Below are positions 1 to 64,000 of a stretch of 64,000 nt of DNA, piece after piece (positions within the stretch are counted from its first letter, which is position 1; every line of letters begins with the position of its first letter). The notes below the pieces were generated by a model. That model did no database searches and was not told the origin of the DNA. It saw only the letters and a list, made by a program, of their open reading frames with translations. The stretch covers positions 248,001 through 312,000 of the forward strand of contig JAFLUA010000002.1 of assembly GCA_022508985.1 (NCBI GenBank), written 5' to 3'. Source of the stretch: Muribaculaceae bacterium (GTDB lineage: Bacteria > Bacteroidota > Bacteroidia > Bacteroidales > Muribaculaceae). The position numbers and the translations under genes were made by a program.

Positions 1-616
1 TCGTGAAATAGTACAGGTTATCGCTATACTTGTATAGACCGAGTGTTTCACCTTCTGTGTCGACGTCTCTGAAGTCGGTGTTAATCCAAGCGAGGAATTC
101 GGGGAGGTTAAAGTTAACGTCCGATTGAGCCTTCACGAGGAGTGCGTTGAGGCGCGAGGGACGGCCGTTGAGGATAACGAGGCACTTAGCGGGCCATACA
201 TATTCCTGGTCGTCGCGTTCGCCTGTACGTTTCACCATTGTACAATAAACTTTTTCGAGTGTAGCACCAGCGTGAGTGTGGCCGCTACCCGATTCTACCT
301 GTGCCAAAGCGAGGAGTGACGACGAGTGATAGGTGCCATCTTCTTCGAAGAAGAAAACGCGGTTAGCCTGCAAATTGTCGACAATAGCATCTTCAGCTGC
401 AAAGTTGCCAAAAGCTCCGGTACCTTCTGCAAAGTCTTTTTCTTGATCATTCCAAGCGCGCGACATACCTGTTGCGTCAACGCTCTTGATACGGAACGAC
501 ATATAGCCGGTTTCACCGCCTATCTCGGGAACATCGTCACCGATAGTACGTTCTGCGCATCCTGCAAGGCTTGCTGCCACAAGTGCGCCAATTGCATAAA
601 CAAAAACTTTTTTCAT
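1..616 (-). CDS. Mfa1/fimbrillin-like major fimbrial subunit lipoprotein (3' end outside window)
   Basis: The frame is open from the ATG at 616 to the window edge, so at least 205 residues are seen and the C-terminus is missing. The N-terminus is a lipoprotein signal with a lipobox (LAGC, Cys at about residue 20). That fits fimbrillins of Porphyromonas/Bacteroides, which are lipidated, exported and polymerised on the cell surface after protease trimming. The gene follows DUF3575 and DUF3868 genes, the usual partners of Mfa1-type subunits, with only 21 nt to the upstream stop. This context supports the assignment more than any motif in the visible part, which contains a segment typical of the family (YVWPAKCLVILNGRPS, near residues 141-156). 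Confidence 0.7.
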   Translation of the reverse strand, partial: MKKVFVYAIGALVAASLAGCAERTIGDDVPEIGGETGYMSFRIKSVDATGMSRAWNDQEKDFAEGTGAFGNFAAEDAIVDNLQANRVFFFEEDGTYHSSSLLALAQVESGSGHTHAGATLEKVYCTMVKRTGERDDQEYVWPAKCLVILNGRPSRLNALLVKAQSDVNFNLPEFLAWINTDFRDVDTEGETLGLYKYSDNLYYFT

Positions 617-637
617 GTGTGTATCTAATTTATAATT

Positions 638-2089
638 TTATTCGTTAGTTGTTGTTACGGGTGCATATTTGCGCACTTCCTGTATGTGTTCGAGCACGCT
701 TGCTGCATCGTTCATGCCAAGTGTTTCAGCCTGTTGGATGAGTGTTTCGGCATTGTCGTAATCGGCCTGGAGGGCAGCGAGTACGCCACGTGCATACACT
801 GCTTCGGCACCGTCGCCGGCCTTCTCGAGATAGCGTGCCGCCGACACGAAGTCGCGACGCTGCATTGCCGAGTTTGCGGCATTGAGGTTGGCTGTCTCAT
901 CGTTGGGGAACATGCGCACGGCAGTCTCAAACACCTCGTTGTATTCGTCGGAGCCGGGTTCGAGGCTTTGTGCCAGCACAAAGAGCTCGTTGAGCGACAG
1001 TTTGTGCGGTGCTTCATACATCACCTTTCTGATTTCTTCGGGCGTTGTATAGCTGCGTATATTATATGTAATGTAGTAGTCGGAGTGACGCAAGGCCGGA
1101 TAGATAGCCTGGAAGAGGAATTTGTATTCCTCAGGATATGCCGAGCGCAATTTGTCGTTCTTGGGGTCGGGAGCCATGTCGCTGTCGATTAAGGCAAGTA
1201 TTTCATCTTTGCGGTCGAGACCACAGCCTACGACAAATTCGCGGAGGCCTTCCCAATCTTCCGGCTCATAGTCGGTAGCGATGAAGCCGGGCTCAAATTT
1301 GTAGAGGTTTTGCACATATTGCTTCAGAGTCTCCGTACGACCTTTTGCCAAGCGTATGTTGTTGTCATAGGGGCCTTCAGGCGATGCGAAACCTTTGATT
1401 TTAATCGACGTTATAGTCACGTCTTCATCGCGACGAACAGAGTCGATTGTTGCTATGATTTTAGCAAGTTCTATTTGGTTGTTACGATAGTTGGGATAAA
1501 GCTCGGTGCGGTTTACGGGGAAGTCGATAAAAGCGCGTCCCGATAGGGTACGAGTCTTTAAGGCATCGGCAACAGGACGTTTGTACTCAAATTGCGGTGT
1601 AAACACAACGTCGTGGTAAGCACCAAGTTCTCCGAGGTATTCATCGACAAGGGCCGAGCAACAGCCATAGTCTTCACGCTTGAATTTCAGTGTAGAGCCG
1701 TTCATCCACTCTTCGTAAGGCACGAGTGTGTGATAAGTGAGCTCATTGGGTTTCTGACGAGCGCGGTACGATTCTTCGGTGCCGTCAGAGAGAAGGCTCT
1801 TGCCGTTGCGCAAGTAGTAGAAATAGCGTTTACGACCGTAGATACCAACCGAGTAAAGCGCCAACGAGTCGTTGTCGTTTACTAAATACGGTGTCAAGAG
1901 CACGGCTCTATTGCTGCCTACCTTGAGGCTTTGAAGGTCGACATCCATATCGACCGCCATATATGCGCTGTTGCGAGCTATTTTCACATTATCGACACCA
2001 ACGCCGGGGACGGGTGTCTGCACCTCTGCTACAGCAGGTAACGAGAGGGCACATGCCGCTAAAGCTATTATTGCAGTTATCTTTTTCAT
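638..2089 (-). CDS. DUF3868 domain protein with OmpA-like and TPR-like regions (fimbrial accessory)
   Basis: A 483-residue exported protein: signal peptide at 1-21, then a DUF3868-type N-terminal beta domain (about 22-170). An OmpA-like module follows with a GFASPEGPYDNN core near residue 235 and a helical NIRLAKGRTETL stretch. The last 110 residues are helical and TPR-like. DUF3868 proteins are encoded beside Mfa1-type fimbriae and are thought to help anchor or assemble them at the outer membrane. The gene lies 12 nt downstream of the DUF3575 gene and 21 nt upstream of the subunit gene, so the three probably form one transcript. Family assignment is confident; the molecular role is inferred. 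Confidence 0.8.
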   Translation of the reverse strand: MKKITAIIALAACALSLPAVAEVQTPVPGVGVDNVKIARNSAYMAVDMDVDLQSLKVGSNRAVLLTPYLVNDNDSLALYSVGIYGRKRYFYYLRNGKSLLSDGTEESYRARQKPNELTYHTLVPYEEWMNGSTLKFKREDYGCCSALVDEYLGELGAYHDVVFTPQFEYKRPVADALKTRTLSGRAFIDFPVNRTELYPNYRNNQIELAKIIATIDSVRRDEDVTITSIKIKGFASPEGPYDNNIRLAKGRTETLKQYVQNLYKFEPGFIATDYEPEDWEGLREFVVGCGLDRKDEILALIDSDMAPDPKNDKLRSAYPEEYKFLFQAIYPALRHSDYYITYNIRSYTTPEEIRKVMYEAPHKLSLNELFVLAQSLEPGSDEYNEVFETAVRMFPNDETANLNAANSAMQRRDFVSAARYLEKAGDGAEAVYARGVLAALQADYDNAETLIQQAETLGMNDAASVLEHIQEVRKYAPVTTTNE

Positions 2090-2101
2090 GTCTGTTCGGG
2101 G

Positions 2102-2692
2102 TTAGAATACGTACACTAAGTTTACAGCGGCTTTAGTCGGCCCTACATAGTGGTGGGGTTGGTCGGTCTCAACACGTTTGCCACAACCCTGGCAGTTAAA
2201 TTTATCGTAGCGCGTATAGATGTAGCCGACACCAAGCTCGAGCTCAAAGTTCCAGTGGCGATCCAATACCCACGTGTAGCCGTAAGCAACACCGCCACCG
2301 ACAGCCCATCCTTGATAGCGGCTATCTGTCAGATTGGAGAAATCACTGCCTAAAAACGATACATTATTTCGGATATGCCCGAAATTGTACTCGCCGCCGA
2401 TGGCATGAAATCCCAAGAAGTGACCCATAAAGCGGTCGCAAAACCAATAGCGGGCTTCGGGCTGAACGCGCCAGTGTTTCCACTTGTGGCCGTTTACGTC
2501 CCATCCATTGTACGAACCCGATAAATCAATTGTCCAGTGTGGTGCCAGACCTACTTCTACACCGGCATCTACATTGAGCAACGCATCGTAAAGCAAGTTG
2601 GTCTTAATGGCTACATCTTGGGCCTTTACCGTAACGCCTATCCCAAAAGCCAAAAGCAACAACCATAGTTTCTTCTTAAAAAGAGTACTCAT
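2102..2692 (-). CDS. DUF3575 family outer-membrane beta-barrel protein
   Basis: A 196-residue protein with a signal peptide (cleavage after VKA, about residue 24). Alternating aromatic/hydrophobic strands follow, ending in a C-terminal Phe (NLVYVF), as in small outer-membrane barrels. DUF3575 proteins typically open with the pattern seen here at residues 27-50 (AIKTNLLYDALLNVDAGVE) and precede DUF3868 and fimbrillin genes in Bacteroidales. It is the first gene of the fimbrial unit. A -7 box lies about 78 nt upstream. The function is unproven; a role in fimbrial biogenesis is inferred from the conserved neighbourhood. Confidence 0.8.
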   Translation of the reverse strand: MSTLFKKKLWLLLLAFGIGVTVKAQDVAIKTNLLYDALLNVDAGVEVGLAPHWTIDLSGSYNGWDVNGHKWKHWRVQPEARYWFCDRFMGHFLGFHAIGGEYNFGHIRNNVSFLGSDFSNLTDSRYQGWAVGGGVAYGYTWVLDRHWNFELELGVGYIYTRYDKFNCQGCGKRVETDQPHHYVGPTKAAVNLVYVF

Positions 2693-2769
2693 CTATTTAT
2701 CACTAATTTATAAGCTTAATCTAACGTAAATACCACTGCCTCTTATTAACATAGGTACATTTCTGCGCG

Positions 2770-2777
2770 CAAAAGTA
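2770..2777 (-). promoter_or_regulatory. Bacteroidota -7 box for the fimbrial unit
   Basis: The minus-strand sequence is TACTTTTG, matching TAnnTTTG. It lies about 78 nt before the ATG at 2692. No clear -33 TTTG is seen. Confidence 0.5.
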
Positions 2778-2869
2778 ACACATATTTTTATATTACTGAT
2801 TAATAGTACACATAAAATGCTTGATAAAATTAAGCAATTTAACACCTTTTAACACTTGCCACACTAACT

Positions 2870-2879
2870 GGGGGGGGGG
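2870..2879. repeat. G10 homopolymer tract upstream of the fimbrial promoter
   Basis: Ten consecutive G residues, about 93 bp upstream of the fimbrial -7 box. The stretch 2693-2941 otherwise holds only AT-rich sequence. Tracts of this length are prone to slippage, but no effect on expression can be read from the sequence. Confidence 0.8.
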
Positions 2880-2941
2880 TATTTCCCTATATATCAGCGC
2901 ATTATACCCCAAGTACCTTGTTGCGTAAAAATTAAAATTTT

Positions 2942-3142
2942 TTATCTATCCGACCGATATTTATAGTCTATACCAAAAATAGTGCCTACAAACGTGAGTA
3001 TCTCGCCAAACGAAATCAGCACCGAAGAATGAATTTCACCAGCAGGCGATACTATAAAACCGGCAATAAGAAGGGCCGAACCTACCAAAATGAGAAAAAG
3101 TGAGCACAAAAGCTGCACACGTTTGTTTTTATCCTTTTCCAT
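2942..3142 (-). CDS. Small membrane protein with two transmembrane helices
   Basis: A 66-residue protein with a charged N-terminus (MEKDKNKR) and two hydrophobic segments (about 9-28 and 36-55) separated by a short polar loop, ending in a basic tail. The start at 3142 is preferred over the in-frame upstream ATG at 3199 because a -7 box lies at 3156-3163, inside the longer frame. Similar tiny membrane proteins are common in Bacteroidales, without a known role. It sits alone between the fimbrial unit and the OmpA genes. It is a hypothetical protein; the coding call rests on the promoter and the clean two-helix pattern. Confidence 0.6.
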   Translation of the reverse strand: MEKDKNKRVQLLCSLFLILVGSALLIAGFIVSPAGEIHSSVLISFGEILTFVGTIFGIDYKYRSDR

Positions 3143-3155
3143 ATTCTTTTTGCCA

Positions 3156-3163
3156 CAAAAGTA
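3156..3163 (-). promoter_or_regulatory. -7 box for the small membrane protein
   Basis: The minus-strand sequence is TACTTTTG. It predicts transcription starting near 3149, a few nucleotides before the ATG at 3142, and so decides the start codon. Confidence 0.55.
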
Positions 3164-3251
3164 GCATCGATGGCTACAACTTATTGCATAAAAAATCAAC
3201 AGCGGCAGAAATACACATTATTACGTAACGCGCGCGATAGCGCTTAACAAA

Positions 3252-3273
3252 AAAGGCGCCTTGCGGCGCCTTT
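3252..3273 (-). terminator. Intrinsic terminator after the OmpA pair
   Basis: A perfect 9-bp stem (AAAGGCGCC / GGCGCCTTT) with a 4-nt loop. On the minus strand it is followed by a T run, just after the stop codon at 3297. Confidence 0.85.
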
Positions 3274-3296
3274 GATGCTGTATCTACTGACGAGTA

Positions 3297-4445
3297 TTAT
3301 TTTTCGGGCTCGAGAGTACAGATGCTTACGCGGTTCCAAGAATCTTCTTCGAACATATCGCCGATGCCTTGACCTTCAGCGATGATGCGTTTAGCAGAAA
3401 TTTTGTACTTAGAAACGAGAGCGTTCTTAACGGCCTCGGCACGAGCAGCAGCGAGTTTAACGTTGCTATCGTAGTTGCCGTCTTTCGAAGCATAACCTTT
3501 AACAACCACGCGGTAGTCGGGGTGGCTCTTAAGGTAATCGGCAATCATTTCAACATTAGGCATCTGGTCGGCTGCAACAACCTTGCTACCAACGCGGAAG
3601 AATACGAAACGAACAGAGTTAAGCATCGTGTTAACCGATACTTCTTTAACAACTTCGGGCTTGCGGTTCTTGCAGATTTCGAGTTCGTTTGCAAGTCCGT
3701 TAGCTTTGAGTTCGAGTTCGTTTGCTTTAGCGAGAGCGGCGTCTAACTGAGCGCGATAAGACTCGTGGAGCGAGTTTATCTGGTTGTTGAGAGCGTCAAC
3801 TTCGGCCTGGTCGTAAGGACGTACACAAGTGAAGCCTTTGCCAAACTTATAAGAAACACCGGCGAGGATGTTGAGGGCTGCCTGGTGGCGGTGGTAAGCA
3901 ACATTGCCCTTGTTCTCCATATTCCAGATTACGAAAGGTTTGAGGGCTACGGTAACGTGGTTGCTAACGTTGAAGTTGAAGTTAAGACCGGCTTTGGTGT
4001 AGAAATTGTTCTGACAGCTGCGAACGTTTTTGGGGAAATAATAGCGACCCCAACCTGCACCTACAACAGCGTCGATGGTGAACGGACGAACGGCACAGTT
4101 GAAACCTCCGAAGAGATTGAAAAGATCGGCTGTACCATAAAGGCCTACATACGACTCGTCAATGGCCGTGGCGCTCGGAAGACGATATTTCCACGATGAG
4201 GTGTTGAAGTTGATAGAGCCCTCAATGCCTGTTCCAAACACCGGCGTGAGTTGCTTGCCAAAGTGAAGGCCTACAACACCGCGCATAGACCCAAAGAAAG
4301 GCTGATGTGCGATAGGTGTTGCAACACCGCCATCAAGACCTATCGACCAGTTGTCGAAGAACTTGGGAGCTTCAATTACCTGTGAATTTGCCGAGAATGC
4401 GCCTACTGCGGCAACAAATGCGGCTACGATAAATGATTTTTTCAT
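3297..4445 (-). CDS. OmpA family outer-membrane protein (second of a tandem pair)
   Basis: A 382-residue protein. It has a signal peptide (cleavage near SANS-QV, residue 21) and an eight-strand-like N-terminal barrel (about 25-205). A short coiled coil spans about 213-265 (ALNNQINSLHESYRAQLD). The C-terminal OmpA peptidoglycan-binding domain spans about 270-382, with GYASKDGNYDSN and a KLAAARAEAV helix. It should sit in the outer membrane and tether it to peptidoglycan. It follows its paralogue at 4512-5696 after 66 nt, so the two are probably co-transcribed and share the terminator at 3252-3273. The last 80 residues are nearly identical in the two, indicating a recent or gene-converted duplication. 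Confidence 0.88.
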   Translation of the reverse strand: MKKSFIVAAFVAAVGAFSANSQVIEAPKFFDNWSIGLDGGVATPIAHQPFFGSMRGVVGLHFGKQLTPVFGTGIEGSINFNTSSWKYRLPSATAIDESYVGLYGTADLFNLFGGFNCAVRPFTIDAVVGAGWGRYYFPKNVRSCQNNFYTKAGLNFNFNVSNHVTVALKPFVIWNMENKGNVAYHRHQAALNILAGVSYKFGKGFTCVRPYDQAEVDALNNQINSLHESYRAQLDAALAKANELELKANGLANELEICKNRKPEVVKEVSVNTMLNSVRFVFFRVGSKVVAADQMPNVEMIADYLKSHPDYRVVVKGYASKDGNYDSNVKLAAARAEAVKNALVSKYKISAKRIIAEGQGIGDMFEEDSWNRVSICTLEPEK

Positions 4446-4511
4446 AATAATTTGGTTTGATATTGATTTCTATTTCGGGGGCCATCGGCCACTGCCGACA
4501 GCCGATATTTC

Positions 4512-5696
4512 TTATTCAGCCGATTCGAGGGTGCAGATGCTTACGCGGTTCCACGAGTCTTCTTCGAACATATCGCCTATGCCTTGGCCTTCGGCTAAAA
4601 TGCGGCCCTCGGCTATCTTATACTTCGATATGAGAAGATTCTTGACAGCTTGAGCGCGGTCTTCGGCCAATCGGATATTCAAATCGTAACTGCCATCTTT
4701 CGAAGCATAACCTTTGATTGAGACTTTGGCTTCGGGATGTTTCTTGAGATGATCGGCAATCATTTCAACATTGGGCATCTGGTCGGCTGTGACAACTTTG
4801 CTACCCACGCGGAACGTTACAAAACGGACAGAACTCAAGAGCGTGCTCACCGACTCTTCTTTAACGACTTGACGGCGGTTTCTACAGCTATCAAGTTCGC
4901 CATTTAAGGCATTGATTTTTACTTCAAACGCATCGGCTTGGGCTTCGGCAGCGGCTATTTGCGCGCCATAGGTGCTACGCAGTGCGTTGATGCGCTCGTT
5001 TAGTTCATCTATTTCAGTCGAACTGAAAGGATTTGCGCACCAACCACGACCGCCAAAGTGATAGCTTAGGCCCGCAAGTAAGTTGAATGTTGCATACTGC
5101 TTGTCGAAAGCCACTTGTCCTCTACCCTCAAGGTCCCAGAAAACGTATGGTTTAATTGTGATACTAACGCTGTGCGTGGGGTTGAACACGAAGTTCAGAC
5201 CTGCTTTGGCGCCGAAGAAATCGACCTGCTGCGCTTCTTGCACCGTTTCGCCACTCTCATAAGCCTTGAAGAAATAACGCCCCCATCCGGCACCTATTAC
5301 CGTTTCGATAGTAAATGGACGTATCTTGCACGAGCGGCCACCGAAGAGATTGAAAAGGTCGGTAGTGCCAAATATGCCGAGGTATGTCTCGCTATAAGAG
5401 TCGTTGATACCGCCTCCTGTTACAAGGCCGCGATAATAGTCCATTGCACCGTTATTTACAACGGCTGTTGCCTCGAGACCCGTGCCAAAAACGGGCGTGA
5501 GCTGTTTTCTAAGATTAGCGCCGAAGACACCATAAGCCGATTCGAAAAACGGATTATGTGATAGTGGCGTGTTAATACCGCCATCAATGCCTATCGACCA
5601 ATTATCAAAAAATTTTGGCTGATTTATAAATACTTGAGCACTAACCGACAGAACGCCGGTAAAGGCCAAAGCCAATGCTATTGCATATTTTTTCAT
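4512..5696 (-). CDS. OmpA family outer-membrane protein (first of a tandem pair)
   Basis: A 394-residue paralogue of the downstream gene with the same architecture: signal peptide, beta-barrel, coiled coil (about residues 225-275) and OmpA C-terminal domain. The ATG at 5696 (MKKYAIALALAF) gives a proper signal peptide and is preferred over the non-ATG codon four residues upstream. A -7 box is found 49 nt before it. The barrel halves of the two paralogues have diverged while the peptidoglycan-binding halves stay alike, as expected if the exposed loops are under different selection. Confidence 0.88.
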   Translation of the reverse strand: MKKYAIALALAFTGVLSVSAQVFINQPKFFDNWSIGIDGGINTPLSHNPFFESAYGVFGANLRKQLTPVFGTGLEATAVVNNGAMDYYRGLVTGGGINDSYSETYLGIFGTTDLFNLFGGRSCKIRPFTIETVIGAGWGRYFFKAYESGETVQEAQQVDFFGAKAGLNFVFNPTHSVSITIKPYVFWDLEGRGQVAFDKQYATFNLLAGLSYHFGGRGWCANPFSSTEIDELNERINALRSTYGAQIAAAEAQADAFEVKINALNGELDSCRNRRQVVKEESVSTLLSSVRFVTFRVGSKVVTADQMPNVEMIADHLKKHPEAKVSIKGYASKDGSYDLNIRLAEDRAQAVKNLLISKYKIAEGRILAEGQGIGDMFEEDSWNRVSICTLESAE

Positions 5697-5722
5697 AAAG
5701 AAAACCAAACTACGGCTAATTA

Positions 5723-6874
5723 CTAATTATATTTTAAGATTTTGCAAAAATAGCTTTTTTTGGCGAAAAACTGTCGCTTATTAGCATATTTTAACACATC
5801 TACACCCCTATTGTTGCGCAATACCCTACCCTCTACCAGCGCTGGCTCCTCAAGGTCATCTATACGCGCCATCGCCCGCATGATTGTTTTCTGCGCACTG
5901 CCCCCTGCATCATCGCCAAGACCGCAATTTCGGCCGGGAAGTGCTGCGTAAATAAAAGGTGACGACGATCCGGCACCACGGCCGAGACTTGTATATGCCC
6001 TCATATCAGGGTTATAAGGATGAAATTGGGGCGACATATAAATCTCAAGTGCGGCTATCTCGTCGGCTCTGCTCACACGCCATTCCGGAATTGACACTTC
6101 GAGTTGCCAAGTATCGGCCTCGACTACGTATCCGTCTATGTTTCGGCGGTCGGCCGACGTGATGGCAACCGGCGACGCACATTGCGCTCCCGTCGGGTGT
6201 GATAGCAGCACTACAGGGGAGATGTAGACAATGTTGCCCGAGCGGTCGCGCAGTCGGTAGCGGCATAGCGCGGGCTGGATAAAAGCGCCGACCGTGGCTG
6301 CATCGGCACACATATCGAGATAAGCGGAGCTAAGATCGGCCGCCACATCATCGGCATCACGTTTTGTCAATCGCACGGCACCGCCGTAATCCTTGCTGAG
6401 CGTACGTGGCGCCACCGACGCTGCGACAGGAGTTGACGTTCTGGCCATAAGCGATATGGCCGGGATTTCCATGTCGAGCGGAATGATTGCCAACCCGGCC
6501 GTGTTAAGTCCCGCGCTGACGGCACCGCCGCTCGTCATCACAATAGCATTACCGGCACTGCGTTGCACGGCGCACAAGGCTTCTCCGGGCAGACTTGACG
6601 GATAAATGCCCGTAGGAGCGTCTTCGACACGCTCAACAGCCGTAACAAGTGTCGTGCCCGTTGAGGCAAGGAGCAGACTATCGTCTTGTCGGCGAAAACG
6701 ACATAGCGGGCGGCAACCTGCCAGGCGACGGTACTGCATTGGCCGACCTACCGTTACGAGCCCTCCATCTCCGCCTTTTGGCCGCATATTGACAACATTT
6801 TCAACGACGGCACCGCCATCGCGCCTGTCGACGGGGCGACATACTGCTTCGCCCTTAATTTTGAGTTCTTTCAT
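5723..6874 (-). CDS. Unrecognised protein, probably truncated at its C-terminus
   Basis: A 383-residue frame from the ATG at 6874 (MKELKIKGEAV); the upstream extension lacks coding character. There is no signal peptide, and I do not recognise the family. The N-terminal part is rich in Arg/Gly/Val, with short strands reminiscent of repetitive beta proteins. The last 20 or so residues (YANKRQFFAKKSYFCKILKYN) are Lys/Phe/Tyr-rich, unlike the rest. They are encoded by AT-rich DNA that contains the -7 box of the next gene (5745-5752). The true end has therefore probably been lost by deletion, and the final codons are read-through of intergenic DNA. The body has coding-like GC-rich third positions, so it was, or is, a real gene. 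Confidence 0.5.
   Translation of the reverse strand: MKELKIKGEAVCRPVDRRDGGAVVENVVNMRPKGGDGGLVTVGRPMQYRRLAGCRPLCRFRRQDDSLLLASTGTTLVTAVERVEDAPTGIYPSSLPGEALCAVQRSAGNAIVMTSGGAVSAGLNTAGLAIIPLDMEIPAISLMARTSTPVAASVAPRTLSKDYGGAVRLTKRDADDVAADLSSAYLDMCADAATVGAFIQPALCRYRLRDRSGNIVYISPVVLLSHPTGAQCASPVAITSADRRNIDGYVVEADTWQLEVSIPEWRVSRADEIAALEIYMSPQFHPYNPDMRAYTSLGRGAGSSSPFIYAALPGRNCGLGDDAGGSAQKTIMRAMARIDDLEEPALVEGRVLRNNRGVDVLKYANKRQFFAKKSYFCKILKYN
5745..5752 (-). promoter_or_regulatory. -7 box for the OmpA pair
   Basis: The minus-strand sequence is TATTTTTG, 49 nt upstream of the ATG at 5696. It lies inside the 3' end of the preceding open frame. Confidence 0.5.
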
Positions 6875-6961
6875 ATTTATGTGTTTATAAAGTGAACTCC
6901 AAAATTGGGCTCGCCAACGTAGTTTCCATCCTGCTATGTCTCTGCTGTCGACAAAAAACAC

Positions 6962-6969
6962 TATATTTG
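6962..6969 (+). promoter_or_regulatory. -7 box for the SIMPL-domain gene
   Basis: TATATTTG on the plus strand, 37 nt before the ATG at 7007. Confidence 0.55.
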
Positions 6970-7006
6970 CGACATAAAATTCCGTAAACAATCTAAACTT
7001 TTGATT

Positions 7007-7714
7007 ATGAAAGCAAACACCATTATCATTTCGTCGGCGATAATAGGCCTTGCCATTGTAGGGCTCGGGCTGGCGCTGAAAGCCGGCATCGACCGCTTCA
7101 CCGACCGCGACCGCGTTGTTACCGTGCGAGGCTTATGCGAAAAGGAAGTGCCGGCAAATAAGGTTACGTGGCCTATCGTGACGAAGGAGGCCGGAAACGA
7201 CTTGTTCACTATCTATTCTAAAATAAAGGCTAACAATGCCGCTATTGTTGATTTCCTCAAATCGAATGGCATCGACGAGGCGGAAATATCTATCAATGCA
7301 CCTCAAGTATTCGATATGGCAGCGGAGCGTTACGGCTCACAGGACGTGGTGTATCGCTACAAGGTGACTAATGTGGTTGTTGTTACTTCTGAAAAAATAG
7401 AGCTCGTGCAAAAACTCATAGGCAAACAGACCGACCTCATGAAGCAGGGCATAGCCGTTATCGATGGTGATTACAATTTTCAGACGATATACGAATACAC
7501 CAACCTCAACAGTGTGAAACCCGAAATGATAGCCGAGGCTACCGCTAACGCTCGTGAAGCGGCCGACAAATTCGCTTCCGACAGCCACAGCAAGCTCGGA
7601 AAAATTCAGACGGCAACTCAGGGGCAGTTCTCGATAAACGACCGTGACCAATTCACTCCCAATATCAAAACGATAAGGGTGGTAACTTATATAACTTACT
7701 ACTTGCAGGACTAA
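7007..7714 (+). CDS. SIMPL (DUF541) domain protein
   Basis: A 235-residue protein with an N-terminal membrane anchor (about 5-24, TIIISSAIIGLAIVGLGLAL) and a SIMPL domain over most of the rest (about 38-234). The domain opens with the family's VTVRG strand followed by VPANKVTW. SIMPL proteins are periplasmic or surface-exposed; family members have been linked to oxidative stress and to oligomeric ring assemblies, with no assigned enzymatic role. The ATG at 7007 is used because it begins the anchor and lies 37 nt after a -7 box. It converges with the M16 peptidase gene, 12 nt away. Confidence 0.85.
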   Translation: MKANTIIISSAIIGLAIVGLGLALKAGIDRFTDRDRVVTVRGLCEKEVPANKVTWPIVTKEAGNDLFTIYSKIKANNAAIVDFLKSNGIDEAEISINAPQVFDMAAERYGSQDVVYRYKVTNVVVVTSEKIELVQKLIGKQTDLMKQGIAVIDGDYNFQTIYEYTNLNSVKPEMIAEATANAREAADKFASDSHSKLGKIQTATQGQFSINDRDQFTPNIKTIRVVTYITYYLQD

Positions 7715-7726
7715 GGCTCCGCTACT

Positions 7727-8983
7727 CTATTCGGGGCGATATATTATGGTTGCCGACGGGGTATTGTTGAATATCTTGTCGGCAATTTTTGTAATGTCGT
7801 CGACGGTGAGCGCCCTGCGGTCGTCGACGGTGCGATTAATGTCTTCGCCATGATATTCGGCCATAGCAAGCCCGGTGGCCTTTGCCAAAAAATTATCGTT
7901 GGAAAAACGAAATGTAGCCTCGAAATTGTTGAGTGTGCGTTCCAATTCGCGATAGTTGAGTTGTCGCACTTCGGCAAGTTGTCGCACCTCGGCCATCAGC
8001 AGCTCCTGCGCACGTGCTATGTCGCGGTCGTCATTGCTGGTCAGACGAGCCGTCAGGAGAAGCAGACCGGGCCCCTCGCTTCCGATAATTGAGGCATCGG
8101 CATCGCTGATGAGACCTCGGGCCGTGCCGTTTACGAGTCTGTTGCGCAGGCGCGCGGCGCGACCCACCGACAATATATCGGTGAGGGTGTCGGCAGCAAA
8201 ATATCCGTCTTCGCCATAGGCCGACATCGCGAAGGCTTTAACAATAAGCGGATATGGCACCGCTCCTCGCACCGTCTTTTCTACCGATTTCGTGGGGAAA
8301 CTGGGCGAAGGAAGGCGCCTACAGGGTATAGCGCGCCGGGGCACGTCGGCAAACCATAGCTCGGCTTGGCGGCAGGCCGTATCGAAATCGACATTGCCTA
8401 CTATCGACAATATAGCATTGTTGGGGGCATAGTGGCTGTAAAACCACTGCTCCACGTCGGAAAGCTCCACTTTGGCTATATGCTCGGGCCTAAGCCCTAT
8501 CGTAGGCCACGAATAGGGGTGCTCTTGAGCATAGGCCAAGGCTCGAAGGTGATGAAAGAGGTCGCCATAGGGACGACCGAGGTGTGTCTGCTTGAATTCT
8601 TCGGTAACGACACCTTTCTGCACGGCAAGGGAGCGCTCGCTGAAATCAAGGGCCAACATACGGTCGCTCTCAAGGTGCAGTGCCGTAGCTATATTCTGGG
8701 CCGGCACTACGTCGTAGAAGTTGGTGAAGTCGCACGAGGTCCAAGCATTGCTCTTGCCGCCGGCGTCTTCGAGCTCGCCATCGAACGACTCTATGTTGGC
8801 CGAGCCGCCAAACATCAGGTGCTCAAAGAGATGCGCCATACCCGTGAGGTCGCGTCTCTCGTCGCGCGACCCCACATCGTATAGCACGTCGACAGCCACC
8901 ATGGCCGTCGTTTTATCGTAAGAGTGTACTATCTTCAACCCGTTGGGCAAGGTGTGACGCTCAACGGGTATCGCTTTCCCCAT
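7727..8983 (-). CDS. M16 family zinc metallopeptidase
   Basis: A 418-residue protein with the inverted zinc motif HxxEH at residues 51-55 (HLFEH) and the third ligand region VTEEF about 75 residues on. The catalytic domain (1-200) is followed by the inactive-type second M16 domain (200-418). There is no signal peptide, so it is predicted cytosolic, unlike the larger exported M16 proteins. Such single-chain forms generally pair to make a closed chamber that degrades peptides. The start codon overlaps the stop of the upstream cyclophilin gene by one base (TAATG), which indicates translational coupling. Confidence 0.93.
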   Translation of the reverse strand: MGKAIPVERHTLPNGLKIVHSYDKTTAMVAVDVLYDVGSRDERRDLTGMAHLFEHLMFGGSANIESFDGELEDAGGKSNAWTSCDFTNFYDVVPAQNIATALHLESDRMLALDFSERSLAVQKGVVTEEFKQTHLGRPYGDLFHHLRALAYAQEHPYSWPTIGLRPEHIAKVELSDVEQWFYSHYAPNNAILSIVGNVDFDTACRQAELWFADVPRRAIPCRRLPSPSFPTKSVEKTVRGAVPYPLIVKAFAMSAYGEDGYFAADTLTDILSVGRAARLRNRLVNGTARGLISDADASIIGSEGPGLLLLTARLTSNDDRDIARAQELLMAEVRQLAEVRQLNYRELERTLNNFEATFRFSNDNFLAKATGLAMAEYHGEDINRTVDDRRALTVDDITKIADKIFNNTPSATIIYRPE

Positions 8984-9864
8984 TATTTTACAACCTTCAT
9001 CGAGATGATACGGATATCCTCTTTCGGTCGGTCGAGCTTATCGGTAGCGGCATTCTCAATGGCTTCGACAACGTCCATGCCTTCGATAACTTCGCCAAAA
9101 ACTGTGTATTCGCCGTCGAGATGCGGGGCGCCGCCGACGGTGGTATAGGCTTGCCGCATTTCTTCGCTGATTGTCACTTTGCCTTCGGCCTCAACTTCGG
9201 CTTCGGTAAGTTTGATGAGCTCTTCCTGAAGGGCTTGCAGACCGGCACGGTCGCCACGGCTCTGCATGTCGATTATAGTCTGTCGACGCTCTCCGGCAAG
9301 GCGGTTGAAGATGCTCTGCTTGCGGTTGTTCAACAGGTGCATGGCCAGATTGTCGACATCGCCGTCGGTGAGCTTATTGCCCGTAACGATATAGAACTGT
9401 GAGCCCGACGAGCGTTTCTGCGGGTTTACGGCATCGCCCTGACGGGCAGCAGCAAGGGCTCCGCGTTTGTGGAAATGACGCGGGAACACTATTTCGGCAT
9501 CGATAGTATAGCCCGGGCCTCCCGCACCGAGTGGCGTACCGGCAAGGGCCGTCTTCGATTCGGGGTCGCCTGTCTGTATCATGAAATTTTTGATAACACG
9601 ATGGAAGAGCACGCTGTCGTAGTACGATTCTTCAACGAGACGCACGAAGTTGTCGCGGTGCTTGGGTGTGTCGCCGTAGAGCAATAGGGTGATATCGCCG
9701 GCGCTGGTCTTTACGGCAATTTTTACCGATGCCGTGTCGGTGCTTTGTTCTGTCATATTCTCTGTGTTGTTAATATTCGAGGATTGTGCATCGGCTTTCT
9801 TTGAGCACGATATCATCGTCAAGGCCACAAGGGCCATTGTCGCGAAATAAGGTACGATTTTCAT
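8983..9864 (-). CDS. Cyclophilin-type peptidyl-prolyl isomerase, lipoprotein
   Basis: A 293-residue protein with a lipoprotein signal (lipobox MISC, Cys at residue 20) and a Ser/Asn/Thr-rich linker to about 45. The cyclophilin domain follows, with FHRVIKNFMIQTGDP and the SGSQFYI core. A helical insertion of about 70 residues (roughly 175-240, MHLLNNRKQSIFNRLAGE...) splits the fold before the final GGAPHLDGEYTVFGEV strand. This insertion is common in Bacteroidales cyclophilins. The protein should catalyse Pro isomerisation in folding of envelope proteins in the periplasm. It heads a two-gene unit with the M16 peptidase. Confidence 0.92.
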   Translation of the reverse strand: MKIVPYFATMALVALTMISCSKKADAQSSNINNTENMTEQSTDTASVKIAVKTSAGDITLLLYGDTPKHRDNFVRLVEESYYDSVLFHRVIKNFMIQTGDPESKTALAGTPLGAGGPGYTIDAEIVFPRHFHKRGALAAARQGDAVNPQKRSSGSQFYIVTGNKLTDGDVDNLAMHLLNNRKQSIFNRLAGERRQTIIDMQSRGDRAGLQALQEELIKLTEAEVEAEGKVTISEEMRQAYTTVGGAPHLDGEYTVFGEVIEGMDVVEAIENAATDKLDRPKEDIRIISMKVVK

Positions 9865-9894
9865 TTCTTATAGGTATTTTTTTGCTTTGCTCCA

Positions 9895-9902
9895 CAAAAG
9901 TA
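9895..9902 (-). promoter_or_regulatory. -7 box for the cyclophilin/M16 unit
   Basis: The minus-strand sequence is TACTTTTG, 31 nt before the ATG at 9864. Confidence 0.5.
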
Positions 9903-9980
9903 CAACAAAAATGAGCAAAAAGCTAATGTACCATTATAAATATTTTTAGCCGAATTGCTATATATTCGGCAAAAACTACG

Positions 9981-9988
9981 TAAATTTG
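9981..9988 (+). promoter_or_regulatory. -7 box for the sdhCAB operon
   Basis: TAAATTTG on the plus strand, 85 nt upstream of the sdhC ATG. It implies a leader of about 80 nt. Confidence 0.5.
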
Positions 9989-10073
9989 CATGATAAAGGA
10001 GCGCCTCGCGACTTTCTTACGACGAAATCAAAATAAAACAACAATTCATAAATCAATCAAAAACAATCATCTT

Positions 10074-11105
10074 ATGTGGTTAACATGCTCATCTATAGGG
10101 CGTAAATTCGTGATGGCCATCACTGGCGTCGCTTTGGTCCTATTCGTAACATTTCACGTGTTGATGAACTCGGTAGCCCTGCTGTGGCCCGCAGCTTACA
10201 ATGTAATCTGCGAGTTCCTCGGTGCTAACTGGTATGCACTGGTGGCTTCTGCCGGTTTGGCGCTCCTGTTTGTCATACATATTATTTATGCCGTATGGCT
10301 AACTATTCAAAACCGCCGTGCCCGCGGTAACGACCGCTACGCTATTGCCGGCGCTGCGCCCGGTGTTGAATGGTCGTCGAAAAACATGCTCGTTCTCGGC
10401 ATCGTTGTCGTTGCATTCCTCATCGTGCACCTTATCCAGTTCTGGTCGAAGATGCAGCTCCAAGAGCTTTTGTCGCACGACATTACTTCGCTGCCGACTG
10501 TCGGCGACGCGCCCGCAGCGCCTCACTTCGGCACTCTCTTCCTCCAGGCCGCTTTCGAGTCGTGGTGGACTCCCGTCATCTACATCGTGGGCTTCATCGC
10601 GCTTTGGTTCCACATGAATCATGGTTTCTGGTCGATGTTCCACACCGTTGGCTTCGACAACAATATCTGGCTAAAACGCCTCAAAACTATTAGCTGCTGC
10701 TGGACTACTGTCGTGGTGCTCCTATTCACGGCTCAAGCTATTCTCTTCACCGTTCAGGCTCACAACAAATTCTTCCTCACAGCACCCGAGCTTCAAGAGC
10801 AATATGCCGAATATTGGTCGGAAAAAGCTGAAGACCTCATTGAGGAATATCAGGCAAAAGCATCGGCTGCTATGGCCGCCATCACTAACCCGGTGGAACA
10901 AAAAGATGCTCAGACTGCTTTCTTCGTTGAAAACGGCGAATACTTCATCAGCCAGGCTAAAGCTATTCAGGCTGCCGCTAAGGCTCAGGCTCCCGACGTG
11001 AACGCTCAACAGATTCAGACTCTCGGTCAGTTTGAAACTTTCGTAAGCGGTCGCACAGAAGCAGCTCTAAAACAACAATCACAGAACCAACCTGCTAACG
11101 AATAA
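10074..11105 (+). CDS. sdhC: Succinate dehydrogenase/fumarate reductase cytochrome b subunit
   Basis: A 343-residue membrane anchor of the succinate:quinone oxidoreductase. The start at 10074 ([11 protein letters not shown]) matches the conserved beginning of the family; the 28 upstream in-frame residues are leader. It has five hydrophobic helices (about 12-38, 52-77, 104-124, 162-182, 206-228). Histidines at 28, 70, 119, 180 and 183 are placed to ligate haem b. It transfers electrons between the SdhB clusters and menaquinone. Residues 231-343 form a long Ala/Gln/Glu-rich, probably helical tail beyond the usual end of about 230 residues. It is the first gene of sdhC-sdhA-sdhB. Confidence 0.93.
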
Positions 11106-11118
11106 TCCACTCAGAGAT

Positions 11119-13146
11119 ATGGCACAGAATTATAACCTCGAGGGTATGATTGATTCAACCCCCATTATGCAAGACTTCGCCGACGTCGCTTCGGCTAACT
11201 TGCCGGAGAACGCTATCGACTCCAAGATTCCTGAAGGTCCTATCGCTGAGAAATGGACCAACTACAAAGCACACCAGCACCTCGTAAACCCCGCCAACAA
11301 GCGCAACCTCGACATCATCGTCGTGGGTACGGGTCTCGCCGGTGCTTCGGCGGCGTCAACGCTCGGCGAAATGGGCTTCAATGTCTACAACTTCTGTATC
11401 CAAGACAGCCCGCGCCGCGCACACTCTATCGCCGCTCAAGGTGGTATTAACGCTGCGAAAAACTACCAGAACGATGGCGACTCGGTATATCGCCTATTCT
11501 ACGACACTGTAAAGGGCGGCGACTTCCGCTCGCGCGAAGCCAACGTTTACCGTCTGGCTGAGGTGTCGAACAATATCATCGACCAATGCGTTCAACAAGG
11601 TGTGCCCTTCGCTCGCGAATATGGTGGCCTCCTTGCCAACCGCTCTTTTGGCGGCGCTCAGGTTAGCCGTACTTTCTACGCTAAAGGACAGACAGGACAA
11701 CAGCTCCTCCTCGGCGCTTACAGCTCGCTAAACCGCCAGATCGAAAAAGGCACCGTGCGCTCATTCAACCGCCGCGAGATGCTCGACATCGTTATCATCG
11801 ACGGTCGTGCACGCGGCATCATCGTGCGCAACCTCGTAACAGGCGAAATAGAACGCTACGCCGCTCACGCCGTTGTGCTCGCCACTGGTGGATACGGCCG
11901 CGCTTTCTTCCTTTCTACCAACGCTATGGGTTGCAACGGCTCGGCAGCCATCCAGGCTTTCAAGAAAGGTGCATACCTCGCCAACCTCGCCTTCACTCAG
12001 ATTCACCCCACTTGTATACCCGTTCACGGCGAAGACCAGAGCAAACTCACCCTCATGAGCGAATCGCTACGTAACGACGGCCGCATCTGGGTGCCCGCTA
12101 AGAAAGAAGACGCTGAGGCTATTCGCGCCGGTAAAAAGAAACCGACCGACATACCCGACGAAGACCGCGACTTCTACCTCGAACGCCGCTATCCCGCCTT
12201 CGGCAACCTATGCCCTCGCGACATCGCTTCGCGTGCCGCTAAAGAGCGGTGCGACGCCGGCTATGGTGTCGGCACTGGTAATGCCGTATATCTCGACTTT
12301 AAATATGCAATCCAACGCCTTGGCGAAGATGTCGTTCGCGACCGCTACGGCAACCTCTTCGATATGTATCAGATGATATCTGACGACAACCCATACGAGA
12401 CCCCTATGATGATATTCCCCGCAAGCCACTACACTATGGGCGGTATTTGGGTCGACTATGAGTTGCAGACTTCTATCAAGGGGCTATTCGCTATCGGCGA
12501 ATGTAACTTCTCCGACCACGGCGCTAACCGTCTCGGTGCTTCGGCTCTGATGCAAGGGCTCGCCGACGGTTATTTCGTGCTCCCATACACCATGCAGAAC
12601 TATCTCAGCGACCAAATCAAGGTGCCGCGCTTCAGCACTGCAGCACCCGAGTTCGACGCCGCCGAAGAAGCTGTTCGCCAACGCATTCAGAAGCTCATGG
12701 ACATCAAAGGAACAAAGAGCCCCGACGAAATTCACAAACGCCTCGGTCATGTTATGTGGAACCTCGTGGGCATGGGCCGCACTCTTCAGAGCCTCGTAAA
12801 AGCTCTCGACGAAATAGAAGAAGTGCGTAAAGAGTTCTACAGCGACCTCCGCGTAGTTGGCCGTGCCGACGACCTCAACACCGAGCTCGAAAAAGCTCTG
12901 CGACTCGAAGACTTCCTCGTAATGGCGCGCATGATGGCTATCGACGCCCTCAACCGTAACGAATCGTGCGGCGCGCACTTCCGCGAAGAGTATCAGACGC
13001 CCGACGGAGAAGCCGCTCGTCGCGACGACGAATATATGTATGTAAGTTGCTGGAAATATACCGGCGATGGCGAGAAACCCATGTTGCTCAAAGAGCCGCT
13101 CAAATATGAAGCCATCAAGGTACAGACACGTAACTATAAATCCTAA
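11119..13146 (+). CDS. sdhA: Succinate dehydrogenase/fumarate reductase flavoprotein subunit
   Basis: A 675-residue flavoprotein that interconverts succinate and fumarate. In fermenting Bacteroidales the complex mostly works as a fumarate reductase. The FAD-binding Rossmann motif is at residues 70-75 (GTGLAG). The HSIAAQGG segment at 102-109 carries the His expected to bind FAD covalently, and the active-site region includes RDIASRA. About 60 residues precede the Rossmann fold, somewhat longer than most homologues. The gene starts 13 nt after sdhC. Confidence 0.96.
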
Positions 13147-13178
13147 TTTCTTTTAACCACAAGAATCTGAATTGTAAA

Positions 13179-13934
13179 ATGGAACATACTATCAGCGTAA
13201 AACTGAAAATTTGGCGTCAACGTGGCCCGAAAGAAAAAGGACAGTTCGTCAACTATTCACTCGACAATGTATCGACAGGAAGCAGCTTCCTCGAAATGCT
13301 CGATATGCTCAACCAACAACTCGTTGAGCGCGGCGAAGAACCCGTTGTGTTCGACAACGACTGCCGCGAAGGTATCTGCGGCATGTGCTCGCTATATATC
13401 AACGGACACCCTCACGGGCCCGTACAAGGCATCACAACATGCCAGCTGCACATGCGCAAGTTTAACGACGGCGACACCATAACCATCGAGCCATGGCGCT
13501 CGGCTGCGTTCCCCGTGATTCGCGACCTTATGGTCGACCGCAACGCCTTCGACAAGATTCAACAGGCCGGCGGATACGTGTCGTTCAACTGCGGCGGCGC
13601 GCCCGATGCCAACAGCCAGCCTATCAGCAAAGAGGTGGCCGACACAGCTATGGACTCAGCTACCTGTATCGGTTGCGGCGCCTGCGTGGCCGCTTGCAAG
13701 AACGGCTCTGCTATGCTCTTCGTGTCTGCCAAGGTGAGCCAGTTTGCGCTCCTGCCCCAGGGCCAGGTTGAACGCAAACGTCGCGCGCGCGCAATGGTAC
13801 GCAAGATGGACGAACTCGGTTTCGGCAACTGCACCAACACTGGCGCTTGCGCCGCCGAGTGCCCGAAAAACATACCGCTGAGCAACATAGCACGCCTAAA
13901 CCGCGAGTTTATCAAAGCTAAATGCTCTGAATAA
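13179..13934 (+). CDS. sdhB: Succinate dehydrogenase/fumarate reductase iron-sulfur subunit
   Basis: A 251-residue electron-transfer subunit. Cys 62, 67, 70 and 88 fit the plant-type [2Fe-2S] cluster. Cys 163, 166, 169 and 173 ([11 protein letters not shown]) and Cys 218, 224 and 228 ([11 protein letters not shown]) fit the [4Fe-4S] and [3Fe-4S] clusters. It passes electrons between FAD in SdhA and the quinone site at SdhC. It is the last gene of the operon and is followed by a strong hairpin at 13955-13985. Confidence 0.96.
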
Positions 13935-13954
13935 TTAGCGACAACCTATAATAG

Positions 13955-13985
13955 CGAGGGCGCCCCATGTGATGGGGCGCCCTCG
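13955..13985 (+). terminator. Strong hairpin after sdhB
   Basis: A perfect 14-bp GC-rich stem with a GTG loop, 20 nt after the sdhB stop. There is no clear T run, so it may act as an mRNA 3' stabiliser as well as, or instead of, an intrinsic terminator. Confidence 0.7.
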
Positions 13986-14007
13986 TCGCCTTTAGCCGCA
14001 CCACATC

Positions 14008-14482
14008 GAGTCGGATATATAGCCGCGGCGCGTGGTCGCCTCGGAGTGGCGACAATAAGGAAACCCCCAGTCGAGCGCGTCAGCGCGGAGGCTCGGGTAG
14101 GACAAGGTCCCCTCCTCTCTCTTGGCGGCTCTCCGAGCCGCCAATGTCACCATGCCACGGATCATAGAGTCGGATATATAGCCGCGGCGCGTGGTCGCCT
14201 CGGAGAGGCGACAATAAGGGAACCCCCAGTCGAGCGCGTTAGCGCGGAGGCTGGGGTAGGGACGGGGCCTCTCCTCCATCTCGGCGGCTCGGAGAGCCGC
14301 CAATGTCACCATGCCGCGGATCATCGGGTCGGAGACCCGATAATAAGGAAAATCGACGAAGTCGCTTGCGAAGCAAGAAACCCCAGTCGATAGGCTGGGG
14401 TCCACAACGGCATCCCATATAAATCTGTTGAGTCGGAGATTCGACCATATCCATACCGACATTGACGGCTATCCGAGCCGTC
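14008..14482 (+). repeat. GGA-core palindrome cluster A with 159-bp tandem unit
   Basis: A 159-bp unit starts at 14008, 14167 and, in shortened form, 14326. It carries palindromes with arms of about 8 bp around a 3-nt core. GGA cores: 14035-14053 (one mismatch), 14194-14212, 14283-14301, 14323-14341, 14427-14445. TCC cores: 14124-14142 and 14464-14482. Each unit continues with AATAAGG and a second hairpin of the form CCCCAGTC...GGCTGGGG. The open frames across it are translations of the repeat and are not called as genes. This accounts for most of the gene-free 13935-14568 stretch. Confidence 0.85.
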
Positions 14483-14520
14483 GCACATCCGTCGACCCGG
14501 GCGCCCCTCCATCCTCAAAA

Positions 14521-14550
14521 AAAAAGAGGCGCCTCTGGGCGCCTCTTTTT
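14521..14550. terminator. Bidirectional terminator after the first large secreted protein gene
   Basis: A 13-bp stem (AAAAAGAGGCGCC / GGCGCCTCTTTTT) with a 4-nt loop, A-rich on one side and T-rich on the other. It lies 19 nt beyond the stop at 14569. Confidence 0.88.
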
Positions 14551-14568
14551 ATATTATGTGGGTGACTA

Positions 14569-17532
14569 TTATCGGATGATCACTTTCGTTGCTTTGTCGC
14601 CAACAACTTTTATTACTGTTGTGCCGGCGGCGGGGTTAGCGAGTTCGATACCCTGTAGGTTGTAATAGCGAACGCGAGCATTACCCTCTACGAGAGCGTC
14701 GGTGATACCTGTCTGTGTGTTGGTGTTGAAGGTGAAGACTGTTTCTTCCGACTTGGAGTTGCCCGAAGCAGCGTAGAATGTTATTTCATAATCTTCTTCG
14801 CTGGCTGCGAGGATCACTTGGAATGTATAGCTGCCATCTTCGTTAGGTTCAACGGCCACGAATTCGTCGGAGTTCGGAGCCTTGTAGTAGAGTGTTATCA
14901 CGGCGTCGTCGTCAAGACCTTCGCTGCTAACGTTAACGGTGAAATCAACGGTAGCCACTGTGCCATATTCTGACGATTCGAGGGCCGATTCGTATGTGAT
15001 TTCGTCGATAGTGATAGTCGGAGCCGATGTTTCAAGACCCGGAATCACAAAGTCGAGTGTCACTACGGTGTTGAAGTAAGCAACATTCATGAAGTATGTA
15101 AATTCTTCGTATACTTCGCCCCACGGTTCTACATAGAGAACGGTCTTGTCGCCATCGACAAATGCTGTCGCTTTTATGGCGCTTTCAAAATCGGCAACGC
15201 CTACGATACCTGCATATAGCATATTTGTGTCCCAGTCAACCTCAGCCAAGATATCTTCGTCAGAAACGGCTTCGCCTGTCTCGAGATTGATGGTGAAGGT
15301 TAGCGGATTGAGACCTGCGAAGTTATTGATGGTGAGGCGTTGGGTCGCTTCATCGTATGTAGCTGTTACCTCCCATCTTTCCACGTCGTCTAAAATATCC
15401 GGATCATCCATGCCTTGGTTCATATCTACCTGCGCCGTCATATTACCTGTGATTTCTTCACCGGGCTCGTCGGTATCGGCATCGCTACCAAGGCCTTCGA
15501 TATTGAAGTTGTCGAGGGTGATAACGGTGTTATATAGTGCCGGCATGAAATACCAACCAAAATCATCGCCGAAATCCATTCCGGCACCCCACGGCTCAAA
15601 TTCAATAACTACGTTTTCACCATCATTGCGGAGCGTTACTTTTACATCTCCTTTTGTTGCAATGTCGGCGAAGATGTAAGTGTTATCTTCTTCCGTATAT
15701 GCTACTTGTTCATTCGATGCCGTAGCTGTTCCTTTTGCTACATCAACATTGAACACGATAGGATTGAAAGGATAACCTCCTTCAGGATTTATTCCGTAGA
15801 TAGTGAGAGCGCTTTCTTCTTCATCCCAGCTTGCTGTTACTTCGATGTCGTCAATATCATATAGGTCAGGTGTTTCCATTGTGCCCATATTCAGGTCACC
15901 ATCGGTTGTCATATTACCTGTGATATCGCCTTCGGCAGGCTCTTCTTTCACTGCACCGGGGAACCAGATTTTGGCCGACATATTCATTGGGCGATCGTCT
16001 TCGCCCCACCACATGAGGAAACTTCCTTCAGGATCATGAGTATAGCGAGCATCGGGCATTGCGAAGCCATAATCTAATTTGTCTTCGGTATCCATATTGA
16101 GGGTCACTACATCGTCAACAAAGGTAGTAGCCAAGGTGTTTTTATTAAGGAAAGTATTGCCGGTTACTTTCGTCGGGTCATCGTATGAATACTGAGCCAT
16201 CGTAGCTCTAAGGTGGTTCACACAATAAATTTCGGTGAATTTTCTAATTCCATCAGTGGGGTGATCGTATGCAAAACCTGCTCCAACAACGTTAAACAAC
16301 ACGTGTTCGGGGTCGCTTACATCAAATTCGATATAGCCTTGCTTTGTGGGGTGTGTATTCAATTCGGCAGCAGGACCTGCAGCATAGGGATTTACGAGGC
16401 GATAGAGATTTTCGTTCTCGCTGTTTTGTTGCAAGAGCACCTCATATTGGTTTTCGGGCAATGTCTGGTCGATACCAAATGCCGGGAGCACCCAGCCATC
16501 CATAAAGGTAGCGTTGCCGAGGTCGACCCATGCGGGGGTTTGGTCATCGCCACCACCAACTTCATCTTCAACCTGTACGGCCGATACAATTTTGTATGCG
16601 GGTTCGTAGTTCGGGAACATGCCTGGGTTAACAGCCCATGCAAAGCCGAATGAGCCCCAGTTCTTTTCAGCTTCCGATTGGAAATCGATTTCACCTGTTA
16701 CAGAGTTGAACGTAACACCCGAATACGGCGATTGCGGATCCACGCCATAGCCTTCGTTGAAATAGGGATAGAATGTGGTGTTGCCCTCAGCGCCCAGATT
16801 GGGAGTGGTGGTGAAGGTGAGTGCGTTATTCGATGCGTTATAGGTAAAGGGAACAGCGGTTGGGAATTTTGAACTACCTTCTTCGGTGATGGTGTAGTTG
16901 CCGTCTTCGCCTTCTATTTTCACCTTAATCTCATATTTAGCATCGCTATCGTAGGTCTCTTCGATATTGAATATATATGTACCTTCAATAACCTTGTCGC
17001 CTTGCTCGACTACCTCTTCAATCTGCTGGGCTGCAGCTATGATATACTGGGTGTCTTCTTGCTCGTTATAGCCAGTGCTTGAAGCTGTCCAGCAGAATCC
17101 GAGAGTATCCCACCTGTCTATCTGGAAAGAAATAGCACCTGTTGTGGGGTCGAATGTGGTTGTGCTGCTGGTTTCGATCAACTCACCATCAGGCCAACTA
17201 TATTTATAAGGCGAGAAGGCCAGAGGTTGGTTCTCGTCATAAGCGCTGTTGCTACCCTTTTCAAAGGTTAGCTTATTAGTGTTGCTATCAAACGAGAAGG
17301 TAATGTCTGTAAGGAAATGTTCTCCTACGACATCAGTCAGTCGATAATATGTCCCATTTGATTGTGTAATCTTGACTGTGATATCAGCAACCTTATCTTC
17401 GTAGTTGTCATTCAGCGTAAAGGTGTACGTGCCGGGGAGGGTCCACTCGCCATCCGCTACCTTATCGGCTTTAACTGTCCACGAAGTCAGAAGCACAAGC
17501 GCAGTCAGTAGTAATGTGTAAATTTTTTTCAT
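14569..17532 (-). CDS. Large secreted repeat protein with T9SS-like C-terminal tail
   Basis: A 987-residue exported protein: signal peptide at 1-22, then acidic, Thr/Asn-rich beta modules. Two pairs of internal repeats are visible. GTYTFTLND near residue 34 recurs as GTYIFNIEE near 183. ITGNMT...DLNMG near 534 recurs as ITGNMT...DMNQG near 691. An Ig/FnIII-like module spans roughly 845-945. The last 35 residues (RVRYYNLQGIELANP... ending TKVIIR) resemble the Por/T9SS type A sorting signal, so surface delivery is likely. There are no catalytic motifs and the function is unknown. It is transcribed alone, divergently from the next secreted-protein gene. Confidence 0.75.
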   Translation of the reverse strand: MKKIYTLLLTALVLLTSWTVKADKVADGEWTLPGTYTFTLNDNYEDKVADITVKITQSNGTYYRLTDVVGEHFLTDITFSFDSNTNKLTFEKGSNSAYDENQPLAFSPYKYSWPDGELIETSSTTTFDPTTGAISFQIDRWDTLGFCWTASSTGYNEQEDTQYIIAAAQQIEEVVEQGDKVIEGTYIFNIEETYDSDAKYEIKVKIEGEDGNYTITEEGSSKFPTAVPFTYNASNNALTFTTTPNLGAEGNTTFYPYFNEGYGVDPQSPYSGVTFNSVTGEIDFQSEAEKNWGSFGFAWAVNPGMFPNYEPAYKIVSAVQVEDEVGGGDDQTPAWVDLGNATFMDGWVLPAFGIDQTLPENQYEVLLQQNSENENLYRLVNPYAAGPAAELNTHPTKQGYIEFDVSDPEHVLFNVVGAGFAYDHPTDGIRKFTEIYCVNHLRATMAQYSYDDPTKVTGNTFLNKNTLATTFVDDVVTLNMDTEDKLDYGFAMPDARYTHDPEGSFLMWWGEDDRPMNMSAKIWFPGAVKEEPAEGDITGNMTTDGDLNMGTMETPDLYDIDDIEVTASWDEEESALTIYGINPEGGYPFNPIVFNVDVAKGTATASNEQVAYTEEDNTYIFADIATKGDVKVTLRNDGENVVIEFEPWGAGMDFGDDFGWYFMPALYNTVITLDNFNIEGLGSDADTDEPGEEITGNMTAQVDMNQGMDDPDILDDVERWEVTATYDEATQRLTINNFAGLNPLTFTINLETGEAVSDEDILAEVDWDTNMLYAGIVGVADFESAIKATAFVDGDKTVLYVEPWGEVYEEFTYFMNVAYFNTVVTLDFVIPGLETSAPTITIDEITYESALESSEYGTVATVDFTVNVSSEGLDDDAVITLYYKAPNSDEFVAVEPNEDGSYTFQVILAASEEDYEITFYAASGNSKSEETVFTFNTNTQTGITDALVEGNARVRYYNLQGIELANPAAGTTVIKVVGDKATKVIIR

Positions 17533-17604
17533 AAAAATGTGTTTAAATTTATTATTAATGAATCAAAATATATAATAGCAAAACAATATATCTACAATTT
17601 CGCA

Positions 17605-17612
17605 CAAAAATA
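17605..17612 (-). promoter_or_regulatory. -7 box for the 987-residue secreted protein
   Basis: The minus-strand sequence is TATTTTTG, 73 nt before the ATG at 17532. Confidence 0.45.
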
Positions 17613-17655
17613 TAACATTTTGGCCACATACACAACTGGTTTCACTAAAAAACAC

Positions 17656-17663
17656 TATCTTTG
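17656..17663 (+). promoter_or_regulatory. -7 box for the 766-residue secreted protein
   Basis: TATCTTTG on the plus strand, 58 nt before the ATG at 17722. With 17605-17612 it forms a divergent pair. Confidence 0.45.
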
Positions 17664-17721
17664 CAAAAATTTCACTGAAACAATCACTTAAAGCGAAATA
17701 ATAACCTATTAATATATTTTG

Positions 17722-20022
17722 ATGAAGAAAAGCACTTTTATCTTGGCTGTGTGTGCGGGCATAGCCTTATCGGCAGGTGCACAAGGATTGTCTTTGCAGA
17801 AAACAACGCCTGTCAACAAACAGATTACAAGCCGCGACCGCGTTGAGCGCGTAGCAAAAAGCCGAACGATCGCTAAAGGGATCGTTGAAAAAGAGGTTGT
17901 ATTGGAAAATGGCCTCAAAATAAAGATGGTGACCGGCATTCCTTCTCTTGGCAACACTATTAACCCGCGCCGCAAACCAGCCAAAGTGGCATCGACACCG
18001 GAGGGATTCGTCCTTTACGAAGATTTTGAGGCGTGGGACGGCATGGACGACGCTTGGCTGCCCGACGGATGGGCTATCGACCACCGCGACTCGCCCGAGA
18101 GCAACCGCGGGTGGAAGATGACAGAGCCAATGCCGATATTCGACTTTATCGAAAGCAAATGTCTTACCTACGAAATGTTCGACCAAGAGGTTGACGAATG
18201 GGCTATATCTCCCGCTTTTGATGTTTACGAAGGCATGGAGCTCTGTTGGGGTACAATGACAAGCCCTTATTTCTATAACTGGGACTATTTCAACTCTACT
18301 ACCTTTAAGCTCGATAAATTTGAGATCGTAAACGACATCAAGGTAAACATTTCAACCGATGGCGGCGAATCCTGGGAACTACTCTACAGCCACGCCGAAG
18401 AGCTCATTAAGGAAACCGACGGCAACTTCTTTGCCATGTTCGACTATTCGGTACGCCCCTTCTCGGCTTCGCTGGAGAAATATGTCGGCAAGACTATTAA
18501 CGTAGGATTTCAGATTGAGGGTATCGACGGCAACACAACTTTTATCGACGACATATCGGTAGGCCTTCCGCTGACCGGGGCATCGTATCGCCGACCGCTG
18601 AGCAACCTTTTCTTCGGACTCTCGAGCACCGACGAAAATGTGCCGGCGTCAATTATGGCTGGGCCCGTATACAAGCCCATGAAGTACACCAACACTACAA
18701 AGACTTCAAAAGCCGACTATCTGTGGACCTACACCGACACCAGCGGCGAAGAAAAGACGTCGACCGACAAAAACCTCTCTGTAACTTACGAAACCGACTA
18801 CACCAGCGCTGCTACAACGCGTAATAATATGTATCACTACCCGGTTCTATCCGCTTCGTCGGCTGGCACAGCTCCCGACTCTTTCACCTATGGCGGATTC
18901 ATCCAGGCCGGCGGTAGAGGCGAATACGAGCGCTATTTCACCGACACCAAGGATTATGAGGTTGTTGATTTGGGGCTGACCATTATCGACCCATGGACCG
19001 AGGGCTCGGCCACATACGCCGACCTGGCTCTCCCATACTTCGGGTACAACCACGAGTCGGACCGCTATTGGAGCCAGCGCACTTTCGGCGATGAATACGA
19101 CGACGATAACTGGAGCCACCTCGTGAGAATAGGCGACTTATTCTACTCCCCCGATTCGCCTATCGTTATCGACGGCATCCGAACAAACGCTTACGGCAAG
19201 GTGAGCCGCAATGCCAAATTCGTAGCCGAGATATATTTCATCGGTCGCAACTTCGTCATCCCCGACGAACCCAACTTTACGGCTACTTGTACTGGCAACG
19301 ACATAACAATGATCGACCGCGGCGGTACAAGCGACATCCTCTCGTTCAACTTCAAGTTTGATGAGCCGATCGTTATATCTTCCGATATCACCCCGTATTT
19401 CTTCGTTGCTATCGGTGGTTTCCATGACCCCGAAAACGTGGAATATTTCTCTCCCGAGATGTCAAATTATGGCAACCCCAATGGGCTCGCCCTCGGATGG
19501 ATAGGCAAAGAGGTATGCTTCGCCGGTGATATGCTGCCTTCTTATGGCTGGTCGGACGTGTCATATTATGTAAACGACGAACTCGTATCGTTCTACATCA
19601 TGCTCGACGCGACTTTCCCATGGCTTGAAGGCAACGACGAAACCATCAACATTGGTAACGGCAGCTCGGCAAGCATCGAACTCGACAGTTACTACGATGG
19701 CAGCAAGCTCAGCTTCGAAGGACTGCCCGAATGGCTAACTGCCAAGGCTACAGGCCGATACAACAAAACCGTAGTCACTTTCACAACCGCTAACACCATC
19801 CCCGACGACAAAGCCAACGTGGCTATCGTTGGCCCAGGTGTCCGTAAAGAAGTGACGGTGGTGCCTAAAAATGTCGGTGTGAATAATGTGGTGGCGGCTC
19901 CCGCTACCGGCGCTTCTGAGGTTTATACCCTCGACGGACGACGGGTCAACGACAACAACCTCACCCCGGGCATCTACATCAAACGCGAAGGCGCTAAAGC
20001 CACCAAAATATTGGTGAAATAA
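17722..20022 (+). CDS. Secreted protein with choice-of-anchor J-like domain and T9SS-like tail
   Basis: A 766-residue exported protein. The ATG at 17722 gives a signal peptide (MKKSTFILAVCAGIALSAGAQ). After a basic propeptide-like stretch, a jelly-roll domain (about 95-285) shows YEDFEAWDGMDDAWLPDGW and later VGFQIEGIDGNTTFIDDISV, the hallmarks of the choice-of-anchor J (MAM-like) fold. A mixed beta region follows. A short C-terminal module ends in SEVYTLDGRRV...PGIYIKREGAKATKILVK, a T9SS type A-like sorting signal. It is probably a surface adhesin or glycan-binding protein; no catalytic residues are seen. Confidence 0.78.
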   Translation: MKKSTFILAVCAGIALSAGAQGLSLQKTTPVNKQITSRDRVERVAKSRTIAKGIVEKEVVLENGLKIKMVTGIPSLGNTINPRRKPAKVASTPEGFVLYEDFEAWDGMDDAWLPDGWAIDHRDSPESNRGWKMTEPMPIFDFIESKCLTYEMFDQEVDEWAISPAFDVYEGMELCWGTMTSPYFYNWDYFNSTTFKLDKFEIVNDIKVNISTDGGESWELLYSHAEELIKETDGNFFAMFDYSVRPFSASLEKYVGKTINVGFQIEGIDGNTTFIDDISVGLPLTGASYRRPLSNLFFGLSSTDENVPASIMAGPVYKPMKYTNTTKTSKADYLWTYTDTSGEEKTSTDKNLSVTYETDYTSAATTRNNMYHYPVLSASSAGTAPDSFTYGGFIQAGGRGEYERYFTDTKDYEVVDLGLTIIDPWTEGSATYADLALPYFGYNHESDRYWSQRTFGDEYDDDNWSHLVRIGDLFYSPDSPIVIDGIRTNAYGKVSRNAKFVAEIYFIGRNFVIPDEPNFTATCTGNDITMIDRGGTSDILSFNFKFDEPIVISSDITPYFFVAIGGFHDPENVEYFSPEMSNYGNPNGLALGWIGKEVCFAGDMLPSYGWSDVSYYVNDELVSFYIMLDATFPWLEGNDETINIGNGSSASIELDSYYDGSKLSFEGLPEWLTAKATGRYNKTVVTFTTANTIPDDKANVAIVGPGVRKEVTVVPKNVGVNNVVAAPATGASEVYTLDGRRVNDNNLTPGIYIKREGAKATKILVK

Positions 20023-20043
20023 ACACGCCTCAAACTATACCAC

Positions 20044-20072
20044 AAAGGCTGCCCGGGTTGCGGGCAGCCTTT
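20044..20072 (+). terminator. Terminator after the 766-residue secreted protein
   Basis: A 12-bp stem (AAAGGCTGCCCG / CGGGCAGCCTTT) with a 5-nt loop, 22 nt after the stop and followed by a T-rich stretch. Confidence 0.85.
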
Positions 20073-20089
20073 GCTGCTTTTACGCCCAT

Positions 20090-20289
20090 CCCGCGCCGCG
20101 TGGTCGCCTCGGATATATAGCCGCGGTATGACAGCCACGGAGCATCGGGTCGGAGATACAGCCGCGGCGCGTGGTCGCCTCGGAGAGGCGACAATAAGGG
20201 CAACCCCTGTCAAGCAAGCCCGTAGGGCGCAGCGCAGGCTGGGGTCCACAACGACATCCCATATAAATATGTCGAGTCGGAGATTCGAC
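20090..20289 (+). repeat. GGA-core palindrome cluster B
   Basis: Related to the 14.0-14.5 kb cluster. Full palindromes are at 20174-20192 and 20271-20289 (8-bp arms around GGA). A hybrid at 20103-20122 joins the left arm GTCGCCTC-GGA to a TATATAGCC flank; elsewhere that flank follows a different left arm. Another left arm (GGGTC-GGA, near 20146) is joined to a TACAGCCGCGG flank. A CCCC...GCTGGGG hairpin follows the first palindrome. It lies downstream of the secreted-protein terminator and before the tRNA terminator. Confidence 0.82.
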
Positions 20290-20316
20290 AATATCCCTAT
20301 CGACATTGTCACAAAA

Positions 20317-20350
20317 AAATCAGGGCGCACCTAATGGTACGCCCTGATTT
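20317..20350 (-). terminator. Terminator of the tRNA-Asn unit
   Basis: An 11-bp stem (AAATCAGGGCG / CGCCCTGATTT) with an inner ACC/GGT pair. On the minus strand it is followed by seven T residues. It lies directly after the 3' end of the tRNA at 20352. Confidence 0.85.
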
Positions 20351-20351
20351 G

Positions 20352-20425
20352 CGCTTCAAGATGGACTCGAACCAACGACCCTCTGATTAACAGTCAGATG
20401 CTCTAACCGACTGAGCTATTGAAGC
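20352..20425 (-). tRNA. tRNA-Asn (anticodon GTT), second copy
   Basis: A 74-nt cloverleaf: acceptor GCTTCAA/TTGAAGC, anticodon loop CTGTTAA within a 5-bp stem, T loop TTCGAGT. The 3' CCA is not encoded. The T stem (GTTGG/CCATC) has one T-T mismatch, shared with the other copy. Confidence 0.93.
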
Positions 20426-20452
20426 ATTGATATATGTAAAGATAACGTTTTG

Positions 20453-20526
20453 CGCTTCAAGATGGACTCGAACCAACGACCCTCTGATTAACAGTCAGAT
20501 GCTCTAACCGACTGAGCTATTGAAGC
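20453..20526 (-). tRNA. tRNA-Asn (anticodon GTT), first copy
   Basis: Identical in the mature region to the copy at 20352-20425, separated by 27 nt. Both are read from one promoter upstream (20567-20598) to the terminator at 20317-20350. The 3' CCA is not encoded. Confidence 0.93.
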
Positions 20527-20566
20527 GTATACTGGCAAAAAAATGTTCCTCCGAACTTTTGCGATG

Positions 20567-20598
20567 CAAATTTACGATGAATTTTATTAATGTGCAAC
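20567..20598 (-). promoter_or_regulatory. Promoter of the tRNA-Asn pair
   Basis: On the minus strand the -7 box TAAATTTG (20567-20574) is preceded after 20 nt by GTTG (20595-20598), a weak -33 element. It lies about 40 nt upstream of the first tRNA. Confidence 0.55.
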
Positions 20599-20657
20599 TT
20601 TTACCATAAAAAATTCAAAAAGTTTTATCGCAGGGACCGCACAGGGCCGCCATCCTC

Positions 20658-21794
20658 TTAGCGATGCAACTCTTTCCGCAGCCACAGCGCCAAGATAGGG
20701 TCGCAGATGGCGACCTCTTTTCGCTCTATATCTATCAGTTCCTTTTTCAGCAGGGCCGCCTTGATGATTTTGACATTAGCCGAAGATCCCAGCTGATATT
20801 TATCTAAAATAGCCTTAGAACTGAATTCGCTTTTCACCCCGTCGATAACAGCTCGAAGAAAATTCATCTGATATGACGATAGGCTCTCGGTCTGGCGCTC
20901 AAAGAGGGGCGTATTTTGCTCTATTATATCTTGGCAAGCATCGTTGAAATTCTGTTCTGTTGCACTGCCATCGGTGCGAATCCACACCAACCATGCCAAT
21001 TGTTGAACATACGATGAATGATTGTCGACAATCTCGCATATCTGTCGTGCCAATTCCGGCGAAATACTTTTGCCGGTAACTTCAAATCGATCACAGATAT
21101 AATCGACCCAATTGGCGGTGGATATCTTGGGCAAATAAATTGCATCGCCAAATTTGTAAAAAGGCAAACTCCTCTTCTCAAAAAGCTCACTCATAAGGTG
21201 TTTCCGACTGCCGAAGAGGCAATATGACACCGATTGTTGTAGCTGCCACACTCCTCGAAGACGCTTTTGCAACGTCGTGGAATCTTTAAACTCACCTATC
21301 TGCTGAAACTCATCGATGCACACCACTATTCTGCACTTTTTCTTTTGTGCTATTCGTTCGGGCAGCTGCAAGATGTCGTCAACGTCGGTAGCCTTGTCGT
21401 TAAGTTCCAGCGATATCGAAAAATCAGTCATAGGATCGGGGCCGAGAGATATTTTCGGACTGATCCGCGACAGAAACGCCTTCGCATTTTCGAGCCACTC
21501 TTCTAACTTCGACGATGTCTGCTTAAGCACTGCCGTGGCCAATGCATTATAAAACTCTTGCGCACTACGACACGAAAAGATATCTAAGTAAACGATTTTC
21601 AAACTCTCCGATTGAGCAAGTGTCGACACCTTTCGCACCAACGACGTTTTGCCCCAACGACGTGGTGATATTAATATCGTATTTATCCCATGCTGAAAGT
21701 TCTGTAAAATGCGGGCGGTCTCAGTTTCTCTGTCGGTGAAATTCTCATTTGAGGTGGCCACACCGAATACAAATGGCTTCTGTTCTATCTTCAT
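20658..21794 (-). CDS. AAA ATPase of the archaeal-type/STAND-like ATP-binding family
   Basis: A 378-residue protein. The start is the ATG at 21794, because the longer frame would overlap a canonical promoter. Walker A is SPRRWGKTS at about 43-51. Walker B is IVVCIDEF near 160. A sensor-like FGSRKHLM follows around 195, and the C-terminal third resembles a winged helix (LRAVIDGVKSEFSSKAILDKYQL). This layout fits the COG1672-type ATPases common as single genes in Bacteroidetes and archaea. Their role is unknown; a regulatory or defence-like switch has been proposed for relatives. It is transcribed alone between tRNA-Asn and a repeat cluster, with no partner gene. Confidence 0.85.
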   Translation of the reverse strand: MKIEQKPFVFGVATSNENFTDRETETARILQNFQHGINTILISPRRWGKTSLVRKVSTLAQSESLKIVYLDIFSCRSAQEFYNALATAVLKQTSSKLEEWLENAKAFLSRISPKISLGPDPMTDFSISLELNDKATDVDDILQLPERIAQKKKCRIVVCIDEFQQIGEFKDSTTLQKRLRGVWQLQQSVSYCLFGSRKHLMSELFEKRSLPFYKFGDAIYLPKISTANWVDYICDRFEVTGKSISPELARQICEIVDNHSSYVQQLAWLVWIRTDGSATEQNFNDACQDIIEQNTPLFERQTESLSSYQMNFLRAVIDGVKSEFSSKAILDKYQLGSSANVKIIKAALLKKELIDIERKEVAICDPILALWLRKELHR

Positions 21795-21815
21795 AATAAT
21801 TTGTTTTTCTGGCAA

Positions 21816-21847
21816 CAAATATAAGTAATAATTTTATTACTCACAAA
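21816..21847 (-). promoter_or_regulatory. Canonical promoter of the AAA ATPase
   Basis: On the minus strand, -33 TTTG (21844-21847), a 20-nt spacer and -7 TATATTTG (21816-21823). The predicted leader is about 15 nt. Confidence 0.75.
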
Positions 21848-21872
21848 TTTATTACTAATAAACTATGTCACC

Positions 21873-22128
21873 AGTCGCGGAGCGGCTACACCATGATTAG
21901 CCGGGTACTGCGAGCACCGCGAGCTGTGCCCGGATCAAGACCAATAAATATAATCGTGTGCCGGAGGTACACCACTTCGCGACTATGGAGCAGCCGCGGA
22001 TCATCGAGTCGGATACAGAACCGCGTCGCGTGGTCACCTCGGAGAGGCGACAATAAGCCCCCCGTCAAGCAAGCCCGTAGGGCGAAGCGCAGGCTGGGGT
22101 TAGCCTTATTTGTGGAGCTCCGACCCAC
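21873..22128 (+). repeat. GGA-core palindrome cluster C
   Basis: Palindromes around GGA at 21873-21887 (6-bp arms), 21956-21972 (7-bp arms) and 22033-22051 (one mismatch). A long 8-bp inverted repeat without the core has arms 21901-21908 and 21926-21933. The region shares with cluster B the CCCGTCAAGCAAGCCCGTAG stretch leading to GGCTGGGG, and a degenerate TCC-core palindrome closes it (22112-22128). It fills most of the gap between the ATPase promoter and the next secreted-protein promoter. Confidence 0.8.
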
Positions 22129-22167
22129 ATCCGCGGTTCATATTGCCCATATTTAACGTATAAACTA

Positions 22168-22198
22168 TTTGTGTTTTGGAAATTTTTGCATACTTTTG
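22168..22198 (+). promoter_or_regulatory. Canonical promoter of the two-gene secreted-protein operon
   Basis: -33 TTTG (22168-22171), a 19-nt spacer and -7 TACTTTTG (22191-22198). It predicts a leader of about 145 nt before the ATG at 22351. Confidence 0.75.
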
Positions 22199-22308
22199 CA
22201 CAACTAACACATAAGTTTGCGACGGCATTGCGAGCCCTAAATCATTTTTCATCTTACACATCGCCTTGCGGCCGGACTTCTCGCATAGCTTATAAAAAAC
22301 TATCAACC

Positions 22309-22333
22309 AGGCACTCTTGAAGTCGGAGAGCCT
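22309..22333 (+). promoter_or_regulatory. Leader hairpin before the 673-residue secreted protein
   Basis: An 8-nt arm AGGCACTC pairs with GAGAGCCT (one mismatch), with a 9-nt loop. It ends 17 nt before the start codon, so it could influence initiation. No known riboswitch class is recognised. Confidence 0.35.
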
Positions 22334-22350
22334 CTAACAACATTAACTCT

Positions 22351-24372
22351 ATGAAGAAATTTTTTACTCTTCTTTTGCTTTGCTCTCTTGGGGCGTTTGC
22401 AGCAAGCGCACTAATACCCGACGAACCAACCAACGTAGAGGGAACAATCTTAAAAGCCGATGATGGCAGTTTCTATGCTCACATCACCGGTAATGCCCCT
22501 ACTCGAGGTCGCGAGGGCTGGAATTACTCTGACCTGGAAGAGAACGTAAACATCAAGATTACAGCAACGTACTATGATGAAGATCGTGTTTATCACGACT
22601 TAGACCAGATTGCGCTTATCGAAGATGTTGAGCCGGGTGCAGCTTTTGAATACGACGTCAATGATCTAACTAAAGGCTACGAATACAATTTCAATGTTTA
22701 TGCCGTAAATGAAGATGGCGAAAGTTGGGGGGCCTACATTTACAATCTCTATTGCGGCTTCAAGCCGGCTATCCCAACTATTAAAACCGAACTTAGCGGT
22801 GACAACCTCGAAGTCGTAACTCTCACCATCGTCACACCGACGGCATATACTAACGAAATCGAAATAGAAGAGGATCTCACCGTTAAAATTACACATGTCG
22901 TTGGATACTCTTACGACCAAGATGTTGTCAAAACTTTCGAAGACGTAACACCCGGCGAGACTCTCACAGTTCAACACGAAGTTAGCTCCGACGAGCTTTC
23001 TAAAAACCACACTTATTTCGTTGTGGCAAGCACAGAAGAAGGCACCAGTGAGCGCGCCCAAACATACGTCTTCGTTGGCTACGATATCCCCGGCACGCCC
23101 GCCGAAGCTACTGCCGAAGTTAATGCCGACGGCTCTGTGACTGTTACATGGGAGGCTCCGGAAGAAGGCACCAACAAAGGACAACTCCGCCAACCTATTT
23201 ACTATGATGTTGTGCGCAGCGACAATAAAGTTATTGCTGAGAAAACAACCGAGCTTTCTGTTGTTGACCCGGCCGACGACTTTACAGCCCAGACCGAAGT
23301 TTACTACACCGTTTCGGCTTATAACAACGACGGCAAAGCTGAATATTCGAGAAGGACTACCGACCGCGTTATCGTAGGTCCGGCATCAAAACTGCCTTTT
23401 GCCGACAGCTTCAGTACTCATACCGAAAGTTGGGGTTACTACTATTACTATCCTAACAAACTTTGGAGCTACCCTAACTGGTATCTGACAGACAAAGAAC
23501 TATATACAGGCATCTCTGCCGTAAATTATGTCGCAGGCGATGACGGCGATGTAGAAGTGCCCGATGGCATGATCTACGCTCCTTTTACCACATACAACTA
23601 TTGGGGTGACTATGTACCACAAACATATGTGTTGACAAGTGGTATGCTCAACTTTGAAGAAGCTGTTTATCCCGTTGCTTCTCTCTACTATGTACCGCTG
23701 GTTGGTGCTAATACATTCGACGTTGTTTACAACGAAGGCGAAACGACAACCACAGTAGCTTCATTCGAAGTTGGTGAAGGTGCCGTTGAAGATGGTGAGC
23801 CAAACTGGGTTCGCATCTTCGTTCCGCTGACAGACCTTGTAGGAAAGAACAACGTAACATTTGGCATCAAAACATACGAAGCCGAAGAAATGGAAGACAA
23901 CTGCGATGGCCTCTACATCGACGAAATCCTCATCGACGACTATCCATATGTCGACGCTCCCACCGCTACTGTTGAAAACGAAACAAAAGTTGTCACTATT
24001 ACTTGGGAAGATCCTTCGACAGCAACTCAGACCGTTGACCACTATGAAGTTATCGTAAACGGCGAGACCGTGGCCGAAGACCTCACCGAAACAAGCTACG
24101 AATTCGACGGCGTTGAAGGTGAAACTTACGAAATCGCTGTTGTAGCTGTATACGAAGATGGTGAAATTGAGACTCCCGCTTCTGAAACAGTATCTGTTAC
24201 TGTTAAATCGACTGCGCTCAGCAACATCTCGCTCAGCGATAACGAAGCCTCTGTTGAGTTGTTCAACCTACAGGGTATCCGCATCGAGAACCCCGCAGCC
24301 GGCACAACCGTTATCCGCCGTGCTACCCTCACCGACGGCAGTGTTACAACAGCTAAAGTTGTAGTTCGCTAA
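22351..24372 (+). CDS. Secreted FnIII-like protein with T9SS-like tail
   Basis: A 673-residue exported protein: signal peptide at 1-20, then beta-sandwich modules. FnIII-like units appear at about 250-345 (PAEATAEVNADGSVTVTWEAP) and 540-625 (TKVVTITWEDPS...YEIAVVAVYEDG). Between them lies a jelly-roll-like domain (about 350-530) ending in CDGLYIDEILIDDY. The last 40 residues (VELFNLQGIRIENPAAGTTV, ending AKVVVR) mimic the tail of the 987-residue protein, a likely T9SS sorting signal. It is probably a surface or extracellular binding protein. It is co-transcribed with the next gene (28-nt gap). Confidence 0.78.
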   Translation: MKKFFTLLLLCSLGAFAASALIPDEPTNVEGTILKADDGSFYAHITGNAPTRGREGWNYSDLEENVNIKITATYYDEDRVYHDLDQIALIEDVEPGAAFEYDVNDLTKGYEYNFNVYAVNEDGESWGAYIYNLYCGFKPAIPTIKTELSGDNLEVVTLTIVTPTAYTNEIEIEEDLTVKITHVVGYSYDQDVVKTFEDVTPGETLTVQHEVSSDELSKNHTYFVVASTEEGTSERAQTYVFVGYDIPGTPAEATAEVNADGSVTVTWEAPEEGTNKGQLRQPIYYDVVRSDNKVIAEKTTELSVVDPADDFTAQTEVYYTVSAYNNDGKAEYSRRTTDRVIVGPASKLPFADSFSTHTESWGYYYYYPNKLWSYPNWYLTDKELYTGISAVNYVAGDDGDVEVPDGMIYAPFTTYNYWGDYVPQTYVLTSGMLNFEEAVYPVASLYYVPLVGANTFDVVYNEGETTTTVASFEVGEGAVEDGEPNWVRIFVPLTDLVGKNNVTFGIKTYEAEEMEDNCDGLYIDEILIDDYPYVDAPTATVENETKVVTITWEDPSTATQTVDHYEVIVNGETVAEDLTETSYEFDGVEGETYEIAVVAVYEDGEIETPASETVSVTVKSTALSNISLSDNEASVELFNLQGIRIENPAAGTTVIRRATLTDGSVTTAKVVVR

Positions 24373-24400
24373 CATAATCTTATAACAACAGCCATAGCCT

Positions 24401-27400
24401 ATGAATAAGCACTTCATTGCGGCCGCTATTGTGGCCACCATGGCTGTCAGCACTTACGCCCTTTCCACCCTCTCGCTTCCCGCGGAGGATGGGGGGCGTT
24501 TGCTTGCCGGCAGTGCCAAAGCGACACTCGAAAAGAGCCTGTCTTCGCTTAAAGAAAAGAATATATCGCATGCCGCCACGGCCGATAACAAACTTAAAAA
24601 CGCTTCCGGTGCTACTATCCTTGGCTTTTTGGCCTACGACCAAAATGAAAGCACACCCGAAGGTTGGTATGAAATCAACACCGACGGCACTCTCAATCTG
24701 CTGTGGGAGTGGGATCAGGAGGTCTTTGCCATGCAGGGCCTATACCCCCGCGGCGGCTGGCTCAGAGACAACCGCCTGTGCATGCCCGTAGCAGGCTCCT
24801 ACGGCGGCGACCAGCAGATCTATGCTTCATTCTACATGGAGTTCAACCCCACAACGGGCGCTCTCCTCGATTATAACGTTGTCGACATCTACGAAAACGT
24901 TTACAGCAATTTCATAGTGTCGTCATACGTTGAGTCCGAAGACAAAGTCTACGGTATCTCTGTCGACCCCGACGACTCTAAATATTACTTCTGCGTAGCT
25001 CCAGCCGACGATATCTTTGCGGCCACCGCTATCGCACAGCTGCCGCGTCCGGGCGACAGATGCTATGCTTTCACTTACAGCATTGACGACGATTGCTTCT
25101 ACGGAATATCTTATTTCGATAAACTGGTGCGCATTGACAAAGACGGCTCTATAACAGAGATTTGCAACGTGCCTCTGTCGGGGCTCGGCAGTTCTCGCGG
25201 AGGCCTCGTATATAGCCCCCTCGATGGCTGCTATATCTACAACCCGCAATACCACGAAAAGCCGTCGGCTTTCTATGCCGTTTATCCCAACGACAAAAAA
25301 TTTGAATTGCTACACCAATTCGACATCGACAAGCAATTTGTATTCTTCCTCTCGCCCGACAATAAACCCCTCGACGCCAAGACCCCGGCTATACCGCTGG
25401 TAAAAAACGTTGAATTTGGTCTCGGCGCCAAGGAGGCAAGAGTAACGTATACCATGCCCGAAAAAGCTCACGACGGCACAGCCCTCACAGGCTCGCTGAC
25501 GTGGACAGCCTCGGTCGACAATATTGAGTTTGAAAGTGGCACAGCCGCTGCCGGCGAAGAGGTTGTAGTTGAATATAACAATCTCAGCAACGGCCGTCGA
25601 GCTCTGCAATTCGCTGCCACGTCGGGCAAGCTCTCCGGCAACCCTGCCGTTACTAAGGTTTTTGCCGGTAACGACACCCCGAAAGCTCCTGCCAACGTTT
25701 CTATCACTCCTACTCTCGTGAAATGGTCGCCCGTAACGGAAGGGGTCAATAAAGGCCTTATCAACCTCGACGACCTGCAATACAAGGTCTACATCAATGG
25801 TGTCCTCGAAGGAACTACGGCAGACTCTTCTCTCGAAATAGCACTCGACGACAGCAAAGAGATAACAGCCTACATCGCTTCGGTTGTAGCTACAGCGTCG
25901 GGCATCGACTCCGAACCCGGTCTCTCTAACAAAATAATCTTCGGCAAGCCTTTCGATATGCCTATGCACTTCGAGCCTCAAGCTTCCGACATCGACATCA
26001 TGACCATTTACAACCTCGATGGCGGTCCCGACTACGGCGTATGGGAGTATAGCGAACGCTGGGATCTGCCCTGCTTCTCTTCTGGGTGGAGCCTCGACAA
26101 AGATGCCGACGACTGGTTGATATTACCTGCCGCTAACTTCACCGATGCCGACAAGGCCTACCGCCTGTCGCTAAAAGCCGCTTGCGGTGGCACCTCGGGA
26201 CGCGAGGAATATCTCGAGTTATGGATAGGCACAAGCCCCGTACCCGAAGATATGACTATACCCATTCTATCAAAAACACAGATACGATCTACCGACTGGG
26301 AGACTTACGACAATATTTTTGCCGTACCCGAAGCCGGAGCATACTACGTAGGCATTCACGCCGTATCGCGTGCCAACCAATATGCTCTCATCGTTCGCGA
26401 CATCAATGTTGAAGCAACCGACATGAGTAGCGAAGCCTTGCGCGCCGTCGACAACCTCAAAGTGGTGTCGACAAGCGATGCCGACCTTACCGCTACGATA
26501 AGTTTCAATATACCAACCGCTTATCTCACCGGCAAAGCCCTAAATAGCGACGTCGTTGTTACGGTTACAGCTTCTGCCGCCGAAACAGTGTCGGTAAGCG
26601 GCGCTCCGGGCAGCCTGCAGTCGCTCGTCGTACCGACAACACAAGGCACCAACATCATTACCGTTGTATGCCAATTAGCTGGTATTGAGGGTCAGAAGTC
26701 CGAAATACAAGCATTTACCGGTGTCGACGTACCCGACTTCGTGGAGAACTTCGAAGCAGAGGTCAGCGAAGACAATATGTCGGTTCTTTTCACCTGGGAC
26801 GCACCGCTTAAAGGCTTGAACGACGGATATTTCAAGACATCCGACATTCAGTACTACATAGGCGAAATCGACGACTACGCCGATTTTGTTGAAGAGCCGC
26901 GCTTGGCCGGTACCGACGTTTTTGAATATACCTACACACTGAAAGCGGGATCGCCTCTCGCTTACAAGCGATTGGCAATATCGGCCGGTAACGCTGCCGG
27001 CATGTCGCCTGCCCGCTGGTATGTGAGCCTCGTCGTAGGCACTCCTCATACACCGCCCATGGAAGAAGGCTTCGACAACATGACATTCAAGTATTCTCCC
27101 GTCATCATGTCGAAACCCGACGCCAGCTACACAAACGGCGATTGGGATTGGGCTCAGCCCGAACTCGTCGACCCGGCTTTCAACCACGGCAAAGGCGATA
27201 TCACGCTTGTCGGGTATTCTACCGAAGGCGCTGCAAAAGTAAGGCTCAACTTGCCCAAATTTGCTACTGAGGCCGAGGGCACTACCTTATCGCTCGATTT
27301 ATGGAACGGTAAGCAACGTCCCTCGAGTATCAACGTCTACGCCACAACCTACGGCATTGCTGCAAAATTTATTGCAACCATTCCCGCAGGCGAAGGTTGG

Positions 27401-27748
27401 GAACAACACGACATTGAATTGCCTCAAGAATTCCTCGGGCGCAAGTGGGTAACCATCAGCATCGACGCATCCCTCCCCGGTGTCGACAACTACTTTATCC
27501 TTTCGGGATATAGTGTGAGCTCTACAACCGGGCTCGGCAAGGTAAGCACCGACAACACGGGCTCTGTCGCTGTTGAAAACGGTGCTATCGTGGCGCGTGG
27601 CTTCGAAGGCTCGGCAATAAGCATCATAACTATCGACGGTCGCACTATAGCATCTCGCGTTGCTTCGGCCGAAGAGCGCTTCACACTGCCGCAAGGCATA
27701 TACATCGTCGTTCCGCAAGGAGCTAAACCCGTCAAAGTAAGACTCTGA
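24401..27748 (+). CDS. Large secreted multidomain protein with T9SS-like tail
   Basis: A 1115-residue exported protein. The signal peptide ends near residue 21. An N-terminal region (about 70-330) has blade-like repeats (GWYEINTDGTLNLLWEWD, YGISYFDKLVRIDKDGSI) suggesting a beta-propeller. FnIII-like units follow near 340-425 and 430-510, then jelly-roll/anchor-J-like regions (about 520-670 and 895-1040) and another FnIII-like pair between them. The end (ISIITIDGRTIA...GIYIVVPQGAKPVKVRL) fits a T9SS type A-like signal. There are no catalytic residues. It is the second gene of the operon and is followed by a terminator at 27773-27800. Confidence 0.75.
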   Translation: MNKHFIAAAIVATMAVSTYALSTLSLPAEDGGRLLAGSAKATLEKSLSSLKEKNISHAATADNKLKNASGATILGFLAYDQNESTPEGWYEINTDGTLNLLWEWDQEVFAMQGLYPRGGWLRDNRLCMPVAGSYGGDQQIYASFYMEFNPTTGALLDYNVVDIYENVYSNFIVSSYVESEDKVYGISVDPDDSKYYFCVAPADDIFAATAIAQLPRPGDRCYAFTYSIDDDCFYGISYFDKLVRIDKDGSITEICNVPLSGLGSSRGGLVYSPLDGCYIYNPQYHEKPSAFYAVYPNDKKFELLHQFDIDKQFVFFLSPDNKPLDAKTPAIPLVKNVEFGLGAKEARVTYTMPEKAHDGTALTGSLTWTASVDNIEFESGTAAAGEEVVVEYNNLSNGRRALQFAATSGKLSGNPAVTKVFAGNDTPKAPANVSITPTLVKWSPVTEGVNKGLINLDDLQYKVYINGVLEGTTADSSLEIALDDSKEITAYIASVVATASGIDSEPGLSNKIIFGKPFDMPMHFEPQASDIDIMTIYNLDGGPDYGVWEYSERWDLPCFSSGWSLDKDADDWLILPAANFTDADKAYRLSLKAACGGTSGREEYLELWIGTSPVPEDMTIPILSKTQIRSTDWETYDNIFAVPEAGAYYVGIHAVSRANQYALIVRDINVEATDMSSEALRAVDNLKVVSTSDADLTATISFNIPTAYLTGKALNSDVVVTVTASAAETVSVSGAPGSLQSLVVPTTQGTNIITVVCQLAGIEGQKSEIQAFTGVDVPDFVENFEAEVSEDNMSVLFTWDAPLKGLNDGYFKTSDIQYYIGEIDDYADFVEEPRLAGTDVFEYTYTLKAGSPLAYKRLAISAGNAAGMSPARWYVSLVVGTPHTPPMEEGFDNMTFKYSPVIMSKPDASYTNGDWDWAQPELVDPAFNHGKGDITLVGYSTEGAAKVRLNLPKFATEAEGTTLSLDLWNGKQRPSSINVYATTYGIAAKFIATIPAGEGWEQHDIELPQEFLGRKWVTISIDASLPGVDNYFILSGYSVSSTTGLGKVSTDNTGSVAVENGAIVARGFEGSAISIITIDGRTIASRVASAEERFTLPQGIYIVVPQGAKPVKVRL

Positions 27749-27772
27749 TTCAGAATCTTTTCTTAAAATAGC

Positions 27773-27800
27773 GAGAGCGCCCCGATTTTGAGGCGCTCTC
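27773..27800 (+). terminator. Terminator after the secreted-protein operon
   Basis: A 9-bp stem (GAGAGCGCC / GGCGCTCTC) with a 10-nt loop and a TTGTTTTTG tail, 24 nt after the stop. Confidence 0.88.
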
Positions 27801-27882
27801 TTGTTTTTGTTAAGGCCAGGCAACACAACCTCCAAAGTGTTGTAGCCGTTTGTCACATATCATGCCCAATAATAAGACAATA

Positions 27883-27914
27883 CTTGCAAATGGAACTCAA
27901 ATGTATTACATTTG
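27883..27914 (+). promoter_or_regulatory. Promoter of the riboflavin synthase gene
   Basis: CTTG (27883-27886) as -33, a 20-nt spacer and -7 TACATTTG (27907-27914). The 40-nt leader is too short for an FMN riboswitch. Confidence 0.6.
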
Positions 27915-27961
27915 CATATAAAATGAATAATCACAGTATTTACACCTTCTTTTGAAATAAA

Positions 27962-28573
27962 ATGTTTTCAGGAATAGTAGAAGAAGCTGCGCGCGTCGTG
28001 GCTGTTGAAAATAAAGGGTCGAACGTCGACCTCTCCATTCATTGCTCTTTTACCGGAGAGCTCCACATCGACCAATCGGTGGCTCATAACGGTGTATGCC
28101 TCACCGTTGTCGACATCAAGCCCGACGACACCTACACCGTAACGGCTGTTCGCGAAACGCTCGAGCGCTCCAACATTGGCCTGCTCAAGCCCGGCGACCT
28201 CGTCAATCTTGAGCGCTCAATGCTTATGAACGGACGCCTCGACGGACACATCGTGCAGGGACACGTCGACACTACGGCTGTGTGCACAAGCGTTGAAGAG
28301 CTCGACGGCAGCACTTATTTTTCGTTCCGCTACGATGCCAAGCCTGAAATGGTGGCTAAAGGCTATATGACTGTCGAGAAAGGCTCGGTGACAGTCAATG
28401 GCGTCAGCCTTACGGTATGCGACAGCGAGCCCGATAGCTTCAGAGTCGCCATAATTCCTTACACTTTCGAGCACACCAATTTCTGCAAAATAAAAGTTGG
28501 CACTGTCGTGAATCTCGAATTCGACATCATAGGGAAATATCTCGCACGATTGTCGGAATTACAGTCGCTATAA
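27962..28573 (+). CDS. ribE: Riboflavin synthase
   Basis: A 203-residue enzyme that dismutates two 6,7-dimethyl-8-ribityllumazines to riboflavin and a pyrimidinedione. It has two tandem lumazine-binding barrels. The first starts with MFSGIVEE, the family's invariant N-terminus, and includes NGVCLTV. The second runs from about residue 98 (GHIVQGHVDTTA) and contains NGVSLTV. Length and motifs are normal. It stands alone with its own promoter; the DUF2851 gene starts 18 nt later and may be co-transcribed. Confidence 0.96.
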   Translation: MFSGIVEEAARVVAVENKGSNVDLSIHCSFTGELHIDQSVAHNGVCLTVVDIKPDDTYTVTAVRETLERSNIGLLKPGDLVNLERSMLMNGRLDGHIVQGHVDTTAVCTSVEELDGSTYFSFRYDAKPEMVAKGYMTVEKGSVTVNGVSLTVCDSEPDSFRVAIIPYTFEHTNFCKIKVGTVVNLEFDIIGKYLARLSELQSL

Positions 28574-28591
28574 CACGAACGGCACTCCGCT

Positions 28592-29791
28592 ATGGAGAAA
28601 TTAATGCAATACGTATGGCAGCACCGCTTATGGTTGCCGTCCGACATGACCACCGTCGATGGTGAGCGTGTCGACGTGATAGATGCCGGATTGCCCAATC
28701 ACGACTCGGGGCCCGATTTCTTCAATGCCAAAATACGTATTGGGGAGCGTTTGTGGGTCGGAAACATCGAGATTCACGTTCGGGCATCCGACTGGCATCG
28801 ACATGGACACGACAGCGACGAAGCATACGACTCAGTGGTGCTACATGTCGTAGCTAAAAGCGACACCCGCATCAGCCGATCTAACGGCGAGACTATTCCG
28901 CAACTCGTAATGCCCTGCGCTGCCGATTTCAGCCAAAAATATAACGAGATGGTAAACAATCCTACGGCTGAAATACCTTGTGCCGAACATTTAGCATCAA
29001 TGCCCGCCATTTACCTCACCGACTGGCTGACGGCTCTCGCTTTTGAACGCATTAACGAGAAGGCTCAACGCGTTACCGACTACGTCAACCGCTTTAACGG
29101 CGACTGGGGGCAAGCTATATACCTCATCTTGGCTCGAGCCCTTGGCTTTGGCACAAATAGCGAGCCCTTCGAGCGGCTGGCGCTGAGCACTCCTTTGCGG
29201 CAACTGATGCGCCATCGCGACTCGCTCACCACAATAGAAGGAGCTCTCTTCGGTCAAGCCGGCTTACTCGACAATCTGCCCGACGACATTCTCAACGACC
29301 ACTACGTTGCCCGAATGAAAGAAGAGTATGCTTTCGTATGCCGAAAATATGGCTTAGAACGACCGCAATATCTCGCGTGGAAGACGGGCGGAATGAGACC
29401 GCAAAATTTCCCACACCGACGTATAGCTACGCTCGCCGCATTGATTGCCGACGGCTTCTCCATAGGTTACAATCTCACTCACATCAAATCGGCAGCCGAC
29501 GCCCGCTCTCTATTCGACATTAACCTCACAGGCTATTGGAGCCGACGCTATAATTTCGCCAAGCCGTCAGCTGCGAGCACTCGCGCCATTGGGGCTTCGT
29601 CGGTCGACACCTTGATTATAAATGTTGCCATACCCGTACTTTACGCCTACGGCAACGCTATGGGTCAACATCAGTTATGCGAGAAGGCCGTAGATATGCT
29701 TCACGAAGTGCCGCCCGAAAACAATAGTTTCGTGAGACTTTTTTCGGCCGTAGGCCTCAAATGCGACACGCTTTCGGCTCGCAAGCAATAA
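28592..29791 (+). CDS. DUF2851 family protein, frameshifted near its 3' end
   Basis: The open frame codes 399 residues: a DUF2851 N-terminus (MEKLMQYVWQHRLW) with DFFNAKIRIG...GNIEIHV, the family's nuclease-like core region. It ends with GLKCDTLSARKQ. The -1 frame, starting near 29770, continues with AFGSQAIIQL and then a Cys-rich YCLARKCLYCRIG, which is how intact homologues end. A 1-nt deletion around 29765-29772 has therefore replaced the last 40 or so residues by six unrelated ones. The biochemical role of DUF2851 is unknown. This may be a real mutation or a sequencing error. Confidence 0.85.
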   Translation: MEKLMQYVWQHRLWLPSDMTTVDGERVDVIDAGLPNHDSGPDFFNAKIRIGERLWVGNIEIHVRASDWHRHGHDSDEAYDSVVLHVVAKSDTRISRSNGETIPQLVMPCAADFSQKYNEMVNNPTAEIPCAEHLASMPAIYLTDWLTALAFERINEKAQRVTDYVNRFNGDWGQAIYLILARALGFGTNSEPFERLALSTPLRQLMRHRDSLTTIEGALFGQAGLLDNLPDDILNDHYVARMKEEYAFVCRKYGLERPQYLAWKTGGMRPQNFPHRRIATLAALIADGFSIGYNLTHIKSAADARSLFDINLTGYWSRRYNFAKPSAASTRAIGASSVDTLIINVAIPVLYAYGNAMGQHQLCEKAVDMLHEVPPENNSFVRLFSAVGLKCDTLSARKQ

Positions 29792-29889
29792 TACAACTGC
29801 GACGTAACTACTGCCTCGCGCGCAAGTGCCTTTACTGCCGCATCGGGCATCGCTATCTCGCGCAAAAAGCCATTCTACGCTCTCGATAA
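29770..29889 (+). pseudogene. Out-of-frame C-terminal fragment of the DUF2851 gene
   Basis: In the shifted frame 40 codons follow from GCT at 29770 to a TAA at 29887-29889 without interruption. They encode the family's Cys-rich tail (C-x4-C-x2-C). No start codon or ribosome site precedes it. It would be restored to the main frame by adding a single base upstream. The next gene's -33 box begins immediately after this stop, which supports it as the original end. Confidence 0.8.
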
Positions 29890-29921
29890 TTTGCAAAATC
29901 GGGCGTTTTGGCGTATATTTG
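29890..29921 (+). promoter_or_regulatory. Canonical promoter of the S9 peptidase
   Basis: -33 TTTG (29890-29893), a 20-nt spacer and -7 TATATTTG (29914-29921), 28 nt before the ATG at 29949. Confidence 0.75.
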
Positions 29922-29948
29922 CGTTATAATCAAACTCATTAATTTACT

Positions 29949-32036
29949 ATGCACAAAATATCAATGGCAGCCACAGCTTTGTTGATGGCCGGCAGTGCAG
30001 CTTTAGCTGCCGAAGAGCCGTCGTTTACCAGCCCCGACGGCAATTTCAGCATCGATGCCCTCGAAGCTCTCGGGCGCGTCGCTTCTCCTTGCGTAAGCCC
30101 CGACGGATCTACAGTCCTCTTCGGTATCGGATATGAAAATTTAGAACAAAACAACAGCAACACCGACCTCTACACCTTGGCGCTTAACGAGAAAAATGCC
30201 AAACCAGTGCGCATTACCGATACACCCAAGAGCGAAAGCGGTGCCGTGTGGATTGATGGCGGACGCCGCATTGCATTCCTATACCCCGACGCCGATGGCG
30301 CTCCTCAGATGTGGACAATGAAAGCCGACGGCAGCGACCGCATTCAGGCCTCCGAGCACCCCGGAGGAATTGGAGGCTTCTTGCTCTCGCCAAGTGAAAA
30401 AAGAATTGTAGTTATCGGCAATGTAAAATATGCACGTACGGCTCAAGACGTCTACCCCGACCTCACAAAAGCCACAGGACGCGTTATCGACGACCTGATG
30501 TATAAGCACTGGGACGAGTGGGTTAGCGAAATTCCGCATCCCTTTGTAGGTTCTTTCGATGGCACCAAAGTCGACGGCCTCTCCGATATTATGGCCGACG
30601 AGCCTTTCGAAGCTCCAATGAAACCTTTCGGTGGCGTGGAGTCGTTTGCGTGGAGCAATGATAGCGAAACTCTCGTTTATGTATCACGCAAAAAAACGGG
30701 CCTCGAATATTCATTATCAACCAATTCCGACCTTTATGCCTACTCCTTCGCCACTGGCAAAACACAGAACCTCACCGAAGGCATGATGGGCTACGACACG
30801 GCGCCGGCATTCTCGCCCGACGGAAATAGCCTCGCTTGGCTTAGCATGGAGAGAGACGGTTACGAATCAGACCGCAACCGCATTTTCATCCTCGACATTG
30901 CAAGCGGCACCAAACGCGAAATAACAGCAAATTGGGACTACTCCATCGACGAATTTGCATGGGCTCCAGACAGCAAAAGCATTTATTTCATAGCTCCTAA
31001 AGATGGTGTCGTGCCTATTTTCAGCATCAACCTTGAGAGTTTGGAAATACGTCAGCTCACCGACGTGCAAGCCGACTTCACATCCCTCGCCCCGGCCGGA
31101 AAAGACCGCATCGTAACGATGAACCATAGTATGTTAAGGCCCAACGAGCTAATGCTCATTACTATCAAAGGCAAAAAAACACCCATTGTATCTCAGCTGA
31201 GCGACGTCAACGGATATATCTTTGCGCAACTCGATATGCCAACCGTTGAAAAACGTATGGTGCCCACAACCGACGGCAAAGAAATGCTCACATGGGTTGT
31301 TTATCCTCCTAAATTCGACGCCTCAAAAAAATATCCGGCAATACTCTATTGCCAAGGCGGCCCGCAAAGCCCCGTAAGCCAATTCTGGAGCTATCGATGG
31401 AACCTGGCTCTGATGGCAGCTAACGGTTATGTCGTAATCGCACCCAACCGTCGTGGCCTTCAAGGATTTGGCTCGGAATGGAACGAACAAATTTCAAAAG
31501 ACTATCCCGGCCAAAATATGCAAGACTACCTGTCGGCAGTCGACGACCTAAAACGTGAAAGCTATATCGATGCCGACCACATTGGCGCTACAGGCGCAAG
31601 CTACGGCGGCTTCTCTATTTACTTCCTTGCCGGTAACCACGACAAACGCTTTGCAGCATTCCTGGCTCACGCCGGCATTTTCAACATTGAAGCTCAATAT
31701 CTTGAAACGGAAGAGATGTGGTTTGCAAACTGGGATATGGGCGGCGCTTTCTGGGAGAAAGACAATGCTGCCGCTCAGCGCACCTTTGAAAACTCACCCC
31801 ACAAGTTTGTCGACCGTTGGGACACCCCTATCATGATTTCGCACGGTGAATACGACTTCCGCATTCTCGCTTCTCAAGGCATGTCGGCATTCAACGCCGC
31901 TAAACTGAGAGGCATTCCCGCCGAAATGGTTATCTTCCCCGACGAAAACCATTGGATTCTAAAACCGCAGAATGCCGTTATGTGGCAACGGCTTTTCTTC
32001 CGTTGGTTCGACAAATGGCTTAAGCCTGAAGCTTAA
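29949..32036 (+). CDS. S9 family serine peptidase, DPP5-like
   Basis: A 695-residue exported peptidase: signal peptide at 1-20, seven-blade beta-propeller (about 35-420), C-terminal alpha/beta-hydrolase domain (about 430-695). The catalytic triad is visible: Ser551 in GASYGG, Asp636 in GEYDFR, His668 in DENHW. It most resembles dipeptidyl peptidase 5 of Porphyromonas, which removes dipeptides with hydrophobic P1 residues from short peptides in the periplasm. Peptide feeding fits the amino-acid-using lifestyle of the group. Its stop overlaps the start of the next gene (TAATG). Confidence 0.92.
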   Translation: MHKISMAATALLMAGSAALAAEEPSFTSPDGNFSIDALEALGRVASPCVSPDGSTVLFGIGYENLEQNNSNTDLYTLALNEKNAKPVRITDTPKSESGAVWIDGGRRIAFLYPDADGAPQMWTMKADGSDRIQASEHPGGIGGFLLSPSEKRIVVIGNVKYARTAQDVYPDLTKATGRVIDDLMYKHWDEWVSEIPHPFVGSFDGTKVDGLSDIMADEPFEAPMKPFGGVESFAWSNDSETLVYVSRKKTGLEYSLSTNSDLYAYSFATGKTQNLTEGMMGYDTAPAFSPDGNSLAWLSMERDGYESDRNRIFILDIASGTKREITANWDYSIDEFAWAPDSKSIYFIAPKDGVVPIFSINLESLEIRQLTDVQADFTSLAPAGKDRIVTMNHSMLRPNELMLITIKGKKTPIVSQLSDVNGYIFAQLDMPTVEKRMVPTTDGKEMLTWVVYPPKFDASKKYPAILYCQGGPQSPVSQFWSYRWNLALMAANGYVVIAPNRRGLQGFGSEWNEQISKDYPGQNMQDYLSAVDDLKRESYIDADHIGATGASYGGFSIYFLAGNHDKRFAAFLAHAGIFNIEAQYLETEEMWFANWDMGGAFWEKDNAAAQRTFENSPHKFVDRWDTPIMISHGEYDFRILASQGMSAFNAAKLRGIPAEMVIFPDENHWILKPQNAVMWQRLFFRWFDKWLKPEA

Positions 32037-32575
32037 TGTCGAAAGCATCTCTGCAAAAAGAACTTATCACTTTCACCGGCGAACAGCTGGTGGAAGTGAT
32101 TCTTAATCTATACAGCGCCTCAAAAGAAGCCAAAGAATACCTCGAATTTTTCCTCAACCCCGATGCCAATGCTCTTCTCGACAAAAAGGTCGACATTATA
32201 GCTAAAGAAATAAGCCGCGCTAAAAGAGGTTATTGCAGAGCTCGCATCAGCCGCATACGCGCCGAGTTAAAAGAATATGAAGCATATGGCATTCCGGCCG
32301 AACTTGTGGCTAAGCTCATGTACTTCACCATTAGAATGTTGATAGGCCAATCACGCTATTTCAGATATACAGATACGCTTCAGAATGGCACGCTCAAGCT
32401 CACGCATGACTATATATGCTATGCCAATAAAAACGGATTTGCCGCCGAAGCCCTTCAAAACATGCAGTTAACCGTCAACGAAGCGGGTCTTGGCTTAAGC
32501 GCCTTTCGCACGCGCGTCAAGAATGCCGTCGAACAAACGGTGGCAGAACTAAGCCTATCGTATTCGTCGCGATAG
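32036..32575 (+). CDS. DUF6155 family protein
   Basis: A 179-residue all-helical, basic cytosolic protein, matching the DUF6155 family in length and in its opening (SKASLQKELITFTGEQLVEVI). The function is unknown. The ATG overlaps the stop of the S9 peptidase by one base, so translation is probably coupled although no functional link is evident. It converges with the thioesterase gene, 8 nt away. Confidence 0.72.
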   Translation: MSKASLQKELITFTGEQLVEVILNLYSASKEAKEYLEFFLNPDANALLDKKVDIIAKEISRAKRGYCRARISRIRAELKEYEAYGIPAELVAKLMYFTIRMLIGQSRYFRYTDTLQNGTLKLTHDYICYANKNGFAAEALQNMQLTVNEAGLGLSAFRTRVKNAVEQTVAELSLSYSSR

Positions 32576-32583
32576 GTCGACAA

Positions 32584-33018
32584 TCATAGCTCTCGACCCT
32601 CATAGGCGCTTAGAGCGCGTCGCCATTCCTCGCTCAGCGGTGTTGACGCCCCGGTTTTAACATCTATATTCACCATCACCGTGCGGCCGCAACACTTTAC
32701 ACTACCATCACTGCCTATTATTCTCTGCTCCAGGACCAAGGAGCTATTTGATATCGACTCTACAGCCGTGTGGCACTCTATTTTGTCGTCGATATATGTA
32801 GGGGCATAAAAAGTGCAATGAATATCGGCAACGACCGGAACCGACGGCTCATGTTCGAACCCGCCATTCATAAACTGCTTAAAATAGGACAGTTTACCCA
32901 TATCCATAAACTGCACATACACGGCATTGTTGAGATGCCCGAAGACATCTATATCGTTAAACCTTATCTGCAAGGGTATACGATGGCGAAATTCGAAAGG
33001 TAGTTGCGGTATTTCCAT
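32584..33018 (-). CDS. 4HBT hotdog-fold acyl-CoA thioesterase
   Basis: A 144-residue single hotdog domain. The catalytic-loop motif NDIDVFGHLNNAVY (about 21-34) is typical of 4HBT/YbgC-like thioesterases that hydrolyse acyl-CoA. The start is the ATG at 33018; the frame also opens two codons earlier at a TTG. It lies 2 nt after the DUF721 stop. It is third in a recF-DUF721-thioesterase run. The natural substrate cannot be read from the sequence. Confidence 0.88.
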   Translation of the reverse strand: MEIPQLPFEFRHRIPLQIRFNDIDVFGHLNNAVYVQFMDMGKLSYFKQFMNGGFEHEPSVPVVADIHCTFYAPTYIDDKIECHTAVESISNSSLVLEQRIIGSDGSVKCCGRTVMVNIDVKTGASTPLSEEWRRALSAYEGREL

Positions 33019-33020
33019 TG

Positions 33021-33311
33021 TCAATGTATTATTATGCTATCGATAACATTCTGGCCAACAGCCTCATTGAGCTTATCTACAAGCTGGTCGCGTACATATC
33101 CGAGCTCTTCTTTAAGCACAGCCGATACGATATAGACGTGTAATATGCGGTTTTGCACATAGATGCGACCGGTGTAATCGGCTATATGTTTGCCCACAAC
33201 ATCCGGCCATAGCGTCACTACCGACTGCCGCGAATACTCCGGACGCATTCCCGTGGCATCTATCATGCGCTGTATTACTGCATCAAGGCGAAGCGGCTCT
33301 GCTCTTTTCAT
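33021..33311 (-). CDS. DUF721 (DciA-like) domain protein
   Basis: A 96-residue protein from the ATG at 33311 (MKRAEPLRLDAVIQRM), which overlaps the recF stop by 4 nt (ATGA). DUF721 contains the DciA-type fold, which in many bacteria loads the replicative helicase. Residues 37-47 (VVTLWPDVVGK) carry the family's W-xx-VVG core. Coupling to recF fits a DNA replication or repair role, but the short Bacteroidales version has not been shown to be a helicase loader as far as I know. Confidence 0.85.
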   Translation of the reverse strand: MKRAEPLRLDAVIQRMIDATGMRPEYSRQSVVTLWPDVVGKHIADYTGRIYVQNRILHVYIVSAVLKEELGYVRDQLVDKLNEAVGQNVIDSIIIH

Positions 33312-34417
33312 AGCGATATAAGGCCAAATCGGCCCTGCTCTACAAGCCAAAGTCGATAATTATCTCTCTCGTTGGGCATATCGGCTACTATCTCATCAAG
33401 ATGACGCCGATTGGTGTCGGTAATAAAAATCTGGCCAAACGATTCATTAGCCCCTACAATCTGCATAATACGGCTCACACGCCCCGCATCGAGCTTATCG
33501 AAAATATCGTCGAGAAGTAGAAGCGGCTTCACGCCAAGGGAGTCGCGCAAAAGTTCATATTGAGCAAAGCGCAAAGCGGTGGTATAGGTCTTGGTCTGAC
33601 CCTGCGATGCTGTGCGGCGCACCGGCATTTCATCTATCGAAAATGCTATGTCGTCGCGGTGAGGCCCCGATGCGGTGTAATGTAAGGCTGCATCTCGTGC
33701 GCGCATGCGCGCCAAATGCGACGCAAGGCCATCGGCGTAGTCGCTATGCACATACTCGAGGCTCGCTCGCTCTCCATTATCGGCTATTTTACCATAATAC
33801 GGCATAAACAATGCGGCAAGTCGAGCGACATATTCAGCTCGACGACTGCTTATATATGCTCCGGCCATCTCGAGCTGAACCTCAAGAGCCTCATATAGAG
33901 TCGTATCCGACACCTCTTCGCGCAACAGTTTATTTCGCTGCTCCAAGGCTGAATTATACCTTATCAACGTGTCGAGATAGCGCGCATCACTCTGCGATAT
34001 AATCTGATCGATAAATCGGCGCCGCTCAGAAGGCTCCCCGCCTACCAACTCTATATCGGCTGGCGACAATAGCACTGCAGGGAAAGACCCTATGTGCTCG
34101 GCAAGGCGCTGATAGGGCTTGCCGCCACGCTTAAAGGCCTTACGCTGGCCACGATGGATGCCCGCTGTTATTTCTTCGTTGAGGCCGCGGCGGAGGTACT
34201 GCCCTCGCACCATGGTAAAATCATCGCCACGATTAATGAGCATTGCATCAGAACAGCCCGTAAAACTTTTGCAGAAGCTCATAAAATATATCGCATCGAG
34301 TAAATTGCTCTTACCCATGCCATTATCACCCAAAAAACAATTTATTTTGGGCGATAAATCGAGCGAAGCCTCCGCTATGTTCTTAAAATTAGTAAGTGTG
34401 AGTTGTCGTAGATACAA
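33308..34417 (-). CDS. recF: DNA replication/repair protein RecF
   Basis: A 369-residue SMC-like ATPase that helps load RecA at gapped DNA. Walker A is GDNGMGKS at 30-37. The ABC-type signature lies in the region around TASQGQTKTY (about 270), and Walker B is LLLLDDIFDKLD near 300. The start MYLRQLTLTNFKNI is standard. It is co-transcribed with DUF721 (4-nt overlap). The upstream esterase ends 17 nt away, so read-through from it is possible. Confidence 0.95.
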   Translation of the reverse strand: MYLRQLTLTNFKNIAEASLDLSPKINCFLGDNGMGKSNLLDAIYFMSFCKSFTGCSDAMLINRGDDFTMVRGQYLRRGLNEEITAGIHRGQRKAFKRGGKPYQRLAEHIGSFPAVLLSPADIELVGGEPSERRRFIDQIISQSDARYLDTLIRYNSALEQRNKLLREEVSDTTLYEALEVQLEMAGAYISSRRAEYVARLAALFMPYYGKIADNGERASLEYVHSDYADGLASHLARMRARDAALHYTASGPHRDDIAFSIDEMPVRRTASQGQTKTYTTALRFAQYELLRDSLGVKPLLLLDDIFDKLDAGRVSRIMQIVGANESFGQIFITDTNRRHLDEIVADMPNERDNYRLWLVEQGRFGLISL

Positions 34418-34434
34418 GGCGCGTCGAGATAATA

Positions 34435-35241
34435 TTATTTATTGAATGCCTCGCTGAAGAACAACAGGTGATAAAGTATCGAATTTTTCCAATAGGCTCC
34501 CGAGTGATTGCCAGGCCGCGAAATATATTCGTGTGGTACTTTGGCATTCAACAGTTCGTGGTGGAATCTGTCGTTAACTTCTGCGAAGAAGTCGTCGGCG
34601 CCACAGTCAAATATAATTTTTAGATTAGCGTTTTTAAACAAGGGTATCAGCGATGCCACCGTATGCTCGCGCCACACCTGTTCGTTTCCTTCGTAGGCAC
34701 CAAGACGCTCAGCCATTCTCCAGCGACCGGGGAAAGGTAGGATATTCACGCCGCCGCTCGTGCTTCCGGCAAGTCCAAAGACGTTGGGGTGGCGTACCGC
34801 AAGCCAAAGAGCCCCATGGCCGCCCATGCTTAAGCCCGTAATTGCGCGCTTCGAGGCATCATCGATCGTAGGATAGTGTTTGTCGATATATGGCACTAAG
34901 TCGACCATAAAAAAGGTCTCCATTTGCATCTTAGGGTCGACGGGAGAATCCCAATACCAGCTATCGCGGCCGTCGGGCATCACCATCACCATGCCGTAGT
35001 TATCGGCAAGTTCGCCCAGATTGTTGCGCACATTGCCCCAGGCGCGATGGTCGCCTCCGTAGCCGTTTAGCAGATACACTGTAGGAAATCGTTGCCCCTG
35101 GGCAGCTTTGTCGGGAACTATCACTGTTACGTCCATCGCTGTTTCGAGGTGCTGGGTTGCCACCTTTATAGTGTCGGTATGGAATGCCCAGGCCGAAGCG
35201 GCACATATCAAGACAAAAATACTGAGGATTGCTTTCTTCAT
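34435..35241 (-). CDS. Secreted esterase of the alpha/beta hydrolase (esterase D-like) family
   Basis: A 268-residue exported hydrolase: signal peptide at 1-19, then the PF00756-type fold. The nucleophile is Ser138 in GLSMGGHG, the oxyanion region is YLLNGYGGDHRAW (about 56-68), an acid is probable in CGADDFF (about 213), and His lies in GNHSGAYW near the C-terminus. Members cleave acyl or feruloyl esters or act as mycolyl-type transferases; here a periplasmic esterase acting on acetylated or feruloylated glycans is plausible. A -7 box lies 26 nt upstream of the ATG. Confidence 0.88.
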   Translation of the reverse strand: MKKAILSIFVLICAASAWAFHTDTIKVATQHLETAMDVTVIVPDKAAQGQRFPTVYLLNGYGGDHRAWGNVRNNLGELADNYGMVMVMPDGRDSWYWDSPVDPKMQMETFFMVDLVPYIDKHYPTIDDASKRAITGLSMGGHGALWLAVRHPNVFGLAGSTSGGVNILPFPGRWRMAERLGAYEGNEQVWREHTVASLIPLFKNANLKIIFDCGADDFFAEVNDRFHHELLNAKVPHEYISRPGNHSGAYWKNSILYHLLFFSEAFNK

Positions 35242-35267
35242 TTACTTTATGATTAATTAGTTTTGCA

Positions 35268-35275
35268 CAAATATA
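35268..35275 (-). promoter_or_regulatory. -7 box for the esterase gene
   Basis: The minus-strand sequence is TATATTTG, 26 nt before the ATG at 35241. There is no clear -33. Confidence 0.5.
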
Positions 35276-35317
35276 CGCAAAAATAACGATATCACCTGTC
35301 TTTCGGGCAACAAAAAA

Positions 35318-35343
35318 GCGCCCGCGACTTTTGCCACGGACGC
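35318..35343 (-). terminator. Terminator of pckA
   Basis: An 11-bp stem with G-T wobbles (35318-35328 with 35333-35343) around a 4-nt loop. On the minus strand it is followed by six T residues. Confidence 0.85.
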
Positions 35344-35368
35344 CTTTATGTTTATACCGTCGGTCCTA

Positions 35369-37012
35369 TTAGAGTTTCGGGCCGGCTGCAACGAGAGCCT
35401 TACCGGCTTCGTTGGTTTCGTACTTCTTGAAGTTTTTGATGAAACGACCGGCGAGGTCTTCGGCCTTCGTGTTCCATTCTTCAGCATTTGCGTATGTATC
35501 GCGCGGATCAAGAATCTTGGGATCTACGCCGGGAAGTGCTGTCGGTACTTCGAAGTCGAATATCGGAAGTTTCTTTGTGGGAGCGCTAAGGATAGCACCA
35601 TCGAGGATAGCGTCGATAATACCGCGGGTATCTTTGATAGAGATACGTTTGCCTGTTCCGTTCCAACCGGTGTTTACAAGATAAGCCTTAGCACCCGATG
35701 CTTGCATACGCTTAACAAGTTCTTCGGCATATTTTGTGGGATGGAGCTCGAGGAAAGCCTGGCCAAAGCATGCCGAGAAGGTCGGGGTCGGCTCGGTTAT
35801 GCCACGTTCGGTGCCGGCAAGCTTAGCGGTAAAGCCGCTCAAGAAATAGTATTTTGTCTGTTCGGGTGTGAGAATGGACACGGGAGGTAGTACTCCGAAA
35901 GCATCAGCGCTGAGGAAGATAACATTCTTTGCAGCGGGGCCATGCGAGATGGGCTTAACAATCTTCTCGATATGCTCGATAGGATAGCTTACGCGTGTAT
36001 TTTCTGTAACGCTCTTGTCGGCGAAATCGATATTGCCTTCGGCGTCAACTGTTACGTTCTCGAGGAGAGCGTCGCGACGGATTGCATTGTAGATGTCGGG
36101 CTCGCTTTCTTTGTCGAGGTTGATAACCTTAGCGTAGCAACCACCTTCAAAGTTGAACACACCATTGTCGTCCCAACCATGTTCGTCATCACCGATGAGG
36201 AGGCGTTTCGGGTCGGTCGAAAGTGTTGTTTTACCTGTTCCGGAGAGGCCGAAGAAGATTGCTGTGTTTTCACCGTTCATGTCGGTGTTGGCCGAGCAGT
36301 GCATCGATGCGATACCTTTGAGGGGGAGGTAGTAGTTCATCATCGAGAACATACCTTTCTTCATCTCACCACCATACCAAGTGTTGATAATAACTTGTTC
36401 GCGTGTTGAGATATTGAATACTACGGCTGTTTCGCTGTTAAGACCGAGTTCTTTGTAGTTGGTGAGTTTTGCCTTCGATGCGTTGTAAACCAAGAAGTCG
36501 GGGGTGAAATCCACGAGGTCTTCTGCTGTCGGACGGATAAACATGTTGGTAACAAAGTGTGCCTGCCATGCTACTTCCATAATGAAGCGTACGGCCATGC
36601 GGGTGTCTTTGTTGGCGCCACAGAAACCATCGACTACATAGAGCTTTTTGTTAGAGAGCTCGTCTACAGCAAGTGTTTTAACGGCCTTCCAAGCCTCTTC
36701 GCTGGCCGGCTTATTATCGTTGGAATATTCGGGTGAAGTCCACCATACGGTGTCTTTCGATTTTTCGTCAAGGACAATAAATTTATCTTTGGGCGAACGG
36801 CCGGTATATACGCCGGTCATTACATTTACTGCGCCAAGTTCTGTTACTGTACCACGTTCGAAACCTTCAAGGCTCGTAAGGGTTTCCTGCTCAAAAAGTT
36901 CGTCATAAGAAGGATTGTAAACCACTTCTGTTGTGCCTTCGATGCCGTATTTTGCGAGGTCTTTTTTAATCTCGGCTACACGGGCTTTCTTGATTTCTTC
37001 AATTTTGCTCAT
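35369..37012 (-). CDS. pckA: Phosphoenolpyruvate carboxykinase (ATP)
   Basis: A 547-residue enzyme of the ATP-type family. The P-loop GLSGTGKT is at 255-262, the metal site IGDDEHGW at 273-280, and the oxaloacetate-binding region GRSPKDKF at 71-78. In Bacteroidales it mainly works in the carboxylating direction, fixing CO2 onto PEP to give oxaloacetate and ATP. That feeds the succinate pathway completed by the sdhCAB complex found elsewhere in this window. It is a single-gene unit with its own -7 box and terminator. Confidence 0.96.
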
Positions 37013-37093
37013 TTTGTGCTTGAAAAAATTTATATGTTGATATTCTTTTTAATCTTAAACTCCGGCGCTTGTTGTCGCCTTGTTTACCGAGTG

Positions 37094-37101
37094 CAAAGGT
37101 A
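37094..37101 (-). promoter_or_regulatory. -7 box for pckA
   Basis: The minus-strand sequence is TACCTTTG. A TTTG at 37125-37128 is 23 nt further upstream, slightly far for a -33. The predicted leader is about 75 nt. Confidence 0.5.
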
Positions 37102-37164
37102 GTAAAAATTTTTGGCTTTTGCCACAAATTACTGAAATTTTTCTTTAATAAATTTTACACATGC

Positions 37165-38724
37165 CTATATTCGCAGCAAATCGGCCTCAAAACTATCTCT
37201 ATTAAGGGCTCTGCCGCGCAATCTATTGCGATAAGTATATATCGTATTCAGCGATAACGCCATTATTTGCGACAATCGCGCACTATCATTAACACCCAAG
37301 CGCATAAAGGCTGCTATACGTAACTCGGGAGAGAGCCTTTCGTCGGGTAATAAGGTCATTTGTTTATCTGGCTGCAACAACTTGTTTAATTTGTCGACAA
37401 AATCGGGGAAACTCGATAGGAAAGTAGAGTCAAACTCCTCAAAATACTTGTCGGTCTGTTGCTGCATATATGAGCCCGTCTCAACTTCTTGCAGCAAGTC
37501 GTTGGCTTGCCCGGCTTTCAGTTTACGCAACACATGAACACTATAATCTCTCAACTGCTCTAATGCCAAGAAGGCAAGAGATATTACACTCTGCTTAGTG
37601 CGAGCGAGCTCATTCTCCATATATTTTTCTTTGTCATACAGCTCCTTCTGTTCTCTTTTTAAGCGCGACAATTTACGGGCCGATGATATGGCGCTCACGC
37701 AAACTGCAATAAATATCAATACCACAAACACGTGAAATATGATATTCGTTCTCGCCGTGCCATCGTTGTCATTAGTTATATATTGTGCATAAGTCGACCG
37801 ATCGAAATCGGCAAAATAGCCGGTGTACGATAAATCGGGCGTGGTCAGCGCCAGAGCTATACACCGCCGACCGAGCCGCCGATAACCCTCATCGATTAAC
37901 TCCTTACCCAATCGGGCCAAGGGCTCCGACCTTACAAGGCCGCGATTGAGCGACGATGTTACTCGCCGCAACAAATAAGTAATATAGGCCTGCCGAAATT
38001 CCGGCTTATCGGAATAATAATTTATTATAGCTTCATACGCAAAGTCGGCTAATTCAGGATTAGAGTTCATGCGCGGCAACACTTCTACAAAATTTGCCAC
38101 GGCAAGATTTACCTCTCCATTAATCAGGTGTTTGCGCCCGACAAGGTGCTGATAGACCGGCGAGTCGACCGGATAATAACTCAACAGTGAATCAACTGCC
38201 ACGAGGGTCAAATCTACGTATTCTCCCTTAAGGCGGCTCTGTGGATATAAGCGCTGGGTCAGATAATAAACTTCGGCTCCCGATAGCCAATATGCGTGGC
38301 GCAAAGTATCGGGCAAGGTAGTATAATCGATTTCTTCAAACCAATCGATTGCCTCTTTCGTAATACCCACCAAGGGCATCATAGGCAAAAGGTGGAGCGT
38401 GAGGCGCAATTTTTCCACCTCGTCGCCAAGCTCTTCGGCATCGTGCCGTGCCAAATTATAATAGACAGCTGCCGAGTCGAGGTTTTCAACAATATACATC
38501 AAGCCCAACTCATCGCCAAGGTGGATGCGGGCGCTCCCGAGTGGCAACACTTGTCGCCGTTGCTTTAGTTCTTCGATTTCATCACCGCGCTGCGCTTGAT
38601 TGGCTTCAAGTTTATTCAAGGCCGCGTAAAGTGAGTCTAATAACGGACGTTCGATTCTATCGGCTCGGCCATATCCGCTAAGCGCTGTAGCTGCTATTAG
38701 TAGCAGAAAAAACTTCAATCGCAT
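37165..38724 (-). CDS. DUF6377 membrane protein with C-terminal helix-turn-helix
   Basis: A 519-residue protein from the ATG at 38724 (MRLKFFLLLIAA). It has a signal peptide, then a helical periplasmic region of TPR-like character (about 25-320). One transmembrane helix (about 327-347, NIIFHVFVVLIFIAVCVSAI) is followed by a cytoplasmic coiled coil. The C-terminal domain ends in LSQIMALSLNTIYTYRNRLRGRA, a LuxR-like HTH. This is the DUF6377 layout: a one-component sensor that would read an envelope signal and bind DNA directly. The ligand is unknown. It has a canonical promoter and no co-transcribed partner. Confidence 0.85.
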   Translation of the reverse strand: MRLKFFLLLIAATALSGYGRADRIERPLLDSLYAALNKLEANQAQRGDEIEELKQRRQVLPLGSARIHLGDELGLMYIVENLDSAAVYYNLARHDAEELGDEVEKLRLTLHLLPMMPLVGITKEAIDWFEEIDYTTLPDTLRHAYWLSGAEVYYLTQRLYPQSRLKGEYVDLTLVAVDSLLSYYPVDSPVYQHLVGRKHLINGEVNLAVANFVEVLPRMNSNPELADFAYEAIINYYSDKPEFRQAYITYLLRRVTSSLNRGLVRSEPLARLGKELIDEGYRRLGRRCIALALTTPDLSYTGYFADFDRSTYAQYITNDNDGTARTNIIFHVFVVLIFIAVCVSAISSARKLSRLKREQKELYDKEKYMENELARTKQSVISLAFLALEQLRDYSVHVLRKLKAGQANDLLQEVETGSYMQQQTDKYFEEFDSTFLSSFPDFVDKLNKLLQPDKQMTLLPDERLSPELRIAAFMRLGVNDSARLSQIMALSLNTIYTYRNRLRGRALNRDSFEADLLRI

Positions 38725-38751
38725 GGTATAATTCTTGCTTAATTTTGCCTG

Positions 38752-38782
38752 CAAAGTTAAGTTTTTTAGCCAATATAACAAA
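38752..38782 (-). promoter_or_regulatory. Canonical promoter of the DUF6377 gene
   Basis: -33 TTTG (38779-38782), a 19-nt spacer and -7 TAACTTTG (38752-38759) on the minus strand. The leader is about 20 nt. Confidence 0.75.
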
Positions 38783-38806
38783 ATTACATTTATATCGGCA
38801 CAAATG

Positions 38807-38814
38807 CCCCCCCC
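38807..38814. repeat. C8 homopolymer tract upstream of the DUF6377 promoter
   Basis: Eight C residues on the plus strand, 24 bp upstream of the -33 element. The remainder of the gap 38783-39009 is AT-rich with one further -7-like box. Confidence 0.75.
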
Positions 38815-38974
38815 TGTTAATGCGCTGTGTTTTTGGTATTTACAATTTGAATTAGTATTTCTGACTAATATTTTATTTATATTCTCTTAATATCGGAACA
38901 CTTTATGGCTAATTTTGTGTCGAAGTTATAATGGTTAGTAAATAAAGTTTTTCTACAGTTTCTTTAGGTTGTTT

Positions 38975-38982
38975 TAGGTTTG
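38975..38982 (+). promoter_or_regulatory. Orphan -7 box ahead of a terminator (possible short RNA)
   Basis: TAGGTTTG on the plus strand with no ORF behind it. A transcript from about 38989 would run only some 55 nt to the terminator at 39010-39041. The -33 is not evident, so this is weak. Confidence 0.25.
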
Positions 38983-39009
38983 TACGGCAAAAACCGTAAA
39001 GCAAAATCA

Positions 39010-39041
39010 AAAAGAGTCTCATTGAGAAATGGGGCTCTTTT
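39010..39041. terminator. Terminator after the Crp-like regulator
   Basis: A 14-bp stem including G-T pairs (39010-39023 with 39028-39041) around a GAGA loop. T-rich sequence follows on both strands. Confidence 0.8.
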
Positions 39042-39048
39042 GTTTTAT

Positions 39049-39708
39049 TTAGTAATACAAGCGCAACAATTTTTCTCTGTCGTAAACGTGAAGTTCCGAT
39101 GGCAGCACTTCAACAATCGCCGAGCCTATCCGGCGCATTTGTTCTACTGCCTCGGAGCCGAAAACTTCAATCAGTGTTGTGGCGGGTGTCTTTAGACATA
39201 TTTCGCTACTTCCCGGCCGGGTCAGCATTGATAGTATCATTATAATTCTGTCAATGCCGCCGGTTGACCCCGACATCAAACCCATATTTGCTTTTTGCGT
39301 ATTAAGCGACAACAAGTTAAGGTAGTTAAACATAAAAACCTCGTCGCGCCCCAATATTTTTATATAATCGTGTTTTGATATTCTTAACACCGATACTTCT
39401 TCTAAAGCCACGACACTGCACGGATAGTCGGTATAGCGGCCAAAGAGATATTCCGGTGCGACTACAGTAGGTGGCGTGCACCGTTGCTCAAGTGTCAACC
39501 GTGTTTCTCCGCCATGATACGACGACCGCGTTTTTCCCGAGAGGACAAACACAATGTGAGTGCATGGTTCGCCGGCCGCAACTATCTGAGTCCCCTTTTC
39601 AAATTTGAGAAATTCAAATTTTATCTCCCCGACAATCTCTGTCAAGCGGTCGAGCGACACCCCTTTGAAGAGGGGTAAATTCATGAGATGTTCAAATATG
39701 CTTGGCAT
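39049..39708 (-). CDS. Crp/Fnr family transcriptional regulator
   Basis: A 219-residue protein with an N-terminal cyclic-nucleotide-binding fold (about 10-125; PLFKGVSLDRLTEI, then GEPCTHIVFVLSGKTRS). A dimerisation helix follows, and then a C-terminal domain (about 150-219) in a winged-helix position that matches the usual Crp HTH poorly. It lacks the Cys set of an Fnr cluster. The effector is unknown. It is the last gene of the mutL-transporter run (22 nt after the transporter stop), ahead of a terminator. Confidence 0.82.
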   Translation of the reverse strand: MPSIFEHLMNLPLFKGVSLDRLTEIVGEIKFEFLKFEKGTQIVAAGEPCTHIVFVLSGKTRSSYHGGETRLTLEQRCTPPTVVAPEYLFGRYTDYPCSVVALEEVSVLRISKHDYIKILGRDEVFMFNYLNLLSLNTQKANMGLMSGSTGGIDRIIMILSMLTRPGSSEICLKTPATTLIEVFGSEAVEQMRRIGSAIVEVLPSELHVYDREKLLRLYY

Positions 39709-39730
39709 AAAATCTTCAGAAGTTTGGTTG

Positions 39731-40648
39731 TCAATCGTTCTTTTCTTTGCGCATCTTAAAATATAGTTGCGCCGAGTTTATACCGTTTTGCCACACTATA
39801 TATGCCGCCGGACCTATCGACGACACCGGGTCGAAATAAGTGAGGGCCATCCATATTGCGAGAACAGTGTTCTTCTGTCCAAGGCTCTGCGCAGCAGACA
39901 CCGGGTCGCCATAGCGACGGCCTACCTTGCGCCCAATATAAAACTGAACAACACATACCACTCCGGCAAGGATTGCCATTGCAAGCATCGACGGCAAGGC
40001 CGTCGACGGCTCAGCAAGGATAAAACTTACAGCATTACCAACTACTATTATCAGCGATACGGCCCATAAATAAAACGAGATGCCTTGGATTTTCTCGACA
40101 GCATCATGAACAGGGCGCGCAAAGTAATATAGCGCGAAAGCTACCACTAACGGGAACACTATAAGCGGGGCCACCTTAACTGCTATCGAACAAAACTCTT
40201 GAAAGAAGGTCATGCCCGATGCCGCGCCGCCCACCCATACAAATAGGAACGGGGCAACAAGCGCAACTGCCATATTTACAAGTATTGAATATGCGGCCAC
40301 GCGCCCTATATTTCCGCCGAGCATACCGGTCACAACCGGAGCTGCCGTCGCCGTAGGACAAAAGACACAGATAAAGACCGATTGCGCCAGCGCCAAATTT
40401 ATCGGTTGTATCGCAATGAAGAGTAAAACGCTACCCACAAACTGTACGCACAACAAGATCCACATCATAGCAGAAAAGCGCAATTCCGATGGGCGCACCC
40501 TGCAGAATGTGATAAACAACATCGTAAATATCAAATATGGCACTATCCACTGCAGAACCGATATCGTATCGTGGAATAACACCCCCGCAAGCATTGCAAA
40601 AGGCAACACCCACGGCTTAATTCGCTGCTGAACGGCTGTTATCGACAT
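39731..40648 (-). CDS. Bile acid:sodium symporter (SBF)-like transporter
   Basis: A 305-residue integral membrane protein with nine or ten hydrophobic helices. The conserved core CPTATAAPVVTGMLGGN (about 96-112) and the second signature QSLGQKNTVLAIWMALTYFDP (about 250-270) fit the SBF/BASS family of sodium-coupled organic anion carriers. The substrate cannot be predicted; bacterial members carry bile acids, pantoate or 2-keto acids. It starts 7 nt after mutL and is followed by the Crp-like regulator. Confidence 0.85.
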   Translation of the reverse strand: MSITAVQQRIKPWVLPFAMLAGVLFHDTISVLQWIVPYLIFTMLFITFCRVRPSELRFSAMMWILLCVQFVGSVLLFIAIQPINLALAQSVFICVFCPTATAAPVVTGMLGGNIGRVAAYSILVNMAVALVAPFLFVWVGGAASGMTFFQEFCSIAVKVAPLIVFPLVVAFALYYFARPVHDAVEKIQGISFYLWAVSLIIVVGNAVSFILAEPSTALPSMLAMAILAGVVCVVQFYIGRKVGRRYGDPVSAAQSLGQKNTVLAIWMALTYFDPVSSIGPAAYIVWQNGINSAQLYFKMRKEKND

Positions 40649-40655
40649 TGCAATC

Positions 40656-42536
40656 CTATAGGCTTAAACGACTTTGTAATTCGTCATTTTCTATTGTTGT
40701 CATCACCGGCAAGCCCTCCGGCGTATACGATGGCTCGGCACATCTAAACAAATCGGCCACAATACTTTCCATCTCGGCAACCGTTAGCTGTTGATTGCTC
40801 TTTACGGCTGCTCCACGGGCCATCGACAATGCCAATGGAACATATAAGTCGATGTCTACCTTGTCATCTCCGGCGGCGAAATCCTCCACTATATTTATGA
40901 GTACCGATGCCGGACTAACACTAACAAGCGGCGACGGGACGGCTGTTATGCTCCACTTTGCCGCCTCTGTTTTGCTGAGGCTAAAGCCCATCTGCGTAAG
41001 ACGGTCGGTCAACGACTCCAATACTATACTTTGCGACGGCGACAGCTCCAATTCCTCCGCAAAGATTAAAGCCTGCGAGGGCATCTCTTCTTTCTTCAAC
41101 ATTTCCATATATTTTTCATACAGAATACGGATATGTGCTCGTCGCTGCGAGATGACCAAGATTCCGGTGTTAGTAGCGCTTACGATATATTCGCTTCGAA
41201 GCTGGAAACAGGCGGGCGCGCCTGTGCTTATTTCATTTGTGGCAAAAATCGATTGTGGCGAGCCAAAGAGCGTGTTTTCAACCGACGCACGACCACTATC
41301 GGCCGACGGATATGTGTCATTACGTCGGCTGTTGAAGTTCTCATATAATTTTTCCCAATCTTGCGGGACCCGCTTAGCTTCCGATTGGCGCCAACCATAT
41401 TCACCGCTTCGATTGTTGGGGGCCGATTTGAACGGATTATAATTTTCATCAAAATCCTCGTCGGGGGTTCCTATAGCCGTAGCCGGATTATATAATGGTA
41501 TTTCAGGCGTGTCGTCGGTGCTAAAATCTAACGCACCTACGGCCTGCGTCTTTCCTAAAGCCTCGCGTACGGCCGCCTCCAAAATCTGCCATATTGCCGC
41601 CTCGTGTTCAAATTTTATTTCGTGCTTCTGCGGGTGGATATTGACGTCGATTGTCGACGGGTCTACTTCAAAATTAATAAAATAGAGCGGTTGCATATCA
41701 GGTGCCACCAACTGCTCATAGCATTTCAACACTGCCTTGTGAAAAAACATATGTCGCATATTGCGCCCATTCACAAAAAAGTATTGTTGTGCCCCACGTT
41801 TCTTGGCAAAACGTGGCATCCCTATAAAACCACTAATTTTAACGAGCGATGTTTCAGTCGAGATCGGAGCTATCTGGCTTTCTACATTTTTCCCAAACAA
41901 AGCGCCTATCCTCTGTTTCAATGTGCTGGCAGGGAATTGATGCAGGGTAACATCATTGTGGATTAGCGTGAATTCCACATTGGTGTTTACAAGAGCCAGG
42001 CGCTCAAACTCGCGTAAAATATGGCTTAATTCTATGCTGTCTTTTTTCAAAAATTTACGCCGTGCCGGCATGTGAAAAAATATATTTTTCACCATAATGT
42101 TTGTCCCTGGCACACATGTGGCCGGTTCTTGGCTCTCAAATTTCGACTCCGAAATCAACAGCCGTGTACCCACGCTATCGCCGGCTCGCATCGTGCGTAA
42201 ATCAATTTGTGCAACGGCGGCTATCGAGGGAAGGGCCTCGCCACGAAATCCCATTGTATGCAGACTATATAGGTCGGCCGCCGCCGAAATTTTACTTGTG
42301 GCGTGACGCTCAAAGGCCATACGCGCATCTGTGGGCGACATTCCGCATCCATTATCCACAACCTGTATGAGGGTGCGGCCTGCATCTTTGAGTATTATGG
42401 TAATTGCCGTCGCTCCGGCATCGATAGAGTTTTCAACCAACTCTTTTATCACCGAAGCCGGCCGTTGTATAACCTCTCCGGCTGCTATTTGATTGGCCAC
42501 GGAGTCGGGCAATAGGCGTATTACATCACTATTCAT
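40656..42536 (-). CDS. mutL: DNA mismatch repair protein MutL
   Basis: A 626-residue GHKL ATPase that couples MutS mismatch recognition to strand incision. ATPase motifs: ENSIDAG (35-41), DNGCGM (61-66), GFRGEAL (96-102). The C-terminal dimerisation domain (about 440-626) includes QALIFAEELELSPSQ. A DQHAxxE-type endonuclease motif is not evident; the matching place reads ISQRRAHIRILYE, with RRAH where AAHE is usual, so intrinsic nicking may be absent or altered. A -7 box lies immediately upstream of the ATG. Confidence 0.94.
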   Translation of the reverse strand: MNSDVIRLLPDSVANQIAAGEVIQRPASVIKELVENSIDAGATAITIILKDAGRTLIQVVDNGCGMSPTDARMAFERHATSKISAAADLYSLHTMGFRGEALPSIAAVAQIDLRTMRAGDSVGTRLLISESKFESQEPATCVPGTNIMVKNIFFHMPARRKFLKKDSIELSHILREFERLALVNTNVEFTLIHNDVTLHQFPASTLKQRIGALFGKNVESQIAPISTETSLVKISGFIGMPRFAKKRGAQQYFFVNGRNMRHMFFHKAVLKCYEQLVAPDMQPLYFINFEVDPSTIDVNIHPQKHEIKFEHEAAIWQILEAAVREALGKTQAVGALDFSTDDTPEIPLYNPATAIGTPDEDFDENYNPFKSAPNNRSGEYGWRQSEAKRVPQDWEKLYENFNSRRNDTYPSADSGRASVENTLFGSPQSIFATNEISTGAPACFQLRSEYIVSATNTGILVISQRRAHIRILYEKYMEMLKKEEMPSQALIFAEELELSPSQSIVLESLTDRLTQMGFSLSKTEAAKWSITAVPSPLVSVSPASVLINIVEDFAAGDDKVDIDLYVPLALSMARGAAVKSNQQLTVAEMESIVADLFRCAEPSYTPEGLPVMTTIENDELQSRLSL

Positions 42537-42541
42537 ATCTG

Positions 42542-42549
42542 CAAAGATA
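42542..42549 (-). promoter_or_regulatory. -7 box abutting the mutL start codon
   Basis: The minus-strand sequence is TATCTTTG; the ATG follows after 5 nt. If used, transcription would start at or next to the start codon. No clear -33 is seen. Confidence 0.4.
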
Positions 42550-42568
42550 ACGTTTTTATCCTTATTTC

Positions 42569-43348
42569 TTATCCGCTAACTTGAACCGAAATGCCCGTAG
42601 CCGCCGTGATGCGAGCAGCTATTCTGTCAAGATCTTCTCGCGGAACTTTTCCCAAAAGCACTTCGGGCGTGGGCCTGTCAATGGTATAAATCATTATTTG
42701 CGAAGGCGATATCCGACGATAGGCCGCAATAAGCGCTTCTATTTCTTCTTCGGTCGTATTGTCGACAACTTCGCCATTATGTCTGCCTCGGCAAAGCATT
42801 GTCTGAACGATGGCCGATTTGCCAAACGACGCTATTTGATTAATTACCTCATCGAGGTCATAACCCGGCGACGGTCTATCGATAAGGCTTACGGTTGATT
42901 CGATGGCACTATCAAGCTTCAATATATTATTGTCTACTTTACGGAGCGCTTCTGCCACCGATTTATTACCCAAGCGTGTCGAATTGGTAAGCACACTTAT
43001 TTTCACTTCCGGGTAATAACGATTGCGCAATTCTATGGTATCGTCGATGATACCGCCAAAATCATTATGCAATGTGGGCTCTCCGTTGCCCGAAAATGTT
43101 ATTACATCAAGGCGTTCGCCGGCAGCTTTCATCGCCGCCAATTTTTCTTCCAATTGACTCTTAACCGTCTCTCGCGATGGAAGACCCGTTGTCCCAGTCC
43201 CCTGGGCATTATAACCCGCCTCGCAATATATGCAATCGAAAGAACACACTTTGCCATCGTTTGGCATCAGATTTATACCTAACGACGTGCCCAGACGACG
43301 CGAATGTATCGGGCCAAATATCGTGCTATGAAATAAAACCGTCTGCAT
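42569..43348 (-). CDS. Radical SAM protein
   Basis: A 259-residue enzyme with the CxxxCxxC cluster motif at Cys 35, 39 and 42 (CSFDCIYC). The SAM-binding GNGEP motif follows at about 90-96. The opening FGPIHSRRLGTSLGIN is typical of a widespread family of radical SAM proteins of unknown substrate in Bacteroidetes and archaea. There is no second cluster domain. It ends 32 nt before the mutL start and begins 3 nt after the permease stop, so it belongs with rbfA and the permease. Confidence 0.9.
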   Translation of the reverse strand: MQTVLFHSTIFGPIHSRRLGTSLGINLMPNDGKVCSFDCIYCEAGYNAQGTGTTGLPSRETVKSQLEEKLAAMKAAGERLDVITFSGNGEPTLHNDFGGIIDDTIELRNRYYPEVKISVLTNSTRLGNKSVAEALRKVDNNILKLDSAIESTVSLIDRPSPGYDLDEVINQIASFGKSAIVQTMLCRGRHNGEVVDNTTEEEIEALIAAYRRISPSQIMIYTIDRPTPEVLLGKVPREDLDRIAARITAATGISVQVSG

Positions 43349-43351
43349 TTC

Positions 43352-44575
43352 TCAGTCTATTTTCCTTGTAAAGACGCGCGAAATCTGCGCTACTACAAAT
43401 CCCACTACAAAAACAGTGCCGAAAACCATTGCCACATCGGTCCAACTGAGTATAACAGGATAGACGTCGATTGTAAGGGTCGTCGGGTCGGCGCCGAGCT
43501 TCACTATGCCAAAATGTTGCTGAACCAACGAGAGAACCACGCCAAACAACACTCCCATTATGCCTCCTACGGCCGTTATGAGCCACCCTTCGGCAACAAA
43601 TATTCCGTCTACCATCTTTTTACTTGCGCCCAATGCCCGTAAGGTAGTCATATTATCGCGCTTTTCTATCACCATTAGGCTCAGTGTCGACACTATATTG
43701 AACGACGCTATAAGTAAAATAAACGCCAGCATCAAAAATGTCACCCACTTCTCAACAGATATCATCCTGAAGGTTTCGGCCTGCTGGTGATCCCTGTCAA
43801 GGACGGCAAAATTGGGCCCTAACACTTCTTTCAGTCTTCCTACCACATCTGCGATAGAAACACCACGTGCAACTTTCACTTCGACTGCCGAGGCTTCGCC
43901 ATCATAATATTCGAGCATCCTGCGCACCTCATTCAATGGCGCAAATACATACTCGGCGTCATACTCGGGTTGATCGACCTGAAACACGCCGGTTACCGCT
44001 ACAGCCAAGCTGCGATAGGCCGCCGCCGGATTTGCCGGATTTATACGCCCAAGGCGTCGCGGCATATAGATATCAGCCACACTATATGGCGACGGTCGCA
44101 GCCCGGTACTTATAGCCACACCGGTCGATAGCTGCACTCCGGCAACACTATCGGGCAACCCGTTCTCTGAGCTATATATACCGTCGATAATTATAGAATC
44201 AATTGCTATAACTCTATCTACACGCTCGGAATCGATACCTTTTACTATTATCGGCATCTGGCTCGTTGCCGTAGCCAGTAGCGCCCGCTCTTGAAGTATA
44301 GGCATCGCTGCCGCAACTCCACTAATGCCTTCTACTACTTCTACAATTGAATCGCCTCGCATCACTTTTGCTCCTACTGGCACAACTTTTATATCCGGGT
44401 CGATAAGCGACAGATGTCGGCGGGCCAAGTCGGAAAAACCATTAAACACCGACAGCACAACGACGATAGCCATCGTTGCGACAGCAACGCCGGCCATAGA
44501 TATAAATGATATTACGTTTACTACCTTATGCGATTTCTTTGCAAAAAGGTAACGCAAGGCTACGCGCAGAATCAC
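43352..44575 (-). CDS. ABC transporter permease of the LolC/LolE type
   Basis: A 407-residue protein with four transmembrane helices: one near the N-terminus (about 20-45) and three in the C-terminal FtsX domain (about 275-300, 320-350, 370-398). A large periplasmic domain lies between. This is the layout of the LolC/E permease that extracts lipoproteins from the inner membrane for transfer to the outer membrane. The partner ATPase (LolD) is not adjacent. The start overlaps rbfA by 4 nt (ATGA). Confidence 0.88.
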   Translation of the reverse strand: MILRVALRYLFAKKSHKVVNVISFISMAGVAVATMAIVVVLSVFNGFSDLARRHLSLIDPDIKVVPVGAKVMRGDSIVEVVEGISGVAAAMPILQERALLATATSQMPIIVKGIDSERVDRVIAIDSIIIDGIYSSENGLPDSVAGVQLSTGVAISTGLRPSPYSVADIYMPRRLGRINPANPAAAYRSLAVAVTGVFQVDQPEYDAEYVFAPLNEVRRMLEYYDGEASAVEVKVARGVSIADVVGRLKEVLGPNFAVLDRDHQQAETFRMISVEKWVTFLMLAFILLIASFNIVSTLSLMVIEKRDNMTTLRALGASKKMVDGIFVAEGWLITAVGGIMGVLFGVVLSLVQQHFGIVKLGADPTTLTIDVYPVILSWTDVAMVFGTVFVVGFVVAQISRVFTRKID

Positions 44576-44907
44576 TTTTCGAGAAGAGAATCTATGTTGG
44601 CAATATAATCTAACGAGTCATCGAGGTAGAAATGTAGCTCGGGCACTTTTCGCAACTGAAAGCGCACCTTCGAGGCTAATTCGTAGCGCACCGATTTCTG
44701 CGACGCATTGATATTGTCGATCATTTCCTGTCCTTTATCCGATGGAAATACCGACAGATATATCCTGGCGATAGACAAATCGGGGGAGACACGCACCGTA
44801 CTTACCGACACTATTATTCCTCGTGTTTTTGCAGTCTGCTGCCTGAATATCTCACTCAACTCCTTTTGCAACAGACGCGATATTTTTGCTTGGCGAGTAG
44901 ATTCCAT
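44572..44907 (-). CDS. rbfA: Ribosome-binding factor A
   Basis: A 111-residue KH-like protein that binds immature 30S subunits and helps 16S 5' end maturation. It has the family's beginning (RQAKISRLLQKELSEIF) and normal length. It overlaps the LolC/E-like permease start by 4 nt, an arrangement common in Bacteroidales, and begins the run rbfA-permease-radical SAM. The upstream SDR stop is 55 nt away with no clear promoter between. Confidence 0.94.
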   Translation of the reverse strand: MESTRQAKISRLLQKELSEIFRQQTAKTRGIIVSVSTVRVSPDLSIARIYLSVFPSDKGQEMIDNINASQKSVRYELASKVRFQLRKVPELHFYLDDSLDYIANIDSLLEK

Positions 44908-44962
44908 AATATTTTTCTTATATGTAGCTTTTTATTATTCAATAAATTAACCATATCTCTTG

Positions 44963-45730
44963 TCATCCGGCCACTAAGCCGCCATCTATTAGATAAAGGC
45001 CTCCGGTGCAAAACGACGAGGCGTCTGAGGCCAAAAAATAAACCATCTCGGCCACCTCCTCGGGCTCGCCTACGCGGCCGCGCGCAAACAATGCATTTTC
45101 CTCGGCCCACAGAGCCTCGGCTGTCGCAGCTCCGTCACGACTTACTTTTTCAAATAAGTTTTCCACAAGTGGGGTGCGTATCGTGCCGGGGCACACCGCA
45201 TTTACCCTTATGTTCTTAGGGCCCAACTCGAGCGATAATGTCTTGGTAATCTGGCCTAACGCTCCTTTTGTCAGTCCGTAGGCAAAGTTGCCGGGCTTGC
45301 CGATAAAGACTTGGTCGGAGGCATTGATAACGACACTGCCGCCACCGGCCGTTACAAGCGCCGGGACTGCGGCCCGCAAGGTGTTGACAGTGCCATAGAT
45401 ATTAGTCTTTACAACTAAGTCAAACTCTTCATCGCTAATGTCGAGAAGCGTGTTGCGGCGGTGTATTCCGGCGTTGGCAAACACACTGTCAAGCCCGCCA
45501 AAATGATTCACTGCCTTAGCGACGACCGACTCCATCTCTTCTCGTTGACGCGTGTCAGCGATAACAAATAGCACGCGTTCGCCAAGTTCCCCGGCAAGGG
45601 TATTGCCGGCTGACTCATTGATATCCGACAGCACCACATTCCAATCGGCGGCCACAAAGCGTCTTACGGCAGCGGCTCCTATGCCGGTAGCTCCGCCGGT
45701 TATCAATATCGTTTTTCGCATCTTTTCCAT
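44963..45730 (-). CDS. SDR family NAD(P)-dependent oxidoreductase
   Basis: A 255-residue classical short-chain dehydrogenase. The start is the ATG at 45730. The cofactor motif TGGATGIG is near residues 10-17, NAG near 90, and the C-terminal family pattern PEEVAEMVYFLASDASSFCTGG is normal. The catalytic YxxxK is seen as YGLTK (about 160-164), with the Ser in INASD upstream. The substrate is unknown. It starts 22 nt after the rnhB stop and is probably co-transcribed with it. Confidence 0.9.
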   Translation of the reverse strand: MEKMRKTILITGGATGIGAAAVRRFVAADWNVVLSDINESAGNTLAGELGERVLFVIADTRQREEMESVVAKAVNHFGGLDSVFANAGIHRRNTLLDISDEEFDLVVKTNIYGTVNTLRAAVPALVTAGGGSVVINASDQVFIGKPGNFAYGLTKGALGQITKTLSLELGPKNIRVNAVCPGTIRTPLVENLFEKVSRDGAATAEALWAEENALFARGRVGEPEEVAEMVYFLASDASSFCTGGLYLIDGGLVAG

Positions 45731-45752
45731 TGCATAATTTCTAATCACTAAT

Positions 45753-46370
45753 CTACAAGCCCGGTATCGTCGGTTGCGCAAGCAACTTAAAGGTCATACG
45801 GTGCAACGGCGTTGGCCCGTACTCGGCTATCGCAGCACGATGCGCCGCGGTTGGATATCCTTTATTTACTCGCCACGCATACTCGGGGTACTGCTTATCG
45901 GCCTCTTCCATGTATAAATCGCGCTCTGTTTTGGCCAGTATCGAGGCCGCCGCAATGTTGGCATAGCGTCCGTCGCCTTTCACAAAGGTGCGACAATCAA
46001 GCGTGCCATAGGGCTTAAATCGGTTGCCGTCGACTATCACCGCGCCGGGGCGCACCTCCAATGCATCTAAGGCCCTATGCATGGCTGCTATCGAGGCGTT
46101 AAGTATATTGATTTTATCTATCTCTGCTGCATCGACTTGCGCTACAGCCCACGCTACAGCCTCCGATTTGATGATTTCGCGTAAGAGCATACGCCTTTTT
46201 TCCGTCAATTGTTTGGAGTCATTGAGCCACGGATGCGAAAAATCATCGGGTAGTATCACCGCCGCGGCAAAAACAGGACCCGCAAGACAGCCCCGACCGG
46301 CCTCGTCGCAGCCGGCTTCATATCGTCCCGCGATATGGCACGACGGCAGCGGCTTACGCAACAAAGTCAT
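45753..46370 (-). CDS. rnhB: Ribonuclease HII
   Basis: A 205-residue nuclease that cuts RNA in RNA-DNA hybrids, including single ribonucleotides. The catalytic acids Asp22-Glu23 are in CDEAGRG, and a further Asp is in VIVDGNRF (about 110-117). The family's C-terminal HRMTFK basic patch is present. Its start lies 17 nt inside the 3' end of the S24 regulator gene, so the two are translationally linked. Confidence 0.95.
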   Translation of the reverse strand: MTLLRKPLPSCHIAGRYEAGCDEAGRGCLAGPVFAAAVILPDDFSHPWLNDSKQLTEKRRMLLREIIKSEAVAWAVAQVDAAEIDKINILNASIAAMHRALDALEVRPGAVIVDGNRFKPYGTLDCRTFVKGDGRYANIAAASILAKTERDLYMEEADKQYPEYAWRVNKGYPTAAHRAAIAEYGPTPLHRMTFKLLAQPTIPGL

Positions 46371-47040
46371 GATTGATTATATTTTCAACGATATAGAGCC
46401 CCTCTATGTCGGAACGACATACTTCAATATCATCGTAATCGGGATTGGCGCTATGTAATATCACATAATCGGGGTTGGCGTGACGCCGAACATACTTAAC
46501 CAACCTGAAATCGGGCAAGACTACCACATAGATCTGGCCCCACGACAATGGTGCATCAAGGCTCATCGGCCTTATGGATATATAGCATCCGGGGGTAAGT
46601 TTCGGTATCATTGAGTCTCCACTCACACGCACTATCGGCAATTCAGGGTTGAGACCCGGAAGGCTCATGCGACCAATGATACGCTCTTCGGTAAACATTC
46701 GACTCAACGGCATTGTCCCGGCGGTAACATCTATATTATAGACCGGTGCGCCTTGCAGTTCTTTTGTGCTTTCTTTTGCGCTCACACGAGGAAACGGCAC
46801 ATCAGAGCCCTCTCTTAGCCATTTTTTCGACACACCGAGATTTACTACTATGCGATTTAGAAAAGACTCCGACGGGGCGGTGCGACCGCTTAACACTCGC
46901 GACACACTGGCGGCATCTACGCCTATTGCCTTGCCAAAACTTGCTTGGTTATGACGCGTCAGGCGGATTAAATAACGGATACGGGCGAGAACATCAGCCT
47001 CGGGGGCCGGCATCTCAAGCCTATCAGGACTTACTTCCAT
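46354..47040 (-). CDS. HTH transcriptional regulator with S24 (LexA/CI-type) peptidase domain
   Basis: A 228-residue repressor-like protein. The N-terminal HTH (about 30-65) has NQASFGKAIGVDAASVSRVL. The C-terminal S24 domain has the nucleophile Ser143 in SGDSM and Lys182 in FRLVKYV, so the catalytic dyad is intact and self-cleavage is possible. This resembles phage CI or a Bacteroidetes stress repressor rather than LexA. There is no prophage nearby; it has its own canonical promoter and overlaps rnhB by 17 nt. Confidence 0.88.
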   Translation of the reverse strand: MEVSPDRLEMPAPEADVLARIRYLIRLTRHNQASFGKAIGVDAASVSRVLSGRTAPSESFLNRIVVNLGVSKKWLREGSDVPFPRVSAKESTKELQGAPVYNIDVTAGTMPLSRMFTEERIIGRMSLPGLNPELPIVRVSGDSMIPKLTPGCYISIRPMSLDAPLSWGQIYVVVLPDFRLVKYVRRHANPDYVILHSANPDYDDIEVCRSDIEGLYIVENIINHDFVA

Positions 47041-47062
47041 TGTTGTTCCAATTAGTTTTGTG

Positions 47063-47094
47063 CAAAAATACAATAAATTTTGCAAATGAGCAAA
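47063..47094 (-). promoter_or_regulatory. Canonical promoter of the S24 regulator
   Basis: -33 TTTG (47091-47094), a 20-nt spacer and -7 TATTTTTG (47063-47070) on the minus strand. The leader is about 16 nt. Confidence 0.75.
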
Positions 47095-47182
47095 ATTTAT
47101 TGACCATTTTTAAACACTATTTCCCCTTTTCTGCAATCTACGTAAATTTTGCACTTCGACCCGACTTCTTTGCCGCGTCTAT

Positions 47183-47854
47183 TTAGCCGCGATGGCCAAA
47201 TATGGCCGAACCGACGCGCACCATGGTTGAGCCTTTGGCCAATGCAAGTGGATAATCGTCGCTCATTCCCATCGACAAGGTGTCGAACCCACGCAAATCT
47301 GGTGCCAATTCAAGTATCTTGTGAAACACATCGGCAATCATCTCGAAGTCGGTCGCTACACGCGCTTCATCATCGGTATTTGAGGCCATGCCCATCACGC
47401 CACAAATATGCGTCGCTCTTAACTGCTCGAAACTCCTGTTGCGAAAAAAATCAAGCAACTCGCCGGGGCTGAATCCAAATTTTGTTTCTTCTTGTGCTAC
47501 ATGCACTTGCATCAGCACTCGACTCACAATCCCGGCCTTGGCCGACTCTTCATCTATCAGGCTCAACAAACGCTCCGAATCAACGCTTTCGATAAGAGTC
47601 ACTCGCTTAGTGGAGATAAGGGCGCGAACCTTATTTGTCTGCAAATGGCCTATAAAATGCCATCGCACATCGGACGGCATAGCTGCTATTTTCGCAACAA
47701 GTTCTTGCACCCTGCTTTCGCCGAAGACACGTTGACCCGCTTCGTAGGCCACCTGCAATGCTTCAACAGGGTGGAACTTACTCACAGCAACAAGTTCCAC
47801 ACCCCGTGGGAGTGTGGAACGGATACTGTTAAGCGCTGTGGCGATTTCTTTCAT
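47183..47854 (-). CDS. yggS: YggS family PLP-binding protein
   Basis: A 223-residue protein of the fold-type III PLP-binding family (PLPBP). The PLP lysine is in VAVSKFHP near residue 26, and the GLMG-like stretch appears as CGVMGMAS. Family members buffer PLP and affect amino-acid homeostasis without clear catalysis. It is the last gene of the long run starting in the dcw cluster; the DUF4494 gene ends 11 nt before it. Confidence 0.93.
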   Translation of the reverse strand: MKEIATALNSIRSTLPRGVELVAVSKFHPVEALQVAYEAGQRVFGESRVQELVAKIAAMPSDVRWHFIGHLQTNKVRALISTKRVTLIESVDSERLLSLIDEESAKAGIVSRVLMQVHVAQEETKFGFSPGELLDFFRNRSFEQLRATHICGVMGMASNTDDEARVATDFEMIADVFHKILELAPDLRGFDTLSMGMSDDYPLALAKGSTMVRVGSAIFGHRG

Positions 47855-47865
47855 TCGAAAAAAAT

Positions 47866-48300
47866 TTATTCTACCACCTTCATTTTATAGACATCCATAA
47901 TTAGCGTTTCCGAAATTTGTACCACATGATAATCGGCCATCGTGCCTTTCATGCCTTCGAGGAAAAGGTCGAGGGCCTGATTGAGGGTCGATGCCTGTAC
48001 GAGAATCTGTGATATGGTACGCTTTTCTTTCGCCGTCTTCTCGTCTAATGTTATGAATGCAACCTTGACCAGAAACCAGCGATCGCCGCCTTCGTGCCAA
48101 AATATTTCCGCTATTTTCGACGGTTTTATAGCCGTTACCAAAAATTCGCCTGACACAAACGGGCGCAACTCTTCGGTTATTCGACTCTCTGCTTCTGTAA
48201 AAGACAAGGCATCCACAAGATATGACTCTGTCAAACTTTTTGAGCCCTCTTCTACACCAAGCTTATCATATTTAACTTTACATTCAAACCAATTTGCCAT
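47866..48300 (-). CDS. DUF4494 family protein
   Basis: A 144-residue soluble protein matching DUF4494 in length and in its start MANWFECKVKYDKL. The family is restricted to Bacteroidetes, commonly lies next to yggS, and has no known function. It begins 2 nt after the SGNH hydrolase stop and is likely translationally coupled. Confidence 0.85.
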   Translation of the reverse strand: MANWFECKVKYDKLGVEEGSKSLTESYLVDALSFTEAESRITEELRPFVSGEFLVTAIKPSKIAEIFWHEGGDRWFLVKVAFITLDEKTAKEKRTISQILVQASTLNQALDLFLEGMKGTMADYHVVQISETLIMDVYKMKVVE

Positions 48301-48302
48301 TG

Positions 48303-49412
48303 TTATTCTTTCATTATAGATCTAATAATCGGGAGCAATTTATCGGCATAGTGCCTGAATCCTAAGTCGGTAAGGTGTATGCCATCTACTGTGCCGTCGT
48401 CTTCCACGCCATCGAGGTTTACTGAATCGATGTAATATAGATTATCGGGGTTTTCAGCCTTAAGGAGCTCGTAATTCTTGCGGAACGCGGCATTTTTAGC
48501 AGGCAGATATTTGTTGAAGAAGGCGTCGTAGCGCGAATACGGATACAGAGGGCCTTCTACCATTACGATAGGCACATCGGGGCGAGCATCTCGCAATATT
48601 TTTACAAATCCATAGGTTAGGGTGTCGCACATCATCTCCGTACAGTTGGGTATCGGGTCGAGGATATACATATCAGCGTCGGCTATCTCAGCCATGGCTC
48701 GGGCCATACACGCATCCATCTTACCTTCACCGCTGATGCCGATATTAACAACTTCGCAATTGAGTTCGCGCGACAAGATGTTTGTGCCGACCATACCCGT
48801 ACGCGATGCACAGCCGCCTTGGAGAATACTTGTGCCGTAGGCTATAATCTTTTTGTCGACATCTATAAGCTTGGGGTCGCCACAGGTTATCGTTGCCTCT
48901 GGCGTGATTTTCACTTCAAGTTTCTGAACACCATCGTACAACGGAAGATATATCATATACTCCGTCATCTTGGTCGTATCGAGGTTTTCCATATATTGGG
49001 CCTCGCATATCTTTTCTTCCTTATTGTTTACATAGGGGCGGTTGGTGTTAGCGTGGCGCCATACTGAGTCGCCTTCAAAGATATAGAGGTCGGTGCCTTT
49101 TAGACCGGTATCGGCCATGTGTGGCAAACGTGTATCCCACAACAACTGATAACGCACGCCTATGCGCGATGAATTGGTGGCGAAACGCACGCCGATACCC
49201 GACGAACATTGGGCGCGTTCCCACAACTCGGTGCGCACACTGTCTTTGAGATATGCCGGGATGCGCGTATAATCGCGAAGCGTGTTGTCCCAGCCTTTAT
49301 TTATTATACGAAGTTCTTGGGCATCAACATATCGCCATTCTTTGGGGGCGTCTTCGGCCATTGCCACCAACACACAAAGTGCTGCTACTAAGATTGAAAA
49401 TAGTTTTTTCAT
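48303..49412 (-). CDS. Exported SGNH/GDSL hydrolase
   Basis: A 369-residue exported hydrolase: signal peptide at 1-19, N-terminal beta-sandwich (about 25-180), then the SGNH fold. The nucleophile is Ser195 in AYGTSILQGG, the Gly of block II is in NIGISGEG, and the Asp-His pair is in DGIHLTDLGF near 346. The arrangement fits acetylxylan-type or peptidoglycan/glycan esterases of Bacteroidetes. It lies 10 nt after the sirtuin stop, inside a run that starts with cell-wall genes. Confidence 0.9.
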   Translation of the reverse strand: MKKLFSILVAALCVLVAMAEDAPKEWRYVDAQELRIINKGWDNTLRDYTRIPAYLKDSVRTELWERAQCSSGIGVRFATNSSRIGVRYQLLWDTRLPHMADTGLKGTDLYIFEGDSVWRHANTNRPYVNNKEEKICEAQYMENLDTTKMTEYMIYLPLYDGVQKLEVKITPEATITCGDPKLIDVDKKIIAYGTSILQGGCASRTGMVGTNILSRELNCEVVNIGISGEGKMDACMARAMAEIADADMYILDPIPNCTEMMCDTLTYGFVKILRDARPDVPIVMVEGPLYPYSRYDAFFNKYLPAKNAAFRKNYELLKAENPDNLYYIDSVNLDGVEDDGTVDGIHLTDLGFRHYADKLLPIIRSIMKE

Positions 49413-49422
49413 AATAACTGTG

Positions 49423-50124
49423 TTATGCTTGTTCTTTTACTAATAATTCATAAAGCTTTGCCATGCCCGATGTCGCTGTTTCGCGTATTAGCGTAACGCC
49501 GGAGGGCACATGGGTAGGATGTGGATCGATATAATAAATCGGCGTACCTCTTCGCACATAATGCAGCAGGCCAGCCGCAGGATACACTGCAAGGCTCGTC
49601 CCTACTATTACAAAGATATCGGCCTGCCCGACAAGGTCGATTGCAGGTTCGATCATTGGCACTGCCTCCTGAAAAAATACTATATGCGGACGCACCTTGT
49701 GCCCTTCGATTAGCGTGTCGGGTGTCGTGGCCGCATTGTAGTCGTCAAGGCTATATATCAACGACGGATTGTCGATAGCACGCACTTTCATCAGTTCGCC
49801 GTGCAGATGCAATATGTTTTTCGAGCCGGCTCGCTCGTGAAGGTCGTCGACATTTTGTGTTATCACGTGCACATCGTAGTAGTCTTCAAGTTCTCGAAGT
49901 ATCTCGTGGGCCCTATTGGGCTTGACCTTGCCTAAAGCCGCACGACGGGCATTGTAGAATTTATGCACCAATGCCGGATTGCGCACAAAGCCGTCGGCGC
50001 TGGCAACATCTTCCACAGGATACTGCTCCCACAAGCCACCGGTATCGCGAAAGGTAGAGATGCCGCTTTCGGCACTGATGCCGGCGCCCGACGATATCAC
50101 TAATTTCAGTTTGTCAACGGTCAT
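49423..50124 (-). CDS. SIR2 family NAD-dependent deacylase
   Basis: A 233-residue sirtuin from the ATG at 50124 (MTVDKLKLVISSGAGISAESG), overlapping the ftsZ 3' end by 11 nt. The NAD-binding GAGIS is at 13-17, TFR at 24-26, TQNVD near 92, and the catalytic His lies in HLHGEL near 107. The small domain contains no Cys at all, so the four-Cys zinc site of most sirtuins is absent. It should remove acyl groups from lysines using NAD. Confidence 0.92.
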   Translation of the reverse strand: MTVDKLKLVISSGAGISAESGISTFRDTGGLWEQYPVEDVASADGFVRNPALVHKFYNARRAALGKVKPNRAHEILRELEDYYDVHVITQNVDDLHERAGSKNILHLHGELMKVRAIDNPSLIYSLDDYNAATTPDTLIEGHKVRPHIVFFQEAVPMIEPAIDLVGQADIFVIVGTSLAVYPAAGLLHYVRRGTPIYYIDPHPTHVPSGVTLIRETATSGMAKLYELLVKEQA

Positions 50125-51460
50125 CTTCTGAGAAAAATATTTGATTTGCCCCGGTTGCTTTAGGTTTATTCTCACCCTTTTCTTCCGGTGCCGACAAAAG
50201 GGTTGTGCGATTCATCGACGCGTTAATCTTGCGTTTATCGCGCTTAAATGCCGGTGAGTGTGCTACCATTTCTATCATACGGTCGTCGTCGAGTTCATCA
50301 CCATTGAGCACGAAATAGTTCTGCGTCTCTTGTTGGCGGTTAAACTCCTCAACCATCTCTTTGCCGTAGGCTTGTATCACGCGAGCGTCGTTGTTTGTCT
50401 CTTCGTCGTCGCTCTGGCTGCCGGCAATGGTAACGTCGATATCTCCTGTCTTTACCGAAACGTCGAAGCCTGAGGCCAATAGCGTAAATTTAATCTTGTT
50501 GTCAAGACTGTCGTCGAAGCCCCAGCCAAACTTAATCTTAACGTTGGGGTTAAATTCAGCCACAAACTGATTCACGGCAGAGGTCTCTTGCGCGTTAAAC
50601 GGCGGATTGATATTGTGTGAGTAATAAAATGCAAAAAGGAGGCTCTTTGCCGACCGTATGTCGGTATCGCAGAGCAAGGGAGAATAAAGCGTATTCTGTA
50701 TGGCCTGTTGCATGCGTTCTATAGGCTTGCCTTCGCCATAGCCTACCGAGATAAGGGCTGTGCGCCCTTTGCGTAGGCAAGAATCGACATCGCGCATATC
50801 GATATTTACTATCGACACATTCGTAACCATGTCGGATATGGTGCGGGCCGAGCGGGTGAGTATATCGTCGGCTTTGGTAAACGACTCCGACCATTCCATG
50901 TCGGGATAAATGGCGCTCAAACGGTCGTTGTTGATAACAAGTAGCGCATCCACATTCTTTTGTAAGCGCGCAGCGCCGTCTAAGGCACTCTTGATTTTCC
51001 GCATACCCTCAAAAAAGAATGGTATGGTAACGATACCTACGGTCAAGATTTCTTTATTCTTTGCCACCGACGCTACGATTGGGGCGCCACCGGTGCCGGT
51101 GCCTCCACCCATGCCGGCCGTTACAAATACCATTTCCACTCTGCCGGTTAGCAGTTTTTCTATCTCCGGGATACTCTCTTTTGCTGCCTCCTCGCCGATT
51201 TCGGGGCTCCCGCCTGCTCCTTGCCCTTTACACAAATTGGGACCAAGCAACACTTTTGTAGCGTCGGGGAGGCTTTCCAACGACTGATTATCGGTGTTGA
51301 GCATCACGAAGTCAACTCCGGTAACGCCTTGTCGGAGCATATATCCTATCGCATTACAACCACCACCGCCTACTCCCATCGCTATGATTGTAGGGGTATG
51401 GGCGCGACTGTCGGGTCTATTATGATATCTCTCTAAGAGATTGGGGTCTTCAGGATTCAT
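50114..51460 (-). CDS. ftsZ: Cell division protein FtsZ
   Basis: A 448-residue tubulin-like GTPase that forms the division ring. The nucleotide-binding loop is MGVGGGGCNA at 28-37 and the tubulin signature GGGTGTGG at 118-125. The C-terminal domain ends in a linker and HSPAFKRDKRKI, a Bacteroidetes form of the conserved peptide. The sequence then continues for another 35 or so residues to FFSEDDR, longer than the usual end. It follows ftsA by 12 nt. Confidence 0.97.
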   Translation of the reverse strand: MNPEDPNLLERYHNRPDSRAHTPTIIAMGVGGGGCNAIGYMLRQGVTGVDFVMLNTDNQSLESLPDATKVLLGPNLCKGQGAGGSPEIGEEAAKESIPEIEKLLTGRVEMVFVTAGMGGGTGTGGAPIVASVAKNKEILTVGIVTIPFFFEGMRKIKSALDGAARLQKNVDALLVINNDRLSAIYPDMEWSESFTKADDILTRSARTISDMVTNVSIVNIDMRDVDSCLRKGRTALISVGYGEGKPIERMQQAIQNTLYSPLLCDTDIRSAKSLLFAFYYSHNINPPFNAQETSAVNQFVAEFNPNVKIKFGWGFDDSLDNKIKFTLLASGFDVSVKTGDIDVTIAGSQSDDEETNNDARVIQAYGKEMVEEFNRQQETQNYFVLNGDELDDDRMIEMVAHSPAFKRDKRKINASMNRTTLLSAPEEKGENKPKATGANQIFFSEDDR

Positions 51461-51472
51461 AAATTATGGGTG

Positions 51473-52954
51473 CTATAATTGTTCGTTATCTTCTACCGGT
51501 GGTGCAAACAGATTTACTAAACTGTCTCTGAGTTTACCAATTTTCTTTTTCGTTTTCTCAAATCCAACTTTGGTGTCATCAGTTTCGTCAGTGTCATCAG
51601 TGAAATTATTATCATCTATTGGGGCAGACTCTCCTTTCGGCCCTTTTATTATAAATCCGAGGAGGCCGCGACTTTTAGGCTCCGACGGGTCGTCGTCATC
51701 CTTGTCATCTTCAAGGTCATGATCATCATCTTCTATGCCGGGGGTGCGTACATCTAAAAGTTCCGAACTTAGCGGATCTTCGATGTCGCCCCTTTTATTT
51801 ATCTCATCGTCGACATCGTTTACTTCTACGCCTTCCGAAAGACAAGTCCAATCTTTTTTGGCGGCGGCAGCAAGAAGGGCTACTACATCTATATTGTCGG
51901 CACTGTTGGCCGGTGTCTTAAATAAGATATCAGAGGGCATTTCACCCGACCTTACCGTTCTTTTACTGCGTTGTCCGAGCAATGTGGCAAAATCACGCAA
52001 TTTGGCGCCACCACCTACAAGGATAATGCCAGCCGGGAGGTCTTTATATCCCGAACATTCGATTTGATTTACTATATTAGCTACGATTTCACCGGCACGG
52101 GCTCGCACATACTCATTGACTCTTTCGGCCAACTCATTGCCCTGCTGCGATGGTTCTTCGGCAAGGGTCCCAAGGTGTTTTTTATGGTTCTCGGCAGTCT
52201 CTTCCGTTATGCCAAGACCCGATTTTAGGTCGAGCGTTATCAATCGCGAGCCCATAGGTATCGTGCTCAGGAACGCAAGCGACCCATCTTTATAGATTGA
52301 AACTGTCGTCGTTTCGGCGCCGAAATCAACAAGTGCACAACCCAACGACCTGTCATCGGCCGATAATAGGAGGTCGGCTATTGCTGTGTGTCTAAGCTGA
52401 TATTCTACATTCTCCGAGTCGACGGTGTCATATTTCAATCGTTTAAGATTTTCACGCGATTCTTTGCCACACGTTATCATCATAAACTCGCCGCGCAGGG
52501 TCTCTCCAAAGATACCGACCGGCTTCTGCACTGCTGCGTTGTTGACATAAAACATTCGAGGCACTACAGCCTCCACATTTTTGTCGCTCACAAAATCGCG
52601 CTTTGCTTCTTCGGTGAGGCGCGCTACATGGTTCTCGGTTATTTCACAATCATGCGGAAATCTTAGCAAACCGCTCGTCGGCGTCGCTGAGAACGAACGG
52701 CCGCCAAACGACAACGCCATTGCCTTTATTTTACGAGGCGATACCGTCGGTGCGCTTTCCAATCTTTGTATAATGTCGTTGACAACAGCCGACACTTCGA
52801 GTACGTTTTGCACTCGTCCATAGCGCACATTGTCGGTGTCGGAGATCTCTTCTACCGCAAGAACCGTCAAACGGCCATCTTCATCAACCGAACCGACGGC
52901 GCCTTTAATCTTAGATGATGCTATTTCTATTGCTACGATTGCTCTTTGTTCCAT
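51473..52954 (-). CDS. ftsA: Cell division protein FtsA
   Basis: A 493-residue actin-like ATPase that recruits FtsZ to the membrane. The start is the ATG at 52954 (MEQRAIVAIEIAS). Actin-fold signatures include CALVDFGAETTTVSIY and IILVGGGAKL. The C-terminus has an acidic, Asp-rich stretch (about 400-460) and ends in a basic amphipathic segment (LRDSLVNLFAPP), as expected for membrane binding. It lies between ftsQ and ftsZ. Confidence 0.95.
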   Translation of the reverse strand: MEQRAIVAIEIASSKIKGAVGSVDEDGRLTVLAVEEISDTDNVRYGRVQNVLEVSAVVNDIIQRLESAPTVSPRKIKAMALSFGGRSFSATPTSGLLRFPHDCEITENHVARLTEEAKRDFVSDKNVEAVVPRMFYVNNAAVQKPVGIFGETLRGEFMMITCGKESRENLKRLKYDTVDSENVEYQLRHTAIADLLLSADDRSLGCALVDFGAETTTVSIYKDGSLAFLSTIPMGSRLITLDLKSGLGITEETAENHKKHLGTLAEEPSQQGNELAERVNEYVRARAGEIVANIVNQIECSGYKDLPAGIILVGGGAKLRDFATLLGQRSKRTVRSGEMPSDILFKTPANSADNIDVVALLAAAAKKDWTCLSEGVEVNDVDDEINKRGDIEDPLSSELLDVRTPGIEDDDHDLEDDKDDDDPSEPKSRGLLGFIIKGPKGESAPIDDNNFTDDTDETDDTKVGFEKTKKKIGKLRDSLVNLFAPPVEDNEQL

Positions 52955-52986
52955 CAACAAATGTCGTATAAGGATTTTAGAATATT

Positions 52987-53826
52987 TTAGTTTTCGTTTG
53001 GTGTTGACTTTGCTACGGTCTCGTTATCGTTTATATCGAGTTCGCCCGTTTTCTCTTCTTCTGTCGGCAGCACTACCGGCGGTGCCGGTTTGTTGCGGTG
53101 CGTCGCTACTACTTGATCGCGCCACTTCACCGATATTGTATCGTAGGTCTGCCATCCTTTTACAGGAGCTACGTTGCGATAAAACGACCGCAACATGGCA
53201 AACTTTTCACTCACGCGCGACGTGTCGCCGAAGTTCACAACATGCCCCACGATTGTGGGGATAATAATGATGTTTCCGTCGGCTTCTTGCGTTACCGTCG
53301 ATACCATAGCGCCCACTTTACGATGCGATGCTATGTAGTCGAGCAGGGGCAGCAAGCGTTGCGCCGGATGTATCGAATCGAAACTTCCCACCAATACAGG
53401 CACGTCGATATGGTAGCGCAACTGCGCCGATATGCGCTTGCCCGACGCATTAATATAGTACGACGGCTTGCCGGGTTCAAACACGCGCGCTACGGGCACC
53501 ATTGGCGTTACATCGATATGGACGCGGCCGTTAGCCAACATTGTCACATTGGCACTCTGCAATTTATCTGAGGAATTAAGTCTGTCTTCGAGAGCCTGAA
53601 GATTGAAGGTGCGGCGGCGGCACATCCTTAATGTGTCGGGGTCGATGCCGGTCTCTCTTATCACATCTGAAGTGCTTACAAATCGCGATGTGGGGTCGGT
53701 GAGCGAAGCACTCATGCCGGTGAGTGTATCGAGCGACGACAAGTGGGTCGTTATAGCCATGGCGAAGCACATATACACGGCTACGGCTATAGAAAGGACA
53801 CACATCAATATCGACTTTCGGCTCAT
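52987..53826 (-). CDS. ftsQ: Cell division protein FtsQ
   Basis: A 279-residue bitopic membrane protein. The transmembrane helix is at about 6-26, followed by a periplasmic POTRA-type domain (about 55-120, ALEDRLNSSDKLQSANVTML) and the FtsQ beta domain. The C-terminal 40 residues are polar and probably disordered (EEEKTGELDINDNETVAKS). In division it links FtsB/L to the divisome. It lies between murC and ftsA with 6- and 32-nt gaps. Confidence 0.9.
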   Translation of the reverse strand: MSRKSILMCVLSIAVAVYMCFAMAITTHLSSLDTLTGMSASLTDPTSRFVSTSDVIRETGIDPDTLRMCRRRTFNLQALEDRLNSSDKLQSANVTMLANGRVHIDVTPMVPVARVFEPGKPSYYINASGKRISAQLRYHIDVPVLVGSFDSIHPAQRLLPLLDYIASHRKVGAMVSTVTQEADGNIIIIPTIVGHVVNFGDTSRVSEKFAMLRSFYRNVAPVKGWQTYDTISVKWRDQVVATHRNKPAPPVVLPTEEEKTGELDINDNETVAKSTPNEN

Positions 53827-53832
53827 ATTCGT

Positions 53833-55206
53833 TTAGTTACGCAAATTTTCAACAAGCACTGCCACATATCTGTTAAGGTCGCCGGCGCCTGCTGTTAATA
53901 GGATTTCAAAGTTACGATTTTTCATCGTATCGACAAAATCTTCTTTGCAAATCATAATTTTATCTTCAACTTTAACCTCGTCGAAAATAATTTTCGACGT
54001 CACTCCGGCTATTGGTTCCTCGCGGGCCGGATAAATATCGATTAGCACTACTTCATCGGCCTGCGACAAGGCTGACGCAAATTGGGGCGCGAAATCGCGA
54101 GTGCGGCTATATAGATGGGGCTGAAATGCCACCGTGAGTTTTCTATCGGGATAAAGGGCGCGCACCGATGATATGCTTCGGGTAAGTTCGTCGGGATGGT
54201 GGGCGTAATCGTCGATTACGACTCTGCCTTGCGGCCCTTCTTCTTTGAGATGAAACTCAAAGCGACGCTCTACACCGGGATAGCTCTTCATCGCCGTACG
54301 AGCTTGCTCGGGGCTAAGCGTTCCCGTCAGCCACACGGCGGCAAGCGACGCCAACGCATTGTCGATATTCACATCTACTGGCACGCCAAGCTCTATATCG
54401 GCGATAACGCCTTCCGGGTGTACAAAATCGAAGATAATCGTCCCATTTCCAACGCGTATATTGTCGGCATGGAAGTCGCCTTCGTTACGACTGAATGTAT
54501 AGATACGCACTCCCTCGGCAACACGTGGGCGCAACTTCAATCCGGTATGCATCACCAACGCGCCATTGGGGCGTATTAGTTCCGTAAAATGAGCAAAGCT
54601 CTCAAGATAGGCTTCTTCTGTGCCATAAATATCGAGATGGTCGGGGTCGGTTGATGTTACAACGGCTATATATGGCGTCAGTTGGTGAAACGAACGATCA
54701 TACTCATCGGCTTCGATTACGCTATACGGCGATGTGGCGCTAAGCATCAGGTTGCTGTTATATCCTTTCAGTATACCGCCAAGAAAGGCCGTACAGCCGA
54801 CTTTGCTACTGCTCAGTATATGTGCCGCCATCGACGAGGTCGTCGTTTTACCATGCGTGCCGGCAAAACATAATCCGAGTGTGTTGCGCGTAACCTGGCC
54901 TAACACATAGGCTCGCTTATGAATTTCAAAATTACCATTTCTGAAATATGATAGCGGGATATTGGTCGACGGCACAGCCGGAGTGTAAACCACTAAAGTT
55001 GTGTCCTGATTGCGATATTCTTCAGGAACAGCCTCAAGGCTGTCTTCATAGCTTATCACTGCGCCCTCTCGCTCAAGGTCGGCTGTCAGTGGTGAGGGCG
55101 TGCGGTCGTAGCCGGCGACGGACAGACCCTGCGACATATAGTAGCGGGCAAGCGCTGCCATGCCTATACCGCCTATTCCAACAAAATATACTCGTTTTGC
55201 TTCCAC
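53833..55206 (-). CDS. murC: UDP-N-acetylmuramate-L-alanine ligase
   Basis: A 457-residue Mur ligase. The Rossmann-like N-terminus has VGIGGIGM, and the P-loop GTHGKTT is at 116-122. The region ATSPYSVIEADEYDRSF fits the substrate and metal site. It adds the first amino acid to UDP-MurNAc in the cytoplasm. It lies 13 nt from murG in the dcw run. Length is normal. Confidence 0.96.
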   Translation of the reverse strand: MEAKRVYFVGIGGIGMAALARYYMSQGLSVAGYDRTPSPLTADLEREGAVISYEDSLEAVPEEYRNQDTTLVVYTPAVPSTNIPLSYFRNGNFEIHKRAYVLGQVTRNTLGLCFAGTHGKTTTSSMAAHILSSSKVGCTAFLGGILKGYNSNLMLSATSPYSVIEADEYDRSFHQLTPYIAVVTSTDPDHLDIYGTEEAYLESFAHFTELIRPNGALVMHTGLKLRPRVAEGVRIYTFSRNEGDFHADNIRVGNGTIIFDFVHPEGVIADIELGVPVDVNIDNALASLAAVWLTGTLSPEQARTAMKSYPGVERRFEFHLKEEGPQGRVVIDDYAHHPDELTRSISSVRALYPDRKLTVAFQPHLYSRTRDFAPQFASALSQADEVVLIDIYPAREEPIAGVTSKIIFDEVKVEDKIMICKEDFVDTMKNRNFEILLTAGAGDLNRYVAVLVENLRN

Positions 55207-55219
55207 GGCCTTAGTGTTT

Positions 55220-56374
55220 TTAATGTTTGGGGTTGTTTTGTATAACTTCTACTATTGCGTCAACAATCTTGCTGTCACTGTCGCGCAATGCCATTTTCGA
55301 TATGTTCTCCGACAACAAGCGTAGTGTCTGATCATTATCCATTACAACACACACTTCGCGCCATAGCTGGCTCTCGGCATCGACATCGAGCACCATCCCG
55401 GCGGCACCTCGTTCGGCTAACGCCTGAGCATTATGCCGTTGATGGTCTTCCGCTACATTGGGCGACGGCACAAGTATCGATGGCTTGCCAAGCAACTCCA
55501 ACTCGCTTATCGTGCCGGCGCCGGCGCGCGACACCACCAGGTCGGCGGCACAATAAGCCGCTGACATATCGGCGATAAACTCTGTCAATATAACGCTTGC
55601 AGGCATCTTGCCGGCTACGGCCTCGGCACAACGACTACCGTCGCTCGCTCCGCATTGCCACATAACCTGGAATGGGGCCTGTGAGGCAGCTCCGCTGTTG
55701 ATTGCACCTATCATCGTGTTGTTCAGCGTGCGGGCACCAAGGCTACCGCCTATAAAGAGCACCAGCGGCTTTGACGGGTCGAAGCCACAACGCTCTTTCG
55801 CCTCTGCCTTGGTCATTCCGGGCTCCAACAGCTTTTTACGGACAGGGTTGCCCGTCATTACGATTTTGTCTGCCGGGAAAAATTTATCCATATCGGGATA
55901 GGCCACACAGATACGTTCTGCCTTGGCCGCCAACAACTTATTCGTAACTCCGGCATACGAGTTCTGCTCCTGGAGCACTGTCGGAACACCCATTTTTTGT
56001 GCTGCTTTAAGCGTTGGACCACTGGCATAACCGCCAACACCTATTGCCACATCGGGGCGAAACGTTCGCACTATCTTATGGGCCTTGCGCATGCTCCGAA
56101 AGAGCTTTATAGCAACACCGACATTGCGCCATAGATGGCGGCGGTCGAAGCCACTTACCGGCAAGCCCTCTATTTTATAACCGGCGGCCGGTACTCGTTG
56201 CATTTCCATGCGGTTTTCGGCCCCGACAAATAGTATTTCGCAATCGGGATATTCTCGTTTTAGCGCATCAGCGATAGAGAGAGCCGGGAATATGTGGCCT
56301 CCCGTACCTCCACCGCTTATGAGCACTCTTTCCGGGCGTCTTGTCGCGGTTGTTGTTTTATTATCATTATGCAT
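55220..56374 (-). CDS. murG: UDP-N-acetylglucosamine transferase MurG
   Basis: A 384-residue glycosyltransferase that converts lipid I to lipid II at the inner face of the membrane. The GGGTGGH motif is at 21-27, and later VSRAGAGTISELELLGKPSILVPSP (about 285) is the donor site of GT28. A short, polar, basic N-terminal extension (MHNDNKTTTATRRPE) precedes the fold. It lies between ftsW (5-nt gap) and murC. Confidence 0.96.
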   Translation of the reverse strand: MHNDNKTTTATRRPERVLISGGGTGGHIFPALSIADALKREYPDCEILFVGAENRMEMQRVPAAGYKIEGLPVSGFDRRHLWRNVGVAIKLFRSMRKAHKIVRTFRPDVAIGVGGYASGPTLKAAQKMGVPTVLQEQNSYAGVTNKLLAAKAERICVAYPDMDKFFPADKIVMTGNPVRKKLLEPGMTKAEAKERCGFDPSKPLVLFIGGSLGARTLNNTMIGAINSGAASQAPFQVMWQCGASDGSRCAEAVAGKMPASVILTEFIADMSAAYCAADLVVSRAGAGTISELELLGKPSILVPSPNVAEDHQRHNAQALAERGAAGMVLDVDAESQLWREVCVVMDNDQTLRLLSENISKMALRDSDSKIVDAIVEVIQNNPKH

Positions 56375-56379
56375 AAGTC

Positions 56380-57708
56380 TTATTCATTAACAGTGCCTAC
56401 TATCGATGGATTGACGCCGCGGGCATCTTCAGGAAGGATTGCCTGCTCTTGTTGTTGCTTATCTTTTGTATCGGTAATACGCACTGCGTGCCGCGATACA
56501 CTCAACATTACACCGAAAGCAAGCGATGTGGCTATCACTGATATACCACCCTTCGATATCAATGGCAACGGTTGGCCCGACACAGGGAACACCCCCGATA
56601 CAATAGCCATGTGATAGAGGGCCTGGAATACTATTACAAAGGCGCAGCCCATGACAAGGATACCGGGCATTGTATGCTTGAATTGCATGGTCAATTTAGC
56701 ACTGCGCCCTAATATCCATAAATAGCAGATGAGGATGCCAATACCTACAAAGAGTCCCAATTCTTCTATGATGATTGCATAGATATAGTCGGAGAAGGCA
56801 AGCGGAAGGCGAGCATTTTCTCGCGAGCGGCCAATACCTACCCCGAAAAGGCCTCCGTGTGCCTGGGCGATATAACTCAACTGTTCTTGCTGGTATTCTG
56901 TAGAGAACTTTTCTTTGTGTTTATTTCCGCTGAGATGGCGCTTGATACGCGCACGCCATGTTATACCACGCCCGCGACCACTGTTGTCGAGGCTGTCGGT
57001 CTTATTGAGCAACATAACCTGCTCTTGATACGGCGTCATCTTGTCGTCGCCTTTTGAATACATTTTATAGGCCACGGCACATCCTGCTATTGTAACACCT
57101 ATCACTAAGGCTATGCTAAATTTTCGCATTCCCATTCCGCCTACAAGCATCATTGAATAACAGATGCACACCACCACGATTGTGTTTGAAAGTCCTTGCG
57201 AAAATAGCAACCCGGCACAGATGCCCATAAATGCCATACACATCCACAAACCGCGATTTGTAACGTCTCGACGACTCTTTTCTTGATTCTTTGTAAGAAT
57301 CCAAGCAGTGCCAAGAGCGGCACCCAATTTCATGAACTCGGCCGGCAAGATTACGATGCCGGCGATACGGATTCCGCGCATCGCACCGTTTACTTCAACG
57401 CCGACAAAGCGTACGGCTACCATCATGGCGATACTAAGCACTACAAACGTGGGTATAAGCATATAGATATAACGATAGTGTATCTTCTGCAAAACCAACA
57501 TCATTACCAATCCGGCTATGATAAACCATCCGTGGCGTATTATCGGGCCGAAGATGCTGCCGTCGGTAACCTCTTGTATCGATGCCGAAAACAATTCGAC
57601 AACGGCAACAAGGACAAGAAGTATATACGTACCCCACAAATGGTGGTCGGTACGAACGGGCGTTTTAGCCGCTACGGTTTCGGGCTGAATCGTGTTTGCG
57701 CTATCCAT
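56380..57708 (-). CDS. ftsW: Lipid II polymerase/flippase-family protein FtsW
   Basis: A 442-residue SEDS glycosyltransferase with about ten transmembrane segments. Signatures include ILPAEFMKLGAALG (about 125-138) and GLFVGIGILICYL. A large loop (about 220-290) lies between. It polymerises glycan at the septum with its partner PBP. The N- and C-termini are cytoplasmic and polar. It lies between murD and murG. Confidence 0.95.
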   Translation of the reverse strand: MDSANTIQPETVAAKTPVRTDHHLWGTYILLVLVAVVELFSASIQEVTDGSIFGPIIRHGWFIIAGLVMMLVLQKIHYRYIYMLIPTFVVLSIAMMVAVRFVGVEVNGAMRGIRIAGIVILPAEFMKLGAALGTAWILTKNQEKSRRDVTNRGLWMCMAFMGICAGLLFSQGLSNTIVVVCICYSMMLVGGMGMRKFSIALVIGVTIAGCAVAYKMYSKGDDKMTPYQEQVMLLNKTDSLDNSGRGRGITWRARIKRHLSGNKHKEKFSTEYQQEQLSYIAQAHGGLFGVGIGRSRENARLPLAFSDYIYAIIIEELGLFVGIGILICYLWILGRSAKLTMQFKHTMPGILVMGCAFVIVFQALYHMAIVSGVFPVSGQPLPLISKGGISVIATSLAFGVMLSVSRHAVRITDTKDKQQQEQAILPEDARGVNPSIVGTVNE

Positions 57709-57733
57709 TTTGTTGTCTTTTTTATCGTTTTAT

Positions 57734-59095
57734 CTATTTTATTGCTTTTACGGCTTCTTTATACTTTCGCCCGCGGTCTTCATAACTGCTAAAAAGGTCG
57801 AAACTTGCACAGCATGGCGACAACAACACCGTGTCGCCGGCCTTTGAAAGGTTGTGGCAGGCTGCCACTGCATCTTCAAGCGAGTGCGTGTCGGCGATAG
57901 TTGCTACGTGGCTACTAAAAAATTCAACTATTTTGGTGTTGTCTTTACCCATCGCTACTATTGCTTTCACCTTTTCTTTTACCAAAGGAAGTATCTCGCT
58001 GTAGTCATTACCCTTATCTTTACCGCCAAGTATTAGCACCGTCGGTGTGGTCATGGCTTCGAGGGCGTAATAGCACGAGTTTACATTTGTTGCCTTTGAA
58101 TCATTAATCCATCGCACGCCATCTATATCGGCAACAAACTCCAGGCGGTGCTCAACGCCGCTAAAATCGGATAATGCGACGCGTATAGCCTCTTTGCTCA
58201 CCTCGCATACGCATGCCGATAAGCCGGCGGCCATTGAATTGAACACATTGTGAAGGCCGTTTAAGGCAAGGTCGGCACGCGGCATCGACATTGAAGTGCC
58301 GGGGGTGTTGAATATAAGCTTATTTTCTGCATTAATATATGCTTCCGACCCTTCTTCGTAGTGCTCCGAAAATGGCAACATACGCGCTTCGGTATTAATA
58401 TGGCGCAACTGCGCGCTTATCACCGGGTCGTCTTTCCAAAAAATGAATGTGTCGGTCGGCGTCATATTTTGCAAAATACGGAATTTTGCATTCACATAGT
58501 TTTGCATCATATAACCATAACGATCCAAGTGGTCGGGAGTAATATTGAGTAACACGGCTATATTAGCCTTGAAATCATACATATTGTCTAACTGAAAGCT
58601 ACTCAGCTCCACCACATACACTTCATGGGGGTCGCGAGCAACTTGATAGGCAAGACTTTTGCCTATGTTACCGGCCAACGACGCATCTATTCCACCTCTT
58701 TGCAATATGTGGTGTATCAGCATTGTCGTTGTTGTCTTTCCATTCGACCCTGTTATACACACCATCTTGGAGGTGGTGTAACGGCCGGCAAACTCTATTT
58801 CACTTATTATTGGAATATTCTTTGCCTCTGCTGCTACTACGATAGGAGCCTCCGAGGGTATGCCCGGACTCTTAACTATCTCATCTGCCGACAGTATGCG
58901 CTCCATTGTATGCTGTCCTTCTTCAAAGGGTATAGACTCGGCTTCCAAGCACTCGCGATACTTTGTGGCAATCGTTCCGCTATCGCTAAGAAAGACTTCC
59001 ATCCCTTTATCTTTAGCCAACACAGCGGCGCCGTAGCCACTCTCACCGGCTCCCAACACCACAATTCGACGCCTCTTTGACACCTTGTTATCCAT
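57734..59095 (-). CDS. murD: UDP-N-acetylmuramoylalanine-D-glutamate ligase
   Basis: A 453-residue Mur ligase adding D-Glu to UDP-MurNAc-Ala. The N-terminal VVLGAGESGYGAA motif is at 12-24, the P-loop GSNGKTT at 116-122, and HRLEFV with NDSKATN in the C-terminal substrate domain. Length is normal. It starts 3 nt after mraY. Confidence 0.96.
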   Translation of the reverse strand: MDNKVSKRRRIVVLGAGESGYGAAVLAKDKGMEVFLSDSGTIATKYRECLEAESIPFEEGQHTMERILSADEIVKSPGIPSEAPIVVAAEAKNIPIISEIEFAGRYTTSKMVCITGSNGKTTTTMLIHHILQRGGIDASLAGNIGKSLAYQVARDPHEVYVVELSSFQLDNMYDFKANIAVLLNITPDHLDRYGYMMQNYVNAKFRILQNMTPTDTFIFWKDDPVISAQLRHINTEARMLPFSEHYEEGSEAYINAENKLIFNTPGTSMSMPRADLALNGLHNVFNSMAAGLSACVCEVSKEAIRVALSDFSGVEHRLEFVADIDGVRWINDSKATNVNSCYYALEAMTTPTVLILGGKDKGNDYSEILPLVKEKVKAIVAMGKDNTKIVEFFSSHVATIADTHSLEDAVAACHNLSKAGDTVLLSPCCASFDLFSSYEDRGRKYKEAVKAIK

Positions 59096-59098
59096 TGT

Positions 59099-60346
59099 TT
59101 ATCTGATTTTTAGCGTTACAAATGTTATGGCTGCAAGTATTATTCCTATAATCCAGAATCGTGTTACTATTTTCTGTTCGGCGATAGCACGTTTAGGCCG
59201 TTGTATTAACGCATTTATCGTTCCTGCATCTTTCTGGTAGTGGTGGTGTAGCGGTGCCATCTTGAATATGCGACCACCGTGCGTCTTCCTAAAATAAGCC
59301 ACTTGTATCATCACCGACAGGTCTTCGATATAGAACAACGCACACAAGATTGGCAATAACAATTCCTTATGAATCAATATTGCATAAACGGCAATTACCC
59401 CGCCAAGCATCAGGCTACCGGTATCGCCCATAAATACTTGTGCCGGTGAAGCGTTATACCATAAGAAGCCGATTAGAGCTCCTATAAACGCTGCCATATA
59501 CACCACAAGGTCCTCACTACCTGGCACATACATAATATTCAGATACGACGAATAGATTATGTTGCCGCCAAGATACGCCATTGCAGCAAGGGCCACGCCG
59601 GAGATTGCCGAAAGACCCGCCGTCATACCATCGAGCCCGTCGTTTAGGTTTGCTCCGTTACTCGTTGCCGCAACAAAGAACATCGTAATTATGAAAAACA
59701 CAATCCAACCGCCGGTCTCGGCATAGTCACCAAGCGCACTCGTTATCCACGAATAGTTAAAGTTGTTGTTTTTAACAAAGGGGATGGTCGTTTGCGGCGA
59801 TTTCACCGTTTCGTTTTCATAGACAACCTCTTCCACCCGTTGTGTCTCGTCGCTTATTATTTCCGAGTTGCGCACAATTGTCATATTGGGGTTGAGATAC
59901 ATCGTCACTGCTACGATAAGGGCTATGCCTACTTGTCCGATAATCTTATACTTACCCTTCATGCCATCTTTGTTGTGCTTTCGTAATTTCAGATAATCGT
60001 CAAGAAATCCTATCAGACCCAACCACAAGGTGGCGAGCAACATCAACAACATATACACATTGCTCAAGTTACCGACAAGAAGACACGGCAATACTATCGA
60101 CGCTATTATTATCACACCGCCCATTGTCGGAGTGCCTTTCTTATTGATCTGTCCTTCAAGGTCGAGGTCGCGAATAATTTCACCTATCTGCATTTTCTGT
60201 AAGCGGTGTATAATACTACGACCCACAAATATTGCCATAAGCAACGCAAGCACAAAAGCGGCGCCTGAGCGGAAAGTGATATAACTCATCAATCTCACGC
60301 CGGGGAAATTCGTATCCTGTAGCAGGTTAAAAAGAGCGTATAACAT
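59099..60346 (-). CDS. mraY: Phospho-N-acetylmuramoyl-pentapeptide transferase
   Basis: A 415-residue membrane enzyme that transfers phospho-MurNAc-pentapeptide to undecaprenyl phosphate, forming lipid I. It has about ten helices. The catalytic DGLDGMTAG and HHHYQ motifs are present, and GFLDDYLK is in the first cytoplasmic loop. A polar insertion near residues 150-190 (NSEIISDETQRVEEV...) lengthens the protein relative to the roughly 360-residue E. coli form. Such an insertion is usual in Bacteroidetes. Confidence 0.96.
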   Translation of the reverse strand: MLYALFNLLQDTNFPGVRLMSYITFRSGAAFVLALLMAIFVGRSIIHRLQKMQIGEIIRDLDLEGQINKKGTPTMGGVIIIASIVLPCLLVGNLSNVYMLLMLLATLWLGLIGFLDDYLKLRKHNKDGMKGKYKIIGQVGIALIVAVTMYLNPNMTIVRNSEIISDETQRVEEVVYENETVKSPQTTIPFVKNNNFNYSWITSALGDYAETGGWIVFFIITMFFVAATSNGANLNDGLDGMTAGLSAISGVALAAMAYLGGNIIYSSYLNIMYVPGSEDLVVYMAAFIGALIGFLWYNASPAQVFMGDTGSLMLGGVIAVYAILIHKELLLPILCALFYIEDLSVMIQVAYFRKTHGGRIFKMAPLHHHYQKDAGTINALIQRPKRAIAEQKIVTRFWIIGIILAAITFVTLKIR

Positions 60347-60375
60347 TGATATTCGTTGATTTATTTTGTGTAATT

Positions 60376-61881
60376 CTATTTATTAATACCGAAAGCTCGG
60401 CATACTTCTTCTCTATCGTCGAAGTGGTACACTTGCCCGGCTATCTCTTGTGTCGTTTCATGACCTTTACCCGCAATCAAGATTACGTCGCCGGGGCCTG
60501 CGAGTTCGACTGCACGAGAGATTGCCGCCCGGCGGTCGACGATCGTTTCGGTCCGCTCAAGTTGATATGCGTCAAGCCCTGATAACATATCATTGAGGAT
60601 GGCTACAGGGTCTTCATTTCGAGGGTTATCCGATGTCAATATCACCACATCGGAGCGCTCGGCTGCCGCGCGCGCCATAAGAGGTCGCTTGCCATGGTCG
60701 CGATTACCTCCGGCACCACACACGGCAATCACCTTGGCGTCGGGAGCCACTTCGCGGATGGTGTCAAGCACATTGATAAGGGCATCGGGAGTGTGCGCAT
60801 AATCTACAATAGCTGTAGCACCCGTGGGTGAACGGAATGGTTGAAAACGACCGGCCACCGGCATCAGTTTACTTATGTAAACAAGCGTGTCGTCTTTCTT
60901 AACACCAAGAAGGAGTGATGCGCCGTACACTGCTGCCAAGTTGGAGGCGTTAAAGTGTCCGACAAACATGGTTTCAACTTGCGAACCATCGAAGTCGAGC
61001 AACATCCCATCTATCCTATCTTCAATGATTTTTACTTTATAATCGGCCAAATCGCGGGTTGAATATGTAGCCTTAAATTTCGCCGGTGTATTTTGCAACA
61101 TCACTCGGCCATGGCTATCGTCGGCATTTACTAATGCAAACGCATCGGCCGGCAATTTATCAAAAAACGATTTTTTGGCTTGAAGATACGCATCGAACGT
61201 CTTATGATAGTCAAGGTGGTCGCGAGTAAGATTGGTGAATATACCACCGGCAAATGTTAGGCCCGCAATACGATGCTGGTCTGCCGCGTGGCTACTTACT
61301 TCCATCGACACAAAAGAGCAACCGGCATCGGCCATTCGGCGCAACAAGGCATTTAAGACCACCGGGTCGGGGGTCGTATGGTCGGCTGCGACAGCCTCGG
61401 TGTCTATCATATTCACAACTGTCGACAAGAGCCCGGCCTTGAGACCTCGTTGGCGCGCTATTTCATATAGCAAAGTGGCGATTGTGGTCTTGCCGTTTGT
61501 TCCTGTTACGCCTACGAGGGTTAACTCTTCCGACGGATCACCATAAAATCGCGAGGCAAGCCGTCCGAGCGCCTCTCTACTATCTTGCACAAGCACAACC
61601 AACACTCCTGCCGGAATTTCTTCGGGATAGTGCTCTGCAACTATGGCAACGGCGCCCGACGCTATTGCCGACGCGATATATTTATGTCCGTCGACACTTA
61701 CTCCCGGCACTGCTACAAACATCGAGCCGGCTACAACTTGCCGCGAATCGGCTGTTAACAACGCAATCTCAGTATCGGCCGACAACATACCTCGGCGCTC
61801 CTTTATCGTTATGGCGTCGAGCAAGCCGGCGAGGCTCACCTTGTGGATATTATTCATTTTGTAATCAGAGTCCATTTTCAT
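60376..61881 (-). CDS. murE: UDP-MurNAc-tripeptide synthetase (meso-DAP type)
   Basis: A 501-residue Mur ligase. The ATP motif GTNGKTT is at 127-133. DNPR at 418-421 is the residue set of enzymes that add meso-diaminopimelate rather than lysine, so the organism should make DAP-type peptidoglycan. The ATG at 61881 overlaps the PBP stop (TGATG), and a second ATG follows at 61875; the first is chosen for the coupling. It adds the third residue of the stem peptide. Confidence 0.95.
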   Translation of the reverse strand: MKMDSDYKMNNIHKVSLAGLLDAITIKERRGMLSADTEIALLTADSRQVVAGSMFVAVPGVSVDGHKYIASAIASGAVAIVAEHYPEEIPAGVLVVLVQDSREALGRLASRFYGDPSEELTLVGVTGTNGKTTIATLLYEIARQRGLKAGLLSTVVNMIDTEAVAADHTTPDPVVLNALLRRMADAGCSFVSMEVSSHAADQHRIAGLTFAGGIFTNLTRDHLDYHKTFDAYLQAKKSFFDKLPADAFALVNADDSHGRVMLQNTPAKFKATYSTRDLADYKVKIIEDRIDGMLLDFDGSQVETMFVGHFNASNLAAVYGASLLLGVKKDDTLVYISKLMPVAGRFQPFRSPTGATAIVDYAHTPDALINVLDTIREVAPDAKVIAVCGAGGNRDHGKRPLMARAAAERSDVVILTSDNPRNEDPVAILNDMLSGLDAYQLERTETIVDRRAAISRAVELAGPGDVILIAGKGHETTQEIAGQVYHFDDREEVCRAFGINK

Positions 61882-64000
61882 CAATTATATCTCAATGAGA
61901 GCTTAATTTTTGTTCCCGGCCCAGCCTTACTGCCGGCTTCGGGGGTCTGCGACGACACATATCCCACGCCGGTAAAATCGACTGAATAGCCGGCACCCTC
62001 AAGCCTTTCGAGGGCCTCGCGAAGACTTACGCCCTTCACATCGGGCACTATATTCTCTCCGCCAACATCCGATGGTTTTTTAATTGCTCTGGTTTCACCA
62101 AGCAGCAGGTCGGAGTGTAGGGTGGCATTTCGTTCGTTGTTGAATGATGAATATACCGTAGGCCCTTTCTTAGTCCCGGGCGCCGCTTCTGCAAGGGTAG
62201 GATCATCACTTAACATACCGCGAGCATACAGCTTGAGGGCTACATTCTTAAGCACCATTCCCGAGCTTACTGCCGGGCCGCGATAAGGCACTTTCGGGTC
62301 GCTGATAACTACGATGCAGGTATATTTCGGATTTTCATACGGGAAGAAGCCACAGAATGTAACACGGTAGTGTCCTTCGAGATATCCTCCCTTGAATGGT
62401 GGTAAATCAAGTTTATTCCCGTCTTTATCATAACGCGGTCGTTTGTCTTCAAGTGCAATTTTACATGTACCTGTTTTGCCGGCAATCTCTACGACATCGT
62501 TTTTCAATACTTTTGCTGTGCCGCCTTGCTCCCACACTACTCCATGCATCATTTCTCGCAAGATGGCTGCGTTCTCCGACGACATCATCCTTTCTCTAAC
62601 ATACGACACCGGCATCACCGAGTCTCGACCATCGGGCGTACGCAACCCTTTCACAAGGCGCGGGCGAACGAAACGCCCGTCATTAGCCACGGCATTGTAG
62701 AAAGCACAGGTATAGAGCGGCGGTATCATTGTACAATAGCCAAACACCATGCGCGACATATCGAGCTTGCCCCCCACATTATTTTTTACCGTAGGAAATA
62801 TCGGACGTATCTCGCGAGCTATTCCCGTGTTGAGTTTGTCGAAGAATCCGAGCTCGGCAAGGTCTTTTTTGAATCTGTTCAAGTCGCTGTCATAGTGTGG
62901 CATCGTCATCTTCACCATGCCTATATTAGACGAATATTCTATAAATTTACTTACTGGCAATGACCCCGGAGAGTGCGTATCGGAAATAGGGCGACGGCCC
63001 AGGTAGGCAAAACTTCGACCTATGGGATATTCTCTCGTGATTGGCTTGGCAAAGCCTTTCTCAAGGGCAACAGCCATTGTCATTACTTTCATCACCGAAC
63101 CCGGTTCATATGGCAATACAGAACGATTAAGCGCTTCTATATATCGTGGGGTGCGCGATGTGGAGTCGCGCTCAAGGTTGGATATGGCTTTTATATCGCC
63201 GGTAGCCACTTCCATCAATATTGCAGTACCCCAATCGGCCTGAGCGGATATCAGCATCTCACCCAGCTCCCCTTCGAGGATATCCTGCATCGTAATATCG
63301 ATTGTCGTTGTTACATCATATCCATTGATAGCGGGCACTTCTTCGGCATAACGCGTACCGCGTGTCGAAACTACTTTTCGTTTTATTCCGGGCACTCCGT
63401 ACAGCAGCGAATCCAAGGCGCATTCAAGACCCGAACGACCATGTATTTCCGGATTATCCACCACCTGGCCTACTCGTCCGATACTCAGGCGTGCCATGCG
63501 GCCAAAGGGATAAGACCGCTTCATCACCATATCGGCTTTGAGACCGGTGCGGTTGCTGTTTCGCCCAAATGCACGGAAGAATGGGAAGTTTTTGACTTTG
63601 TTAAGCATTTCTTCCGGAACTCCTTTGGCTATCACAAAATTACGCGTACGTTTGTTTTTCGGGGGCTCTATCGCATTTTTCAGTCGACGAATCCACTCCT
63701 CTCGAGTATATTGAGGAAAATATACACTCAATGAATCGGCTATATAGGGTATTGAGTCATTGAACTCCAATATCTTGAAATTAGTGGCCCGGAAATCTAT
63801 CATTATATCTTTGTAATATAGATTCGTTGCCAAGATTGAGCCATCCGACGCCAAGATTTCGCCACGATGCGGTGACACTATTACCGAATCGGCCAAGGTC
63901 GATGCTGCCATCTTATTCCAATCCGAGGCATGGATTATCGTTGTGCGAACCAGCATCACAACGATAGCAAAAGCAAGGAGCACGGTTATGAGAAATATAA
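61881..64000 (-). CDS. ftsI: Division-type penicillin-binding protein (transpeptidase) with PASTA domain, N-terminus outside window
   Basis: The frame runs off the window edge, so the cytoplasmic start is missing; the first visible residues are a transmembrane helix (IFLITVLLAFAIVVMLV). A dimerisation domain follows, then the transpeptidase with SVMK (nucleophile Ser), SSN and KTGT motifs. One PASTA domain ends the protein (IVPDVKGVSLREALERLEGAGY). It cross-links septal peptidoglycan together with FtsW. It is the first visible gene of the dcw run. Confidence 0.93.
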   Translation of the reverse strand, partial: IFLITVLLAFAIVVMLVRTTIIHASDWNKMAASTLADSVIVSPHRGEILASDGSILATNLYYKDIMIDFRATNFKILEFNDSIPYIADSLSVYFPQYTREEWIRRLKNAIEPPKNKRTRNFVIAKGVPEEMLNKVKNFPFFRAFGRNSNRTGLKADMVMKRSYPFGRMARLSIGRVGQVVDNPEIHGRSGLECALDSLLYGVPGIKRKVVSTRGTRYAEEVPAINGYDVTTTIDITMQDILEGELGEMLISAQADWGTAILMEVATGDIKAISNLERDSTSRTPRYIEALNRSVLPYEPGSVMKVMTMAVALEKGFAKPITREYPIGRSFAYLGRRPISDTHSPGSLPVSKFIEYSSNIGMVKMTMPHYDSDLNRFKKDLAELGFFDKLNTGIAREIRPIFPTVKNNVGGKLDMSRMVFGYCTMIPPLYTCAFYNAVANDGRFVRPRLVKGLRTPDGRDSVMPVSYVRERMMSSENAAILREMMHGVVWEQGGTAKVLKNDVVEIAGKTGTCKIALEDKRPRYDKDGNKLDLPPFKGGYLEGHYRVTFCGFFPYENPKYTCIVVISDPKVPYRGPAVSSGMVLKNVALKLYARGMLSDDPTLAEAAPGTKKGPTVYSSFNNERNATLHSDLLLGETRAIKKPSDVGGENIVPDVKGVSLREALERLEGAGYSVDFTGVGYVSSQTPEAGSKAGPGTKIKLSLRYN

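What the first reader, a model, noticed from the sequence alone, without database searches (positions are those of the whole stretch)
14008..14482. Family of short palindromes with an asymmetric GGA core in a 159-bp tandem repeat
At least seven palindromes here share arms of about 8 bp around a 3-nt core, but the arm sequences differ: GTCGCCTC, GGCGGCTC, ATCGGGTC, GTTGAGTC and GACGGCTA each pair with their own complement. Different arms that remain self-complementary indicate selection for hairpin or cruciform structure rather than for one sequence. The unit repeats at exactly 159 bp (14008, 14167, 14326). I know of no named Bacteroidales repeat with this description; an undescribed extragenic palindromic element is plausible.
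Basis: seen in the sequence. Interest (0 to 1): 0.7.

Follow-up and report, generated by a model that had tools for sequence, protein, structure and literature searches.

The report
Transposase-linked hairpin repeats in gut Bacteroidales
These short palindromes are pieces of a small, probably once-mobile DNA element built like the hairpin sequences that flank a little-studied family of single-strand DNA transposase genes in related bacteria, which gives that family a likely DNA partner.

Summary
Seven GGA/TCC-core palindromes lie at 14035-14482: four perfect, three with one or two imperfect pairs. The 159-bp unit repeats twice (89% identical), not three times. Perfect GGA/TCC palindromes exceed chance: 5 in the window, 0.4 expected.

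They belong to a composite element: GGA-loop hairpin H1, spacer, CCCC...GGGG hairpin H2, then hairpin H3. The genome has about 13 clusters and no detected Y1 transposase; 33 of 49 genus genomes have one, and the same plan flanks several of these genes in inverted orientation. A covariance model trained only on dispersed copies finds an inverted pair around a transposase gene in another genus.

Around 79 named transposase genes, hairpins are ten times denser than beyond 1 kb, and 193 of 270 have GNA or complementary loops. GNA loops form very stable DNA mini-hairpins (PMC4686876). Of 115 proteins, 109 carry Y---Q--HH, the signature of TnpA-Y1 subclass 1.2, published as lacking REP elements (PMC6006769).

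Verdict: REP/BIME-like, non-autonomous elements cognate to that subclass. Mobilisation by TnpA is inferred.

The parts
13995..14495 (+). Cluster 1: array of composite hairpin elements between two convergent ORFs (13179-13934 + and 14569-17532 -)
   Evidence: outer limits approximate
14004..14162 (+). 159-bp unit, first copy
   Evidence: 89% identical to the next
14163..14321 (+). 159-bp unit, second copy
14035..14053 (+). H1, first copy, loop GGA, 7 of 8 pairs
14065..14097 (+). H2, first copy, CCCCAGTC...GGCTCGGG
14122..14144 (-). H3, first copy, perfect, in TCC orientation (flipped relative to the second copy)
14194..14212 (+). H1, second copy, loop GGA, perfect
14224..14256 (+). H2, second copy, CCCCAGTC...GGCTGGGG
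14283..14301 (+). H3, second copy, loop GGA, perfect
14323..14341 (+). H1 of a third element, other arms, loop GGA, perfect
14355..14377 (+). Optional module with GAC-GAA-GTC and CTTGC-GAA-GCAAG, between H1 and H2
   Evidence: seen also in other own-genome copies
14381..14400 (+). H2 of the third element, short form
14427..14445 (+). Further GGA-loop palindrome, 6 of 8 pairs plus two G.T
14464..14482 (-). Further palindrome in TCC orientation, 7 of 8 pairs
20096..20310 (+). Cluster 2, between an ORF ending at 20022 (+) and tRNA-Asn at 20351 (-)
   Evidence: limits approximate
20174..20192 (+). H1 in cluster 2, perfect
20204..20244 (+). H2 in cluster 2
20270..20290 (+). H3-like GGA palindrome in cluster 2
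21868..22110 (+). Cluster 3, between divergent ORFs (20658-21818 - and 22351-24372 +)
   Evidence: limits approximate
21874..21972 (+). Second family of the same plan: GTCGC-GGA-GCGGC, CCGGGTAC...GTGCCCGG, GTGTGCC-GGA-GGTACAC (imperfect arms)
   Evidence: reading of the sequence, not found by model R1
22033..22051 (+). H1 in cluster 3, 7 of 8 pairs
22059..22099 (+). H2 in cluster 3

Best explanation
The palindromes are hairpins of a REP/BIME-like, non-autonomous element. A unit has a GGA-loop hairpin (H1), a spacer, a GC-rich hairpin starting with CC (H2) and another GGA-loop hairpin (H3). In related genomes the same plan flanks genes for small Y1 (HUH) transposases of the Y---Q--HH type, in mirror orientation (shown). 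I infer that such a TnpA recognises the hairpins as single-stranded DNA, probably by the GNA loop and the sequence at the foot of H2, cuts and rejoins them during replication, and so spreads and reshuffles units in intergenic DNA. Arms can drift while they stay paired because stem, loop and spacing are read rather than one sequence (inferred). The window's genome shows no such gene, so its copies are relics or were moved in trans (inferred).
For: Own genome: 36 places at E<=1, 21 at E<=0.01, about 13 clusters. Compensatory changes. Transposase flanked by inverted H1-H2-H3 in G031. Model R1, built from 10 own-genome and 2 G006 copies with no transposase flank, finds both members of an inverted pair around a 147-aa TnpA in another genus, and lies within 500 bp of a Y1 gene in G031 and G024. 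In G006 a unit H1-H2-H3-H3'-H2'-H1' without a gene occurs at 11 aligned sites and at one in G013. 79 named loci: 5.09 hairpins/kb near against 0.49/kb far; GNA/TNC loops 193 of 270 near, 54 of 253 far; left 72 GNA and 20 TNC, right 22 and 79. Middle loop base follows the TnpA tree: 28 changes, shuffled mean 40.3, 0 of 2000. In Chryseobacterium caseinilyticum the flank element is at 21 places, 16 of them over 5 kb from the gene. GNA loops make exceptionally stable DNA mini-hairpins (PMC4686876, passages).
Against: No TnpA was found whose flanks carry the window's exact arms. The own genome has no Y1 gene, so the link there is by homology of plan only. 36 of 115 loci have no perfect GNA hairpin with arms of 6 or more within 350 bp; 10 of 37 genus loci show no flanking inverted repeat above score 10, some at contig ends; 5 weak Y1 loci (L131-L135) showed no such hairpin. 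Near regions are mostly intergenic and far ones mostly coding, so density is a soft control. A[AG]CC at the expected distance is in 80 of 226 near hairpins but also in 14 of 54 far ones. In the genus set GGA/TCC is also the commonest loop far from the gene (21 of 98), which may be further copies. In a Muribaculaceae MAG the flank element is at only 4 places, two beside the gene. No cutting or movement was observed.
Confidence: 0.8

Rival explanations
1. The elements act as RNA: terminators or mRNA-stabilising 3' structures of the neighbouring genes, and the link to transposases is incidental.
For: Clusters 1 and 2 lie between convergent genes. REP elements of other bacteria are known to have such effects (abstract of PMC3733652, listing).
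Against: Cluster 3 lies between divergent ORFs. No T-run follows H1 or H3. Separate terminator-like hairpins are present at 13955-13985 and 14521-14550. Mirror-image placement round transposase genes is not explained.
Confidence: 0.1
2. The repeats are decayed ends of one ordinary IS200/IS605 insertion sequence, with no REP-like life of their own.
For: The linked proteins are closest to IS200-type TnpA: NCBIfam IS200 cut-off passed by 4 of 5, REP-transposase cut-off failed by 5 of 5; best solved match is ISHp608 transposase.
Against: Flanks are inverted rather than same-strand; gene-less units and single units are dispersed; published subclass 1.2 genes have low copy number (PMC6006769).
Confidence: 0.08
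3. Chance palindromes in GC-rich intergenic DNA, amplified only by a local tandem duplication.
For: Units 1 and 2 are a tandem copy, so their hairpins are not independent.
Against: 5 against 0.4 expected; copies in about 13 clusters; matches in 27 of 198 family genomes at E<=1e-4, own genome included; covariation.
Confidence: 0.02

Closest known systems
REP / BIME / REPIN elements with TnpA-REP (RAYT) transposases
   Same: Dispersed intergenic palindromes, mosaic and inverted arrangements, families linked to a Y1 HUH transposase gene that they flank (PMC6006769, PMC8266576, passages).
   Different: Canonical 5' GT[AG]G foot is not the rule here: within 6 nt of the H1-type foot in 4 of 226 hairpins; at the foot of H2 the consensus is NTA[AG], GTAG itself in 5 of 57. 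GNA triloop and two-stem plan. Linked proteins fail the REP-transposase cut-off.
TnpA-Y1 subclass 1.2 (Quentin et al. 2018, PMC6006769)
   Same: Length about 147-153 aa, Y---Q--HH in 109 of 115, low copy number in the genomes seen, Bacteroidetes.
   Different: The paper's table lists no REP for this subclass and the text says generally no terminal IS200 structures; here 79 of 115 loci have GNA hairpins within 350 bp. Many of my proteins lack the published WQ motif (30 of 115 have it). Cyanobacteria, named in the paper, are not among my 79 loci by their titles.
IS200/IS605 insertion sequences (IS608, ISDra2)
   Same: Protein family; hairpins recognised as single-stranded DNA by TnpA (PMC8266576, passages).
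   Different: Ends here are inverted copies and occur without the gene.
CGTC-tagged palindromic repeats (Di Nocera et al. 2013, PMC3733652)
   Same: Short palindromes, reported also from Bacteroidetes (passages).
   Different: Those have a CGTC tag, loops of 4-5 nt and no transposase association; these have a 3-nt loop and the association.
MITE / PATE-type miniature elements (PATE recalled, from no call)
   Same: Gene-less units with the ends of a transposon; the G006 unit H1-H2-H3-H3'-H2'-H1'.
   Different: No sequence relation tested.

Membership tests
REP elements (class 2 TnpA-REP type) | Palindrome preceded by GT[AG]G at the 5' foot | tested here: not met
   4 of 226 near hairpins within 6 nt of the foot; GTAG at the H2 foot in 5 of 57
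REP elements (class 2 TnpA-REP type) | Multiple dispersed intergenic copies | tested here: met
   About 13 clusters at E<=0.01 in the own genome; 15 of 18 matches checked overlap no ORF of 150 aa or more, the other 3 overlap only an ORF within the array
REP elements (class 2 TnpA-REP type) | Flank their transposase gene (REPtron) | tested here: met
   In relatives, not in the own genome: G031, G119, 79 named loci
REP elements (class 2 TnpA-REP type) | Linked protein is a REP-associated tyrosine transposase | tested here: not met
   NF047646 below its cut-off in 5 of 5 proteins; NF033573 (IS200) above in 4 of 5
TnpA-Y1 subclass 1.2 (the linked protein) | Y---Q--HH motif | tested here: met
   109 of 115; the 6 others include truncated or short frames
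TnpA-Y1 subclass 1.2 (the linked protein) | WQ motif | tested here: inconclusive
   30 of 115 WQ, 79 another residue, 6 not read
TnpA-Y1 subclass 1.2 (the linked protein) | Position in the published tree | not tested
   The published reference sequences were not placed in my tree
IS200/IS605 insertion sequence | Hairpins of the same strand at both ends, no terminal inverted repeats (recalled) | tested here: not met
   Left 72 GNA and 20 TNC, right 22 GNA and 79 TNC
IS200/IS605 insertion sequence | Y1 HUH transposase | tested here: met
   PF01797 in 33 of 49 genus genomes, own genome without; ISHp608 transposase E 4.1e-15
Any Rfam RNA family | Match above the gathering score | tested here: not met
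   Only two tRNAs in the window
REP/IS200-like mobile element | Cutting and strand transfer by TnpA | not testable with these tools
   Needs biochemistry

The most novel reading that the evidence does not exclude
A further kind of REP-transposase partnership: Y1 transposases of the Y---Q--HH type, found here beside loci of Bacteroidota, Verrucomicrobia, Planctomycetes and Lentisphaerae, read GNA-triloop DNA mini-hairpins placed at a set distance from a second stem with an NTA[AG] foot. The arms are free to change as long as they pair; the DNA-specific loop and the spacing are the code. The window's genome keeps a stranded population of such elements after loss of the enzyme.
Probability: 0.6. 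Interest if true: 0.75.

Novelty: new variant of a known kind. Interest (0 to 1): 0.62.

Why it matters
TnpA-Y1 subclass 1.2 was described as IS200-like but without IS properties and without REP elements (PMC6006769). The architecture found here supplies a likely DNA substrate for such enzymes and makes a clear prediction (GNA loop, paired stem, fixed spacing) that one in vitro cleavage assay can test. It also explains a scattered repeat family in gut Bacteroidales, and the loop signature gives a simple way to look for such elements elsewhere.

Tried and rejected
Considered and dropped: a known Rfam RNA (only two tRNAs); a canonical GT[AG]G REP with a REP-type transposase; pure terminators (cluster 3 lies between divergent ORFs); chance.

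Counts corrected on the way. In some searches three loci (L031, L033, L040) were read on the wrong strand; one search repeats the count: GGA/TCC 51 of 141 hairpins within 400 bp, 17 of 37 loci. Of 62 Y1 places listed I examined 42; five weak ones (L131-L135) showed no GGA/TCC hairpin and were dropped before later counts; L102 was fetched and not examined. The 79 loci are the best kept of at least 566, so biased towards my alignment. L031 was dropped from pooled counts as a duplicate of L136; other overlaps between the genus and named sets were not excluded. For the tree 110 of 115 proteins were used (L029, L123 and short ones dropped), with loop labels for 83. The empty-site script could not read 9 of 30 loci; my note says 'no elements in 21, 8 not readable', which is wrong: 20 other-genome loci were read and 9. 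One search showed that G006 has an element of the same plan with other arms at this very site. So 28 of 29 relatives show no array there and one does; two others show one isolated palindrome; L228 had only 333 bases. 30 loci were given of 43 genomes with a match. One search failed on a file name and was redone. (no match for A2 in the own genome) carries the tool's own warning that an empty answer without a positive control shows little; PF01797 had controls.

Literature searches. None listed a paper that by title or abstract describes these repeats or REP elements for subclass 1.2; only open-licence papers are held. PMC6006769: passages and section 12. PMC3733652: passages. PMC8266576: abstract, outline and passages. 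PMC4686876: abstract and passages. PMC11194056, which holds the word RAYT 15 times, was seen only in the listing.

Full report
What is there. The window is G000:C11:248001-312000 of a 2.07-Mb genome in 18 contigs, 99.94% complete. A genus member, G012, has a contig of the same length (41,219) as the record of Porphyromonadaceae bacterium UBA7176, and other close hits are Duncaniella, so a Muribaculaceae host is my inference. Between convergent ORFs (13179-13934 and 14569-17532) lie seven palindromes with a GGA or TCC core, four perfect and three imperfect. Perfect GGA/TCC palindromes with arms of 6 or more number 5 in the window against 0.4 expected. Two 159-bp units stand in tandem at 89% identity. 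Two more clusters lie at about 20096-20310 and 21868-22110.

Anatomy. The copies share a plan: H1 (arms round GGA), AATAAGG and a few bases, H2 (CCCCAGTC...GGCTGGGG with a variable middle), a spacer, then H3 (again GGA, followed by AATGTC in several copies). Some copies have an extra module between H1 and H2 that contains GCGAAGC. The two tandem units differ in the orientation of the H3 core (TCC against GGA) though their surroundings run the same way, as if the hairpin alone had flipped. Model R1 (12 rows) finds 36 places in the own genome at E<=1 and 21 at E<=0.01, which I group into about 13 clusters. Of 18 matches checked, 15 overlap no ORF of 150 aa or more and 3 overlap only an ORF lying in the array.

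Pairing is kept under change. In the 12 rows, chosen by me from similarity hits, H1 has four of eight pairs with changes on both sides, and the whole structure has 8 such cells against 2.2 in shuffles; slid partners give at most 3. In 30 half-units of G006 and G013, 98.4% of cells pair and 51 are changed on both sides, all in H2, against 20.6 in shuffles and 0-2 when slid. Two of the five measures there do not exceed the shuffles (pairs with double change 4 against 3.8; further types 10 against 10.4), and H1 hardly varies in that set.

The transposase. The own genome shows no Y1 transposase (with positive controls), whereas 33 of 49 genus genomes do. In G031 the gene is flanked on both sides, in mirror orientation, by elements of this plan; read inwards the right one is GAGGGTC-GGA-GACCCTC, AAATAATGATAGAA, CCCCAGGC...GCCTGGGG. 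G024 has similar flanks. R1, which contains no transposase flank, finds both members of an inverted pair round a 147-aa TnpA in another genus, G119:C134. In G006 a unit H1-H2-H3-H3'-H2'-H1' without a gene was aligned at 11 sites, and one in G013; outside the unit the sequences do not align, apart from a short AT-rich motif near about half of them. At the site of cluster 1, 28 of 29 other-genome loci show no such array; G006 has one of the same plan with other arms.

The wider rule. For 79 named loci (the best of at least 566), perfect hairpins with arms of 6 or more and 3-nt loops number 270 in 53,075 bases within 350 bp of the gene (5.09/kb) and 253 in 516,076 bases beyond 1 kb (0.49/kb); 70 of 79 loci have at least one near. 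GNA or TNC loops are 193 of 270 near and 54 of 253 far. Left flanks hold 72 GNA and 20 TNC, right flanks 22 and 79. The closing pair is C-G in 134, T-A in 57 and A-T in 2 of 193. Near DNA is mostly intergenic and far DNA mostly coding, so density is a soft control; loop identity and mirror orientation are stronger. Over 115 loci, 79 have a near GNA hairpin; A[AG]CC starts within the expected window after 80 of 226 of them, but also after 14 of 54 far ones, which may be dispersed copies. A second stem starting with CC follows 57 of 226, against 29 of 575 random positions; its foot reads NTA[AG]. The middle loop base follows the TnpA tree: 28 changes against 40.3 in shuffles, 0 of 2000; the closing pair 11 against 15.5, 2 of 2000; shared base composition of relatives could contribute. 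In Chryseobacterium caseinilyticum the flanking element is at 21 places, 16 of them over 5 kb from the gene; in a Muribaculaceae MAG at only 4, two beside the gene.

Why GGA. GNA loops with G-C stems make extraordinarily stable DNA mini-hairpins with a G-A pair in the loop; the GCGAAGC fragment melts at 78 C (PMC4686876, passages). This points to single-stranded DNA as the working form, which suits a Y1 HUH enzyme.

Comparison with the known. The linked proteins match IS200-type TnpA: NCBIfam IS200 above cut-off in 4 of 5 and REP-transposase below cut-off in 5 of 5; best solved match ISHp608 transposase, E 4.1e-15. Y---Q--HH is present in 109 of 115, the signature given for subclass 1.2 by PMC6006769, whose table gives no REP for it and whose text says it generally lacks IS200-like end structures. 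GNA hairpins flank 21 of 30 loci with the published WQ motif, 54 of 79 with another residue and 4 of 6 unread. The GT[AG]G foot that defines the described REP families is not met. So the elements work like REP/BIME elements but are not members of the described GT[AG]G kind.

Mechanism by status. Shown: dispersal, composite plan, pairing kept under change, mirror-image flanking of Y1 genes in relatives, GNA loops, gene-less multi-site units in a relative. Inferred: recognition of loop and foot by TnpA, single-strand cutting and rejoining, movement in trans, loss of the enzyme from this genome. Not shown: the cut site, present activity, and a transposase with the window's exact arms at its flanks.

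Noticed in passing
L020 (G000:C13:130000-134000), 1352-2431: One element is split by about 1.06 kb flanked by a repeated CAGTCGAGCGCGATAGC (17 nt, at 1352 and 2414). The insert holds minus-strand ORFs of 256 and 94 aa that look AbiE-like to me (recalled, not searched).
   Followed up: partly
window 14122-14144 and 14283-14301: The H3 hairpin has TCC in one tandem copy and GGA in the other although the flanks run the same way, as if the palindrome had been inverted on its own.
   Followed up: no
L245-L262 (G006, G013), about 15-45 nt outside the H1 foot: A motif like TCAATTTGAAATTAA recurs outside about half of the gene-less units; target preference or part of a larger end is unknown.
   Followed up: no
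L023 (G000:C12), 4590-4745: The optional module GACGAAGTCGCTTGAGAAGCAAGAAACC is itself tandemly repeated with an AT-rich filler.
   Followed up: no
window 21874-21972: A second element family of the same plan with other arms and an H2 starting CCGGGTAC, next to the first family in cluster 3; related sequence is in L021 and L024.
   Followed up: partly
window 20351-20526: Two tandem tRNA-Asn (gtt) genes with equal Rfam scores beside cluster 2.
   Followed up: no
window 13955-13985: The hairpin after the upstream ORF has no T-run, whereas several relatives have one at the matching place.
   Followed up: no
L009 (G023), about 1500-1530: The optional-module sequence ATCGACGAAGTCGCTTGCGAAGCAAGAA occurs alone in another genus member, 93% identical over 39 nt.
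   Followed up: no
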